Positions 1-44,063 of a DNA stretch of 44,063 bases are shown in pieces. Under the pieces are notes generated by a model. That model worked only from the letters and a program-made list of their open reading frames with translations. It made no database searches and was not told the origin of the DNA. Within the stretch, counting starts at the first letter, position 1, and every line of letters starts with the position of its first letter. The DNA is from Nocardioidaceae bacterium. GTDB lineage: Bacteria; Actinomycetota; Actinomycetes; Propionibacteriales; Nocardioidaceae. Location: positions 1 through 44,063 of the forward strand of contig JAICXL010000012.1 of the NCBI GenBank assembly GCA_025980475.1. The letters run 5' to 3'. A program made the position numbers and the translations under genes.

Positions 1-89
1 CCATCGGCAGCCCGGTCCCCCACCCTCGGTCAACGGCCACCCTGTTGCGACCGCGTTGCTCCGATGGGCAAGGCGGGAGCCAGCTCAGC

Positions 90-953
90 TCAGTGGCGGT
101 CGACTTGAGGAGCTGGCGCGGGACTGGTGTGGATGAGCCATAGCGCCACGGGGAGGGAGACGAGCGCGGCGACGATTCCTCCGGCGTTCTCCGGGCTGAG
201 GGGGATGTGCTCACGGAAGATGGCGACGCCAATGGCCAGCGCGGTCAGTGGTTCGGCCAGCGTCATCGACGTGAGGCCCGGCGCCAGCGCCCCGGCTTGG
301 TAGACGTTCTGGTTGAGGATCACCCCGAAGATCCCGAGCGCGATGAGGAGGTAGACGGGCCAGCTGGCCAAGAGGGCCACCGGGTGACTCAACTGCTCGC
401 TGCAGGCCTTCAGAAGGGCTGCAGCAAGACCGTAGACCACGCCGGTACCGAGCCCGAGGAAGATTGCGCGAGCGTGGGCGGCAGAGGTCCTGGCTCCGAG
501 CAGACATGCGAGTACGACCGCGGCACTGGCGAGGGTGACCGTCAGCCATTCGCCGAAGGGTGGAGCCGAGATGCCCGAGGCGGGGTGGGCGAAAGCGACG
601 AACACGGCAAGCCCGATGGCGGCCAGGGACCCACCGGCCAGTTGACGTGGCTGGACCCGACGGCCGTTCAGCGCCGCCTCGAGGGGGATCGCAAGGACGA
701 TGCTGCTGACGATCAGGGCCTGGACGATGACGAGCGTGCCCGCCCGAAAGGCCGCGATCTGGAGCGCCACGGCGCCGGCGTTGCTGAGCAGGGACGAGAG
801 CCAGAGCGGCCGAGTCAGGAGTCGTAGCAGCAGCCGCGGATCCGCGACTCCGAGGCGGCGTTCCCGGCTGGCCGATCGGTGCTGCAGCGCCGCGGTGAGA
901 GCAAAGAGCGTGGCGGCGCCCAACGCAAGTGGGATGCTGCTCCATTCCGGCAT
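90..953 (-). CDS. DMT (EamA-like) family membrane transporter
   Basis: A 287-aa polytopic membrane protein with about nine hydrophobic segments spread over its whole length. The two-half, alanine/leucine/glycine-rich layout is that of drug/metabolite-transporter superfamily proteins, and the C-terminal half carries the typical glutamate in a TLAEPLTAL stretch. The substrate cannot be read from sequence. The ATG at 953 overlaps the upstream deacetylase stop by one base (TGATG), so it is the last gene of a three-gene operon with a glycosyltransferase and a deacetylase. A role in moving a glycolipid or sugar intermediate across the membrane is possible from context only. A small-molecule exporter is the alternative. 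Confidence 0.8.
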   Translation of the reverse strand: MPEWSSIPLALGAATLFALTAALQHRSASRERRLGVADPRLLLRLLTRPLWLSSLLSNAGAVALQIAAFRAGTLVIVQALIVSSIVLAIPLEAALNGRRVQPRQLAGGSLAAIGLAVFVAFAHPASGISAPPFGEWLTVTLASAAVVLACLLGARTSAAHARAIFLGLGTGVVYGLAAALLKACSEQLSHPVALLASWPVYLLIALGIFGVILNQNVYQAGALAPGLTSMTLAEPLTALAIGVAIFREHIPLSPENAGGIVAALVSLPVALWLIHTSPAPAPQVDRH

Positions 954-1690
954 CAGGTGCTCGGGAAGTGTTCGCCGAGGCGGCCTACCTGCAGCCCACG
1001 TTCGTTGCAGTGGTCCAAGATTCGTGGGAGCGCACCCAGGGCCGATCGCCAGGCACCGGGAGCGGAGGTGCAGTCGGAGTCGTGCAGCAGGATCGTGCTC
1101 CCCGCGAGCGGGCCGCGGGTGACCTTGCGTCGGACAGATTCCGGCGTGGCGTGGGTCGTCCAGTCCTTTCCCCAGGACGTCCAGAGCACGGGCTGGAGGG
1201 AGAGCGCGTTGGTCGTGTGCAGGGCAGCGACGGTGAGCACGCCGTACGGCGGGCGGTAGAAGCGGGGAGCCGAGCCTGTGATCTGGCCGACCAGGTCTCG
1301 GGCGCGAGCCACGTCGTGAAAGGTGGCTCGTGGCGATCGGCCGAGCAGCATCCGGTGTTCGAAGCCGTGCACGCCGAGCTCGTGGCCCGCGGCGACAACC
1401 TCGGATGCCAGGACTGGGGCCCGCTGCAGCATCGAGCCGAGCATGAAGAACGTGGCGCGGACGCGATACTGGGCAAGGACGGCGAGGAACCGGGGAGTGG
1501 ACACCGGGTCGGGCCCGTCGTCAAAGGTCAACGCGACGTGGTGGGCGGCGCCCACACCCGACAGGCGGGGCAGGAATGCCCTGCGCACCGGGCCGATGGC
1601 CGTCACACCGGGGGACGCGTTCCCCGCAGCAAGTAACGCGCCGGTGACCGCGACGGTCATGGCGCCGCCGCGCAGGTCGGCCAACCTCAT
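953..1690 (-). CDS. Polysaccharide deacetylase (NodB/CE4 family), membrane-anchored or secreted
   Basis: A 245-aa protein. A hydrophobic N-terminal stretch (about residues 9-24) could be a signal anchor. The CE4 catalytic core follows: LTFDDGPD with D57-D58, the metal-binding H108-x3-H112 pair in VHGFEH, and RPPYG at about 146-150. Family members remove N- or O-acetyl groups from cell-wall or extracellular glycans with a divalent metal. Its ATG overlaps the stop of the upstream glycosyltransferase gene (ATGA), and its own stop overlaps the transporter start, so the three are probably translationally coupled. The natural substrate is not deducible. It is distinct from the second CE4 protein at 16964. 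Confidence 0.88.
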   Translation of the reverse strand: MRLADLRGGAMTVAVTGALLAAGNASPGVTAIGPVRRAFLPRLSGVGAAHHVALTFDDGPDPVSTPRFLAVLAQYRVRATFFMLGSMLQRAPVLASEVVAAGHELGVHGFEHRMLLGRSPRATFHDVARARDLVGQITGSAPRFYRPPYGVLTVAALHTTNALSLQPVLWTSWGKDWTTHATPESVRRKVTRGPLAGSTILLHDSDCTSAPGAWRSALGALPRILDHCNERGLQVGRLGEHFPST

Positions 1691-2961
1691 CGAACCAACA
1701 CAGTCAAGGCGCTCAGGAGAAAGCTGTGGCCGAGAAACAGTGCGGTTGCCGCTGCGGCCGCCACGCCGAGACGGCGCCAGCGCGGCCCGGGCAGCGGGCT
1801 GGCGCCGAGGCGGCCAGCGCCGCTGGAATGACCGGCCAGCGTCCCATCGATGAGATCTCTGAGCTGGGAGACAGGGTCGTTGCAGAACAAGGCCGACGCA
1901 CGTGAGCGCTGTGCCTCTCGGACCGGCCCGCCGAGCAGTGCGCCGAGACGGGGCGCCAGCGCCTGTTCGTCGCGCACCCAGGTGGACACGCCCACTGCGT
2001 CAAGGTCCCGGGCGTTCTGTCTTCCGTGTCCAGGGATCGGCCGGTAGGTGAGCAAGGGCCGCCCGGCGGCCATGGCCTCGAGGGAGGACAACCCACCAGC
2101 GTTCTCCACCACGACGTCGACAGCCCGCAGCAACGTGGGCATGTCGGACACCCATCCCAGCACCGGACCGAGTGCGAGCTTCTCCAGCCGCTTCCGGAGG
2201 CCGACGTTGTGTCCACACACCACCACGGGGCGCGCCAGTCCAGTTGCGGCGATGTCGCGCGCCGCGGACTCGATCTCGCCGATGCCCCACGATCCGCCGA
2301 CCAGAAGGGCGAGTCTGTCCCCGAGCGGAAGCCCGAACGCGGCCCGCGCGCAGTCCGCAGGGAGTTCCCTCGCCGCGGAGAAGCCGTCGGCGACCACGGG
2401 CCCGCACACGCGTACGTCTCGCGCCCCCAGACGACGGGCAGCCTCGGCAGTGCTCGAGTGCAGGACCAGATGTCGGTCCACCTCGCTGGAGACCCACAGG
2501 TGGTGTGCCGAGAAGTCGGTCAGGAAGGTGACCACTGGGATCTCCAGCTCGCCGCGAGCGCGCAGCTGCCCGAGCACCTGGCTGGCCAGCGGGTAGGTTG
2601 ACAACACCACGGCGGAGTCGGCGGTGACCAGTTGCGCGACCCTTCGCCGCAGGATCGACAGCAGCAGTCGGTTGATCAGCCCGGCCACCAGCCGGCGGGT
2701 GCAGATCCGGAACAGCACGCCGTACAACCAGGGAAAGCGGCGCAGCACGCCAGCGTAGTCACCGGACATGCGGTGCCCGAGGCGACCGGGCAGCACATCA
2801 AGGAAGTCGCGGTAGACGACCCGGCACCCCGTGGCCTCCAGCCGCGAGCCCCACGCCCGGGCAGCGCCGTCATGACCCGCTGCCACGCTCGCAGAGACCA
2901 GCACCACCAGGGGACGCCCATCAGGCCACGGTGACATCGCCTGGGGAGCGGACCCGGTCAC
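1687..2961 (-). CDS. MGDG-synthase-like glycosyltransferase (GT28 type)
   Basis: The N-terminal domain resembles monogalactosyldiacylglycerol synthase (SASVAAGHDGAARAW, then DFLDVLP and MSGDYAGVLRRFPWLYG). The C-terminal half is GT28-like, with a VGGSWGIGEIE turn and VENAGGLSSLEAMAAGRP as the nucleotide-sugar site. A hydrophobic segment at the extreme C-terminus may anchor it to the membrane. Family members transfer a sugar to diacylglycerol or another lipid. I chose GTG at 2961 because GGGAGG lies 4 nt upstream; the frame is open to a GTG at 3000, and an ATG at 2937 is another option. It is the first gene of the operon with the deacetylase and DMT transporter. A glycolipid product modified by the deacetylase is inference. 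Confidence 0.8.
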   Translation of the reverse strand: MTGSAPQAMSPWPDGRPLVVLVSASVAAGHDGAARAWGSRLEATGCRVVYRDFLDVLPGRLGHRMSGDYAGVLRRFPWLYGVLFRICTRRLVAGLINRLLLSILRRRVAQLVTADSAVVLSTYPLASQVLGQLRARGELEIPVVTFLTDFSAHHLWVSSEVDRHLVLHSSTAEAARRLGARDVRVCGPVVADGFSAARELPADCARAAFGLPLGDRLALLVGGSWGIGEIESAARDIAATGLARPVVVCGHNVGLRKRLEKLALGPVLGWVSDMPTLLRAVDVVVENAGGLSSLEAMAAGRPLLTYRPIPGHGRQNARDLDAVGVSTWVRDEQALAPRLGALLGGPVREAQRSRASALFCNDPVSQLRDLIDGTLAGHSSGAGRLGASPLPGPRWRRLGVAAAAATALFLGHSFLLSALTVLVR

Positions 2962-3260
2962 ATACCCTCCCGTCGTCTTGGACTCATTGCCTGCAGCCAC
3001 ATCATGCCCGAACGGTTGCTACTGCCTACCTCCCGCAGGGCGTCAGGCCACCGATCCACTATCGCAGGAGGGCCCAGTGGTCCCTTGGCGCGACGCACCT
3101 TGGCCGTCGCACGCTGCCCAGGGTGACACCTATGTGCTGCCGATGCCCGGAAGCTGGTTGGAGCAGTGCCCACCTGTCGCCGGTTGCCCGGTGGCGCCGT
3201 CAGTCGCCACGGCGGCGCAGCAGGACGGCGGCGATGGCGTAGGCCGCGCGATCCGGCTGC

Positions 3261-4184
3261 TCATCGGGGCGCCACGTCGAGGAGCTGCGAGGCGCTGACG
3301 CAGGCGCCGACCACCGTTGCGCTCGGCTCGAGCGTCGAGACCGAGAGCTGCACCGGGCGCGGCAGCTTCTCGTTGACCCTGTCGAGGACGCGGGGGACTT
3401 CCGGCGCGAGGGCTCGACCGATGCTGCCGTCGAGCACGACGCCCTCGAGGTCGACGACGGCGCAGAGGTCGATGACGACCATGGCGACATGGTCGACCAC
3501 TTCGTCGACGACCTGCCCGGCGAGTGCGTCGCCACGGCGGTGGGCGGCGAACACGGCCGCCGCATCCCAGGACCCGACACCGGCGGTCGCACCGGCGCCC
3601 GCCAGGGCTCGGGCGCGAGCGGCGATCGCGGGGCCGCCGAGGACGGACTCCATGCCCATGCGCGTCCCCTGTGCGAGCTGCCGCCGGGAGGGCACCAGGA
3701 AGCCGAGCTCGCCGGCCGCGTTGTGTGCCCCGCGCCGCAGCCGGCCATCGAGGACCAAGGCACCTCCGACGCCGGTCCCCAGGGCGAGTACGGCGAAGTC
3801 CCGCATCGTCGTGCCCGCTCCCCGCGCCGCCTCGCCGATCGCGGCCAAGTTGGCATCGTTCTCCACCCGGAGTGGGACCCCGAGGCGCTCGCGCAACAGT
3901 CCCCCGACCCTGCCCTCGTGCCAGCGCAGGTTGACCGCCCCGCTCACGTCGCCGCGTGTGGGATCGACGTAGCCGGGGACCCCGACGACGACCGCGGCGA
4001 TCGCTTCGCCTTGCGTGGTGGCCGCCTGCTGCAGGTCGTCGAGGGCGGCAAGCAGCACCGCGGCCGGATCGGCGCCGGGACCGGTGGGGCGGTGGTCCTC
4101 GGCCAGCACCGCGCCCTGCCGATCGACGAGCCGGGCGCGGCAGCTGGTGCCGCCCATGTCCACGGCGACCGCGACGCGGCTCAT
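3261..4184 (-). CDS. ROK-family sugar kinase (probable N-acetylhexosamine or hexose kinase)
   Basis: About 307 aa from the ATG at 4184, which overlaps the nagA stop (ATGA). The N-terminal ATP-binding motif VDMGGTS (residues 8-14), the central VENDANLAAIGE catalytic region and ALGTGVGGAL phosphate loop are those of ROK kinases. A histidine and AGELGF follow. The cysteine-rich zinc motif common in ROK glucokinases (CxCGxxGCxE) is missing; SRRQLAQGTRMGMES stands in its place. It is the last gene of the importer-nagA operon, so phosphorylation of GlcNAc or a related amino sugar is the likely role. A second kinase of another fold lies at 14905, so the two may handle different sugars. Confidence 0.85.
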   Translation of the reverse strand: MSRVAVAVDMGGTSCRARLVDRQGAVLAEDHRPTGPGADPAAVLLAALDDLQQAATTQGEAIAAVVVGVPGYVDPTRGDVSGAVNLRWHEGRVGGLLRERLGVPLRVENDANLAAIGEAARGAGTTMRDFAVLALGTGVGGALVLDGRLRRGAHNAAGELGFLVPSRRQLAQGTRMGMESVLGGPAIAARARALAGAGATAGVGSWDAAAVFAAHRRGDALAGQVVDEVVDHVAMVVIDLCAVVDLEGVVLDGSIGRALAPEVPRVLDRVNEKLPRPVQLSVSTLEPSATVVGACVSASQLLDVAPR

Positions 4185-5341
4185 CGGGCCTTGGCCCACC
4201 GGCCGCGATGGAGGACCGCGGCCACGCCGAGGTCAGCCGTCATCAGGAGCAGGTCGGCCATGGCTCCGGGCGCCACCTCCCCGATGTCGTCCAGCCCCAG
4301 GGCCCGGGCCGGAGTCCGGGTCGCGGCCGCGACCGCCGCCCGCAGTGGCACGCCCGCCACCGTCACGGCGTAGCGCAGCGCCTCGGCCAGGGTCACCGTG
4401 CTCCCGGCGATCTGACCCTCGCTGCCCCGTGCCACCGAGTCGCGGACGTCGACCTCGCGGTCGCCGAGGCGGTAGTGACCGTCCGGCATACCGGCGGCGG
4501 CCATCGCGTCGGTGACCAGCACGGCACGGCCGATCCCGACGCAGTTTGCGGCGTCGGCGACGACGCTAGGGTGCAGATGGACGCCGTCGGCGATCAGCTC
4601 GATGAAGGCGTCGGACTCCAGCAGCGCGACGACCGGGCCTGGGTCGCGGTGGTGGATCGGGCGCATCGCGTTGAAGAGGTGGGTGCCGACGCGGGCACCG
4701 CGACGCAGGGCCTCGACGGCCTGCTCGTAGGTGGCGTCGGTGTGCCCGAGCGCGACGGTCGCTCCCGCGGCGGCGGCGCGCTCCACGGCCTCGAGCCCGC
4801 CGGGGAGCTCTGGAGCGATCGTCACCATCCGTACCGCGCCCTGGCCACAGGCGACCAACCGCTCGACATCGCGAGAGAGAGGCACGGCGAGGGCCGCCGG
4901 GTCGTGCGCCCCGCGTCGGTGCGGGCTGAGCCACGGTCCCTCGAGGTGGACGCCGGCGAGGACACCGGTCTCCACCAGCGGGGCCAGCTCCTCGACCTGC
5001 CGGGCGAGCAGGTCCAGCGGCGCGCTGACCAGGCTCGCCACCCGGCTCGTGGTGCCGTGCTGGAGGTGGAACTCCGCCACCTGGGCCGCCTTCCCGGCGC
5101 CATCGGTGTAGGAGTGGCCGCCGCCGCCGTGCTGGTGGATGTCCACCAACCCTGGGAGGACGAGCAGGTCGCGTACGTCGACCTCGTGCGCGCCAGGTCG
5201 TTGCGGGGCGCGGCCCTGACCCACCGCGTGCACACGGTCGCCGACGATCTCGATCCAGGTGTCCGTCGCCTCACCGTCGGCGGTCACCAGCCGGGCGCCG
5301 GTCAGCAGGATCCGGGCGATGTCTGCGAGGGCGTGGGTCAA
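4181..5341 (-). CDS. nagA: N-acetylglucosamine-6-phosphate deacetylase
   Basis: A 386-aa amidohydrolase. The visible active-site pieces are LPGLVDIHQHG (HxH at 69-71), GVHLEGPW (E134), LGHTDA (H200), GTHLFNAMRP (H221) and VLVTDAM (D278), in NagA order and spacing. It hydrolyses GlcNAc-6-P to GlcN-6-P and acetate in the cytoplasm. The start is a TTG overlapping the upstream ATPase stop (TTGA); no better in-frame start with a clear ribosome site is visible. The downstream kinase overlaps it, and the matching SIS-domain isomerase/deaminase candidate sits in the divergent operon at 15897. Together they point to amino-sugar catabolism. Confidence 0.92.
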   Translation of the reverse strand: MTHALADIARILLTGARLVTADGEATDTWIEIVGDRVHAVGQGRAPQRPGAHEVDVRDLLVLPGLVDIHQHGGGGHSYTDGAGKAAQVAEFHLQHGTTSRVASLVSAPLDLLARQVEELAPLVETGVLAGVHLEGPWLSPHRRGAHDPAALAVPLSRDVERLVACGQGAVRMVTIAPELPGGLEAVERAAAAGATVALGHTDATYEQAVEALRRGARVGTHLFNAMRPIHHRDPGPVVALLESDAFIELIADGVHLHPSVVADAANCVGIGRAVLVTDAMAAAGMPDGHYRLGDREVDVRDSVARGSEGQIAGSTVTLAEALRYAVTVAGVPLRAAVAAATRTPARALGLDDIGEVAPGAMADLLLMTADLGVAAVLHRGRWAKAR

Positions 5342-6381
5342 TGACGGTCACCGGAGTCGGCGACGGCGACGGCGACGTCGCCGTACCCGGCCCGCGCCGC
5401 GGCCACGTGGCAGGCGGCGCTGTGCCCGGGGCTCAGCTCGACGAGCTCCGGGGTGATCCGGTGGCACACGTCCTCGACCCACGGGCACCGCCAGCGGAAA
5501 CGGCAGCCTGGTGTCGGGTCGACGACCTTGGGCGGCTCGCCGTGATCCACCTTGTCGACCGTGAGCTCGGCGCGCGGATCCGGGACGGCGGCGACCAGCA
5601 GCTGCGTGTAGGGGTGCCGGGGATCCTGCAGGACCTGCTCGACCGGGCCGCTCTCGACGAGGTGGCCGGCGTACATGACCATGATGCGGTCGGCGATGTA
5701 GCGGGCACTGGCGATGTCGTGGGTGATGTACAGGATCGAGACGCCTTGCTCATCGCGCAGTCCCGCCATCAGGTTGAGCAGCCCGATCCGCACGGACACG
5801 TCGAGCATCGAGACCGGCTCGTCCGCGACGATCAGACGTGGCCGGTAGGCCAAGGCCTGAGCGAAGCCGATGCGCTGCCGCTGGCCTCCGCTCAGCTCGT
5901 AGGGAAAGCGGTCCAGCGCCTCGCCGGCGGGGTCAAGGCCCAGACGCTCGAGGATCCGCTCGGCCTCCGCGCGGCGCTGGTGGCGGGGGATGTCGGGCCG
6001 GTGCAGCGCGAGCCCACGCATGATCCCGTGGGAGACCCGGTAGGCGGGGTTCAGCGAGGCGAACGGGTCCTGGAAGACCATCGGGACGTCAGATCGGTAG
6101 CCCAGCAGGTCACGCCGGGTCCGGAAGCTGCTCAGCGCCCTGCCCCGGTAGTAGATCTCGCCGCTGGTGGGCCGGTAGACCCGGGCGAGCAGCCGGGCCA
6201 CGGTGCTCTTGCCGCTGCCGCTCTCCCCGACCAGGGCGACTATCTCCCGGTCACGAATGGTGAACTCGACGTCGTCCACGGCGTGCAGCGTCTTCCGGGC
6301 GATGGCGCCACCGACCTTGAAGTGCCGGGTCAGGCCGCGGGTCTCCAGCAGCGGCGCACCCTCCGTGTAGTGCCGGCTCAT
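5338..6381 (-). CDS. Oligopeptide/oligosaccharide ABC importer ATPase (OppF/DppF type)
   Basis: A 347-aa protein from the ATG at 6381, which overlaps the stop of the preceding ATPase (ATGA). It shows Walker A GESGSGKST (52-60), signature LSGGQRQR, Walker B VADEPVSMLDVS, and the C-terminal cysteine-bearing oligo_HPY extension (PGCRFRWRCPW) found in Opp/Dpp ATPases. It powers the importer whose other parts are encoded just upstream. The C-terminus ends in a short low-complexity stretch encoded by GGCGAC repeats. Although the family is named for peptides, several members import oligosaccharides. The NagA and kinase partners favour an amino-sugar substrate here. Confidence 0.9.
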   Translation of the reverse strand: MSRHYTEGAPLLETRGLTRHFKVGGAIARKTLHAVDDVEFTIRDREIVALVGESGSGKSTVARLLARVYRPTSGEIYYRGRALSSFRTRRDLLGYRSDVPMVFQDPFASLNPAYRVSHGIMRGLALHRPDIPRHQRRAEAERILERLGLDPAGEALDRFPYELSGGQRQRIGFAQALAYRPRLIVADEPVSMLDVSVRIGLLNLMAGLRDEQGVSILYITHDIASARYIADRIMVMYAGHLVESGPVEQVLQDPRHPYTQLLVAAVPDPRAELTVDKVDHGEPPKVVDPTPGCRFRWRCPWVEDVCHRITPELVELSPGHSAACHVAAARAGYGDVAVAVADSGDRH

Positions 6382-7358
6382 TGGACGACCTTCTTGTCGG
6401 CCAGGGCGTGCAGGTGGCAGGCGGCGCGGCTGGTGCCCGCGTCGTAGAAAGGCGGCTCGACGTCGCACATCTCGAAGCGCTTGGGGCAGCGCGGGGCGAA
6501 GCGGCAGCCGACGGGCGGGTGGAGCAGGTTCGGCGGGCTGCCGGGAATGCCGGTCAGCGGCAACCGGGGTCCGCGGATCGAGGGGAAGGCGTCGAGGAGT
6601 CCCTCGGTGTAGGGGTGGCCGGGATTGGCGAAGATCTCCTTGGTGGACCCGATCTCGACTGCCTTGGCGGCGTACATGACCACGAGCCGGTCAGAGAAGT
6701 GGCTGACCAGCGACATGTCGTGAGTGACGAACAGGACGGCGAACCCGAGCTGCTGCTGCAGCTGCTTGACCTGGAGCATCAGCGAGCGCTGGGCGACGAC
6801 GTCGAGCGCCGAGGTCGGCTCGTCCATGATGACAAGGTCGGGGTTGAACAGCAGGGCCATGGCGATCATGGCTCGTTGTCGCATGCCGCCGCTGAGCTGG
6901 TGGGGGTAGCTCTTCAGGTGCACGAGGTCGATCCCGACGAGGGCGAGCACCTCCTCCGCGCGTTGCCGGATGGTGGCCCTGGACCGCTCACCGTGGGCCC
7001 GCATGGCGTCGGCGAACTGGTCACCGAGCTGGGCCACCGGGTTGAGCGCATTCATCGCGCTCTGCATCACCACCGACAGGTCGCGCCACCGGGTCGTCGC
7101 CAGCTGGCGGTCGGTCATGGTCACCAGGTCGTGCCCACGGAACCGGACGCTCCCCTCGCTGACCCGGGCCGGCGGACTGAGCAGCTGCGCGATGCCGAAG
7201 AGCATGGTGGACTTGCCGCACCCGGACTCGCCGACCACGCCGACGAATTCGCCAGGGAGGATGTCGAGGTCGAAGCGCTCCACCGCCCGCACGGGGCCGG
7301 CGTCCGTGAGGTACTCGACGGTGAGTCCGCGGACCTCAAGAACCGGTGCGTCGGGCAC
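6378..7358 (-). CDS. Oligopeptide/oligosaccharide ABC importer ATPase (OppD/DppD type)
   Basis: About 326 aa. Walker A is VGESGCGKST, the signature is LSGGMRQRA, Walker B is IMDEPTSALD, and a C-terminal oligo_HPY segment carries CRFAPRCP. It pairs with the OppF-type ATPase to drive the two permeases. I chose GTG at 7358 because GGAGG lies 4 nt upstream; the frame stays open to 7409, but that would extend it further into the permease gene. Even so it overlaps the permease stop by 23 bases. It is part of the seven-gene minus-strand operon from the lipoprotein at 10938 to the ROK kinase. Confidence 0.9.
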   Translation of the reverse strand: MPDAPVLEVRGLTVEYLTDAGPVRAVERFDLDILPGEFVGVVGESGCGKSTMLFGIAQLLSPPARVSEGSVRFRGHDLVTMTDRQLATTRWRDLSVVMQSAMNALNPVAQLGDQFADAMRAHGERSRATIRQRAEEVLALVGIDLVHLKSYPHQLSGGMRQRAMIAMALLFNPDLVIMDEPTSALDVVAQRSLMLQVKQLQQQLGFAVLFVTHDMSLVSHFSDRLVVMYAAKAVEIGSTKEIFANPGHPYTEGLLDAFPSIRGPRLPLTGIPGSPPNLLHPPVGCRFAPRCPKRFEMCDVEPPFYDAGTSRAACHLHALADKKVVQ

Positions 7359-8274
7359 GGGGCCTCCGAACGGGTCGCAGGGCTGGGTTGCTGATCTCGT
7401 CGAAGGCATAGTTCAGCAGGGCGAAGGAGGCACCGAGCAGGGCCACGCAGAGGCCGGGCGCGATCACCCACAAGGGCTGGCCGGCCTGCAGGGCGGAGTT
7501 GCTCTGCGCCCAGTGCAACATGGCGCCCCAGCTGACGGCGTTGTTGTCGCCGAGACCGATGAACTGCAGGCCGGCAGCGGTGAGCACTGCGTAGAGGGCC
7601 GAGCCGAGGAAGTTGGCCAGGATCAGCGAGACCATCGTGGGGAGCATCTCGTTGACGATGATGTAGGAGCGACGTTCGCCGCGGACGCGGGCGGACTCCA
7701 AGAACTCGCGGTTGCGCAGTGAGAGCGCCTGGGCGCGCAGTTGCCGCGCGCCGTAGGACCATCCGGTGACCACGAGGACGGCAATCATCACCAGCAGGCT
7801 TCCCTTGCCGGCGTAGGCGGCTATCACCACGATCAACGGGAAGGTCGGGATCACCAGGAACAGGTCGGTGAGGCCGGAGAGCACGCCGTCGACCGGGCCG
7901 CCGAGATAGGCCGCTGACACCCCGACCAGCACCGAGAGCACGGTGGCAAGACCACCCACGGCCAGGGCGATCACCAGCGACTGCCGGGTTCCCCAGATCA
8001 GCTGGGCGAGGATGTCCTGGCCGAAGGCCGTGGTGCCGAGGGGGTGAGCGCTCGACGGTGGAAGCACCAGCCCGAACTCGTGGGCGTTGGGGTCGGACAC
8101 CGAGGTGAACAGCTGCGGAGCGATGGACAGCACGATGAAGATCAGCAGCAGCACGGCTCCGACCATCGCCTTGCGGTTGCCGCGGACGGCGCGCAGCAGA
8201 CCGGCGCCGCGGCGTGGAGCCTGGCGGGTCCCGACCGAGTCGTCAGGCGTGCCGGACAGGATGCTGGCGCTCAT
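7336..8274 (-). CDS. ABC importer permease (OppC/DppC type)
   Basis: A 312-aa inner-membrane protein with a charged N-terminal tail, a first TM at about residues 37-55 and a periplasmic-side loop. The BPD_transp_1 core carries the EAA-like loop (EFLESARVRGERR, then IIVNEMLPTMVSLI). OppC-type proteins form one half of the translocation channel. The ATG at 8274 overlaps the upstream permease stop (TGATG). Regulation is presumably from the promoter region upstream of the substrate-binding protein at 10938. Confidence 0.9.
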   Translation of the reverse strand: MSASILSGTPDDSVGTRQAPRRGAGLLRAVRGNRKAMVGAVLLLIFIVLSIAPQLFTSVSDPNAHEFGLVLPPSSAHPLGTTAFGQDILAQLIWGTRQSLVIALAVGGLATVLSVLVGVSAAYLGGPVDGVLSGLTDLFLVIPTFPLIVVIAAYAGKGSLLVMIAVLVVTGWSYGARQLRAQALSLRNREFLESARVRGERRSYIIVNEMLPTMVSLILANFLGSALYAVLTAAGLQFIGLGDNNAVSWGAMLHWAQSNSALQAGQPLWVIAPGLCVALLGASFALLNYAFDEISNPALRPVRRPRARRTGS

Positions 8275-9257
8275 CAGGCCCCCCTCGTGCGGGGGTCCAG
8301 CAGGGCGGTGACGAAGTCACACAGCAGCACAGCGACGAGCACGGCGACGGTGATCATCAGGAACAGGGCCTGCATGAGGGGATAGTCCAGGTTGTTGACC
8401 GCGTTGAGCAGCATGTATCCCAGGCCCGGGTAGTTGAAGACGTACTCCACCAGGATGGCGCCGGACACGACGAAGCCCAACGACATCGCGAAGCCGGTGA
8501 GGTTGGGCAGCAGCGCGTTCCTGGCGGCGTACTGGTACATGATCCGCCGGTTGGACAGGCCTTTGGCCCGTCCCATCCGCACGTAGTCCTCGGCAAGCAC
8601 GGTGACCATGTTGTTGCGCATGGTCAGGATCCAGCCGCCGATGGAGGTGATCAGGATCGTGGCAGCCGGCAGGATGGCGTGCTGCACCACGTTGCCGATG
8701 AAGGCCGGCGTGAGACTGGGCGTCATGGTGATGTCGTAGGCGCCGTCGTTGGGGAGCAGCCCGTTGGTCATCACCGAGAACAGCAGGATCAGCACCATGC
8801 CCACCCAGAAGTAGGGCAGGGCGGAGGTGACCACGAAGACGGGCGGTACGACGCTGTCGACGACCCCGCCTCGTCGCCACCCGGACACGGTGCCGATGAA
8901 CGTCCCAGCGAGGAAGGCCATCACCGTGGCGACGCCGATCAGGCCGAGGGTCCAGGGCAGTGCCTGGGCGATCTCGGTGCTCACCGGGAGCGGGAAGTAG
9001 GTCAGCGAGATGCCGAAGTTGCCGGTGGCCGTGTTGCCCAGGTAGGAGCCGTACTGCGCCCACAGGCTCTGGTGGGTGTCGACACCGAAGGCGACCTCGA
9101 GCGCGTGGATGGCCTCCGGGTTCACCCGGCCGTGGAACCGCGCCATCATCGCCGAGGCTGGATCTCCGGGCATCAGCCGCGGAAGGGCGAAGTTCACCGT
9201 CATGGCCGCCCACAGGGTGAGCACGAAGAAGGCCAGACGTCGGAGCAGATATCTCAT
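8274..9257 (-). CDS. ABC importer permease (OppB/DppB type)
   Basis: A 327-aa membrane protein. The N-terminal segment MRYLLRRLAFFVLTLWAAMT is the typical DppB first helix, followed by the long extracytoplasmic loop and the permease core with DYVRMGRAKGLSNRR and YAARNALLPNLTG. It forms the second half of the channel. A GAGGAAG site lies 6 nt before the ATG. It sits 37 nt downstream of the lipoprotein stop and overlaps the OppC-type permease by one base. Confidence 0.9.
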   Translation of the reverse strand: MRYLLRRLAFFVLTLWAAMTVNFALPRLMPGDPASAMMARFHGRVNPEAIHALEVAFGVDTHQSLWAQYGSYLGNTATGNFGISLTYFPLPVSTEIAQALPWTLGLIGVATVMAFLAGTFIGTVSGWRRGGVVDSVVPPVFVVTSALPYFWVGMVLILLFSVMTNGLLPNDGAYDITMTPSLTPAFIGNVVQHAILPAATILITSIGGWILTMRNNMVTVLAEDYVRMGRAKGLSNRRIMYQYAARNALLPNLTGFAMSLGFVVSGAILVEYVFNYPGLGYMLLNAVNNLDYPLMQALFLMITVAVLVAVLLCDFVTALLDPRTRGA

Positions 9258-9294
9258 GTCGGCTTCCTCGTGCTCACCCGGGCCACCCCGTGGG

Positions 9295-10938
9295 TCAGTG
9301 CTTGGGCGCCAGGTGCAGCAGCACCTGCTCCTCGTCCGGGACCTGCCAGGGCGCCGGCAGGGCGTAGGGGTTGGACTTGGTGGGCCACCCGGTGAATGCG
9401 GCGGTGTTGTACTCGTACCAGTTGACGCTCTCGGTGGTCGGGATGACCGGCACGTCGCGGAGCATCGCTTGCTGGACGGTGTCGAGCAGCTTGTGCTGCG
9501 TCGCGGTGTCGGCCTGGCCGAACTGGTTGAGGGCCTTGTCGACCGCCGGGTTGGAGTAGCGCTCGAAGTTGCTGGCCGCGTTCTGTCCCAGGGGCGCGCT
9601 GTTGGCGCTGTGCAGGACCTGACGGAACTCGTAGTACGGGCCGGGGCCGCCGGCCTGGCTGTAGTAGGCCAGGTCGAAGTCGCCCTTGAAGAGCCGGTCG
9701 TCGAAGGTGTTCCCAGCCAGGTCGTCGATGGTCAGATCGATGCCGAGCGGAGCCAGCTCCTGCTTGATCTCGGCCAGCGAGGCGTCCCAGTCGGTGTAGC
9801 CGCTGATCGTGATGACGTGCAGCTTGAGCGGGTGCGACGGGGAGTAGCCGGCGGACTTGAGCAGCTGGGTGGCCTTGGCCGGGTCGGGGTGATCGAAACC
9901 GGCCGCCTTGGCCGCAGCGGCGTCGTACCACTGCTGGAAGGTGGGCAGCACGATGCCGGTCTGGTTCGCGGGCGGCTGGTAGCCGCTCTCCCCGATCTTG
10001 GACACCTTGGCCCGGTCGATCGCGTACGCGAAGGCGCGGCGGATGGCGACGTTGCTGGTGGGCTGTCGCTTGAGGTTGAAGTAGAGCGCGACGTTGGTGG
10101 TCGGCGGGAACCAGTACTTGTGGTGGGCCGGGTCGCGGGAGACGTAGAGGTGCTGGATGCCGGGGATGAACTGACCGCCCCACTGGTCCTTGCCCGAGGC
10201 CAGGTCGAGGTTGGCCGGGTCATTGTCGGTGTAGGCCGGGTAGTTGACGGTCTTGACCTTGGGCAGCCCTGGCTTCCAGAAGTCGGGGTTGGCCGTGTAG
10301 GTGATGTTGTTGGACTGGCACGGGTTGACCTTGTAGGGCCCGGTGCCGACCGGGTGCGCGTCCTGGAACTTGACCGGGTCCTTGGCTGCCTGGCCGCTGC
10401 CGTAGATGTGCTGGGCGACGATCGGGGTGTCGCCGGCGACGTAGTAGAAGTACGGGCCAGCCGGTGCCTTGAAGTTGACGGTCACCTTGTCGCCGCTGGC
10501 GGTGACGCTGCGCAGGATCGTGCTCCACAGGCCGTTGAAGTCCAGGCCGGGGTTGCTCTTCATCAAGTTGAAGGTGAAGGCGACGTCCTGGGCGGTCATC
10601 GGCTTGCCGTCGTTCCACTTCACGCCCTTGCGGATGGTGAAGACCAGTGACTTCTTGTCCGGTGACCACTGGTAGGAGCTGGCGAGCATCGGCGTCACGG
10701 CGTTGTTCTGCAGCGCATTGACATAGACGAGGGGCTCGTAGACGAACCCGAAGGACAGGTAGTTGACCGCCGGGTTGAAGGGGTTGAAGCCGCAGGTCCA
10801 CGTCTGGCCCGCGACGTTCGCGATCGTCAGCACCCCTCCCGATGCGCCCGCGCCGTTGCCTCCCCCTGTCGCCGAGGAGCATCCAGAAAGGAGCAGAACG
10901 GCGGCCGCACCGCCGGCCAGTGTCTTGATGAGTTTCAT
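9295..10938 (-). CDS. ABC importer substrate-binding lipoprotein (SBP_bac_5 / DppA-like)
   Basis: A 547-aa extracytoplasmic binding protein. The signal peptide ends in the lipobox LLSGC with the acylated cysteine at residue 20, followed by a Gly/Ala/Ser linker. The body has family-5 SBP landmarks: PLVYVNALQNN, VKWNDGKPMTAQDVAFTF, and GTGPYKV in the first third. It captures the ligand and delivers it to the OppBC-type permeases. AGGGAAG lies 7 nt before the ATG. It is the first gene of the importer-nagA-kinase operon and faces the ROK regulator gene across a roughly 190-bp divergent promoter region. Peptide binding cannot be excluded, but the operon favours an amino-sugar oligomer. Confidence 0.9.
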   Translation of the reverse strand: MKLIKTLAGGAAAVLLLSGCSSATGGGNGAGASGGVLTIANVAGQTWTCGFNPFNPAVNYLSFGFVYEPLVYVNALQNNAVTPMLASSYQWSPDKKSLVFTIRKGVKWNDGKPMTAQDVAFTFNLMKSNPGLDFNGLWSTILRSVTASGDKVTVNFKAPAGPYFYYVAGDTPIVAQHIYGSGQAAKDPVKFQDAHPVGTGPYKVNPCQSNNITYTANPDFWKPGLPKVKTVNYPAYTDNDPANLDLASGKDQWGGQFIPGIQHLYVSRDPAHHKYWFPPTTNVALYFNLKRQPTSNVAIRRAFAYAIDRAKVSKIGESGYQPPANQTGIVLPTFQQWYDAAAAKAAGFDHPDPAKATQLLKSAGYSPSHPLKLHVITISGYTDWDASLAEIKQELAPLGIDLTIDDLAGNTFDDRLFKGDFDLAYYSQAGGPGPYYEFRQVLHSANSAPLGQNAASNFERYSNPAVDKALNQFGQADTATQHKLLDTVQQAMLRDVPVIPTTESVNWYEYNTAAFTGWPTKSNPYALPAPWQVPDEEQVLLHLAPKH

Positions 10939-11035
10939 CGCCAGCTTCCCTCGTCTCAGATGGGGGCGTGCCCAGGTTTCTCCCCGGGTGGTGGGAGACG
11001 CTAGCGCGTGCTCTGCGTCACGTCCAGATCATCTG

Positions 11036-11060
11036 ATAGGTTTGTTTCCAGAAAATTGCC
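11036..11060. promoter_or_regulatory. Candidate ROK-repressor operator in the divergent promoter region
   Basis: The A/T-rich island in an otherwise GC-rich stretch reads GTTTGTTTCCAG and AGAAAATTGCC (11050-11060). The latter matches AGAAAGTTTCC at 13576-13586, upstream of the GH4 operon, at 9 of 11 positions. ROK regulators of the NagC/Rok type often bind A/T-rich sites with an AAA-S-TTT core. The position between the importer operon and the regulator gene fits an operator for both. Binding is not proven. Confidence 0.4.
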
Positions 11061-11130
11061 CCCTCTCTGGTGCGCGTCTGCGTGGCGCCGGTGAGGCCTC
11101 AGCCGTGTGGTTCGACCCGAGGAGGACGCG

Positions 11131-12372
11131 GTGCCCCGAGGCGACTCCTCTGTCCCTTCTCGTCCCTCCGGCGTGGTCGCCGCCACCCCCAGCACGGTGC
11201 GGGCGATCAATGACCGGGCGGCCCTGGAGCTGCTCCTCGACCACGGCACGCTGAGCCGCAAGCAGCTGGCCGCGCTGACCGGATTGTCCAAGCCGACCGC
11301 CGCCCAGCTGCTGCAGCGACTGGAGGAGGCCGGCCTCATCGTCCCCCGGGGCACGACGTCGGGTGCGCCGGGGCCGAACGCCCAGCTCTACGCGCTCAAC
11401 GAGCGGGCCGCGTTCGTCGCGGCCGTCGACGTTGACGAGCACCGGGTCACCGCCGCTGTGGCCGATCTGGCCGGTTCGGTGCTCGGCGAGGTCTCGGACG
11501 CGGTCGACTACACCGGTCCCGAGGATCCGGTGCCGTCGGTGCGCGCGGTGCTGGCGGATGCCTGCCGGCGCGCCGGGCTGCGCCTGCGGGACCTCGACCA
11601 GGTGGTCCTCGGGATCCCGGCGGCCTACGACGATTCGGCCGACCGTCTCACCTTCGCCGAGCACATCCCCGGCTGGGCTCGGCCCGAGACGCTGACCCGC
11701 CTGCGGGCCGCGCTGCGCAGTGACGTCGTCGTGGCCAACGACGTCAAGCTCGCGGCGGTCTGGGAGCGGGCCCGGGGGGTGGCCCGCGACGCCGCCTCCT
11801 TCGCGCTGTTGTGGGCGGGCACCGGCCTTGGCCTCGCTATCGACTTCGACGGGTCGATCTACACCGGCGCCACCGGTGGGGCCGGCGAGATCGGCTACAT
11901 GCGGCTGGGCCGACGGGTGGACCGCGACGATCTGCCGCCGATGTTCGACGACCTGCTTGGCATCCAGGCGGTGGCCGCGCTGGCCGTCGAGCACGGCCTG
12001 GCCACCGAGCCCGGCGAGGCTGTCGCCGCCGCCCGCGAGGACCTCGCCCACGGGATGCCCTTCCTCTCCGAGCTCGCCCGCCGGATCGCCGACGGGCTCG
12101 GCCCGATCGTCGCCGTGCTCGACCCGCCGCTGGTGGTGCTCGCCGGACCCACCTGCAGCCCCGGCGGCGAGGTGCTGGCCCAGCTGGTCGGCGAGCAGCT
12201 GCGCGCCACCTCCCCCTTCGAGGCCCGCCTCGCGGTGAGCACCGCCCAGGGCAGCCCCGTGCTGCAGGGCGGTCTCGACTTCGGCCTGACCCGACTGCGC
12301 GAGCGCCTCTTCAGCGAGGCCCGCCAGGATCGCCCCGGCCGGGCGAGACGCGGCCAGCGGCAGGAGGCATGA
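11131..12372 (+). CDS. ROK-family transcriptional regulator (NagC-like)
   Basis: About 413 aa. An N-terminal winged-helix DNA-binding region (about residues 28-75, LSRKQLAALTGLSKPTAAQLL) precedes a ROK sugar-binding domain (VAAVDVDEHRVTAAVADLAG, VANDVKLAA, LLWAGTGLGLAI, GGAGEIGYMRLG). GTG at 11131 is preferred because AGGAGG lies 5 nt upstream; an in-frame GTG at 11107 has no such site. The zinc-binding CxCGxxGC motif is absent, as in the kinase at 3261. Lying between the importer operon and the GH4 operon, it is the likely local repressor responding to an amino sugar or its phosphate. Confidence 0.88.
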   Translation: MPRGDSSVPSRPSGVVAATPSTVRAINDRAALELLLDHGTLSRKQLAALTGLSKPTAAQLLQRLEEAGLIVPRGTTSGAPGPNAQLYALNERAAFVAAVDVDEHRVTAAVADLAGSVLGEVSDAVDYTGPEDPVPSVRAVLADACRRAGLRLRDLDQVVLGIPAAYDDSADRLTFAEHIPGWARPETLTRLRAALRSDVVVANDVKLAAVWERARGVARDAASFALLWAGTGLGLAIDFDGSIYTGATGGAGEIGYMRLGRRVDRDDLPPMFDDLLGIQAVAALAVEHGLATEPGEAVAAAREDLAHGMPFLSELARRIADGLGPIVAVLDPPLVVLAGPTCSPGGEVLAQLVGEQLRATSPFEARLAVSTAQGSPVLQGGLDFGLTRLRERLFSEARQDRPGRARRGQRQEA

Positions 12373-13559
12373 CCGAGGAGGCACCGCCCTTCGGTCGCCT
12401 CTACCTGCAGGTGTTCGCCTGTGCCGCTTGCGTGCTGCCCACCGCCTCCTACGTGCTGGCCGGCTTCGGCTGGCAGCCCAGCGCGATCGGCGTGGGGACC
12501 GCGCTGGCCGGCGTGGCCGCGACCGCGGCCGCCCCCGGTTGGGGCTGGCTCGACGACCGGGTGCGCTGGGCGCCGCCGGTCGCGCTGACGGGATGCGCGG
12601 TCGCGGCGGCCTTGACCGCGGCGACACTGGGGCATGTCGCCCATGCCGTCACCTGGGCCGGCCTGGCCGCCTTCGGAGCCACCGAGGGGCCGCTGGACGC
12701 CTTCCTGACCACCCGGATCCTCGGCTCGGGCCGGCACGCCGCCCGGCTGGGCAGCATCCGCGCCTTCGGATCGATCGGCTGGGTCATCGGTCTGGTCGTC
12801 GCCGCGGCCGTGCTCACCGCGTGGCCCCAGCACGCGGAGTGGGTGCTGTATGCCGCAGCCCTGCTCGCCATCACTGCATCGCGCTCGTGGGGGAAGCGGA
12901 CCCGCGTTCCCAACGCCGACCCGGCCGGCCCTGCGCCCCACCGGAGGCGCAGAGGGCTCGGCTCGCTGCCGCTGCGGCCCGTGCTGGGCGTGCTCGCCTT
13001 CACCTTCCCGACCTCGCTGGTGATGAGCTCGGTGGTGCAGTTCACCGCCGGGTGGGCCCGCCAGACGCTCGGGGCCGGACCCTTCCTCGCCCTTTCGCCG
13101 ATCGCCTTGTCGGCCGCCCTCGAGCTGCCGCTCTTCCCGGTGGTGGACCGGCTCGCCGTGCGGCTGCCAGCCAGGGCACTGGCGGTGCTCGCTGGTCCTC
13201 CGCTCGCCGTCGCCACCGCGGTGCTGGCCCTGGCGCCGTCGACAGTGACCGTGCTGCTGGTGCAGCCGCTGGTCGCGGCGAGCTTCTGCCTGTGGTTTCT
13301 CGGGCAGTCCCGGATGCTGGCCGAGGCGGTGCCACCCGGCCAACAGGGCGCCGGCCAGACCCTCGGCGCCGCGCTGTCCAGCGGCGCATCCAGCCTGCTG
13401 GCCGGAGTCGGCGGTGGCCAGGTCGCCGACGCGCTCGGCTACGGCGGCCTCTTCGCGACCCTCGCCGGGGTCTCGGTCGCCGGCGCGACCCTGGGCCTCG
13501 TCCTGGCAACGACGTCGCATCGCCGCGACGTCGTTGCCAGCGGAAGGACGAGCCGCTAA
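12369..13559 (+). CDS. MFS-type membrane transporter
   Basis: A 396-aa protein with about 11-12 hydrophobic helices in two halves separated by a basic cytoplasmic loop (about residues 178-198, rich in Arg/Pro). The ATG overlaps the ROK regulator stop (ATGA), so the two are co-transcribed. General layout and GWGWLDDRVRW after TM2 suit the major facilitator superfamily. A sugar, nucleoside or drug substrate cannot be told apart. The last 19 codons are built largely from a perfect inverted repeat (13503-13540), so the basic tail after the final helix may be a by-product of that DNA element. Confidence 0.82.
   Translation: MTEEAPPFGRLYLQVFACAACVLPTASYVLAGFGWQPSAIGVGTALAGVAATAAAPGWGWLDDRVRWAPPVALTGCAVAAALTAATLGHVAHAVTWAGLAAFGATEGPLDAFLTTRILGSGRHAARLGSIRAFGSIGWVIGLVVAAAVLTAWPQHAEWVLYAAALLAITASRSWGKRTRVPNADPAGPAPHRRRRGLGSLPLRPVLGVLAFTFPTSLVMSSVVQFTAGWARQTLGAGPFLALSPIALSAALELPLFPVVDRLAVRLPARALAVLAGPPLAVATAVLALAPSTVTVLLVQPLVAASFCLWFLGQSRMLAEAVPPGQQGAGQTLGAALSSGASSLLAGVGGGQVADALGYGGLFATLAGVSVAGATLGLVLATTSHRRDVVASGRTSR
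13503..13540 (+). terminator. Perfect 16-bp inverted repeat at the end of the MFS gene
   Basis: CTGGCAACGACGTCGC (13503-13518) and its exact reverse complement (13525-13540) are separated by a 6-nt loop, ATCGCC. The hairpin lies inside the coding sequence and ends 19 nt before the MFS stop. No U-run follows, so it is not a classical intrinsic terminator. A perfect 16-bp stem would still form in mRNA, and could stop or stabilise transcripts between the regulator-MFS unit and the GH4 operon. Confidence 0.4.
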
Positions 13560-13570
13560 GTTTGCCGAAC

Positions 13571-13591
13571 TGAAAAGAAAGTTTCCAGTCA
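13571..13591. promoter_or_regulatory. Candidate ROK operator upstream of the GH4 operon
   Basis: Between the MFS stop and the GH4 start lies an A/T-rich stretch containing the odd palindrome GAAAGTTTC (13577-13585), embedded in ACTG...CAGT outer half sites. The 11-mer AGAAAGTTTCC recurs with two changes in the divergent promoter at 11050. Shared sites would put both catabolic operons under the ROK regulator encoded between them. This is inference from pattern and position. Confidence 0.42.
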
Positions 13592-13648
13592 TGTGGTGCC
13601 CCAGCTAGGCGCGGGGCGCCCGGACACGAGGTCGAGGGGAGCGCCCGG

Positions 13649-14908
13649 ATGAAGGTCACAGTGGTCGGCGGAGGCTCGACGTACACCCCAGAGCTCGTCG
13701 ACGGTCTGGCCCGGCTGCGAGATCTGCTTCCCGTCGAGGAGCTGGTGCTGGCCGACCCCGCCGCCGAGCGGCTGGAGGTGGTGGCGGCGATGTCGCGTCG
13801 GATGCTGGCGCGGGCCGACCACCCGGCCGAGGTGGTGGCGACCACGGACGTCGACGCCGGCGTCACCGATGCCGACGCCGTGCTGCTGCAGCTGCGGGTT
13901 GGCGGCCAGGAGGCTCGTATGCAGGACGAGGCCTGGCCGCTGGAGTGTGGCTGCATCGGCCAGGAGACCACCGGAGCTGGCGGCTTGGCCAAGGCGCTGC
14001 GCACCGTGCCGGTAGTGCTCGACATTGCCGACAGCGTGCGCAAACGGGCGGCTGCCGACGCGTGGATCGTGGACTTCACCAACCCCGTCGGCATCGTCAC
14101 CCGGTCGCTGCTGCAGGCCGGCCACCGCGCCGTCGGTCTGTGCAACGTCGCCATCGGATTCGAGCGCTACTTCGCCGGCCTGCTCGGCGTGCAGCCCGAG
14201 CAGGTGCGGCTGGGCCACGTCGGCCTCAACCACCTGACCTGGGAGCGCTCGGTCACCGTTGACGGCCGCGAGGTCCTCGATGAGCTCATCGACGAGCACG
14301 GTGCAGAGATTGCGGCCCATGTCGACCAGCCCGAGTGGCTGGTCCGGCAGCTCGGCACGGTCCCCTCCTACTACCTGCACTACTTCTACAACCACGACGC
14401 CGCGGTGGCAGCGGCCCGAGGGACCCAGTCGCGGGGGGCCCGCGTCGCGGAGATCGAGCAGACCCTGCTGGAGATGTACGCCGATCCCGGCGTCGACACC
14501 AAGCCGGAGCTGCTCGGCGAGCGCGGCGGCGCCTACTACTCCGAAGCCGCGATCAACCTGCTGGCCTCGCTGACCGCGGACCGCGGCGACGTGCAGGTGG
14601 TCAACCTGCGCAACGACGGCACGCTGCCCTTCCTGCCCGACGACGCAGTCATCGAGGTGCCCGCCACCATCACCACCGCCGGGGTCACCGCCGTAACGGT
14701 CGATCCGGTCGAACCGATCTACGCCGGGCTGATCGGTCACACCTTCGCCTACGAGCAGCTGGCCCTCGACGCCGCCGTCCACGGAGGCCGCGACCGCGTC
14801 TTCCAGGCGTTGCTGGCGCACCCGCTGGTCGGCCAGGTCGACCAGGCCGGACAGCTGACCGACCGGCTTCTGGCCGCCAACCGTGAGCACCTGGACTGGG
14901 CGAAGTGA
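13649..14908 (+). CDS. GH4-family glycosidase (6-phospho-beta-glucosidase-like)
   Basis: A 419-aa protein with the family-4 hallmarks: N-terminal NAD(H)-binding VGGGSTYTPELV, RVGGQEARMQDE, GQETTGAGG, the metal-ligand cysteine in GLCNV (C165) and histidine in VGLNHL (H195). GH4 enzymes cleave glycosidic bonds by an NAD+/Mn2+ redox-elimination route, usually on 6-phosphorylated sugars. No PTS gene is visible, so either the kinases here supply phosphorylated substrate or the enzyme acts on unphosphorylated glycosides. GGGGAG lies about 8 nt before the ATG. It opens a four-gene operon with overlapping genes. Confidence 0.88.
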   Translation: MKVTVVGGGSTYTPELVDGLARLRDLLPVEELVLADPAAERLEVVAAMSRRMLARADHPAEVVATTDVDAGVTDADAVLLQLRVGGQEARMQDEAWPLECGCIGQETTGAGGLAKALRTVPVVLDIADSVRKRAAADAWIVDFTNPVGIVTRSLLQAGHRAVGLCNVAIGFERYFAGLLGVQPEQVRLGHVGLNHLTWERSVTVDGREVLDELIDEHGAEIAAHVDQPEWLVRQLGTVPSYYLHYFYNHDAAVAAARGTQSRGARVAEIEQTLLEMYADPGVDTKPELLGERGGAYYSEAAINLLASLTADRGDVQVVNLRNDGTLPFLPDDAVIEVPATITTAGVTAVTVDPVEPIYAGLIGHTFAYEQLALDAAVHGGRDRVFQALLAHPLVGQVDQAGQLTDRLLAANREHLDWAK

Positions 14909-15900
14909 CCGACCGGCTCGTGCTCGCCGTCGACGGTGGCAACAGCAAGACCGACGTCGTCCTCATCGACGAGGCCGGCGCGGTCCTGGCCCACGTCCGC
15001 GGCCCCGGCTCCTCACCGCACCACCTCGGCGTGGACGGTGCCGTCGACCTGATCGACGAGCTCGTGCTCAAGGCCGCGGCCCGTGCCGGGGTGTCCTCCG
15101 CGTACCCGGTCGCCGCGCTGGGCGAGGTCTACATGGCCGGAGTCGACTTCCCCTCCGAGCAGGAGGGGGTCGCTGCCGCGGTGCGCAGCCGGGCCTGGGC
15201 GCCGGAGGTCGTGGTCGACAACGACACCTTCGCGCTGCTGCGCGCCGGCACCGACGCCCCCGACGCAGTCGCCGTCGTGTGCGGAGCGGGCATCAACTGC
15301 GTCTGCGTCGCCGCCGACGGGCGCCACGCCCGGTTCGCCAGTCTTGGGCGGCTCTCGGGGGACTGGGGCGGCGGCGCCGAGCTGGGCGAGGAGGCCATGT
15401 GGTGGGCCGCCCGCGCCGTTGACGGCCGCGGGCCCGAGACCGTGCTCAGCACGCTGGTGCCACGCTTCTTCGACCTCCCCGACGTCGCCGCCGTCTACGA
15501 GGCGATCCACTTCGGCCGACTCGAGCACCGCCGTCTCATCGAGCTGGCCCCGGTGGTACTGCAGGCCTCTCGCGAGAGCGACAGCGTCGCCCGCCGGATT
15601 GTCATCGCTCTCGCCGAGGAGGTGGTGACGATGGCTCGCGCTGCCCTGGCGCGGCTCGACATGCTCGCCACCCCGTCGGTGGTCGTGCTGGGCGGTGGCG
15701 TCCTCACCAGCCGCGATCCGGTGCTGCTGGACGAGGTCGATCAGCGGCTTGCCGAGGCTGCTCCGCAGGCACGAACCGCCGTCACCGAGGTCAGCCCCGT
15801 GGTTGGCGCGGCGCTACTCGGCCTGGACCGGCTGGGCGCCGGTGCGGCCGCCAAGCAGAGGCTGCGGGCCCAGCTCCCGATCACGAAGGACTCGCCGTGA
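14905..15900 (+). CDS. BadF/BadG/BcrA/BcrD-type ATPase, probable N-acetylglucosamine kinase
   Basis: A 331-aa ASKHA-fold protein. The N-terminal phosphate loop VDGGNSKTDVVL, the central VDNDTFALLRAG and CGAGINCV stretches, a GDWGGGAELGEEA motif and the C-terminal VVLGGGVL adenosine loop match the BadF/NAGK group. Members of this family in sugar operons phosphorylate GlcNAc, GlcN or MurNAc; others activate dehydratases. With a GH4 enzyme before it and a GlmS-like SIS protein after it, the kinase role is favoured. The GTG start overlaps the GH4 stop (GTGA), and its own stop overlaps the next GTG. Confidence 0.83.
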   Translation: MTDRLVLAVDGGNSKTDVVLIDEAGAVLAHVRGPGSSPHHLGVDGAVDLIDELVLKAAARAGVSSAYPVAALGEVYMAGVDFPSEQEGVAAAVRSRAWAPEVVVDNDTFALLRAGTDAPDAVAVVCGAGINCVCVAADGRHARFASLGRLSGDWGGGAELGEEAMWWAARAVDGRGPETVLSTLVPRFFDLPDVAAVYEAIHFGRLEHRRLIELAPVVLQASRESDSVARRIVIALAEEVVTMARAALARLDMLATPSVVVLGGGVLTSRDPVLLDEVDQRLAEAAPQARTAVTEVSPVVGAALLGLDRLGAGAAAKQRLRAQLPITKDSP

Positions 15901-16946
15901 GCGCCCCGGCCCAACGGGCCTGCGGGCGCCGCATGCGCCGGGAGATCGCCGAGCAGCCCGACCGCTGGCAGGACCTGCTCGCCCGCGAGGGTGACCACCT
16001 GGCGCACCTGCACGAGGAGATCCGGGCGCACCCGCCACGGCTGGTGCTCTTCGTGGCCCGCGGCACCAGCGACAACGCCGCCGTCTGCGCCGACTACCTC
16101 GTGCAGACCTCGCTCGGCCTGCCCAGCGCGTCGGCCTCCCCCAGCGCGGTGACGATGTTCGGCGCCCGGCTCGACCTGCGCGACGTCCTTCTCGTGGCGA
16201 TCAGCCAGTCCGGGGAGTCGCCCGACATCGTCTCCTACGTCGAGATGGCCCGAGCCGGCGGGGCGACCACGCTTGCATTGACGAACGCGCCCGGCTCGGC
16301 GCTGGCTGGGGCCGTGCACGACGTCGTCGACCTGCACGCCGGCCCCGAGAGCGCGGTCGCCGCCACCAAGAGCTACACCGCCGAGCTGCTGGCCCTGACC
16401 GCGCTCATCGCCCCGGACGACGTCAGAGCACAGCTCGACGACCTGCACAGCGCGGCGCGCGACGTCCTGTCCGCTGCGGGACCCGCCGTCGTCGAGCTCG
16501 CCGGTCGCTACCGCTACACCACGCGGGTGGTGACCGCCGGCCGCGCCTTCTCGTCCGCCTCGGCCCGCGAGGCCGCCCTGAAGCTGATGGAGACCAGCTA
16601 TGTCTCCGCCCACGGCATGAGCGCGGCCGACCTGCTCCACGGACCGATTGCCCTGCTCGACCAGTCAGTGCCGCTGCTCTGCTTCGCCTCCGGCGGCCCC
16701 GACGCCAACGCGATGACCGAGCTGGTCGAGCTCGGCCGCGGCCAGGGCGTCGACGTAGACGTCATCGGGGACGGCAGCGTCGCTTCTTCGACGCTGCCCC
16801 CGTTGCTACCCCGCGGTCTGGCCCCACAGCTGCGCCCGCTGCTCGAAGTGCTGCCGGCCCAGCTGCTCGCAGCCGAGATGGCCCTGGCCCGAGGCATCGA
16901 CCCCGACCGGCCGCGCGGCCTCTCCAAGGTCACCCGCACCTATTGA
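15897..16946 (+). CDS. Double-SIS sugar-phosphate isomerase/deaminase (GlmS C-terminal-like)
   Basis: A 349-aa protein with two sugar-isomerase domains. Recognisable elements are ARGTSDNAA, ISQSGESPDIV and GPESAVAATKSYTAEL in the first, and SAREAALKLMETSYV in the second. It matches the isomerase half of glucosamine-6-phosphate synthase without the glutaminase domain. Such stand-alone proteins (NagB-II/AgaS-like) convert amino-sugar phosphates to keto-sugar phosphates and ammonia. It would follow NagA in GlcNAc breakdown. GTG overlaps the kinase stop (GTGA). Confidence 0.86.
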   Translation: MSAPAQRACGRRMRREIAEQPDRWQDLLAREGDHLAHLHEEIRAHPPRLVLFVARGTSDNAAVCADYLVQTSLGLPSASASPSAVTMFGARLDLRDVLLVAISQSGESPDIVSYVEMARAGGATTLALTNAPGSALAGAVHDVVDLHAGPESAVAATKSYTAELLALTALIAPDDVRAQLDDLHSAARDVLSAAGPAVVELAGRYRYTTRVVTAGRAFSSASAREAALKLMETSYVSAHGMSAADLLHGPIALLDQSVPLLCFASGGPDANAMTELVELGRGQGVDVDVIGDGSVASSTLPPLLPRGLAPQLRPLLEVLPAQLLAAEMALARGIDPDRPRGLSKVTRTY

Positions 16947-16963
16947 ACGCCGCAGGAGGACAC

Positions 16964-17989
16964 GTGCTCTTCGCTGGCATCGCCTGGACAGCAACGGGCT
17001 TCGACGTTGCCTTCCGCGACGACGCCGGCGTCGTGCCCGCCGACCCGGGCGGCTTCACCGCGGGATCCGCCGGCGAGCTCGTCGGCCGGCTCGTACAGCT
17101 CGACGCCGCCGTCGTCCACCAGCTCGTTTGCGTCGTGGACAGCACCCAGGGCATGGTCGACGGCGGGCTGATGCGCCACGGCGTGGCGGTCCACCGCGCC
17201 GACCCCTGGTTGCTGCCACTTCGACCGGCGTTCGGCTCGGTCGACGCCGACACCCTGGCTCTCGCCGGTGCCACCCGCCTGGTCGACCTGCCCCGACTGG
17301 TCCTCACCGAGGGGTCGCTGACCGGCCGCGACGTCCCCGGGGTCCAGTCAGGCCGCGGTGACGGGGCCCTCGAGGGCGACCCGAGCAGCGCTCGACGCTG
17401 GTCTCGGCTGACGTCCTCCGCTGGCAACGCGGTGGCGCTAACCTTCGACGACGGACCGAACCCGCCCTGCACTGACGCGATCCTGGACGTCCTCGAGCGG
17501 TACGACGTGCCCGCCACCTTCTTCTGCGTCGGCCTGCAGGCCCGCGCCCATCCCGAGACGCTGGCGCGGATGACGGCGGCCGGGCACGCGATCGGCAACC
17601 ACACCTGGTCCCACCCGCTGCTGCCCGACCTGACCCCTGGCGAAGTCGCTGGGCAGGTCGACCGGACCGCCAAGGCCATCGCGCTCGCGACCGGGGGCCA
17701 GCCGCCACCTCTGTTCCGTCCCCCGTACGGCGCCGGGGCCGACGCCGTCCTCGCCTCTCCTGACGCCGTCACGATCGACACCGTGCTCTGGGACGTCGAC
17801 ACCGGCGACTGGGCCATGCCCGGCTCCAGCACGATCGCCCGAGCCGTCCTCACCCGGGCCCGACCGGGTTCGATCGTGCTGATGCACGACGGTGGTGGCG
17901 ATCGGTCCCAGACAGTCACGGCCCTGCCGGCCATCATCGAAGGACTACTGGGCCGAGACCTCGCCCTGGTGCCGCTGTCGCCCCGATGA
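16964..17989 (+). CDS. Polysaccharide deacetylase with an unusual N-terminal domain
   Basis: About 341 aa from the GTG at 16964, which has GGAGG 4 nt upstream; an in-frame TTG at 16943 overlaps the SIS stop and is less likely. The C-terminal CE4 domain has LTFDDGP (160-165), NHTWSH (H213, H217) and FRPPYG (about 251-256). The first 125 residues are not typical of CE4 proteins. They read like the RNase-H-like N-terminus of IS110 transposases: FAGIAW, VCVVDSTQGMVDGGLMRHGVAV, then VDADTLALA, with the first catalytic Asp replaced by Ala. No signal peptide is seen, so it is probably cytoplasmic and may deacetylate imported oligosaccharides. Confidence 0.85.
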   Translation: MLFAGIAWTATGFDVAFRDDAGVVPADPGGFTAGSAGELVGRLVQLDAAVVHQLVCVVDSTQGMVDGGLMRHGVAVHRADPWLLPLRPAFGSVDADTLALAGATRLVDLPRLVLTEGSLTGRDVPGVQSGRGDGALEGDPSSARRWSRLTSSAGNAVALTFDDGPNPPCTDAILDVLERYDVPATFFCVGLQARAHPETLARMTAAGHAIGNHTWSHPLLPDLTPGEVAGQVDRTAKAIALATGGQPPPLFRPPYGAGADAVLASPDAVTIDTVLWDVDTGDWAMPGSSTIARAVLTRARPGSIVLMHDGGGDRSQTVTALPAIIEGLLGRDLALVPLSPR

Positions 17990-18124
17990 CCCGGACCCGC
18001 TCCCAGCGCAACGGCACAACCACGCTCTTCGCCGCCCTCGAGGTCCCCGTCGGCAAGGTGGTCCCCGATCACACCGCTGTGGCGCAGGCTGACGCGCGCC
18101 AGCGGGATGACGATAGCGCCACGG

Positions 18125-18143
18125 TGGCACCAGCTGTGTGCCA
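18125..18143. promoter_or_regulatory. Inverted repeat upstream of the sigma factor gene
   Basis: TGGCAC (18125-18130) and GTGCCA (18138-18143) are perfect 6-bp arms with a 7-bp spacer, 31 bp before the sigma factor ATG. The 185-bp gap between the deacetylase stop and the sigma gene otherwise shows nothing clear. It could be a regulator site or a leader hairpin. Confidence 0.25.
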
Positions 18144-18174
18144 TCATCGGGTGGCGACTCATGAGGCAGGTGCC

Positions 18175-18780
18175 ATGGCTGGTCAGTGTTTCGCGGACGT
18201 TCTCGAGGAGGCCCGGCGCGGCAACGAGGACGCGTTCCGGTCGCTGTTCCGCTCGGTCCAACCCGGGCTGCTGCGCTATCTCGGGGTGTTCGCGGGTCCG
18301 TCAGCCGAGGACATCGCCGCGGAGACCTGGGTCAGCGTGGTGCGTAACCTGGGCCGGTTCGCGGGCGACGAGCCGGGATTCAGCGCCTGGGTGTTCACGA
18401 TCGCTCGAGCCCGTCTGCGAGACGAGCAGCGACGGGTCTACCGCCGACCGACGCCTGTCGGGGGTGAGCGGTTTCTCGGCCAGCCGGCCGACAGTGCTGA
18501 CCCGGCCGACCACGCGCTGGAAGCTGCGGGAACCGCGGCCGCCGTTGCCCTGCTGGCGGTCCTCCCTCCAGACCAGGCAGAGGTGGTACTCCTGCGGCAC
18601 GTGGTCGGGCTCGATGTGGCACAGACGGCAAGGATCCTGGACAAGCGGCCGGGCGCGGTCCGGGTTGCCTCCCACCGTGGCCTTGTCCGGTTGCGGGCGG
18701 CCCTGGGCGATGAGGCTCACACCCCCGCCGGGCGCGCTGTAACGAATTCGGGCCTTCCGACGATAGGTGCGGTGACATGA
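18175..18780 (+). CDS. ECF-type RNA polymerase sigma factor
   Basis: About 201 aa. Region 2 covers residues 8-85: DAFRSLFRSVQPGLLRYL, then GPSAEDIAAETWVSVVRNL and FSAWVFTIARARLRDEQRR. Region 4 covers about 118-175: LPPDQAEVVLLRHVVGLDVAQTARIL and GAVRVASHRGL. No extracytoplasmic domain is present. The frame is open upstream to 17986, but homology to region 2 begins just after the ATG at 18175, which has a GAGGCAGGT stretch before it. It overlaps the next gene (ATGA), which encodes a one-TM protein likely to be its partner. The target promoters are unknown. Confidence 0.87.
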   Translation: MAGQCFADVLEEARRGNEDAFRSLFRSVQPGLLRYLGVFAGPSAEDIAAETWVSVVRNLGRFAGDEPGFSAWVFTIARARLRDEQRRVYRRPTPVGGERFLGQPADSADPADHALEAAGTAAAVALLAVLPPDQAEVVLLRHVVGLDVAQTARILDKRPGAVRVASHRGLVRLRAALGDEAHTPAGRAVTNSGLPTIGAVT

Positions 18781-19481
18781 AGCTCGATCCATGGCGCATT
18801 GCAGAGGACCCGGCCGCCGACGAGGCTGCCGCGGCCCTCCTCCGCACGGCAACGCCCTCCTGCCATCCGGGCCCACTACCCGGTGAGGAAGAGGCGCTCG
18901 CCGAGTTCCGCGCTACGGGTCATGACCTCAGGAGGCCCCTCGTGCAGACAACTCGTCGCCGTGCCCGCATCCTCATCGCCACCGCCGCAACCGCCGGGAT
19001 GCTGACCTGCACAGGGGCGGCAGCCGCGGCGACCGGAGACCTGCCAGACGCGGCACAGCAAACCGCGCGGGACATGCTGGCAAAGGTCGGAGTCACCGTG
19101 CCCGGTCCCAGCCTGCACTCACCGGGAGATGCCGACACGCGTGGCACCGCCCACCCCGCAAACGCCACCCCTCCCGGCACCTCTGCCGAGGACACCTCTC
19201 CCGAGAGCACGCCTTCGACCCAGGCCTCTCCTTCCGGCAAGGGCGCGGAAGTCTCCAACGTCGCGAGGACGACCACGGCGACCGGTGTCGCGAAGGGGGC
19301 GCAGATCTCAACGCTCGCTTCAGACGGCAAGAGCCAGGCCGGTCAGCACGGCACGCCCTCGACGCCGGGTTCGCAGGGCACTGCACACAAGCCCTCCACG
19401 CCCGGATCCCAAGGCACCGCGCACAAGCCATCCGGTGCTGGTGCCACCGGAGGCGGCACGTCGGACTCGCACCGGCCCTGA
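18777..19481 (+). CDS. Single-pass membrane protein, putative partner of the ECF sigma factor
   Basis: A 234-aa protein I do not recognise as a named family. An N-terminal cytoplasmic part of about 60 residues is followed by a basic RRRAR stop and one TM segment (about 64-86). A long Ser/Thr/Pro/Gly-rich exterior tail ends with two exact copies of STPGSQGTAHKP near residues 195-218. Its start overlaps the sigma stop, the usual arrangement for sigma/anti-sigma pairs. The HxxxCxxC zinc motif of classical anti-sigma factors is absent. An atypical anti-sigma or co-regulator role is inferred from position and topology only. Confidence 0.68.
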   Translation: MKLDPWRIAEDPAADEAAAALLRTATPSCHPGPLPGEEEALAEFRATGHDLRRPLVQTTRRRARILIATAATAGMLTCTGAAAAATGDLPDAAQQTARDMLAKVGVTVPGPSLHSPGDADTRGTAHPANATPPGTSAEDTSPESTPSTQASPSGKGAEVSNVARTTTATGVAKGAQISTLASDGKSQAGQHGTPSTPGSQGTAHKPSTPGSQGTAHKPSGAGATGGGTSDSHRP

Positions 19482-19678
19482 GCCCTCCCACACTGGGGCG
19501 GCGAGATGCGCGGCACACCTTCCTCAGGACACGTCGTAACCCTTTCACCCTCACGGCCGCTCGCGGGTCGTCGTGTCGGTCCGTGCGCCATTCACGCCGT
19601 TGTGCCGCGTTGGCCAGAGAACGCCGCCGAGCACCCCGGAACAACATCGGCCGGAACTACACCATCCGAGGGGTGGAG

Positions 19679-19702
19679 AGCCCGGCGGGAGGCCGGGCTT
19701 TC
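19679..19702 (+). terminator. Intrinsic-like terminator between convergent units
   Basis: AGCCCGG (19679-19685) and CCGGGCT (19693-19699) form a 7-bp stem with a 7-nt loop, followed by TTC on the plus strand. It lies after the sigma-partner operon and faces the small minus-strand gene at 19727, so it could end transcripts from both sides. The rest of 19482-19726 holds no recognised feature. Confidence 0.45.
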
Positions 19703-19726
19703 GTGGCGACGCGGGCGGGACGACGA

Positions 19727-19876
19727 TCAGTTGATCTTCCGCTCCGCTTCCCGTCGAGGCCCTCCCGCAGCGATGAGCCTTGCCAGACCAGTGCGCAGGG
19801 TTGCGCCGACGTGGGCGATCCGCTGGGCGCTGAAAGCGAAGGCGCGCCCGGGTCTCGCCGCGTGCAGTACGGACAT
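19727..19876 (-). CDS. Small protein of unknown function (49 aa)
   Basis: A short ORF of 50 codons reading from ATG at 19876 to TGA at 19727-19729. AGGGGG lies about 6 nt before the ATG, a good ribosome site. The product starts MSVLHAARPGRAFAFSAQ and ends with a basic/acidic tail REAERKIN; it is mostly helical-looking and weakly amphipathic. It sits 71 nt downstream of hsp20 on the same strand and ahead of the terminator at 19679, so it may be the second gene of a heat-shock transcript. No family is recognised, and a chance ORF remains possible. Confidence 0.42.
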   Translation of the reverse strand: MSVLHAARPGRAFAFSAQRIAHVGATLRTGLARLIAAGGPRREAERKIN

Positions 19877-19947
19877 CGTCACCCCCTCTCGCGAACCGTG
19901 CGGGTGCGTGATGCGCGCTCGATGAGACCTGCCGGGAGGGTCAGGCG

Positions 19948-20370
19948 TCAGGCGTTGATCTCCTTGCGGTCCGCGCCGGCGCTGATCTCGACCTTGCGTG
20001 GCTTGGCCTTCTCCGCGATCGGGATCTTCAGGGTCAGCACTCCGGAGGTGTAGTCGGCGGTGAGCCGGTCGGAGTCGAGTGTGTCCCCCAGGAACAGCTG
20101 GCGGCTGAACACCCCGTAGGTGCGTTCCTCGACCACTCGTTCGGCGTGGGCGCCCACCGGTGGCTTGCGCTCAGCGTGGACAGTGAGCACGTTTTGCTCC
20201 ACGGTCAGGTCGATGGAGTCCGCCGAGACCCCTGGCAGGTCGAGGTGGACCACGAACGTGCCGTCTTCACGGTAGGCGTCCATCGGCATCACGGCCGGAC
20301 GCGTCCGGCTGCCCAGCATCGCCTCGGTGAGGCGGTCGAAGTCGCGGAACGGATCGGTACGCATCAGCAT
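19948..20370 (-). CDS. Hsp20/alpha-crystallin family small heat-shock chaperone
   Basis: A 140-aa protein. The N-terminus MLMRTDPFRDFDRLTEAM is typical of actinobacterial Hsp20. The alpha-crystallin domain follows (about residues 28-125), with DLPGVSADSIDLTVE, the TVHAERK strand, FSRQLFLGD and the ADYTSGVLTLKIPIAE motif, then the short EKAKPRKVEIS tail. It prevents aggregation of unfolding proteins without ATP. The start at 20370 has GGAGG 5-6 nt upstream; frames extending further upstream are not supported. The upstream region holds an inverted repeat at 20426 that could be its operator. Confidence 0.93.
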   Translation of the reverse strand: MLMRTDPFRDFDRLTEAMLGSRTRPAVMPMDAYREDGTFVVHLDLPGVSADSIDLTVEQNVLTVHAERKPPVGAHAERVVEERTYGVFSRQLFLGDTLDSDRLTADYTSGVLTLKIPIAEKAKPRKVEISAGADRKEINA

Positions 20371-20423
20371 GGTTTCCTCCTCACGATTGACGGACCTGAG
20401 GAAGCGCCGGATGACCCGGGAAC

Positions 20424-20450
20424 CCCAAGTATCTATGCTGACTACTTGAG
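20424..20450. promoter_or_regulatory. Inverted repeat upstream of hsp20
   Basis: CCCAAGTA (20424-20431) and TACTTGAG (20443-20450) form arms with one outer mismatch; the inner 6 bp, CAAGTA/TACTTG, are perfect, with an 11-bp spacer. The CTTGAG half matches the half site of the actinobacterial HspR-binding HAIR element (CTTGAGT-N7-ACTCAAG). The arm order is reversed, so it is not a canonical HAIR. It lies about 55 bp before the hsp20 start, suited to a repressor or promoter site. Confidence 0.35.
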
Positions 20451-20531
20451 ATTTTCGCTCGTCATGGAAGGATGTCAAGAGTTCACGACCATGGATTTCC
20501 CGGCTGGCTCGACGCGGGAAGGCGGCGCACC

Positions 20532-20800
20532 ATGAGCACCGAAATCGAGGGGGCCCTGACGCGGTATCCCGCCACACCGACGGCCGACGCCACCCGGGTC
20601 AAGCGGGCCAGCCGGGCTACCTCCGCAGCGACTGGCCTGTGATGGTGGAGCTGGGAGACGACCGCGCGCTGCTCTCGATCTCACCACGCTATTGGCCGCG
20701 GGCCCCGGTCTCGCCGGGATCGAGCAGGTCCTCCAGTTGCGGCCGCTTGACGTTGGCACCGGGCTGCCGGAGCCTCAAGAAGGGTGTGCCGCCTCGCCCT
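20532..20800 (+). pseudogene. Possible decayed MerR/HspR-like regulator
   Basis: The 558-bp gap between hsp20 and the nucleoside hydrolase gene holds no intact gene. A 36-codon ORF (20532-20642) is coupled by ATGA to a 24-codon ORF at 20464. One frame further on, 20641-20760 translates to GGAGRRP...LTTLLAAGPGLAGIEQVLQLR, which resembles the helix after the DNA-binding domain of MerR/HspR proteins (RRYS..DL..L..I..LLAAGxNLAGIxxVLxL). Joining the pieces needs a frameshift and lacks most of the DNA-binding domain. The call rests on one short match and on the hsp20 neighbour. From 20800 to 20928 I see nothing. Confidence 0.3.
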
Positions 20801-20928
20801 GGTTTGCGGCGGGAGACGAGGCGGCACGCTCTCCGTACCCGGCGGCCTGGTGGTTGGCTAGACCACCTAGGGCCTGGGCAGCACTGTCCGACCGCAGGTG
20901 CATCACGCTGCAAGGTCGATCCTCACGG

Positions 20929-21876
20929 TCAGCCCAGGGAGGCGACATGCTCCAGCAAGGTCTCGGCGAAGGCCTCGCGGTCCAGCTCGACACCCACGAC
21001 GGCGTTGGGGGAGGCCATCCGGCCACCGGTGGCGACAAGGGTGGCCCCCCGACTCACGGACGCACCGCAGTCCACGCTGATCTCGGCGTCCTCGAAGGTG
21101 ATGGCCGACTCCGCGACGAGCGGCAGGACCGCCAGAACGTCGTGCAGGGGGGCGAAGCTGTCTCCGTAGTCGTGCAGGTGACGGTGTTCGTAGAAGGCCA
21201 CCATCTCCGCCAGTGCGGAGCCGACCTTCCCGCTGCCGGCCATCCGGTGGAGCTCCGCTTCGGTGAGCAGCGCCTGGTGGGTGATGTCCAGGGGCAGCAG
21301 CGTCAACGGGATGCCGGCGCCGAAGACGCGGGCCGCGGCCTCAGGGTCGGCCCAGATGTTGAACTCCGCCGCCGGGGTCATGTTGCCCTCTCGCCGGGCG
21401 CCTCCCATGACCAGCAGCCGGTCTATTCGCCCCTCGAGCTCCGGGTGCAGTGCGAGGGCCAGCGCGACGTTGGTGAGGGGCGCGATGGCGACCAGGGTGA
21501 TCGTCGACTCGAGCGCCGCATCGGCGATGAAGTCGGCAGCGTGTCGCGGCACCGGTCGGGCAGCCGGTGCGAAGGCCAGGACGCCTCCGAGACCGTCCTC
21601 GCCATGGACCGAGGCTGAGCGGTCGGTCGGAGGCGGCTGGACGAGCGGGCGGTCTGCGCCCGCTGCGACCGGCACGGACGGGACGCCGGCGAGCTCGAGC
21701 AGCCGCAACGCGTTGGGGGTCGTCACCGAGAGTGGCGAGTTCCCCGCCACGGTGGTCAACCCGACCAGTTCGATCCGTGGAGAGGCCACCGCGAGGAGGA
21801 TCGCCGCCGCGTCGTCGATGCCGGGGTCAGTGTCGATGACCACTCTGGTTGGCGTGGCGGGGGCCGGCTCATTCAC
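20929..21876 (-). CDS. Nucleoside hydrolase (inosine-uridine preferring type)
   Basis: About 315 aa. The calcium-binding N-terminal motif DTDPGIDDAAA (from about residue 15), the LTTVAGN strand, VMGGA, the NIWADPEAA segment and the late FAPLHDVLAV histidine-aspartate are those of IUNH-family hydrolases, which split ribonucleosides into base and ribose. GTG at 21876 has GAGGAG 7 nt upstream and overlaps the ribokinase stop by 8 bases; a longer frame to 21954 lies inside the kinase gene. It is the last gene of the LacI-led operon, so ribose released here can go to the ribokinase next door. Confidence 0.92.
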   Translation of the reverse strand: MNEPAPATPTRVVIDTDPGIDDAAAILLAVASPRIELVGLTTVAGNSPLSVTTPNALRLLELAGVPSVPVAAGADRPLVQPPPTDRSASVHGEDGLGGVLAFAPAARPVPRHAADFIADAALESTITLVAIAPLTNVALALALHPELEGRIDRLLVMGGARREGNMTPAAEFNIWADPEAAARVFGAGIPLTLLPLDITHQALLTEAELHRMAGSGKVGSALAEMVAFYEHRHLHDYGDSFAPLHDVLAVLPLVAESAITFEDAEISVDCGASVSRGATLVATGGRMASPNAVVGVELDREAFAETLLEHVASLG

Positions 21877-22726
21877 GGTGCAGCTCCTCGAGGTAGGGCA
21901 GGGATGACTGGGCCCCGAGCCGGCTGACGGCAAGGGCGCCGGCCCGGCAGGCACGCCGCAGGCTCTGTTCGGGTTCGAGGCCGATCAGCAGCCCCTGGAC
22001 GAGCGCGGCCGCAAAGGCATCGCCGGCGCCGGTGGTGTCGACCTCCGGCACGGCCGGGCTCGCGGCACGAGCAACCTCGCGGCCGTTGCTGAGCAGCACC
22101 GCCCCGGCGGCACCCAGCGTGAGCGCCAACCGCTCGCACCCACGAAGGCCTGGTGGGGCGGCGTCGTACTCGGACTGGTTGACGATCACGAGGTCACAGC
22201 GGTCGAGCAGCTCCGCGGACAGGCCCGCCATCGGTGAGGCGTTCAGGCAGAACAGGCCGTCTGTGAGCCGGGCAGCCTGCTCCACCACGGGTACCGGGAC
22301 CTCCAGCTGGCACAGGACAGCGTCGGGCGTGCGCAGGTCGACGCGGTCGAGGTCGAGCGTGGCGTTGGCGCCTGGCGCGACGACGATGGTGTTCTCACTT
22401 GCCTCGTCGATCACGATCAGCGCCACGCCCGTGGGCACGCTGCTCCGCCGAACGCCCGAGACGTCCACCCCCTCGGCGACCAGCCCCGCCACGAGCTGGT
22501 CGCCGTACGCGTCCTTGCCGACGGCTGCCACCAGGCTGACCCCCAGTCCGAGCCTGGCCGCGGCGACAGCCTGGTTGGCGCCCTTGCCGCCGTTGCCGAC
22601 CGCGAAGTCACCGCCCAGCACCGTCTCACCGGGCGCGGGCAGGTGGGGTGCGCGGACGACGAGGTCGGCATTGGCGCTGCCCACGACGAGCAGCGACGGC
22701 GGCCCAGGCGTCACCAAGGTCGTCAC
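21869..22726 (-). CDS. rbsK: Ribokinase (PfkB family)
   Basis: A 285-aa PfkB-fold sugar kinase. The first signature region reads NGGKGANQAVAAARLG and the second DTTGAGDAFAAAL, where the last Asp is the catalytic base. GSANADLVV at the N-terminus and ASENTIVVAPGAN are ribokinase-like. It phosphorylates ribose to ribose-5-phosphate, or a related pentose. It lies between the transporter genes and the nucleoside hydrolase, which supplies ribose. The start is a GTG 19 nt after the binding-protein stop, with a weak ribosome site. Specificity for ribose comes from context and overall similarity. Confidence 0.88.
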   Translation of the reverse strand: MTTLVTPGPPSLLVVGSANADLVVRAPHLPAPGETVLGGDFAVGNGGKGANQAVAAARLGLGVSLVAAVGKDAYGDQLVAGLVAEGVDVSGVRRSSVPTGVALIVIDEASENTIVVAPGANATLDLDRVDLRTPDAVLCQLEVPVPVVEQAARLTDGLFCLNASPMAGLSAELLDRCDLVIVNQSEYDAAPPGLRGCERLALTLGAAGAVLLSNGREVARAASPAVPEVDTTGAGDAFAAALVQGLLIGLEPEQSLRRACRAGALAVSRLGAQSSLPYLEELHRE

Positions 22727-22745
22727 CTCGCTGACTTCGAGGGGC

Positions 22746-23789
22746 TCAGGGCAGGTACTTGTTGGTGTAGTAGGTCGAGGCCGGGAACGAGGTGTTGAGC
22801 AGGTTCCCTGACTTCAGCGCATCGACCAGCTGCGTCCACTGAGAGGCGCGCTGGGTGAACAGCCCATCCGGTCCCTTGAGGCAGGAGATGGTGTCCTGCC
22901 ACCCGTAGAGGTTGTACTTCTTCGACGAGCCGTTCTTGGGGTAGGCGGCCACGAAGTCGTCCACGGCCTTCGTCGGGTGGGCGATCGCCCAGGCGGTGGC
23001 CTCCTTGGTCGCGGCCAAGAACGCCTTCGCGTCCTTTCCGTGGGAGGTGAGCCAGGAGTCCATCGCCGTGTAGACCCAGATCGGCACGTCAGGGGCGCCG
23101 AACTGGGAGGCGAGCATCGTCGACGGCTTCTTGCCTGTGCTGGCCTGGATCTGCGCCACCGCGTAGTTCATCGTGTTGGTGGCGATGTCGATCTTGCCGG
23201 CCATCATCGCGGTCAGGTCAGTGTTCTGGAAGATCACCTGCTTGACCTGGCTCGCCTGCACGCCCCCGGCCTTGAGCACGTAGGGCATCATCGCCTTGGT
23301 CCAGGAGTCGGTGAAGACACCGATCGACTTGCCGGCCAGGTTGTGAATGTCGATCGGCTTCCCCGGCTGGCCCACCAGGCCCCAGTTGTTGGTCTGGGAG
23401 TAGTTCGCGATCGAGGTGACCTTGATGCCGGCCTGGTGCGCGAAGACCACGTCGCTGGTGGTGTCGAAGCCGATGTCGCCCTTGTCGGTCGCGAGCATCT
23501 TCACGGTCGTGGCGTTGTCCGGCGGGAGGATCAGGCTCACATCGAGCCCTTGCTTCTTGTAGAAGCCCTCCTTCTGGGCGACCACGATCGGCACCGCCTC
23601 GAAGTCGATCCCTGGCCAGTCGTAGATCACCCGCACCGGGGTGAGCCCCGAGGAACTCTCGGGCGTGTTGGCCGAAGAGCCGCAACCGGTGGCGGTCACG
23701 GCCAGCACCAGCGCGCCCACAGTCAGCCCGAGCAAGGTTGTACGTCGGATGCGCGCACCGGGACCGCGCCGGAGGATTGACCTGTTCAT
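22746..23789 (-). CDS. ABC importer substrate-binding lipoprotein (NMT1/THI5-SsuA type)
   Basis: A 347-aa protein. A basic N-terminus and hydrophobic segment end at TATGC, a lipobox with the cysteine at residue 36. The body is that of NMT1-type binding proteins: FEAVPIVVAQKEGFYKKQGLDV, KGDIGFDTTSDVVFAHQAG and GKSIGVFTDSW. This family binds pyrimidine precursors, riboflavin, nitrate, sulfonates or taurine. Together with a nucleoside hydrolase and ribokinase, a nucleoside or base-bearing ligand is likely here. The ATG at 23789 is chosen as the start of the signal peptide; a GGAG lies 13 nt upstream, which is far. Confidence 0.88.
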   Translation of the reverse strand: MNRSILRRGPGARIRRTTLLGLTVGALVLAVTATGCGSSANTPESSSGLTPVRVIYDWPGIDFEAVPIVVAQKEGFYKKQGLDVSLILPPDNATTVKMLATDKGDIGFDTTSDVVFAHQAGIKVTSIANYSQTNNWGLVGQPGKPIDIHNLAGKSIGVFTDSWTKAMMPYVLKAGGVQASQVKQVIFQNTDLTAMMAGKIDIATNTMNYAVAQIQASTGKKPSTMLASQFGAPDVPIWVYTAMDSWLTSHGKDAKAFLAATKEATAWAIAHPTKAVDDFVAAYPKNGSSKKYNLYGWQDTISCLKGPDGLFTQRASQWTQLVDALKSGNLLNTSFPASTYYTNKYLP

Positions 23790-23820
23790 CTTGTTCGCAC
23801 TTCTCCTTCTGGTCGGACTG

Positions 23821-24621
23821 TCAGGGAACGAAGCGGCGTCTGGAGGTGGACCGGGTACGCCACGGTGTCGCGAACGCCTCCACACCCATCACGAACAGGA
23901 ATGACAGCACCCCTATCGCGGTGAGCAGCAGGGTGACCCCGAAGACGGCCTGGACGTCGAGCGAAGAGTTGGCAGTGAGCAGGTAGGTGCCCAGCCCCTG
24001 TTGGGACGAGGCGGTCCACTCACCGATGACGGCGCCGGTCACGGCGTAGGTGGCGCCGATCTTCAGGCCGGAGAACAGCGGGCTGAGCGTGGCCGGCAGC
24101 CTGATCTGGAGGAACTCGCGGGCTCGGTGCGCGCCCATCACCTTCGCCAGCCTGATGAGGTCGTCATCGATGTGGGCGAGCCCGTCCAGCACGTTGACCA
24201 CCACCGGAAAGAAGACGATCCAGGCGACGATGATCAGCTTGGGCAGCATGCCGAAGCCCAACAGGATCACCAGCGGCGCCGCGATCGCCACGATGGGCAC
24301 CGCCTGGGACGTGATCAGGGCTGGGTAGATGAGCCGCTGCACGGGGCGGAACAGCGACATCACCACGGCGAGGACGAAGCCGACGACGGCGCCCAGCACG
24401 AAGCCGTCAACGGTCTCCTTGACGGTCTGCCAGGTGAGGGTTCCCAGCGCCGACCAGTTGTCGACGATGGCCGAGACCGCCGACTGAGGGGTGGGGAGGA
24501 CGAAGGGCTGCAGCCCGAAGATGACGATGACCAGGTTCCACAGGCCGAAGATCAGCCCGATCCCGGCTGCCGCAAGCCCCAGGCGCTCGATCCAGACCAG
24601 GATGCGACCTCGACCCCTCAT
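23821..24621 (-). CDS. ABC importer permease (SsuC/NitT/TauT type)
   Basis: A 266-aa membrane protein with about six TM segments. The BPD_transp_1 EAA region reads MGAHRAREFLQIRLPATLSPLFSGLKIG, typical of SsuC/ThiX-like permeases. The ATG at 24621 overlaps the ATPase stop (ATGA); open frames upstream belong to other reading frames of the ATPase gene. It forms the channel for the ligand captured by the NMT1-type lipoprotein encoded 31 bp downstream. Confidence 0.9.
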   Translation of the reverse strand: MRGRGRILVWIERLGLAAAGIGLIFGLWNLVIVIFGLQPFVLPTPQSAVSAIVDNWSALGTLTWQTVKETVDGFVLGAVVGFVLAVVMSLFRPVQRLIYPALITSQAVPIVAIAAPLVILLGFGMLPKLIIVAWIVFFPVVVNVLDGLAHIDDDLIRLAKVMGAHRAREFLQIRLPATLSPLFSGLKIGATYAVTGAVIGEWTASSQQGLGTYLLTANSSLDVQAVFGVTLLLTAIGVLSFLFVMGVEAFATPWRTRSTSRRRFVP

Positions 24622-25406
24622 GGCATGCTCCCCTGCTCGGCCGGCGCGGACGTCGTGGCCGGCCGGTGCAGCAGCCCGAGGGCACGGCGCTTCAGCTCGG
24701 TGAACTCCGCTGTGGTGAGAGTGTCGATCCCCCGGGGACGGGGCAGGTCGACCTCGATAGTGGCCGCGATGCTGCCCGGCCGGCCGGTCATCACCGCCAC
24801 ACGGTCGGAGAGGAAGATCGCCTCGTCGACGTCGTGGGTGACGAACAGGATGGTCATGTTCAGGTCCTGGCAGACCGACAGCAGCCACATCTGCATGTCC
24901 AGCCTGGTCTGGGAATCGAGAGCTCCGAAGGGCTCGTCGAGCAGCAGGACATCGGCCCGGAGCGCCAGCGTGCGCATCAGCGCGACCCGCTGCCGCATCC
25001 CTCCCGAGAGGGCGTGGGGGTAGTGGTTGAGGAAGTCGCCCAGTCCGTAGCGGGCTGCCAGCCGCGCCGCCTCCTGCTTGTCCGCCCGGGTCGTCCCTCG
25101 GGTCAGCGCCGCCCCCAGGACGATGTTGCCGATCACCGTGCGCCACGGCACCAGGAGGTCCTTCTGCAACATGTACCCGACGTGGCCGGTCTCGCCGGTC
25201 ACCTCCTGCCCGTCCAGCAGGACGCGACCGGAGGTCGGCTGGATCAACCCGGACACGATGTTGAACAGCGTGGACTTGCCGCAGCCCGACGGTCCCACGA
25301 TCGAGACGAACTGGCCCCGGCCCAGTGTCAGGTCGACCTCGTTGAGGGCAGGGGTGCCGTCGAAAACGCAGGAGATGCCCTCCACCGCCAACTTGGGCCC
25401 GTTCAC
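24618..25406 (-). CDS. ABC importer ATPase (SsuB/TauB type)
   Basis: About 262 aa. Walker A is VGPSGCGKST, the Q-loop is MLQKDLLVPWRT, the signature is LSGGMRQRVALMR, Walker B is LLLDEPFGALD and the H-loop is VTHDVDEA. These match the nitrate/sulfonate/taurine ATPase group. GTG at 25406 overlaps the LacI stop (GTGA), with AAGGGGG a few bases upstream; GTG at 25409 is an equal alternative. It energises the permease encoded next and so belongs to the LacI-controlled operon. Confidence 0.9.
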   Translation of the reverse strand: MNGPKLAVEGISCVFDGTPALNEVDLTLGRGQFVSIVGPSGCGKSTLFNIVSGLIQPTSGRVLLDGQEVTGETGHVGYMLQKDLLVPWRTVIGNIVLGAALTRGTTRADKQEAARLAARYGLGDFLNHYPHALSGGMRQRVALMRTLALRADVLLLDEPFGALDSQTRLDMQMWLLSVCQDLNMTILFVTHDVDEAIFLSDRVAVMTGRPGSIAATIEVDLPRPRGIDTLTTAEFTELKRRALGLLHRPATTSAPAEQGSMP

Positions 25407-26470
25407 CACGCGCCCCCTTCCTCGAGTTTGTCCGGACACCCGCACGAGCCGCGCAGGCAGAGCCGCACGGGAAGTCGGACGGTCCTCGCGGCCGGCTGCG
25501 GGGACCGATCCGTCAGGGTCCGCACGGCGAGCTCGCCGGCCGCCCTGACGTCTTGTCGCATCGTGGTCAGGCCGGGAACCGTGAATGCCGCCTGCTCGAG
25601 TCCGTCGAACCCGATCACGGCAAGATCCTCGGGCACCCGGATCCCTCGGTGCGCAGCGGCCCTCAGCACGCCGAACGCCTGCTCGTCCGAGGCGACGAAG
25701 ACCGCACGCGGCCGGTCCGCCCGGTCGAGCAGCTCCAGTGCCCCCCGGTAGCCCGCAGCGCGACCGAACGCGGTGCGCAGCAACAACCGACCCGACATGG
25801 GCACCAGGGCCTCGTCCAGCGCACGCGACCATCCCTCCACTCGCTCCTCGGAGCTGGCGAGCCCGTCCGGGCCGGCGAGGCAGGCGACCTCGCTGTAGCC
25901 GTGCTCGAGCAGGTGGCGGGTGGCCGCTGCCGCTCCGGCGACGTTGTCGGGCAGGACCGCCGGCACCGCCAGGCCGGGCACAGGACGGTCCAGCACCACG
26001 ACGGGAACCGCCGACTCACGCAACCGCTGCGCGGAGGCGCGACCGTCCCCGATCGGCACCAGGATGAGCCCAGCCACCCGGTACTGCAGGAACAGCTCGA
26101 CGTAGCGTTGCTCGCGCTCCTCGCTGCCCATCGAGTTGCCCACCAGCAGGGCGTTGCCGCCGTCGAAGCCTCGGTCCTCCACCCACCTGCCGAGCTCACC
26201 GAAGAAGGGGTTCGCCAGGTCCGGGACGATCAGGCCGATGGCTTGCGTCCGGCGGGCCCGCAGGGAGCGGGCCAGGGCGTTCGGCCGGTACCCGAGGGCC
26301 TCGATCGCCTCAAGGACGCGCTCCTTCGTCGCCGCGCTGACGGGCCGCGGCCCGTCGTTCACGACGTAGCTCACCACCGCCGTGGACGTACCCGCCAGCC
26401 GGGCGACCTCGTCCCGGGTCGGGTAACGACGGGTGCCGCGACCCTTGGCAGCACCGGCGCGGGAAGACAA
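25403..26470 (-). CDS. LacI-family transcriptional regulator
   Basis: A 355-aa protein. The N-terminal helix-turn-helix is TRDEVARLAGTSTAVVSYVVN with the hinge SLRARRTQAIGLIVPDLANPFF, then a periplasmic-binding-protein-like effector domain. The C-terminus has a cysteine group (LCLRGSCGCP) common in actinobacterial members. The start is TTG at 26470 with AGGAAG 7 nt upstream. It leads the operon it probably controls, and a 14-bp palindrome with the central CG typical of LacI operators lies 15 bp upstream at 26485. The likely effector is a nucleoside, base or ribose, by context. Confidence 0.92.
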   Translation of the reverse strand: MSSRAGAAKGRGTRRYPTRDEVARLAGTSTAVVSYVVNDGPRPVSAATKERVLEAIEALGYRPNALARSLRARRTQAIGLIVPDLANPFFGELGRWVEDRGFDGGNALLVGNSMGSEEREQRYVELFLQYRVAGLILVPIGDGRASAQRLRESAVPVVVLDRPVPGLAVPAVLPDNVAGAAAATRHLLEHGYSEVACLAGPDGLASSEERVEGWSRALDEALVPMSGRLLLRTAFGRAAGYRGALELLDRADRPRAVFVASDEQAFGVLRAAAHRGIRVPEDLAVIGFDGLEQAAFTVPGLTTMRQDVRAAGELAVRTLTDRSPQPAARTVRLPVRLCLRGSCGCPDKLEEGGAW

Positions 26471-26484
26471 CGGAGTGCTTCCTA

Positions 26485-26498
26485 TCTACTCGTGTAGA
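26485..26498. promoter_or_regulatory. Candidate LacI-type operator
   Basis: TCTACTCGTGTAGA has 5-bp arms TCTAC/GTAGA and a central CG, the usual geometry of LacI-family sites. The sequence TGTAGACC at its right side (26493-26500) recurs 24 bp away at 26517-26524. It lies just before the LacI gene, so autoregulation of the nucleoside operon is likely. The remainder of 26499-26719 up to the CoA-transferase gene holds no gene I can support. Confidence 0.55.
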
Positions 26499-26719
26499 CC
26501 AGACTGATCATCGGAATGTAGACCCGCCCTCCGATGGTGTCAATGAGGCTCGACGCAGATGAGGTCAGTCATTTCGGCGTCGAGCCGGCGCCTGTGTCTG
26601 CACCGGGAGGACCGGGCTTCCCGCATGGATCACAGGCCGGCATCACCCCATCGCGAAACGGCGTTGGACTCCCCGAGCGATCACTGCGCATGATGGAAGG
26701 ACCGGCACCGAGGAGGACC

Positions 26720-27859
26720 ATGCTGCCCCTGGAAGGCATCACCGTCATCAGCATCGAGCAGGCGGTCGCGGCGCCGTTCGCCACCCGCCAGCTGGCCGAC
26801 CTGGGCGCGCGGGTGATCAAGGTCGAGCGGCGCGGTGCTGGCGACTTCGCCAGGGGGTACGACGAGACCGTGCACGGGTTGTCCAGCCACTTCGTCTGGC
26901 TGAACCGATCCAAGGAGTCGGTCGAGCTCGACCTGAAGGACGCCGACGACCTGGCGCTGCTGCACAAGCTGCTGGGCAAGGCCGATGTGTTCGTGCAGAA
27001 CCTCGCGCCCGGTGCTGCTGACCGGCTCGGCCTGTCGGCGAAGGTGCTCCGCGCAGACAACCCACGGCTGGTGCATGCGTCGGTCTCCGGCTACGGCGAG
27101 GGTGGGCCCTACACGACCAAGAAGGCCTACGACCTGCTGGTGCAGTGCGAGTCCGGCCTGGTCTCGATCACCGGCACGCCCGAGACGCCGTCGAAGGTGG
27201 GCATCTCCGCTGCCGACATCGCCGCGGGCATGTACTGCTACTCCGGCATTCTCACCGCCCTCTTCCAGCGCGAGCGCACCGGCGAGGGCGCCGAGCTGTC
27301 GGTGTCGATGCTCGAGGCGCTCGGCGAGTGGATGGGCTTCCCGTTCTACTACGGCGTGTACGGCGGCACGCCGCCTCCGCGGATCGGGGCCAGCCACGCG
27401 GCCATCGCTCCCTACGGGCCGTTCCACTGCGCCTCCGGGCAGCAGGTGTTCCTCGGCATCCAGAACGAGCGAGAGTGGCTGGCGTTCTGCCGCGACGTGC
27501 TCGAGGACGAGTCGCTCGCGGCCGACGAGCGGTTCTCGACCAACAGCAGCCGGGTCGCCAACCGCGACCAGCTCACCGCAAAGATCGAGGCACGCTTCGC
27601 GGTGCAGCCCAGCGATGAGGTCGTGGCCCGACTCGACTCGGTGGGCATCGCCAACGCCCGGCTCCGCGACGTGCAGGAGTTCTTCGACCACCCCCAGCTC
27701 GCGGCCCGCGACCGGTGGCGCGACGTGGACACCCCGAACGGGCCGATCCGCGCACTGGTGCCGCCGGCGACGCTCGCCGGCCAGGAGCCGGTGATGGGTC
27801 CGGTGCCGCGGCTCGGAGAGCACAACGAGAGGCTCCGCGCGGAGGTGTCGGCACCGTGA
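26720..27859 (+). CDS. CaiB/BaiF family (class III) CoA-transferase
   Basis: A 379-aa protein. The start MLPLEGITVISIEQAVAAPF, ADLGARVIKVERRGAGDFARG and NRSKESVELDLKD are family landmarks, and the predicted nucleophile is Asp138 in the KAYDLLVQ motif. Class III enzymes move CoA between carboxylic acids such as succinyl-CoA and an acceptor. The ATG at 26720 follows AGGAGG by 3 nt; the frame stays open upstream but without a comparable site. It opens an operon with acyl-CoA dehydrogenase, CitE-like lyase and hydratase, so an itaconate, mesaconate, citramalate or branched dicarboxylate acceptor is plausible. The exact substrate is not readable. Confidence 0.9.
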   Translation: MLPLEGITVISIEQAVAAPFATRQLADLGARVIKVERRGAGDFARGYDETVHGLSSHFVWLNRSKESVELDLKDADDLALLHKLLGKADVFVQNLAPGAADRLGLSAKVLRADNPRLVHASVSGYGEGGPYTTKKAYDLLVQCESGLVSITGTPETPSKVGISAADIAAGMYCYSGILTALFQRERTGEGAELSVSMLEALGEWMGFPFYYGVYGGTPPPRIGASHAAIAPYGPFHCASGQQVFLGIQNEREWLAFCRDVLEDESLAADERFSTNSSRVANRDQLTAKIEARFAVQPSDEVVARLDSVGIANARLRDVQEFFDHPQLAARDRWRDVDTPNGPIRALVPPATLAGQEPVMGPVPRLGEHNERLRAEVSAP

Positions 27860-28089
27860 TCGCCGCAGACCTGGCTCGCTGGGCGCACGACCTCGCGCCG
27901 ACGGACGACGACCCGCACATCAGCACCGTCTGCGTGCCCGCGACCCTCGCCCAGCGTCCGCCGACCCCAGCCGAGATGGAGCGCAAGGTCGCCGACTGCC
28001 TGGTCGGCACGCCGCTCTCCGCGGATGACGTCACCTGGGTGGCAGCACCGGAGCTGCTCCGGTCCGTGCTCGATCCGGCGCTGGACTGA
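27856..28089 (+). CDS. Small ORF, possible internally deleted MmgE/PrpD remnant
   Basis: A 77-aa product starting at GTG, overlapping the CoA-transferase stop (GTGA). The first residues (LARWAHDLAPTDDD) resemble the opening helix of MmgE/PrpD dehydratase/decarboxylase proteins. The second half (RPPTPAEMERKVADCL, then ADDV) resembles their C-terminal P..P.t..E...Kv.dc element, but the roughly 370 residues between are missing. MmgE/PrpD proteins normally have about 450 residues. An in-frame internal deletion would explain a short gene that keeps the start, stop and operon coupling. It may instead be an unrelated small protein. Confidence 0.55.
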   Translation: MIAADLARWAHDLAPTDDDPHISTVCVPATLAQRPPTPAEMERKVADCLVGTPLSADDVTWVAAPELLRSVLDPALD

Positions 28090-28112
28090 ATCCCTGTCCC
28101 ACAAGGAGAACC

Positions 28113-29270
28113 ATGGACAACCTGTCCGCCGAGGAGACCGCGATCGTCGAGCTGGTCCGCGACTGGGTCACCCACGAGGTCAGACCGGTCGCCCATGAGC
28201 TGGAGCACGCGAACGCCTATCCCGAGATGCTGATCGAGCAGATGAAGCAGCTGGGCATCTTCGGGCTGGCGATCGGCGAGCCGTGGGGCGAGTCGAGAGT
28301 GAGCCTGCCGTGCTACGTGCTGGTCACCGAGGAGCTCGCCCGCGGCTGGATGAGCCTGGCCGGCGCGATGGGCGGGCACACCGTGGTCGCCAAGCTGATC
28401 CAGGGCTTCGGGACCGAGGAGCAGAAGGACCGTTACCTGCCGCGGATGGCGACCGGTGAGCTGCGTGCGACGATGGCGCTGACCGAGCCGGGCGGTGGGT
28501 CGGACCTGCAGGCGATGCGCACCACCGCGGTCAGGGACGGCGACGGCTACGTCGTCAACGGCTCGAAGATGTGGATCACCAACGCCCGCCGTTCCGGCCT
28601 GGTCGCGTTGCTGTGCAAGACCGACCCGCAGGCCGAACCCGCGCACAAGGGGATCAGCATCCTGCTGGTGGAGAAGGGTGGGGGGTTCACGGTCTCGCGG
28701 GACCTGTCCAAGCTCGGCTACAAGGGTGTGGAGACCTGCGAGCTGTCGTTCGAGGAGATGCGGGTGCCGACGGCCCAGCTGCTCGGCGGTGTCGAGGGCA
28801 GGGGGTTCGCGCAGATGATGCGCGGCCTGGAGGTCGGCCGGCTGCAGGTCGCGGCCCGCGCCGTGGGCGTCGGCCGGGCCGCCCTGGAGGACGCACTGGC
28901 CTACGCCCAGCAGCGGGAGAGCTTCGGGGTGCCGATCTGGAAGCACCAGGCGATCGGCCACTACCTGGCCGACATGGCGACCAAGCTCGAGGCCGCCCGG
29001 CAGCTGACCCAGTACGCCGCCCGCCGGGCCGAGACCGCCGACCGCGCCGACATGGAGGCCGGGATGGCCAAGCTGTTCGCCTCCGAGACCGCGATGCAGA
29101 TCGCGCTGGACGCGGTGCGGATCCACGGCGGCTACGGCTACTCCACCGAGTTCGACGTCGAGCGGTACTTCCGCGACGCGCCGCTGATGATCGTCGGCGA
29201 GGGCACCAACGAGATCCAGAAGAACGTGATCGCCCGGCAGCTGGTCAGGCGCGGGACCGTGGCCCCGTGA
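28113..29270 (+). CDS. Acyl-CoA dehydrogenase
   Basis: A 385-aa flavoprotein of usual length. The FAD/substrate loop MALTEPGGGSDLQAMRTTA, the GSKMWITNARRSGL segment and the C-terminal IHGGYGYSTEFDVERYFRD signature are present. The catalytic base is E363 in VGEGTNEIQ. It forms the alpha,beta double bond of an acyl-CoA and passes electrons to ETF. AAGGAG lies before the ATG at 28113. In this operon it could make the enoyl thioester that the MaoC/HTD2-type protein hydrates. The acyl chain is unknown. Its stop lies in the first unit of a 12-bp tandem repeat. Confidence 0.93.
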   Translation: MDNLSAEETAIVELVRDWVTHEVRPVAHELEHANAYPEMLIEQMKQLGIFGLAIGEPWGESRVSLPCYVLVTEELARGWMSLAGAMGGHTVVAKLIQGFGTEEQKDRYLPRMATGELRATMALTEPGGGSDLQAMRTTAVRDGDGYVVNGSKMWITNARRSGLVALLCKTDPQAEPAHKGISILLVEKGGGFTVSRDLSKLGYKGVETCELSFEEMRVPTAQLLGGVEGRGFAQMMRGLEVGRLQVAARAVGVGRAALEDALAYAQQRESFGVPIWKHQAIGHYLADMATKLEAARQLTQYAARRAETADRADMEAGMAKLFASETAMQIALDAVRIHGGYGYSTEFDVERYFRDAPLMIVGEGTNEIQKNVIARQLVRRGTVAP

Positions 29271-29314
29271 CAGATCCCGTGACAGATCCCGTGACAGATC
29301 CCCTGACAGATCCC
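29267..29314 (+). repeat. 12-bp tandem repeat across a stop/start junction
   Basis: Four consecutive 12-bp units, GTGACAGATCCC three times and CTGACAGATCCC once, start exactly at the GTGA where the acyl-CoA dehydrogenase stop overlaps the first possible lyase start. Each GTG unit is an in-frame start for the lyase and also gives a TGA in the dehydrogenase frame. Copy changes would lengthen the lyase N-terminus by four residues (TDPV) without changing frame. Confidence 0.9.
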
Positions 29315-30124
29315 GTGGCGGGGACCGTGAGGGACCTGGCGACTGCCCGGACGCTGCTGTTCGTCCCCGGCGACCGCCCCGACCGGTTCGACAAGGCCAC
29401 CGCCGCGGGTGCGGACCTGGTGATCATCGACCTCGAGGACGCGGTCCGCGCCGAGCGCAAGGAGCGGGCCCGGGAGTCGGTGCGCGACTGGCTGGTGGAC
29501 CGCCCGGCCGGCCGCCGGGCCTGCGTTCGGGTCAACGCGGTCGGAACGCCGTGGCACGACGCCGACCTCGCGGTGCTACGTGGACTGGCCGCCGGGATCG
29601 TGCTGCCGATGGCCGACGACGCCTTCGCCGCGACCGCGGTGCACCGGGCGGCCGACGCGCCGGTGCTCGCGATCGTCGAGACGGCTCGCGGGGTGCTGCG
29701 CTGCGCCGAGCTGGCCGAGGCCGAGGGCGTCGTACGCCTCGCCTTCGGGGCGCTCGACCTGGCCGCAGACCTGGGCACCGACGATGCGGACACGTTCGCC
29801 CGGGTGCGCACCCAGCTTGTCCTCGCGAGCCGCGCCGCGGGCCTGGAGGGGCCGGTCGACTCGGTCACCACCGACCTCACGTACGGCGCTGCCGCAGGCC
29901 GCGATGCCGTTGCCGGCAAGGCCGCCGGGATGCGCGGCAAGCTGTGCGTGCATCCGCGACAGGTCGGCCCGGTCGCCGCCGCGTTCGCACCCGACCAGGC
30001 CGAGGTGGCGTGGGCCAGGCAGGTCCTCCAAGCCGGTGGAGACGGCGGCGTCGCGGTGCTCGACGGCGCGATGCTCGACGAGCCGGTGCTCGCCCGCGCC
30101 CGCCGGATCCTGGAGCAGGCATGA
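29267..30124 (+). CDS. HpcH/HpaI aldolase / CitE-like acyl-CoA lyase
   Basis: About 285 aa if started at the GTG overlapping the dehydrogenase stop. GTGs at 29279, 29291, 29315 and 29327 are alternatives, and the conserved fold begins only at LLFVPGDRPDRFDKA, so 29327 is a fair choice. CitE-family motifs are IIDLEDAVR, ACVRVNAVG, AIVETARGV, FGALDLAADLG and GKLCVHPRQV. Relatives split citramalyl-, malyl- or HMG-like CoA esters with Mg2+. The stop overlaps the hydratase start (ATGA). Pairing with a CoA-transferase and hydratase suggests citramalyl-CoA cleavage to acetyl-CoA and pyruvate, by inference. Confidence 0.85.
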   Translation: MTDPVTDPVTDPLTDPVAGTVRDLATARTLLFVPGDRPDRFDKATAAGADLVIIDLEDAVRAERKERARESVRDWLVDRPAGRRACVRVNAVGTPWHDADLAVLRGLAAGIVLPMADDAFAATAVHRAADAPVLAIVETARGVLRCAELAEAEGVVRLAFGALDLAADLGTDDADTFARVRTQLVLASRAAGLEGPVDSVTTDLTYGAAAGRDAVAGKAAGMRGKLCVHPRQVGPVAAAFAPDQAEVAWARQVLQAGGDGGVAVLDGAMLDEPVLARARRILEQA

Positions 30125-30930
30125 CCGCGCCGCAGGCGACCCGGATCGTCCACGAGGAGGTCATCGCCGCCGAGCCGGTCCAGGCCCTGGCGGGCCTGCT
30201 CGACGTCGACGCCCCCGGCGGCGGGGAGGTCCCCGAGCTGTGGCACTGGGTCCACCTCCTCGACCGGCCCGCGACGGGCGACCTTGGGGCAGACGGCCAT
30301 CCGACGACCGGGATCCCGGCGCCCCCAGGCACCGGGATGCGCCGGATGTTCGCCGGCGGCCGGGTCGAGACCCACCGGCGGCTCCGCATCGGCGAACCCG
30401 CGACGCGCACCACCTGGATCGCCACCGAGGTCGAGAAACAGGGGCGCACCGGGCCGCTGCGGTTCGTCACCGTCCACCACGAGATCCGTCAGGGCGACCA
30501 GGTCGCCACCGTCGAGGAGCAGGACATCGTCTACCGCGCGCCCGGCGGCCCGCTCCCCGGCCAACCCCCTGTGGGCCTGCCGGACCGAGATCCGAGGCTC
30601 ACGCTCGAGGTCGACGAGCGGCTGCTGTTCCGGTTCTCCGCGCTGACCTACAACGCCCACCGGATCCACTACGACCGCGACTGGTGCCGACACGAAGGGT
30701 ACGACGACCTGGTCGTGCACGGGCCGCTGCAGGCGTTGATGATGGGCGAGCTCGCCCGCCGCAACGGCGTCCCGCTCCTCGGCCACCGGTTCGTCTACCG
30801 GCTCATCGCCCCGATGCTCGGCCCCCAGACCATGCACACCCTCCCGTCCCCGGACGGACTCGCCGCGGGAGCCGAGGTGCGCGCCGCCGACGGCCGCGTC
30901 ACCGCTGTCAGCTTCTGGCCCGCGATCTGA
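30121..30930 (+). CDS. MaoC/FAS1-like dehydratase (mesaconyl-CoA hydratase / HTD2 type)
   Basis: A 269-aa double-hotdog protein. The N-terminal half reads PELWHWVHLLDRP and MRRMFAGGRVE. The C-terminal half has the hydratase motif FSALTYNAHRIHYDRDWCR, with the active-site Asp and His, then YDDLVVHGPLQALMM. This layout is typical of HTD2/mesaconyl-C4-CoA hydratase-like proteins. It adds or removes water on an enoyl-CoA. ATG overlaps the lyase stop. With the lyase it would form a hydratase-lyase pair as in itaconate or mesaconate breakdown. The precise enoyl-CoA is not deducible. Confidence 0.87.
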   Translation: MTAPQATRIVHEEVIAAEPVQALAGLLDVDAPGGGEVPELWHWVHLLDRPATGDLGADGHPTTGIPAPPGTGMRRMFAGGRVETHRRLRIGEPATRTTWIATEVEKQGRTGPLRFVTVHHEIRQGDQVATVEEQDIVYRAPGGPLPGQPPVGLPDRDPRLTLEVDERLLFRFSALTYNAHRIHYDRDWCRHEGYDDLVVHGPLQALMMGELARRNGVPLLGHRFVYRLIAPMLGPQTMHTLPSPDGLAAGAEVRAADGRVTAVSFWPAI

Positions 30931-30955
30931 GCAGCGTCGGGGCGCGACCCGACGG

Positions 30956-32131
30956 TCAGAGGACCTCGAAGCGGATCCCCACTCGCTGCAACCGCTCGAG
31001 GAGCCGGTCGCCCATGGCGACCGCGGTGGTCACCTGGCCAGCGACCGCAGGGTTGTCGTCGTAGGCCAGGCACAGCGCGGACTCGGCGAGCATCTTCGAG
31101 GTCTCGGTGTAGCCGGGGTCGCCACCGGAGACCCGGGTGTGCACCGTCTTGCCGCCGGACTCGCCGACGAAGTCGACGGTGAACCACGACTTCGCGCGTC
31201 GGGACGGCGACGGCCCGTCGCCGGGCTTGATCCGCTTGAGCAGCTGGCGGCGCAGCGGCGGCACCTGGGCGGCGGCCAGCATCGCGCCCACGGCCGCGAC
31301 GCCGCCGGCCGCGAAGCGCAGCGTCTTGGTGCCGGCGTAGTGGGAGTAGCGGAAGTCGGGTCCGTACGACGACAACGCGGCACCCGACCTGGCCACCACG
31401 AAGGGGTCGATCGTCGGCAGTGGCAGCAACCAGTAGCCGAGCAGCGGGTCCCGGTGCGGCTTGCCGGCCACCGCCCGGGAGCGGCGCCCGGTGGGCCGTG
31501 GCTCCGCCTGCCGGCGCGCGGCCATCGCCCGGCGCATCTGCGGCCCGCGCGACATCGCGACCATCGCCGAGTGGAAGGTGCCTCCGGAGAACTGCGCGCC
31601 GGAGCGGACCACTCCCCGCAGCCGGATCGGCGCGTCCCCAGGCAGCTGCCGGACGGTGAAGAACGCCCCGAGGTCGTGCGGCACCGAGTCGAAGCCGCAC
31701 GCGTGCACCAGCCGGGCCCGGGTGGCGAGGGCGGTCGCGTGGTGCTCGACGTACATCTGGTCCACGAACTCGGGCTCGCCGGTCAGGTCGACGTAGTCGG
31801 TGCCTGCCTCCGCGCAGGCCCGCACCACCGGCTCGCCGTGCAGCAGGTAGGGCCCGACGGTGCTGATCAGCACCCGCGCCCTCCCGGCCACGGCCCGCAG
31901 CGACTCGTCGTCGCGGGAGTCTGCGTGCAGCAGCGGCAGCTCGGCGAGCCCCGGGTCGGACTGGGCCAGCCGGCCGCGGACGGCCATCAGCTTGGCCCGG
32001 TTGCGGCCGGCCAGCGCCCACCGGCAGCCCGCGGGCGCATGGGCGGCGAGGTGGCCGGCCACCAGCTCGCCGGTGAACCCGGTGGCCCCGAAGAGCACGA
32101 CGTCGAAGTCACGGTCCTGCGCATCAGTCAC
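30956..32131 (-). CDS. Saccharopine dehydrogenase-like oxidoreductase (trans-acting enoyl reductase type)
   Basis: About 391 aa. The N-terminal Rossmann motif is FGATGFTGELVAGHLA, then ISTVGPYLLHGEPVVRACAEAGTDYVDLTGEPEF and HACGFDSVPHDLGAFF. These match the actinobacterial saccharopine-dehydrogenase-like group that includes trans-acting enoyl reductases of lipid biosynthesis. GTG at 32131 is chosen because the Rossmann strand starts eight residues later; the frame is open to 32161. It converges with the hydratase gene (25-bp gap) and is a single-gene unit. Its substrate, possibly a lipid, is inferred from family only. Confidence 0.86.
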   Translation of the reverse strand: MTDAQDRDFDVVLFGATGFTGELVAGHLAAHAPAGCRWALAGRNRAKLMAVRGRLAQSDPGLAELPLLHADSRDDESLRAVAGRARVLISTVGPYLLHGEPVVRACAEAGTDYVDLTGEPEFVDQMYVEHHATALATRARLVHACGFDSVPHDLGAFFTVRQLPGDAPIRLRGVVRSGAQFSGGTFHSAMVAMSRGPQMRRAMAARRQAEPRPTGRRSRAVAGKPHRDPLLGYWLLPLPTIDPFVVARSGAALSSYGPDFRYSHYAGTKTLRFAAGGVAAVGAMLAAAQVPPLRRQLLKRIKPGDGPSPSRRAKSWFTVDFVGESGGKTVHTRVSGGDPGYTETSKMLAESALCLAYDDNPAVAGQVTTAVAMGDRLLERLQRVGIRFEVL

Positions 32132-32247
32132 GGGACCCACTCTCCCCGGTGCAACCGGCATCGGCCAAGTCGCGTCCCATTCCCGTGCAACCCGAGCCCT
32201 GCCCTGACCGCGCCACCAGCGCTGGTGCGCGTCGTACGCTGGTCCGC

Positions 32248-32514
32248 ATGTGCCGCAACATCCGGACGCTCCACAATTTCGACCCGCCGGCCACGCGCGA
32301 GGAGATCCACGCTGCCGCCGTGCAGTACGTCCGCAAGATCAGTGGCTCGACCAAGCCGTCCCAGGCCAACCAGGCCGCCTTCGACGCCGCCGTCACGGAG
32401 GTCGCCACGACCACCGCGCGGCTCCTCGGCGCGCTGACCACGACCGCCCCGCCGAAGAACCGTGAGGAGGAGGCCGCCAGGGCGCGCGCGCGGGCACAGC
32501 TGCGCTATGGCTGA
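32248..32514 (+). CDS. DUF2277 family protein
   Basis: An 88-aa protein starting MCRNIRTLHNFDPPATREEI, the highly recognisable N-terminus of DUF2277, followed by AAVQYVRKISGSTKPSQANQ. No function is known for this family. The ATG at 32248 matches the family start, although the frame is open to 32149. It ends 8 bases inside the Sir2 gene, so the two are translated together. The C-terminus is rich in Arg/Ala/Glu and helical. Confidence 0.92.
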   Translation: MCRNIRTLHNFDPPATREEIHAAAVQYVRKISGSTKPSQANQAAFDAAVTEVATTTARLLGALTTTAPPKNREEEAARARARAQLRYG

Positions 32515-33343
32515 GCACGCGTACGACGACCTGCACCGCCTGCTGGCCGGCCGTCTCGCCGTCCTGACCGGCGCGGGTGTCTCGACCGACTCGGGCATCC
32601 CGGACTACCGCGGCCCCCGGCCCGCCGGGGCCCCGCCGACGCGGATGCCGATGACCTACCAGGAGTTCGTCGCGAGCCCGGCGAACCAGCAGCGCTACTG
32701 GGCCCGCGCGCACGTCGGCTGGTCGCGGATGGGTTCCGCGGAGCCCAACGCCGGCCACCGTGCCCTCGCCCGGCTCGAGGCCCACGGCCGCATCGAGCTG
32801 CTGGTCACCCAGAACGTCGACGGCCTGCACGAGCGAGCCGGGTCACAGGCGCTGGTGGCGCTGCACGGCCGGGTCGCCGAGGTGATCTGCCTGGACTGCC
32901 GCTCGGTGACCGGGCGCGCTGCGGTGCAGGCCCGGATGACAGCGGCCAACCCCGATTGGGCGGCCCGCCACGCCAACGCCGTCATCAGGCCCGACGGAGA
33001 CGTCGAGCTCGAGGCCACCCGCGGCTTCGTCGTGCCCCGCTGCGAGCGGTGCCGCGGCCGGTTGAAGCCGCACGTGGTGTTCTTCGGCGAGAACGTCCCC
33101 AAGGACAGGGTGCTGCGCGCCCAGCAGGCGGTGGCCGCCGCGGACGCGCTGCTGGTCCTCGGCTCCTCGCTCACGGTGATGTCCGGCTTCCGGTTCGTGC
33201 GCCAGGCGGCGAAGGCCGGCAAGCCGGTCGTGGTCGTCAACCGGGGGACGACGAGGGGTGACGAGCTGGCGGCGTACAAGCTCGAAGGCGGTTGCAGCGA
33301 GTTCCTCACCGGCCTCCTGGAGCGCGAGCCGGTCCCGGCCTGA
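32507..33343 (+). CDS. NAD-dependent protein deacetylase (Sir2 family)
   Basis: About 278 aa. The NAD-binding motif is GAGVSTDSGIPDYRG, then TQNVDGLH, the catalytic His120 in ALHGRVAE, and a zinc site CLDC...CERC (C128, C131, C179, C182). FGENVP and GSSLTVMSGFRF follow. It removes acyl groups from protein lysines with NAD+ and releases O-acyl-ADP-ribose. The ATG at 32507 overlaps the DUF2277 stop; the frame is open to 32462, but family members start near here. Target proteins, often acyl-CoA synthetases in actinobacteria, cannot be read from this locus. Confidence 0.93.
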   Translation: MAEHAYDDLHRLLAGRLAVLTGAGVSTDSGIPDYRGPRPAGAPPTRMPMTYQEFVASPANQQRYWARAHVGWSRMGSAEPNAGHRALARLEAHGRIELLVTQNVDGLHERAGSQALVALHGRVAEVICLDCRSVTGRAAVQARMTAANPDWAARHANAVIRPDGDVELEATRGFVVPRCERCRGRLKPHVVFFGENVPKDRVLRAQQAVAAADALLVLGSSLTVMSGFRFVRQAAKAGKPVVVVNRGTTRGDELAAYKLEGGCSEFLTGLLEREPVPA

Positions 33344-33352
33344 CGCCCGCCC

Positions 33353-34051
33353 TCAGGCGCGCCGCACGAAGATGTGCTCGGCGGCGTCGGGGTCGACCTC
33401 GGCGGTCTCGCCCGCGTGGGCGAGCAGGACTCCCGCGGGCGTCGCCTCGGCGTTGACGGTCTCGCCGGGCAGGGCGCCCACGCGTCGCAGCGCGCCCATC
33501 AGGGCCTCGTCCTTCTGCATCTCCTCGCTGATCCGGCGCACCTGGACACGCACCGGCGCACCACCGGACCCCCGTGCCACGACGGTGCCGAGCGGCTCGA
33601 GACCGGTCAGGAAGTCCTCCCCCCGCTCGCTCTCGCCGAGCTCGACGAGGCCCGGGATCGGGTTGCCGTAGGGCGACTCGGTCGGGTGGTCGAGCAGCTC
33701 GAGCAGCCGGCGCTCCACCGACTCGCTCATCACGTGCTCCCACCGGCAGGCCTCGTCGTGCACGAGCTCCCAGTCGAGGCCGATCACGTCCACCAGCAAC
33801 CGCTCGGCCAGTCGGTGCTTGCGCATCACCCGGGTCGCGGTGTCGCGGCCCTCGTCGGTCAGCCGCAGGTGCCGGTCGCCCTCGACGGTGAGCAGCCCGT
33901 CGCGCTCCATCCGGGCCACGGTCTGGCTGACCGTCGGGCCGCTCTGGTGCAGCCGCTCCGCGATCCGGGCGCGCAGCGGCACGATGCCCTCCTCCTGGAG
34001 CTCGTAGATCGTGCGGAGGTACATCTCGGTGGTGTCGATCAGGTCGCTCAC
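33353..34051 (-). CDS. ideR: Iron/manganese-dependent DtxR-family repressor (IdeR type)
   Basis: About 232 aa. Starting at GTG 34051 gives M10, H79, E83, H98, C102, E105 and H106, exactly the metal-ligand numbering of DtxR/IdeR, which supports this start over ATG 34060. The N-terminal winged helix is ARIAERLHQSGPTVSQTVARME, the dimerisation domain carries CRWEH, and the C-terminal SH3-like domain is complete. It represses iron-uptake or metal-homeostasis genes when loaded with metal. No operator for it is evident in this window. A manganese-responsive MntR-like role is less likely given the three-domain length. Confidence 0.88.
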   Translation of the reverse strand: MSDLIDTTEMYLRTIYELQEEGIVPLRARIAERLHQSGPTVSQTVARMERDGLLTVEGDRHLRLTDEGRDTATRVMRKHRLAERLLVDVIGLDWELVHDEACRWEHVMSESVERRLLELLDHPTESPYGNPIPGLVELGESERGEDFLTGLEPLGTVVARGSGGAPVRVQVRRISEEMQKDEALMGALRRVGALPGETVNAEATPAGVLLAHAGETAEVDPDAAEHIFVRRA

Positions 34052-34128
34052 GGCGCCCATTCTGGCCCATGCCCGCACGTCGGTATCGTGGGGCGCCTGC
34101 CCACGGCCAACCCTGGAGAGGCCCCCCG

Positions 34129-35691
34129 ATGAACGACGCCCGCCCCGACGCGCCCTGGTGGCGCGACGCGGTCTGCTACGAGGTCTACATCCGCAGCTTC
34201 GCCGACGCAGGATCCGACGGCTACGGCGACCTTCCCGGGCTCACCTCCCGGCTGGGCCACCTCGCGGACCTCGGCGTGGACGCGCTCTGGATCACCCCCT
34301 TCTACCCCTCCCCGCAGCACGACCACGGCTACGACGTCGCCGACTACCGCGACGTCGAGCCGACCTACGGCGACCTCGAGGCGTTCGACACGATGCTGAC
34401 CGGCGCGCACGAGCTCGGGCTGAAGGTGATCGTCGACCTGGTGCCCAACCACACCTCGTCGGAGCACCCCTGGTTCCAGGCTGCCCTCGCGGCCGGGCCG
34501 GGCAGTCCCGAGCGGGCGCGCTACCTCTTCCGCGACGGCAAGGGCCGGGCCGGCAGAGAGCCGCCCAACAACTGGCTCTCGGTCTTCGGCGGCCCCGCCT
34601 GGGAGCGGGTGCCGGACGGTCAGTGGTACCTCCACCTGTTCGACAGCTCCCAGCCCGACCTCGACTGGACCAACCCCGAGGTGGCCGCGGACTTCGAGAC
34701 GACGCTGCGCTTCTGGCTCGACCGTGGCGTGGACGGTTTCCGGGTCGACGTCGCCCACGGGCTGCGCAAGGCCGCCGGCCTGCCGGACGTCGACGACCCG
34801 CAGAAGTTCGTCAGCGGCACCATGCCCCGGGCGCCGATGTGGGACCAGCCGGAGGTGCACGAGGTCTACCGGCGCTGGCACGAGGTCCTCGCCGGCTACG
34901 ACGGCGACCGGATGATGGTCGCCGAGGCGTGGGCGGCGACCCCCGCGGCGACGATGGCCTACGCGCGCCCGGACGAGATGTCCCAGGCGTTCAACTTCCA
35001 CTGGCTCGAAGCGGAGTGGTCCGCGAGGGAGTTCCGCGACGTGGTCAGCCTCTCCCTCACCGAGGCCGCCACCGTGGACTCCTCGCCCACCTGGGTGCTC
35101 TCCAACCACGACGTCGTGCGCCACCCCACGAGGTACGGCGGCGGCAAGGTCGGCCTGGCCCGCGGCAGGGCGGCCACGATGGCGATGCTCGCGCTCCCCG
35201 GGTCCGCCTATCTCTACCAGGGCGAGGAGCTCGGCCTCGAGCAGGTCGAGGTGCCTGAGACGCAGCGGCAGGACCCGGAGTTCCTCAACGGCCGTGGTCC
35301 GGGTCGGGACGGCTGCCGGGTGCCGATCCCGTGGTCGGGGACGGCCGCGCCGTACGGCAACGGCACGGGTGATCCGTGGCTGCCGCAGCCCGACGGCTGG
35401 GCCGCGCTCACCGTCGAGGCGCAGCGCGCCGAGCCCGACTCGACGCTGTCGTTCTACCGACGGGTGCTGGCGGCGCGGCGCGCACTGGCCGGGGACGCGG
35501 TCGAGCTGGTCGACCTCGGCGAGGACGTGCTCGCCTTCCGGCGCGGCGCCGTGCTGGTGGTGCTCAACGCCGGCGAGGAGCACGTCCCGCTGCCCGACGG
35601 CGAGGTCCTGCTGGCCAGCGACGGGCTCGGCGGGGAGGGCACGCTGCCCCCGGACTGCGCGGCCTGGCTCGCGGTCGCGCCGGTCAGCTGA
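34129..35691 (+). CDS. GH13 alpha-glucosidase (oligo-1,6-glucosidase type)
   Basis: A 520-aa family-13 glycosidase. Conserved regions in order are VDALWITPFYPSPQHDHGYDV, VIVDLVPNHTS, GFRVDVAHG (nucleophile D207), VAEAWAA (acid/base E266) and LSNHDVVRH (D328). The C-terminal beta-domain starts near residue 435. It hydrolyses alpha-glucosidic bonds in maltose/isomaltose-type oligosaccharides in the cytoplasm. GGAGAG precedes the ATG by about 9 nt. It starts 77 bp from the IdeR gene, divergently, and its end overlaps the MarR gene by 8 bases tail to tail. A trehalose-active variant cannot be excluded. Confidence 0.9.
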   Translation: MNDARPDAPWWRDAVCYEVYIRSFADAGSDGYGDLPGLTSRLGHLADLGVDALWITPFYPSPQHDHGYDVADYRDVEPTYGDLEAFDTMLTGAHELGLKVIVDLVPNHTSSEHPWFQAALAAGPGSPERARYLFRDGKGRAGREPPNNWLSVFGGPAWERVPDGQWYLHLFDSSQPDLDWTNPEVAADFETTLRFWLDRGVDGFRVDVAHGLRKAAGLPDVDDPQKFVSGTMPRAPMWDQPEVHEVYRRWHEVLAGYDGDRMMVAEAWAATPAATMAYARPDEMSQAFNFHWLEAEWSAREFRDVVSLSLTEAATVDSSPTWVLSNHDVVRHPTRYGGGKVGLARGRAATMAMLALPGSAYLYQGEELGLEQVEVPETQRQDPEFLNGRGPGRDGCRVPIPWSGTAAPYGNGTGDPWLPQPDGWAALTVEAQRAEPDSTLSFYRRVLAARRALAGDAVELVDLGEDVLAFRRGAVLVVLNAGEEHVPLPDGEVLLASDGLGGEGTLPPDCAAWLAVAPVS

Positions 35692-36130
35692 GCGTGCGGT
35701 TGTAGCGCCCGAGGCTGTCGGCGAGCCGGGCCAGGTCCTCGTCGCCCCAGGCGGCGAGCCGGTCGCCGAACATCGCCCGGCGGCGCTCCAGCATCTCGGC
35801 CAGACGCTGCCGGCCGAGGTCGGTGAGCTCCAGCAGCGCGGCCCGGCCGTCCGCAGGGTCCGGGGTCCGGCTGAGGAGCCCGAGGTCCTCGAGCTGGGAG
35901 AGGTAGCGGCTGACCGCGCCCTTGTCGAGGGAGAACCCGTCGGCGAGCGCGGACGCACGGCAGGGCCCCTCGTCGGCCACCCCGGCCAGCAACGAGTAGG
36001 CAGCGCCGGCCAGATCCGGGTGGATCATCCGGGCGCGCTCCTCGGCGCTGCGCCTGATCCGGCGTGCGATCACGCCGATCTCGTGCTCCAGCGAGCGCAT
36101 CGTCTCTTCGCGAGTCGGCTTGACGTCCAT
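35684..36130 (-). CDS. MarR-family transcriptional regulator
   Basis: A 148-aa protein. The winged helix spans about residues 38-105: AAYSLLAGVADEGPCRASALADGFSLDKGAVSRYLSQLEDLGLLSRTPDPADGR. MarR proteins bind palindromes as dimers and respond to small molecules. The ATG at 36130 has no Shine-Dalgarno (CCTTCCCTC precedes it); an internal ATG at 36100 is also poor. Upstream on the same strand lie a promoter-like pair (36352-36380), a 12-codon ORF with a very strong ribosome site (36281-36319) and a three-way-junction-like RNA (36155-36212). Control at RNA level is therefore possible. It precedes no obvious target; the ABC exporter genes end just upstream. Confidence 0.87.
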   Translation of the reverse strand: MDVKPTREETMRSLEHEIGVIARRIRRSAEERARMIHPDLAGAAYSLLAGVADEGPCRASALADGFSLDKGAVSRYLSQLEDLGLLSRTPDPADGRAALLELTDLGRQRLAEMLERRRAMFGDRLAAWGDEDLARLADSLGRYNRTLS

Positions 36131-36154
36131 GAGGGAAGGCTACAGACGCAGCGA

Positions 36155-36212
36155 CCCGCAGGCGTGGGGCGGAGCCCCTCCGGGCGGACGTGGTCCGGAA
36201 ATCGCCTGCGGG
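36155..36212 (-). ncRNA. Predicted three-way-junction leader RNA before the MarR gene
   Basis: Read on the minus strand, CCCGCAGGCG (36212-36203) pairs perfectly with CGCCTGCGGG (36164-36155). It encloses TCCGG-11 nt-CCGGA and GGGGC-TCC-GCCCC with joiners of 3, 0 and 1 nt. The result is a 10-bp closing stem and two 5-bp hairpins, ending 24 nt before the MarR ATG. Compact junctions of this kind occur in cis-regulatory RNAs. GC-rich DNA folds easily, so comparative support is needed. Confidence 0.4.
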
Positions 36213-36280
36213 CCGGGTGACTGCGTTGGATTCACCAGTAGCGGGTCGCCGGTTGGCGCCACGCGCTGGCCGGTGTGCTG

Positions 36281-36319
36281 CTAGTGCGCAGCCACCTCAC
36301 GCGTCCAAGAACAAATCAT
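36281..36319 (-). CDS. 12-codon upstream ORF with a near-perfect ribosome-binding site
   Basis: ATG at 36319 to TAG at 36281 encodes MICSWTREVAAH. The 16 bases at 36340-36325 (GGAAAGGAGGTGGTCC) match the complement of the 16S rRNA 3' end (AGAAAGGAGGTGATCC) at 14 of 16 positions, far more than ordinary sites in this window. GGAGG is 11 nt from the ATG. A short hairpin, CCGTG/CACGG (36340-36355), directly precedes it. It lies in the 5' leader of the MarR gene and could be a leader peptide that senses translation. It could be a chance ORF, but the ribosome site is striking. Confidence 0.45.
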   Translation of the reverse strand: MICSWTREVAAH

Positions 36320-36351
36320 CTGCTGGACCACCTCCTTTCCCGTGTGGCACC

Positions 36352-36380
36352 ACGGTAAGCCGCCAGCCGGTCCGGCTCAA
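36352..36380 (-). promoter_or_regulatory. Candidate promoter for the MarR leader
   Basis: On the minus strand TTGAGC (36380-36375) and TACCGT (36357-36352) are spaced by 17 bp, compatible with housekeeping actinobacterial TTGACN / TANNNT elements. A start about 7 nt later, near 36345, would give a leader of about 215 nt that contains the ribosome site, the short ORF and the folded region before MarR. It sits directly after the ABC exporter stop. Confidence 0.38.
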
Positions 36381-36402
36381 CCGGTTTGTGCCGCGTTTCG
36401 TC

Positions 36403-38490
36403 TCAGGCCACCGCCGCGGCCGCGAACTGGGCGTTGTAGAGCCGGGCGTAGGCGCCGCCGGCGGCCAGCAGCGAGTCGTGGGTGCCTTGCTCGACGATGG
36501 CGCCACTCTCCATCACCAGGATCAGGTCGGCGTCGCGGATCGTGGAGAGCCGGTGGGCGATCACGAAGGAGGTCCGGTCGGTGCGCAATGCGGCCATCGC
36601 CTGCTGCAACAGCAGCTCGGTGCGGGTGTCGACGGAGCTGGTCGCCTCGTCGAGGATCAGCAGCGCCGGGTCGGCGAGGAACGCACGGGCGATCGTGACC
36701 AGCTGCCGCTCGCCGGCCGACAGGTTCGAGCCGTCCTCGTCGATGAGCGTGTCGTAGCCGTCGGGCAGCGAGTGCACGAACCGGTCGACGAACGTCGCCT
36801 TCGCCGCCTCGAGGATCTGTGCCTCGGTCGCGTGGGGGGCGCCGTAGGCGATGTTGTCCCGGATCGTGCCGGTGAAGAGCCAGGTGTCCTGCAGCACCAT
36901 CCCGATCTGGCTGCGCATCTCGCCGCGGGGCACCGAGGCGATGTCGACGCCGTCGATGGTGATCCGCCCGGCACCGACCTCGTAGAAGCGCATCACGAGG
37001 TTGACCAGCGTGGTCTTGCCGGCGCCGGTCGGTCCGACGATCGCCACCGTGTGGCCGGGCTCGGCGACCAGGGAGAGGTCCTCGATCAGCGGCTCGTCGG
37101 GGCGGTAGGAGAACGACACGTGCTCGAAGCGCACCTCGCCGTGGCGCTCCCCGACCGGGGCCAGGCTGCCGGACTCCTCGGTGTCCTGCTCGGGGGCGTC
37201 GAGCAGCTCGAAGACCCGCTCGGCCGAGGCGACACCGGACTGCAGCAGGTTGGCCATCGAGGCGACCTGGGTGAGCGGCTGGGTGAACTGGCGGGAGTAC
37301 TGGATGAACGCCTGCACGTCGCCGAGGGTGATCGCGCCGCTGGCCACGCGCAGCCCACCGACGACCGCGACGATGACGTAGTTGAGGTTCCCGATGAACA
37401 TCATCAGCGGCATGATCAGCCCGCTGACGAACTGGGCACCGAACGAGGCCTGGAACAGCGCGTCGTTCTGCTCGGCGAAGGTCGCCTCGGACTCGTGCTG
37501 GCGACCGAACACCTTGACCAGCGCGTGACCGGTGAAGGCCTCCTCGATGTGGGCGTTGAGCTTGCCGGTGCGCCGCCACTGGTCGATGAACATGCCCTGG
37601 GAGCGACCCATCACCGTCTTGGTCAGCATCATCGCGAGCGGCACGGAGACCAGGGCGATCACCGCCAGCAGCGGCGAGATCCAGAACATCATCGACAGCA
37701 CGGCGACCACGGTGAGCAGGCTGGTGAGCAGCTGGCTCATCGTCTGCTGCAGGGTCTGGCTGATGTTGTCGATGTCGTTGGTCACCCGCGAGAGCAGCTC
37801 ACCGCGAGGCTGCCTGTCGAAGTAGGACAGCGGCAGCCGGTTGACCTTGTCCTCCACGTCGGCGCGCATCCGCAGGATCGTGCTCTGCACGACGTCGTTG
37901 AGCAGGTAGCCCTGCAGGTAGGACAGCAGGGCAGCGACGACGTACACCGAGAGCACGACCAGCAGGACGTGGCCGACCGCGCCGAAGTCGACGCCGTCGG
38001 TGAGCCGGGTGATCCCGCTGACCATGTCGGCGACCTTGCCCTGGCCGTGCTCGCGCAGCAGCCGGACCGCCTCCGACTGCGTCTGCCCGGGGAACTGGCG
38101 GTGGACCATCGCGCCGATCAGACCCCCGAAGATCAGGTCGGTGGCGTGGCCGAGGAGCTTCGGGCCGAACGCGGTCAGCCCGACGCTGCACACCGCGAGC
38201 ACCACGACCGAGATCGCCTTGTGCCGCTCGGGAGCCATCCGGCGGATCAGCCGCTTCCCGGAAGGCTTGAAGTGGCTGGCCTTCTGGCCGACCATCCCGC
38301 CGCCCCAGCGGCCGTGGCCCGGGCCGGCCTCGACGCGCTCGGTCTCCTTGAGCTGGCCGCTCTCGGTGGCCGTGCCGGGCTCGCCGACCGGGACGCCGGT
38401 CGGTTCGCCGCCCGGCACGGGGCGCGGGTCGGTTCCCGCGGTCCCCGCGGGGACGGCAGCGGACCGGGCGTCTTCGTGGCGGGAGCTCAT
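36403..38490 (-). CDS. ABC exporter half-transporter, catalytic subunit of a heterodimer
   Basis: A 695-aa protein. A Pro/Gly/Glu-rich cytoplasmic N-terminus of about 80 residues is followed by six TM segments and then the nucleotide-binding domain: Walker A GPTGAGKTT, signature LSAGERQ, Walker B LLILDEATSSVD (catalytic Glu present), H-loop AHRLS. The signature departs from LSGGQ. Its partner encoded upstream has an Asp at the catalytic Glu position, the pattern of heterodimeric exporters with one degenerate ATP site. ATG at 38490 overlaps the partner stop (ATGA). It probably exports drugs or lipids under TetR control. Confidence 0.92.
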   Translation of the reverse strand: MSSRHEDARSAAVPAGTAGTDPRPVPGGEPTGVPVGEPGTATESGQLKETERVEAGPGHGRWGGGMVGQKASHFKPSGKRLIRRMAPERHKAISVVVLAVCSVGLTAFGPKLLGHATDLIFGGLIGAMVHRQFPGQTQSEAVRLLREHGQGKVADMVSGITRLTDGVDFGAVGHVLLVVLSVYVVAALLSYLQGYLLNDVVQSTILRMRADVEDKVNRLPLSYFDRQPRGELLSRVTNDIDNISQTLQQTMSQLLTSLLTVVAVLSMMFWISPLLAVIALVSVPLAMMLTKTVMGRSQGMFIDQWRRTGKLNAHIEEAFTGHALVKVFGRQHESEATFAEQNDALFQASFGAQFVSGLIMPLMMFIGNLNYVIVAVVGGLRVASGAITLGDVQAFIQYSRQFTQPLTQVASMANLLQSGVASAERVFELLDAPEQDTEESGSLAPVGERHGEVRFEHVSFSYRPDEPLIEDLSLVAEPGHTVAIVGPTGAGKTTLVNLVMRFYEVGAGRITIDGVDIASVPRGEMRSQIGMVLQDTWLFTGTIRDNIAYGAPHATEAQILEAAKATFVDRFVHSLPDGYDTLIDEDGSNLSAGERQLVTIARAFLADPALLILDEATSSVDTRTELLLQQAMAALRTDRTSFVIAHRLSTIRDADLILVMESGAIVEQGTHDSLLAAGGAYARLYNAQFAAAAVA

Positions 38491-40220
38491 GCGGCCTCCT
38501 CTGCGGACAGCTGGGACTCGACGATCTCCTGGTAGGTGCCGCAGGTCGCGAGCAGCTGCTCGTGCGTGCCACGGCCGACAACCGCGCCGTCCTCGAGCAC
38601 CAGGATCAGGTCGGCGTCGCGGATCGTGGAGATCCGCTGGGCGACGATGAGCACGGTCGCGTCGCGGGTGACCGGGCGCAGGGCGGTGCGCAGCCGGGCG
38701 TCGGTGGCCAGGTCGAGCGCGGAGAAGGCGTCGTCGAAGAGGTAGATCTCGGGCTTGCGGACCAGCGCCCGGGCGATCGCCAGCCGCTGCCGCTGGCCGC
38801 CGCTGACATTGGTGCCGCCCTGCGCGATCGGCGCTTCCAGGCCCTGCGGCATGGCGTGCACGAAGTCGGTCGCCTGGGCGATCTCGAGGGCCTCCCAGAG
38901 CTGCTCGTCGGTCGCGTGCGGGTCGCCGTACCTGAGGTTCGAGGCGACCGTGCCGGAGAACAGGAAGGCCTTCTGCGGCACCAGCCCGACCGCCGACCAC
39001 AGCAGGTCCGGGTCGAGCTCGCGCACGTCGACGCCGTCGACGAGGACGCGGCCGCCGGTGACGTCGAAGAGGCGCGGCACGAGGTTGACCGCGGTGGACT
39101 TGCCGGCGCCGGTGGAGCCGATGACCGCGACTGTCTGGCCTGGTCGCGCCTCGAACGACAGGTCGCGCACGACGGGGACGTCGGCGCCGGGGTAGCTGAA
39201 CTCCACGTGGTGGAAGGCGAGGGTGCCGTGCTCGCCGACCTCCGTGACCGGTTCGGCAGGTGGGACGACCGAGGTGTCGGTCTCGAGGACCTCCATGATC
39301 CGGTCGGCGCAGACCGCCGAGCGCGGGATCATCATCATCATGAAGGTGCCCATCATCACCGACATCAGGATCTGCATCAGGTAGGAGAGGTAGGCGGTCA
39401 GCGCACCGATCTGCATCTGCCCGTTGTCCACGCGGTGGCCGCCGAACCACAGCACGGCGACCGACGACAGGTTGGCGACCAGCATCACGGTGGGGAACAT
39501 CGCCGCCATCCACCGGCCGGCCCGGGTGGCGACGTCGGTGAGCTCGGCGTTGGCGACGCCGAACCGCTCGGTCTCGTGCGGCTCGCGGACGAACGCACGC
39601 ACGACCCGGACACCGGTGATCTGCTCGCGCAGCAGCCGGTTGACCTCGTCGATGCGCACCTGCATCTTGCGGAAGCTCGGCACCATTCGGGTGACCACGA
39701 AGCCGATCGAGACGACCAGCAGCGGCACGGCGACCGCGATCAGCCAGGAGAGCCCGAGGTCCTCGCGCATCGCCATGATGATGCCGCCGACCATCATGAT
39801 CGGCGCGGTGACCATCAACGTGCACGACATCAGCACCAGCATCTGGACCTGCTGCACGTCGTTGGTCTCCCGGGTGATCAGCGACGGCGGCCCGAAGTGC
39901 TGCACCTCGCGCTGGCTGAACGACCCGACCCGGTAGAAGATCGCTGCGCGCACGTCGCGGCCGAAGCCCATCGCGGTGCGGGCGGAGAACCACACGGCGG
40001 TGACCGAGCAGCCGATCTGCACGAACGCGACGCCGAGCATGATCGCGCCGGTGCGCACGATGTAGCCGATGTCGCCGGTGACGATGCCCTTGTCGATGAT
40101 GTCGGCGTTGAGGCTGGGCAGGTAGAGCGCACCGATGGTGCCGACGAACTGGAAGAGCACGATGAGGCCCAGCCAGCTGCGGTAGGGCCGTAGGTGGATG
40201 CCGACGAGTCGGAGCAGCAT
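38487..40220 (-). CDS. ABC exporter half-transporter, degenerate-site subunit
   Basis: A 577-aa protein with six N-terminal TM segments and a nucleotide-binding domain from about residue 330: Walker A GSTGAGKST, signature VSGGQRQRLAIARAL, Walker B YLFDDAFSALD. The residue after the Walker B Asp is Asp instead of Glu, so this ATP site is predicted to be slow or non-hydrolysing, matching the altered signature of the partner. The order TetR, 577-aa, 695-aa subunit is compact: one base separates the TetR stop from this ATG. Multidrug export (LmrCD/TM287-288 type) is the family role; the substrate is unknown. Confidence 0.92.
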   Translation of the reverse strand: MLLRLVGIHLRPYRSWLGLIVLFQFVGTIGALYLPSLNADIIDKGIVTGDIGYIVRTGAIMLGVAFVQIGCSVTAVWFSARTAMGFGRDVRAAIFYRVGSFSQREVQHFGPPSLITRETNDVQQVQMLVLMSCTLMVTAPIMMVGGIIMAMREDLGLSWLIAVAVPLLVVSIGFVVTRMVPSFRKMQVRIDEVNRLLREQITGVRVVRAFVREPHETERFGVANAELTDVATRAGRWMAAMFPTVMLVANLSSVAVLWFGGHRVDNGQMQIGALTAYLSYLMQILMSVMMGTFMMMMIPRSAVCADRIMEVLETDTSVVPPAEPVTEVGEHGTLAFHHVEFSYPGADVPVVRDLSFEARPGQTVAVIGSTGAGKSTAVNLVPRLFDVTGGRVLVDGVDVRELDPDLLWSAVGLVPQKAFLFSGTVASNLRYGDPHATDEQLWEALEIAQATDFVHAMPQGLEAPIAQGGTNVSGGQRQRLAIARALVRKPEIYLFDDAFSALDLATDARLRTALRPVTRDATVLIVAQRISTIRDADLILVLEDGAVVGRGTHEQLLATCGTYQEIVESQLSAEEAA

Positions 40221-40221
40221 G

Positions 40222-40836
40222 TCAGTCCTCCCGCTTCAGGACGCCGTGCAGCAGGACGTCCGCGATCTGGTCAGGGGTGAGCACAGCGCCCATGCCGAGC
40301 TCGGGGCGGCTGGAGCCGATGACCAGGCTGCGCAGGGCGAGCGCCGCCTGCTCCGGTGCCAGCGCCAGCTCCGCGCGGTGCGGTTCGAAGAGCGTGGTGA
40401 GCCGCGCGTGCAGCGCCTCCTGTGCCTCGAGGACGAAGCGAGGCGGCCCGGGCTGCTTGTGGTGCTCCGCGTCTGCGTGGAGGGCGGCCATCAGGTGCGG
40501 GCGTACGGCGACCATCACCGCCATCGTCAGCCGCATCCGATCCTGCACCTGGCCCACGGCGGCGATCACCTTGTCACGCAGCGCGACGCGGTCGTGCATC
40601 TGGGCGTCGAAGAGCTGCTGGCCGCCCGCCGGGTTGATCGCCTCGCGGGCGGCGGCCAGCATCAGGCTCTTCTTGTCCTCGAAGACCCGGAAGATCGTGC
40701 CCTCGGCGATCCCGGCGGCCTCGGCGATCTCGCGGGTGGACAGCTCGCTGCCGCGCTCGGCGAGCAGCGGCACGACCGCCTCGACGATCGCCTTGCGGCG
40801 GGCGTCGGGCGACATCGAGGTGGCGCGGGGGCTCAT
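40222..40836 (-). CDS. TetR-family transcriptional regulator
   Basis: A 204-aa protein. The N-terminal helix-turn-helix reads ELSTREIAEAAGIAEGTIFRVFEDKKSLMLAAAREA, followed by a ligand-binding helical domain. It is the first gene of the exporter operon and likely its repressor. A perfect 18-bp palindrome lies 16 bp upstream of its ATG. A -10-like TACAGT (40850-40845) lies only 8 bases before the ATG and there is no Shine-Dalgarno, so the mRNA may be leaderless, as is common in actinobacteria. The inducer is probably an exporter substrate. Confidence 0.92.
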   Translation of the reverse strand: MSPRATSMSPDARRKAIVEAVVPLLAERGSELSTREIAEAAGIAEGTIFRVFEDKKSLMLAAAREAINPAGGQQLFDAQMHDRVALRDKVIAAVGQVQDRMRLTMAVMVAVRPHLMAALHADAEHHKQPGPPRFVLEAQEALHARLTTLFEPHRAELALAPEQAALALRSLVIGSSRPELGMGAVLTPDQIADVLLHGVLKRED

Positions 40837-40844
40837 GACCCGAC

Positions 40845-40870
40845 ACTGTAACTGAGTGAGCGCTCACTCA
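40845..40870 (-). promoter_or_regulatory. TetR operator (18-bp perfect palindrome) with overlapping promoter
   Basis: TGAGTGAGCGCTCACTCA at 40853-40870 is a perfect palindrome, of the type bound by TetR dimers. It ends two bases before a -10-like TACAGT (40850-40845, minus strand), so a bound repressor would block polymerase. The predicted start of transcription falls at or next to the TetR ATG at 40836. Confidence 0.75.
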
Positions 40871-40907
40871 CAAGGGATTTACCGGGCCCACGGCCCCGCG
40901 AGCCGGT

Positions 40908-40960
40908 CTCACTACGGTCCGCCGGTCCCTCGGGTCGTCCGAGCGTCCAACCGTAGTGAG
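40908..40960. repeat. 53-bp palindromic repeat, left copy
   Basis: The outer arms CTCACTACGGT (40908-40918) and ACCGTAGTGAG (40950-40960) are a perfect 11-bp inverted repeat. Inside, CTCGG-GTCGT-CCGAG forms a second stem. It begins 8 bp after the stop of the nuclease gene. It shares 45 of 53 positions with the right copy at 42105. Confidence 0.85.
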
Positions 40961-40968
40961 TCTCCACG

Positions 40969-42039
40969 TCAGAGCCGCCTGATCTCCTCGATGTCCGGCG
41001 GCGGCCGGTTCTCCCAGAACTCGTGCAGCTCCCGCATCGCCTCCCGCTCCTGCAGCCGCCCTTCGGCACTGAAGCCACAGGTCCGGGCGATCCAGCGCCG
41101 GTCGACCTCCGGCTCGAACAGGGCCCGCTGACGGGTGGCCAGCAGCCGATCGACGACCAGGCCGGAGTCAGGCAGATCGGTTCCGGTGACCCGGGCGACC
41201 TCCAGCCCCACCCGGCGGAAGGCATCATCCTTGCCGATGTCGCGGGTATGCCGACGCCTGCCCAGGTGGTCGGCACCGTCGAACTCGGCCACCATCCCGG
41301 CCACCGGGTCGAGCAGGTCGGCGACCCCGAGCAGGTGGCCGTTGCGGTCATGGATCGGGCAGTTGGCCCACGGCTCGGGTAGGCCCGCGTCGAGCACCCA
41401 GACGAGGCGGAGCCTGGTCTCGTTCGGCGAACGGCTGTGCTCGTCCGCGAGCTCGAGTGCAGCCCGCGCGATCCTGATGCGGCGAAAGCCAGGGTGGCTG
41501 TCGACGTACGCCTGCATTCGTTCGGGCGAGCTCTTCGCGGCGGCGGCGACCATGTCGACCACCACGGTCGCCTCACGCACGTCGGGCGCGAGGCGCATCG
41601 CGTCGAAGGCGGCCCGCTCGATCACCGCACAGGGGATGCCGTAGCGCCCGGTGCGGTCCGCCCCAGCGAGCGCTTCGTGCAGCCGAACGATCCTGGTGTC
41701 ACCGCGGATCCGGCCCGAGACCCCGACGGCCAGTGGCACCGGGAGCTGCGTCGCACCGTCGGTGGCGAGCCCGTCGAGCAGTCCCACCCGATGCAACCGG
41801 CAGCCGGCCCAGCCGGTCACCACCCCGCCGGTCGGCAGTCTCATGGATTGCTCGAGGATCCGCTGCTCGGGCACGTCGGTCGGCGTCGCGGAACGAACGT
41901 GGAGGCCCCAGCTGGTCCTTCGCCACAGGGGGCCGGCTGCCTGGGCCTTGGTGGGCCCGGTGACGCCTGCAGGGTCGACACGCACGGGCGAGACCAAACC
42001 ACGGGGCTCGGGACACTCGGGATCCCACTTGTGGGGCAT
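40969..42039 (-). CDS. DUF559-type endonuclease-domain protein
   Basis: A 356-aa protein of a type common in Nocardioides-like genomes. The C-terminal part (about 203-290) looks like the Vsr/PDDEXK-related DUF559 fold: SPNETRLRL (E207), GVADLLDP (D241), VAEFDGADH (E252, D254, H258), then a basic helix and VARVTGTDL. The N-terminal 200 residues are of unknown function; families of this layout are sometimes annotated beside AbiEi-like antitoxin domains, which I cannot confirm here. The ATG at 42039 has no clear ribosome site. The gene is alone between two 53-bp hairpin repeats, so it may be part of a mobile cassette or defence-like unit. Confidence 0.75.
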   Translation of the reverse strand: MPHKWDPECPEPRGLVSPVRVDPAGVTGPTKAQAAGPLWRRTSWGLHVRSATPTDVPEQRILEQSMRLPTGGVVTGWAGCRLHRVGLLDGLATDGATQLPVPLAVGVSGRIRGDTRIVRLHEALAGADRTGRYGIPCAVIERAAFDAMRLAPDVREATVVVDMVAAAAKSSPERMQAYVDSHPGFRRIRIARAALELADEHSRSPNETRLRLVWVLDAGLPEPWANCPIHDRNGHLLGVADLLDPVAGMVAEFDGADHLGRRRHTRDIGKDDAFRRVGLEVARVTGTDLPDSGLVVDRLLATRQRALFEPEVDRRWIARTCGFSAEGRLQEREAMRELHEFWENRPPPDIEEIRRL

Positions 42040-42104
42040 GGGACGAGGATCCCCGACGCGCCCGGAGGGCTGCAGCCGTCGTCCACAGGCCCGCCCCTCG
42101 GAGG

Positions 42105-42157
42105 CTCACTACGGTTCGCCGGTCCCTCGGATCCTCTGGCCGTCCAGCTGTAGTGAG
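42105..42157. repeat. 53-bp palindromic repeat, right copy
   Basis: Same length and orientation as the left copy, with eight differences. Its outer arms read CTCACTACGGT and GCTGTAGTGAG (42147-42157). Two of the changes turn Watson-Crick pairs into G-U pairs, so the 11-bp stem survives as RNA. It lies 65 bp upstream of the nuclease ATG and 8 bp after the pdxH stop. Confidence 0.85.
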
Positions 42158-42165
42158 CCAGCCGG

Positions 42166-42882
42166 TCAGGGAGCCAGGCGCTCGATGACCCAGCCGGACG
42201 GGACCCGGCGGTAGGCCAGCCGGTCGTGCATCCGGCCGTGGCGGCCCTGCCAGAACTCCAGGGCGTCCGGCTCGACGACGTAGCCACCCCAGTACGGCGG
42301 GCACGGGACCGCCTCGCCGCGGAAGCGCGCAGTGGCCTCGTCGTACGCCTGCTGGAGCTCCCCGCGCGAGGCCACCACGCGCGACTGCGCCGACGCCCAG
42401 GCCCCGAGCTGGGACTCGCGCGGCCGGCTGGCGAAGTAGGCCTCGGCGTCCGCGTGGGGCAGCCGGGCGGCGACGCCCTCGACCCGGACCTGGCGCTGAA
42501 GCTCGTACCACGGGAAGAGCAACGCGCACCGTGGGTCCCCGGCCAGCTCGCGGCCCTTGCGGGACTCGTGGTTGGTGTAGAAGCAGAAGCCACGGTCGGT
42601 GACCTTCTTCAGCAGCACCGACCGGCTCGACGGCCGTCGGTCCGCGGCGACCGTGGCGACCACCATCGCGTTGGGCTCGTGGATGCCGGCTGCCATCGCC
42701 TGGCGCAGCCAGCGGTCGAACATGTCGAGAGGGTCCGCCTCGAGGTCGGCCTCGTCGAGCCCGGCGAGCCGGTAGTCCTCGCGCAGTGCGGTCAGGTCGA
42801 TGCGCCGCTGGTCCCCCGGCCGGTCCCGGTGCTCCTCGCCGGGCAGGTCCGGGGGCTGGTCCGGGGGCTGGTCGGCCTGCAT
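42166..42882 (-). CDS. pdxH: Pyridoxamine 5'-phosphate oxidase
   Basis: About 238 aa from the ATG at 42882. After a short Pro/Asp-rich N-terminus (QPPD repeated, from a duplicated 12-bp DNA unit) the PdxH fold follows: LREDYRLAGLDEADLEADPLDMFDRWL, NAMVVATV, PSSRSVLLKKV, GFCFYTNHESRKGREL, RQVRVEGVAARL, and the C-terminal PYWGGYVVEPDALEFWQGRHGRMHDRL with the FMN/PLP-binding residues. It oxidises PNP/PMP to PLP with FMN and oxygen. The gene is divergent from the citrate synthase across an 85-bp promoter gap. Confidence 0.94.
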   Translation of the reverse strand: MQADQPPDQPPDLPGEEHRDRPGDQRRIDLTALREDYRLAGLDEADLEADPLDMFDRWLRQAMAAGIHEPNAMVVATVAADRRPSSRSVLLKKVTDRGFCFYTNHESRKGRELAGDPRCALLFPWYELQRQVRVEGVAARLPHADAEAYFASRPRESQLGAWASAQSRVVASRGELQQAYDEATARFRGEAVPCPPYWGGYVVEPDALEFWQGRHGRMHDRLAYRRVPSGWVIERLAP

Positions 42883-42967
42883 GCGCTGAACATAGCCGGT
42901 GCTGGCACAATGCGAGGCTGACCGGATCCGCGGGCCCACGAGGCCCCGACCGACGAAGGAGTCGCCG

Positions 42968-44063
42968 ATGTCCGAGGTGATGTCTCAGGTGCAGCACGGG
43001 CTCGAGGGCGTGATCGCGTTCGAGACCCAGATCGCCGAGCCCGACAAGGAAGGGTCCGCACTCCGCTACCGCGGCGTGGACATCGAGGAGATCGTCGGGC
43101 GGATCCCGTTCGAGAAGGTGTGGGGGCTGCTGGTCGACGGCAGCTATGAACCCGGGATGCCGCCGGCGGAGCCCTTCCCGCTGCCCGTGCACACCGGCGA
43201 CATCCGCGTCGACGTGCAGTCGGCGGTCGCCCAGCTCGCGCCCGTGTGGGGGCTGCACCAGACCTACGACGTCGACGACGTGCAGGTGCGCGAGGACCTC
43301 GGCCGTGCCGCGGTGATGGTGCTGTCCTACGTCGCCCAGGCCGCCCGGGGGCTGGGCCAGCCGATGGTGCCGCAGTCGCGTGTCGACGAGGCCCGGTCGA
43401 TCACCGAGCGGTTCATGATCCGCTGGCGCGGCGAGCCCGACCCCAAGCACGTGCAGGCCGTGGACTCCTACTGGAGCTCGGCCGCCGAGCACGGCATGAA
43501 CGCCTCGACGTTCACCGCCCGGGTGGTCACCTCGACCGGCGCCGACGTCGGCGCAGCCCTCTCCGGGGCGATCGGCGCGATGTCGGGTCCGCTGCACGGC
43601 GGCGCACCGTCGCGGGTGCTGCACATGATCGAGGAGGTGGAGCGCACCGGCGACGCGAGGGCCTACGTCAAGCGGCTGCTCGACAACGGCGAGCGGCTGA
43701 TGGGCTTCGGCCACCGGGTCTACCGGGCGGAGGATCCGCGGGCGCGGGTGCTGCGCCGTACTGCCCAGGAGCTGGGCGCCCCGCGCTACGAGGTCGCCGA
43801 GGCGCTCGAGAAGGCCGCGCTCGCCGAGCTGCGCGAGCGGCGCCCGGACCGGGTGCTGGAGACCAACGTGGAGTTCTGGGCCGCGATCGTGCTCGACTTC
43901 GCCGAGGTGCCGCCGCACATGTTCACCCCGATGTTCACCTGCGCACGGACGGCCGGCTGGGCCGCGCACCTCCTCGAGCAGAAGCGCACTGGCCGGCTGA
44001 TCCGGCCCAGCGCCCGCTACGTCGGCCCCGGGCCGCGGCCGGTGCAGGACGTCGAGGGCTGGG
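42968..44063 (+). CDS. Citrate synthase (type 2 / CitA-like), 3' end outside the window
   Basis: 365 codons are present and no stop is reached, so the gene runs off the edge; members have roughly 370-380 residues, so only a few are missing. The ATG at 42968 follows AAGGAG by 6 nt. The product starts MSEVMSQVQHGLEGVIAFET. The catalytic triad is visible: H210 in GPLHGGAPSRVL, H249 in MGFGHRVYR and D310 in AIVLDFAEV. It condenses acetyl-CoA and oxaloacetate to citrate. A methylcitrate synthase role cannot be excluded, but the CitA-type N-terminus favours citrate synthase. Confidence 0.93.
   Translation, partial: MSEVMSQVQHGLEGVIAFETQIAEPDKEGSALRYRGVDIEEIVGRIPFEKVWGLLVDGSYEPGMPPAEPFPLPVHTGDIRVDVQSAVAQLAPVWGLHQTYDVDDVQVREDLGRAAVMVLSYVAQAARGLGQPMVPQSRVDEARSITERFMIRWRGEPDPKHVQAVDSYWSSAAEHGMNASTFTARVVTSTGADVGAALSGAIGAMSGPLHGGAPSRVLHMIEEVERTGDARAYVKRLLDNGERLMGFGHRVYRAEDPRARVLRRTAQELGAPRYEVAEALEKAALAELRERRPDRVLETNVEFWAAIVLDFAEVPPHMFTPMFTCARTAGWAAHLLEQKRTGRLIRPSARYVGPGPRPVQDVEGW

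Follow-up and report, generated by a model that had tools for sequence, protein, structure and literature searches.

The locus analysed here consists of a single gene for a predicted nuclease held between two palindromes, in the interval between pdxH and a gene for a tetR-family regulator (Table 1). It lies in a window of 44,063 nucleotides from a Nocardioidaceae bacterium, by which we mean the whole stretch of DNA that was analysed. The start of pdxH was picked by us inside a longer open reading frame.

Table 1. Genes and palindromes at the nuclease locus, in window coordinates.
Feature	Position	Strand	Basis and remarks
Nuclease gene, 356 aa	40969..42039	-	Open reading frame; family matches of homologues; invariant residues; AlphaFold2; Foldseek
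Upstream palindrome (U), 53 bp	42105..42157	.	65 bp before start codon, 8 bp past pdxH stop
Downstream palindrome (D), 53 bp	40908..40960	.	8 bp past stop of nuclease gene; direct repeat of U
pdxH, pyridoxamine 5'-phosphate oxidase	42166..42885	-	Pfam PNPOx_N and PNP_phzG_C; precedes the nuclease gene in the direction of transcription; context only
tetR-family regulator gene	40222..40836	-	Pfam TetR_N; context only

The original prediction had described two self-complementary 53-bp repeats set tightly around one gene, and this description is borne out: the copies align without gaps in direct orientation, with 45/53 positions identical, and both can pair. A 26-base core of the repeat, allowing up to 3 mismatches, was found at two places in the window versus none in 100 shuffles. 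At the foot of the stem stand 11 perfect pairs in the left copy and 12 in the right, two of the latter being G-T on the + strand, and folding z-scores for the + and - strands come to -4.1/-4.3 in the left copy, which was folded with a shift of one base at 40909-40961, and to -3.2/-2.0 in the right copy. Such pairs had been taken as a sign of selection for an RNA or single-strand fold, a suggestion that we abandon as regards RNA: G-U arises only on the strand opposite the gene's transcript, and the transcript has A-C mismatches there. Across the family, upstream stems (n=68) hold 42 G-U and 47 A-C mismatches and downstream stems (n=65) hold 29 and 42; there is no G-U excess, and these counts speak against the palindromes acting as RNA. 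The proposed target duplication fell away as well. Its word, AGCCGGTC, occurs 21 times in the window on both strands, and there is no family-wide signal, a shared word of at least 6 bp lying outside the repeats in 6/81 elements versus 3.7 expected. The elements thus do not show the short direct repeats outside the ends that mark insertion sequences with target duplication.

No third copy of the 26-base core, at up to 3 mismatches, is present in the window or in its 92.8%-complete genome, and no variants of the stem were found elsewhere in that genome. Across the genus (24 genomes), the stem CTCACTAC/GTAGTGAG, with 25-50 nt between its arms, turned up nowhere but at the window locus, the other 23 genomes yielding none. 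The search for the hairpin that had been proposed as a check showed the window's own 53-bp repeat in 2 copies, with none dispersed through its genome at the sensitivity used, and relatives of the gene framed by cognate palindromes of their own. With its two palindromes only, the window member is a plain example of its family and not the best one.

A second proposed check, for empty sites between pdxH and tetR, did find them: in 11 of the 23 genomes that represent the rest of the genus, pdxH stands directly beside a relative of tetR (32-70% identity with that of the window) and the nuclease gene is missing. One of the 23 carries ~1 kb of other sequence between the two genes, and in 11 there is no tetR relative in the ~1.5 kb read at pdxH; within the stretch read, the nuclease gene was found at pdxH in 0/23. 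The simplest reading of these comparisons would be that the gene was gained in the window's lineage, the relatives being too distant to give the exact joint. In one genome, G009, a hairpin of another stem class lies 7 bp past the pdxH stop.

For the window protein, Pfam, NCBIfam and PADLOC all came up empty, and DUF559 (PF04480) was not matched at E 1. Other members of the family match models for DUF559, for the MTES_1575 REase (C-terminal part) and for AbiEi (N-terminal half). DUF559 is matched at E 0.01 in 7/45 homologues, and one relative, 52% identical to the window protein (L010), lies above the DUF559 cut-off, so the DUF559 label that the original prediction gave to the gene holds by kinship with matching relatives and not for the window protein directly. 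The PADLOC AbiEi models match up to 37/45 members (for the most frequent model) and Pfam AbiEi_4 matches 10/45, with the AbiEi match spanning residues 17-178 in one member (L074) and 21-176 in another (L079). An AlphaFold2 model of the window protein is confident (pLDDT 96.2). When it was compared with known structures by Foldseek, nothing fell below E 0.001; the best matches were mitoribosomal proteins (E 9e-3), which we take to be RAP-domain proteins, and PvuRts1I (E 0.10) was among the further matches. I-Bth0305I (3r3p_B; E 0.53, probability 0.89, TM-score by target 0.65) and Vsr (1cw0_A; E 3.5, probability 0.35, TM-score by target 0.44) also appeared, both weak by E-value. A sequence search of solved structures gave none below E 0.2.

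Five residues, E207, N226, D241, H258 and D267, are invariant in 73/73 closer relatives, and in a wider alignment (n=45) D241 is kept in 45, E207 in 44, D267 in 42, H258 in 34 and N226 in 32. We read E207, D241, H258 and D267 as an E-D-H-D set from the motif's name and not from a structural superposition. The family thus shows E-D-H-D residues in a Vsr-like fold, with fold matches of modest score, and is, as predicted from these data, composed of an AbiEi-like N-terminal half and a Vsr/EDxHD-type nuclease domain.

The family is widespread. Scanning GTDB contigs with the window protein alone retrieved no relatives; a scan with an alignment retrieved 82 loci, of which 80 were kept, in Nocardioides, Marmoricola and bins labelled only Nocardioidaceae, Propionibacteriales or Actinomycetota. 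Homologues occur in 128/148 genomes sampled from the class. On mobile carriers, no match was found in plasmids (two queries), phages (one query) or viral contigs, a result valid for these queries and their sensitivity. Within the genus, we worked with 50 loci, 30 from the search and 20 fetched later; 13 of the weaker matches on the list of that search were added separately. Set A1 holds 45 of these 50 loci and set A2 holds 30; neither includes L071 or the four whose genes contain inner stops.

Framing by matched repeats proved to be a property of the family at large. By blastn in a fixed search space and at E 1e-4, we compared the 350 bp before each gene with the 250 bp after it. Matched repeats enclose 37/50 homologous genes in the 24 genomes of the genus, and for 36 of these genes the pair lies at E <1e-7. 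Further GTDB loci gave 49/61, 45 of them below 1e-7; these 61 are what remains of the 80 after removal of 3 with short flanks and 16 duplicates. At class level, where 2/29 loci were dropped for short flanks, 24/27 are framed (20 below 1e-7), or 23/26 (19 below 1e-7) without one duplicate, L199 being the same element as L141. Loci of the same class from outside the window's taxonomic family are framed in 17/19 cases and strongly (<1e-7) in 13/19, these 13 representing 8 families by label, and the weaker homologues are framed in 13/13 cases (11 below 1e-7). By comparison, control open reading frames (at least 200 aa, from 400 kb of one genus genome) are framed in 5/132 cases and none below 1e-7, with the proviso that they start at the first ATG/GTG and family genes at a homology-placed start. 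DUF222 genes, which these genomes also carry in multiple copies and which are tied to HNH nucleases, gave 2/28, one of them below 1e-7. No matched pair was found at 13/50 genus homologues and 12/61 GTDB homologues.

Among the matches listed, most repeats are long-stemmed palindromes, 50 to 100 bp in length; in some subfamilies the inverted ends consist of a short, perfect hairpin and a longer one, and others have iteron-like tandem units. Both inverted and direct pairs are present, direct ones often, and the palindromes often match both ways. Downstream copies begin near the stop codon, and stems are specific to the gene and differ between species. The palindrome scan behind the G-U and A-C counts given above was loose, its score of 16 of 22 being reached by 17/81 control stretches inside genes versus 68/81 upstream stretches, so we judged framing by the repeat test and not by that scan.

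Many of these genes sit at inherited places. Both neighbours are shared with at least one other locus at 64/114 loci, and 26 loci in 26 genomes form one same-place cluster; the window's locus belongs to no cluster. In the 26-genome cluster, the two palindromes around one gene score 17.7 of 22 when their arms are compared, versus 8.2 for the same palindrome between genomes and a maximum of 11.3 in 10,000 permutations, and in 16/26 members the partner arm beats every arm of the other 25. Arm similarity tracks protein similarity (Spearman 0.52, 0/5000 permutations). In 283/316 same-place pairs, taken over all clusters, conservation of the nuclease falls below that of either neighbour, with a mean identity of 52% versus 72% and 78%; the neighbour values are raised somewhat, neighbours having been counted only when similar at E 1e-15. 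At this one locus in 26 genomes, the flanking palindromes thus coevolve with the gene while it stays in place. The accessible text of PMC2817692 describes the same traits for RAYTs, namely joint change of the two palindromes beside a gene that does not move, and fast evolution of the gene.

Inherited loci would also suit a different reading, in which the protein is a DNA-binding regulator or chromosome organiser with dispersed palindromic operators, its nuclease fold no longer in use. AbiEi binds inverted repeats, and AbiEi-like matches occur in many members (the 37/45 given above); the absence of H258 from 11/45 of the wider set would fit a loss of catalysis in part of the family. Set against this, the invariance of E207, D241, H258 and D267 in all 73 closer relatives is unexpected if catalysis has been lost, and a regulator would need no copy of the palindrome past its own stop codon. 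We regard a regulator of this kind as unlikely.

In several genomes, the palindromes are not confined to the frames. The stem class GGTAGTCC...GGACTACC occurs at 44 places in 9/24 genomes, versus 4 for the reversed pattern, and the four richest genomes have 11, 9, 9 and 8 places. When 43 of the 44 places were read, 2 adjoin a nuclease gene, 4 lie inside a called open reading frame and the others are intergenic, 21 between tandem, 15 between convergent and 3 between divergent genes, as far as rough gene calls allow; the 44th, judged by position, adjoins the gene of locus L066. Total length in this class is nearly constant at 62-64 (44-74 was allowed). Within a stem family, the outer arm is much alike and the middle is variable. 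The variable middles were considered as possible guide sequences, but these positions carry little information; they also differ widely between dispersed copies, so recent copying is not visible there.

The dispersed hairpins are partly traceable to genes of the same genome. Among 41 hairpins of the GGTAGTCC class away from a nuclease gene, 22 find their best match, out of 114 loci, in frames of their own genome: 9/9 in G010, 6/10 in G008, 3/8 in G003, 3/8 in G004, 1/1 in G017 and 0/5 in G002, G007, G013 and G014 together. The others fit another species better or have no fit, and for one stem family of G004 the loci that were read include no partner gene. A second class, GGTTTC...GAAACC, occurs at 51 places in 7/24 genomes, with 0 for its control. 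Some GGTTTC places are themselves frames, four of ten in G010 for example. A scan of 400 kb of G010 that was blind to stem sequence returned 19 strong palindromes; nine match, at E <1e-3, the frames around nuclease genes of G010 itself, one of the nine being itself such a frame and three being fitted equally well or better by a frame of another genome (L022), and the other ten have no match to such frames. Two stem classes thus have further copies dispersed in the genome of their cognate gene, though only in part of the genus.

The placement of these hairpins bears on a more ordinary explanation, that the palindromes are bidirectional terminators insulating the gene and that each dispersed copy simply terminates some other gene. 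By the same rough calls, 36/43 hairpins lie in tandem or convergent spaces, as terminators should, with 3 in divergent spaces and 4 in a called open reading frame, and the start of downstream copies near the stop codon agrees with this. However, 25/70 upstream palindromes with a called neighbour adjoin a divergent gene, where there is nothing to terminate, and downstream stems show no excess of G-U over A-C (29 to 42). Termination also leaves unexplained why the stems are common to both ends yet different between species, and why this nuclease family is framed and control genes rarely are. We consider this explanation quite improbable.

Homing is a third possibility to weigh. Insertion of a homing endonuclease gene disrupts its target, and the occupied allele resists cutting. 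A free-standing gene of this type, with the palindrome as its cleavage target, would be copied into empty alleles by recombination, which would account for the gene-free sites at pdxH-tetR, and the nuclease domain resembles that of the EDxHD homing endonuclease I-Bth0305I, reported in the accessible text of PMC3943268 to act as a dimer on a target of nearly 60 bp. At occupied sites, however, a palindrome stands on either side of the gene, so that, if the palindrome is the target, it is not disrupted and would be cut again. Homing also leaves the dispersed solitary copies unexplained and sits badly with the absence of the window's stem from the other 23 genomes; we judge it very improbable.

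We return to the likeness with REP sequences and their RAYT transposases that the original prediction had seen, with a PDDEXK-like protein in the place of the transposase. That likeness is supported by the framing of relatives, by the dispersal of stems in some genomes, by the gene-free sites at pdxH-tetR and by the finding of no RAYT-type transposase: Y1_Tnp (PF01797) is matched in 0/24 genomes of the genus versus 5/14 control genomes, such as E. coli, which makes a hidden RAYT unlikely. We lean towards the view that the window gene is a member of an actinobacterial nuclease family, each gene typically framed by its own palindrome pair, which is RAYT/REPIN-like and employs an unrelated nuclease. 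In the mechanism that we envision, a protein dimer would recognise the inverted arms of ~20 bp each (53-63 bp in total in single-hairpin classes), a length that the I-Bth0305I target would fit, and the nuclease would nick or cut at the palindrome. Palindromes, and rarely the framed gene, would thereby be copied to new places with the frame kept, and such copying could be the cause of the dispersal. The nuclease would then do for these palindromes what RAYTs are thought to do for REPs and REPINs. Weighing against this view are the missing family-wide target duplication, the restriction of the window's own stem to its two framing copies, the hairpins that fit another species better or nothing (with the three G010 palindromes fitted as well or better by L022), the homologues that lack a matched pair, the divergent middles, the 64/114 loci at inherited places, the weak fold matches and the loss of H258 in part of the wider alignment.

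A broader proposal, to which we give a little under an even chance, is that this is a second, independently evolved system of REP type that extends across the class, in which a Vsr/EDxHD nuclease whose other half is AbiEi-like and binds DNA recognises and copies species-specific REPIN-like palindromes without a HUH transposase, and the sequences of enzyme and palindrome chase each other. To our knowledge, the HUH/Y1 transposase is the one type of enzyme with which REP populations have so far been associated. The accessible text of PMC8266576 describes the spread of REPs as poorly understood. In our literature search, with subscription journals mostly outside it, nothing among the matches listed connected REP-like hairpins to nucleases of the DUF559, Vsr or EDxHD kind. 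The pairing of enzyme and palindrome thus appears to be new, and its mechanism is one that we infer. If true, such a system, running in parallel on an enzyme of different origin, would separate the features that belong to this way of life from those that belong to the enzyme, and it would give a testable function to a large nuclease family of unknown role, with matches in 128/148 class genomes. Dozens of natural pairs of enzyme and site that differ in specificity could allow a recognition code to be read, and the family could supply long-site nucleases.

Several known systems share parts of this arrangement. With AbiEi and AbiEi-DUF559 proteins, it has in common the AbiEi models that match the N-terminal half of members; it differs in its nuclease domain and palindrome frame, neither of which, as far as we know, is part of AbiE. 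EDxHD and Vsr proteins are similar in the fold of the C-terminal domain and in the invariant E-D-H-D set, nuclease activity being predicted here, and they differ from the present family in that the latter has a palindrome frame, keeps its palindromes at the occupied site and carries, in relatives, an AbiEi-like N-terminal half. CGTC-tagged REPs, too, are palindromes scattered through genomes, again with no dedicated transposase found, and by the description in the accessible text of PMC3733652, on which our comparison rests, they are predominantly alpha-proteobacterial, whereas the present palindromes are actinobacterial. RAYT/REP systems come closest. As far as the accessible texts of PMC2817692, PMC3116915 and PMC3733652 describe them, they share the single gene framed by two cognate palindromes with gene-specific stems, the dispersed intergenic copies that lie mostly downstream of genes, the joint change of palindromes at a fixed gene place with fast evolution of the gene, and hairpins of near-constant length with a variable middle. 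Copy numbers differ, with up to at least 11 per genome in our first class and up to at least 14 in our second, both by strict patterns, compared with 37 to 427 perfect copies of Stenotrophomonas REPs in the accessible text of PMC2817692. In REP/RAYT systems the two flanking REPs are inverted and have a GTAG-type head; pairs of the nuclease family are often direct, with inverted ones among them. What lies between them is a Vsr/EDxHD-type nuclease with an AbiEi-like half instead of a HUH/Y1 transposase. Since the HUH enzyme is the defining feature of REP/RAYT, we do not file the present system there, although it would appear to work in a like manner.

Hairpins are also found in relatives within the pdxH–tetR gap, the interval where the window carries its nuclease gene. 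At one such locus (L045, genome G009), a GGTTTCCCCGGG-type hairpin lies 7 bp past the pdxH stop codon, the position at which the window has its upstream palindrome. In another genome (L057, G008), two long adjacent hairpins that share a GAGGTGGCTGCC motif occupy much of the gap of about 250 bp.

At the other end of the interval, the window carries a palindrome, TGAGTGAGCGCTCACTCA, 5′ of the tetR gene, and a near-identical motif lies 5′ of the tetR relative in other genomes whose pdxH–tetR gaps were inspected. This palindrome is probably the operator of the TetR-family regulator.

Coordinates of palindromes, hairpins and a second nuclease gene
Feature	Locus	Position
Palindrome TGAGTGAGCGCTCACTCA	Window	40853-40870
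Distant second nuclease-family gene	L062 (G000:C80:1286-6050)	1986-2939
First 67-bp hairpin	L097 (G010)	18831-18898
Second 67-bp hairpin	L097 (G010)	18987-19054

The genome of the window also encodes a distant second member of the nuclease family, which has inverted flanking repeats of its own. The two hairpins of L097 in genome G010 are nearly identical, are spaced 156 bp apart (start to start) and are akin to the repeats framing a nuclease gene of the same genome and those framing its relative, L022. In genome G004, a dispersed stem family, GTGACGAACGGACC, occurs at four loci (L193, L263, L264 and L265) with a single base change in one copy; no matching nuclease frame was found among the loci read from that genome.

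Nuclease-family members occupy one common place in several genomes (L014, L018, L034 and L157, with L035 on one side), and at L014 the upstream hairpin is retained and the downstream hairpin appears to have decayed. In one subfamily (L290, L292, L294, L081 and L029), the flanks consist of iteron-like tandem units rather than single hairpins.
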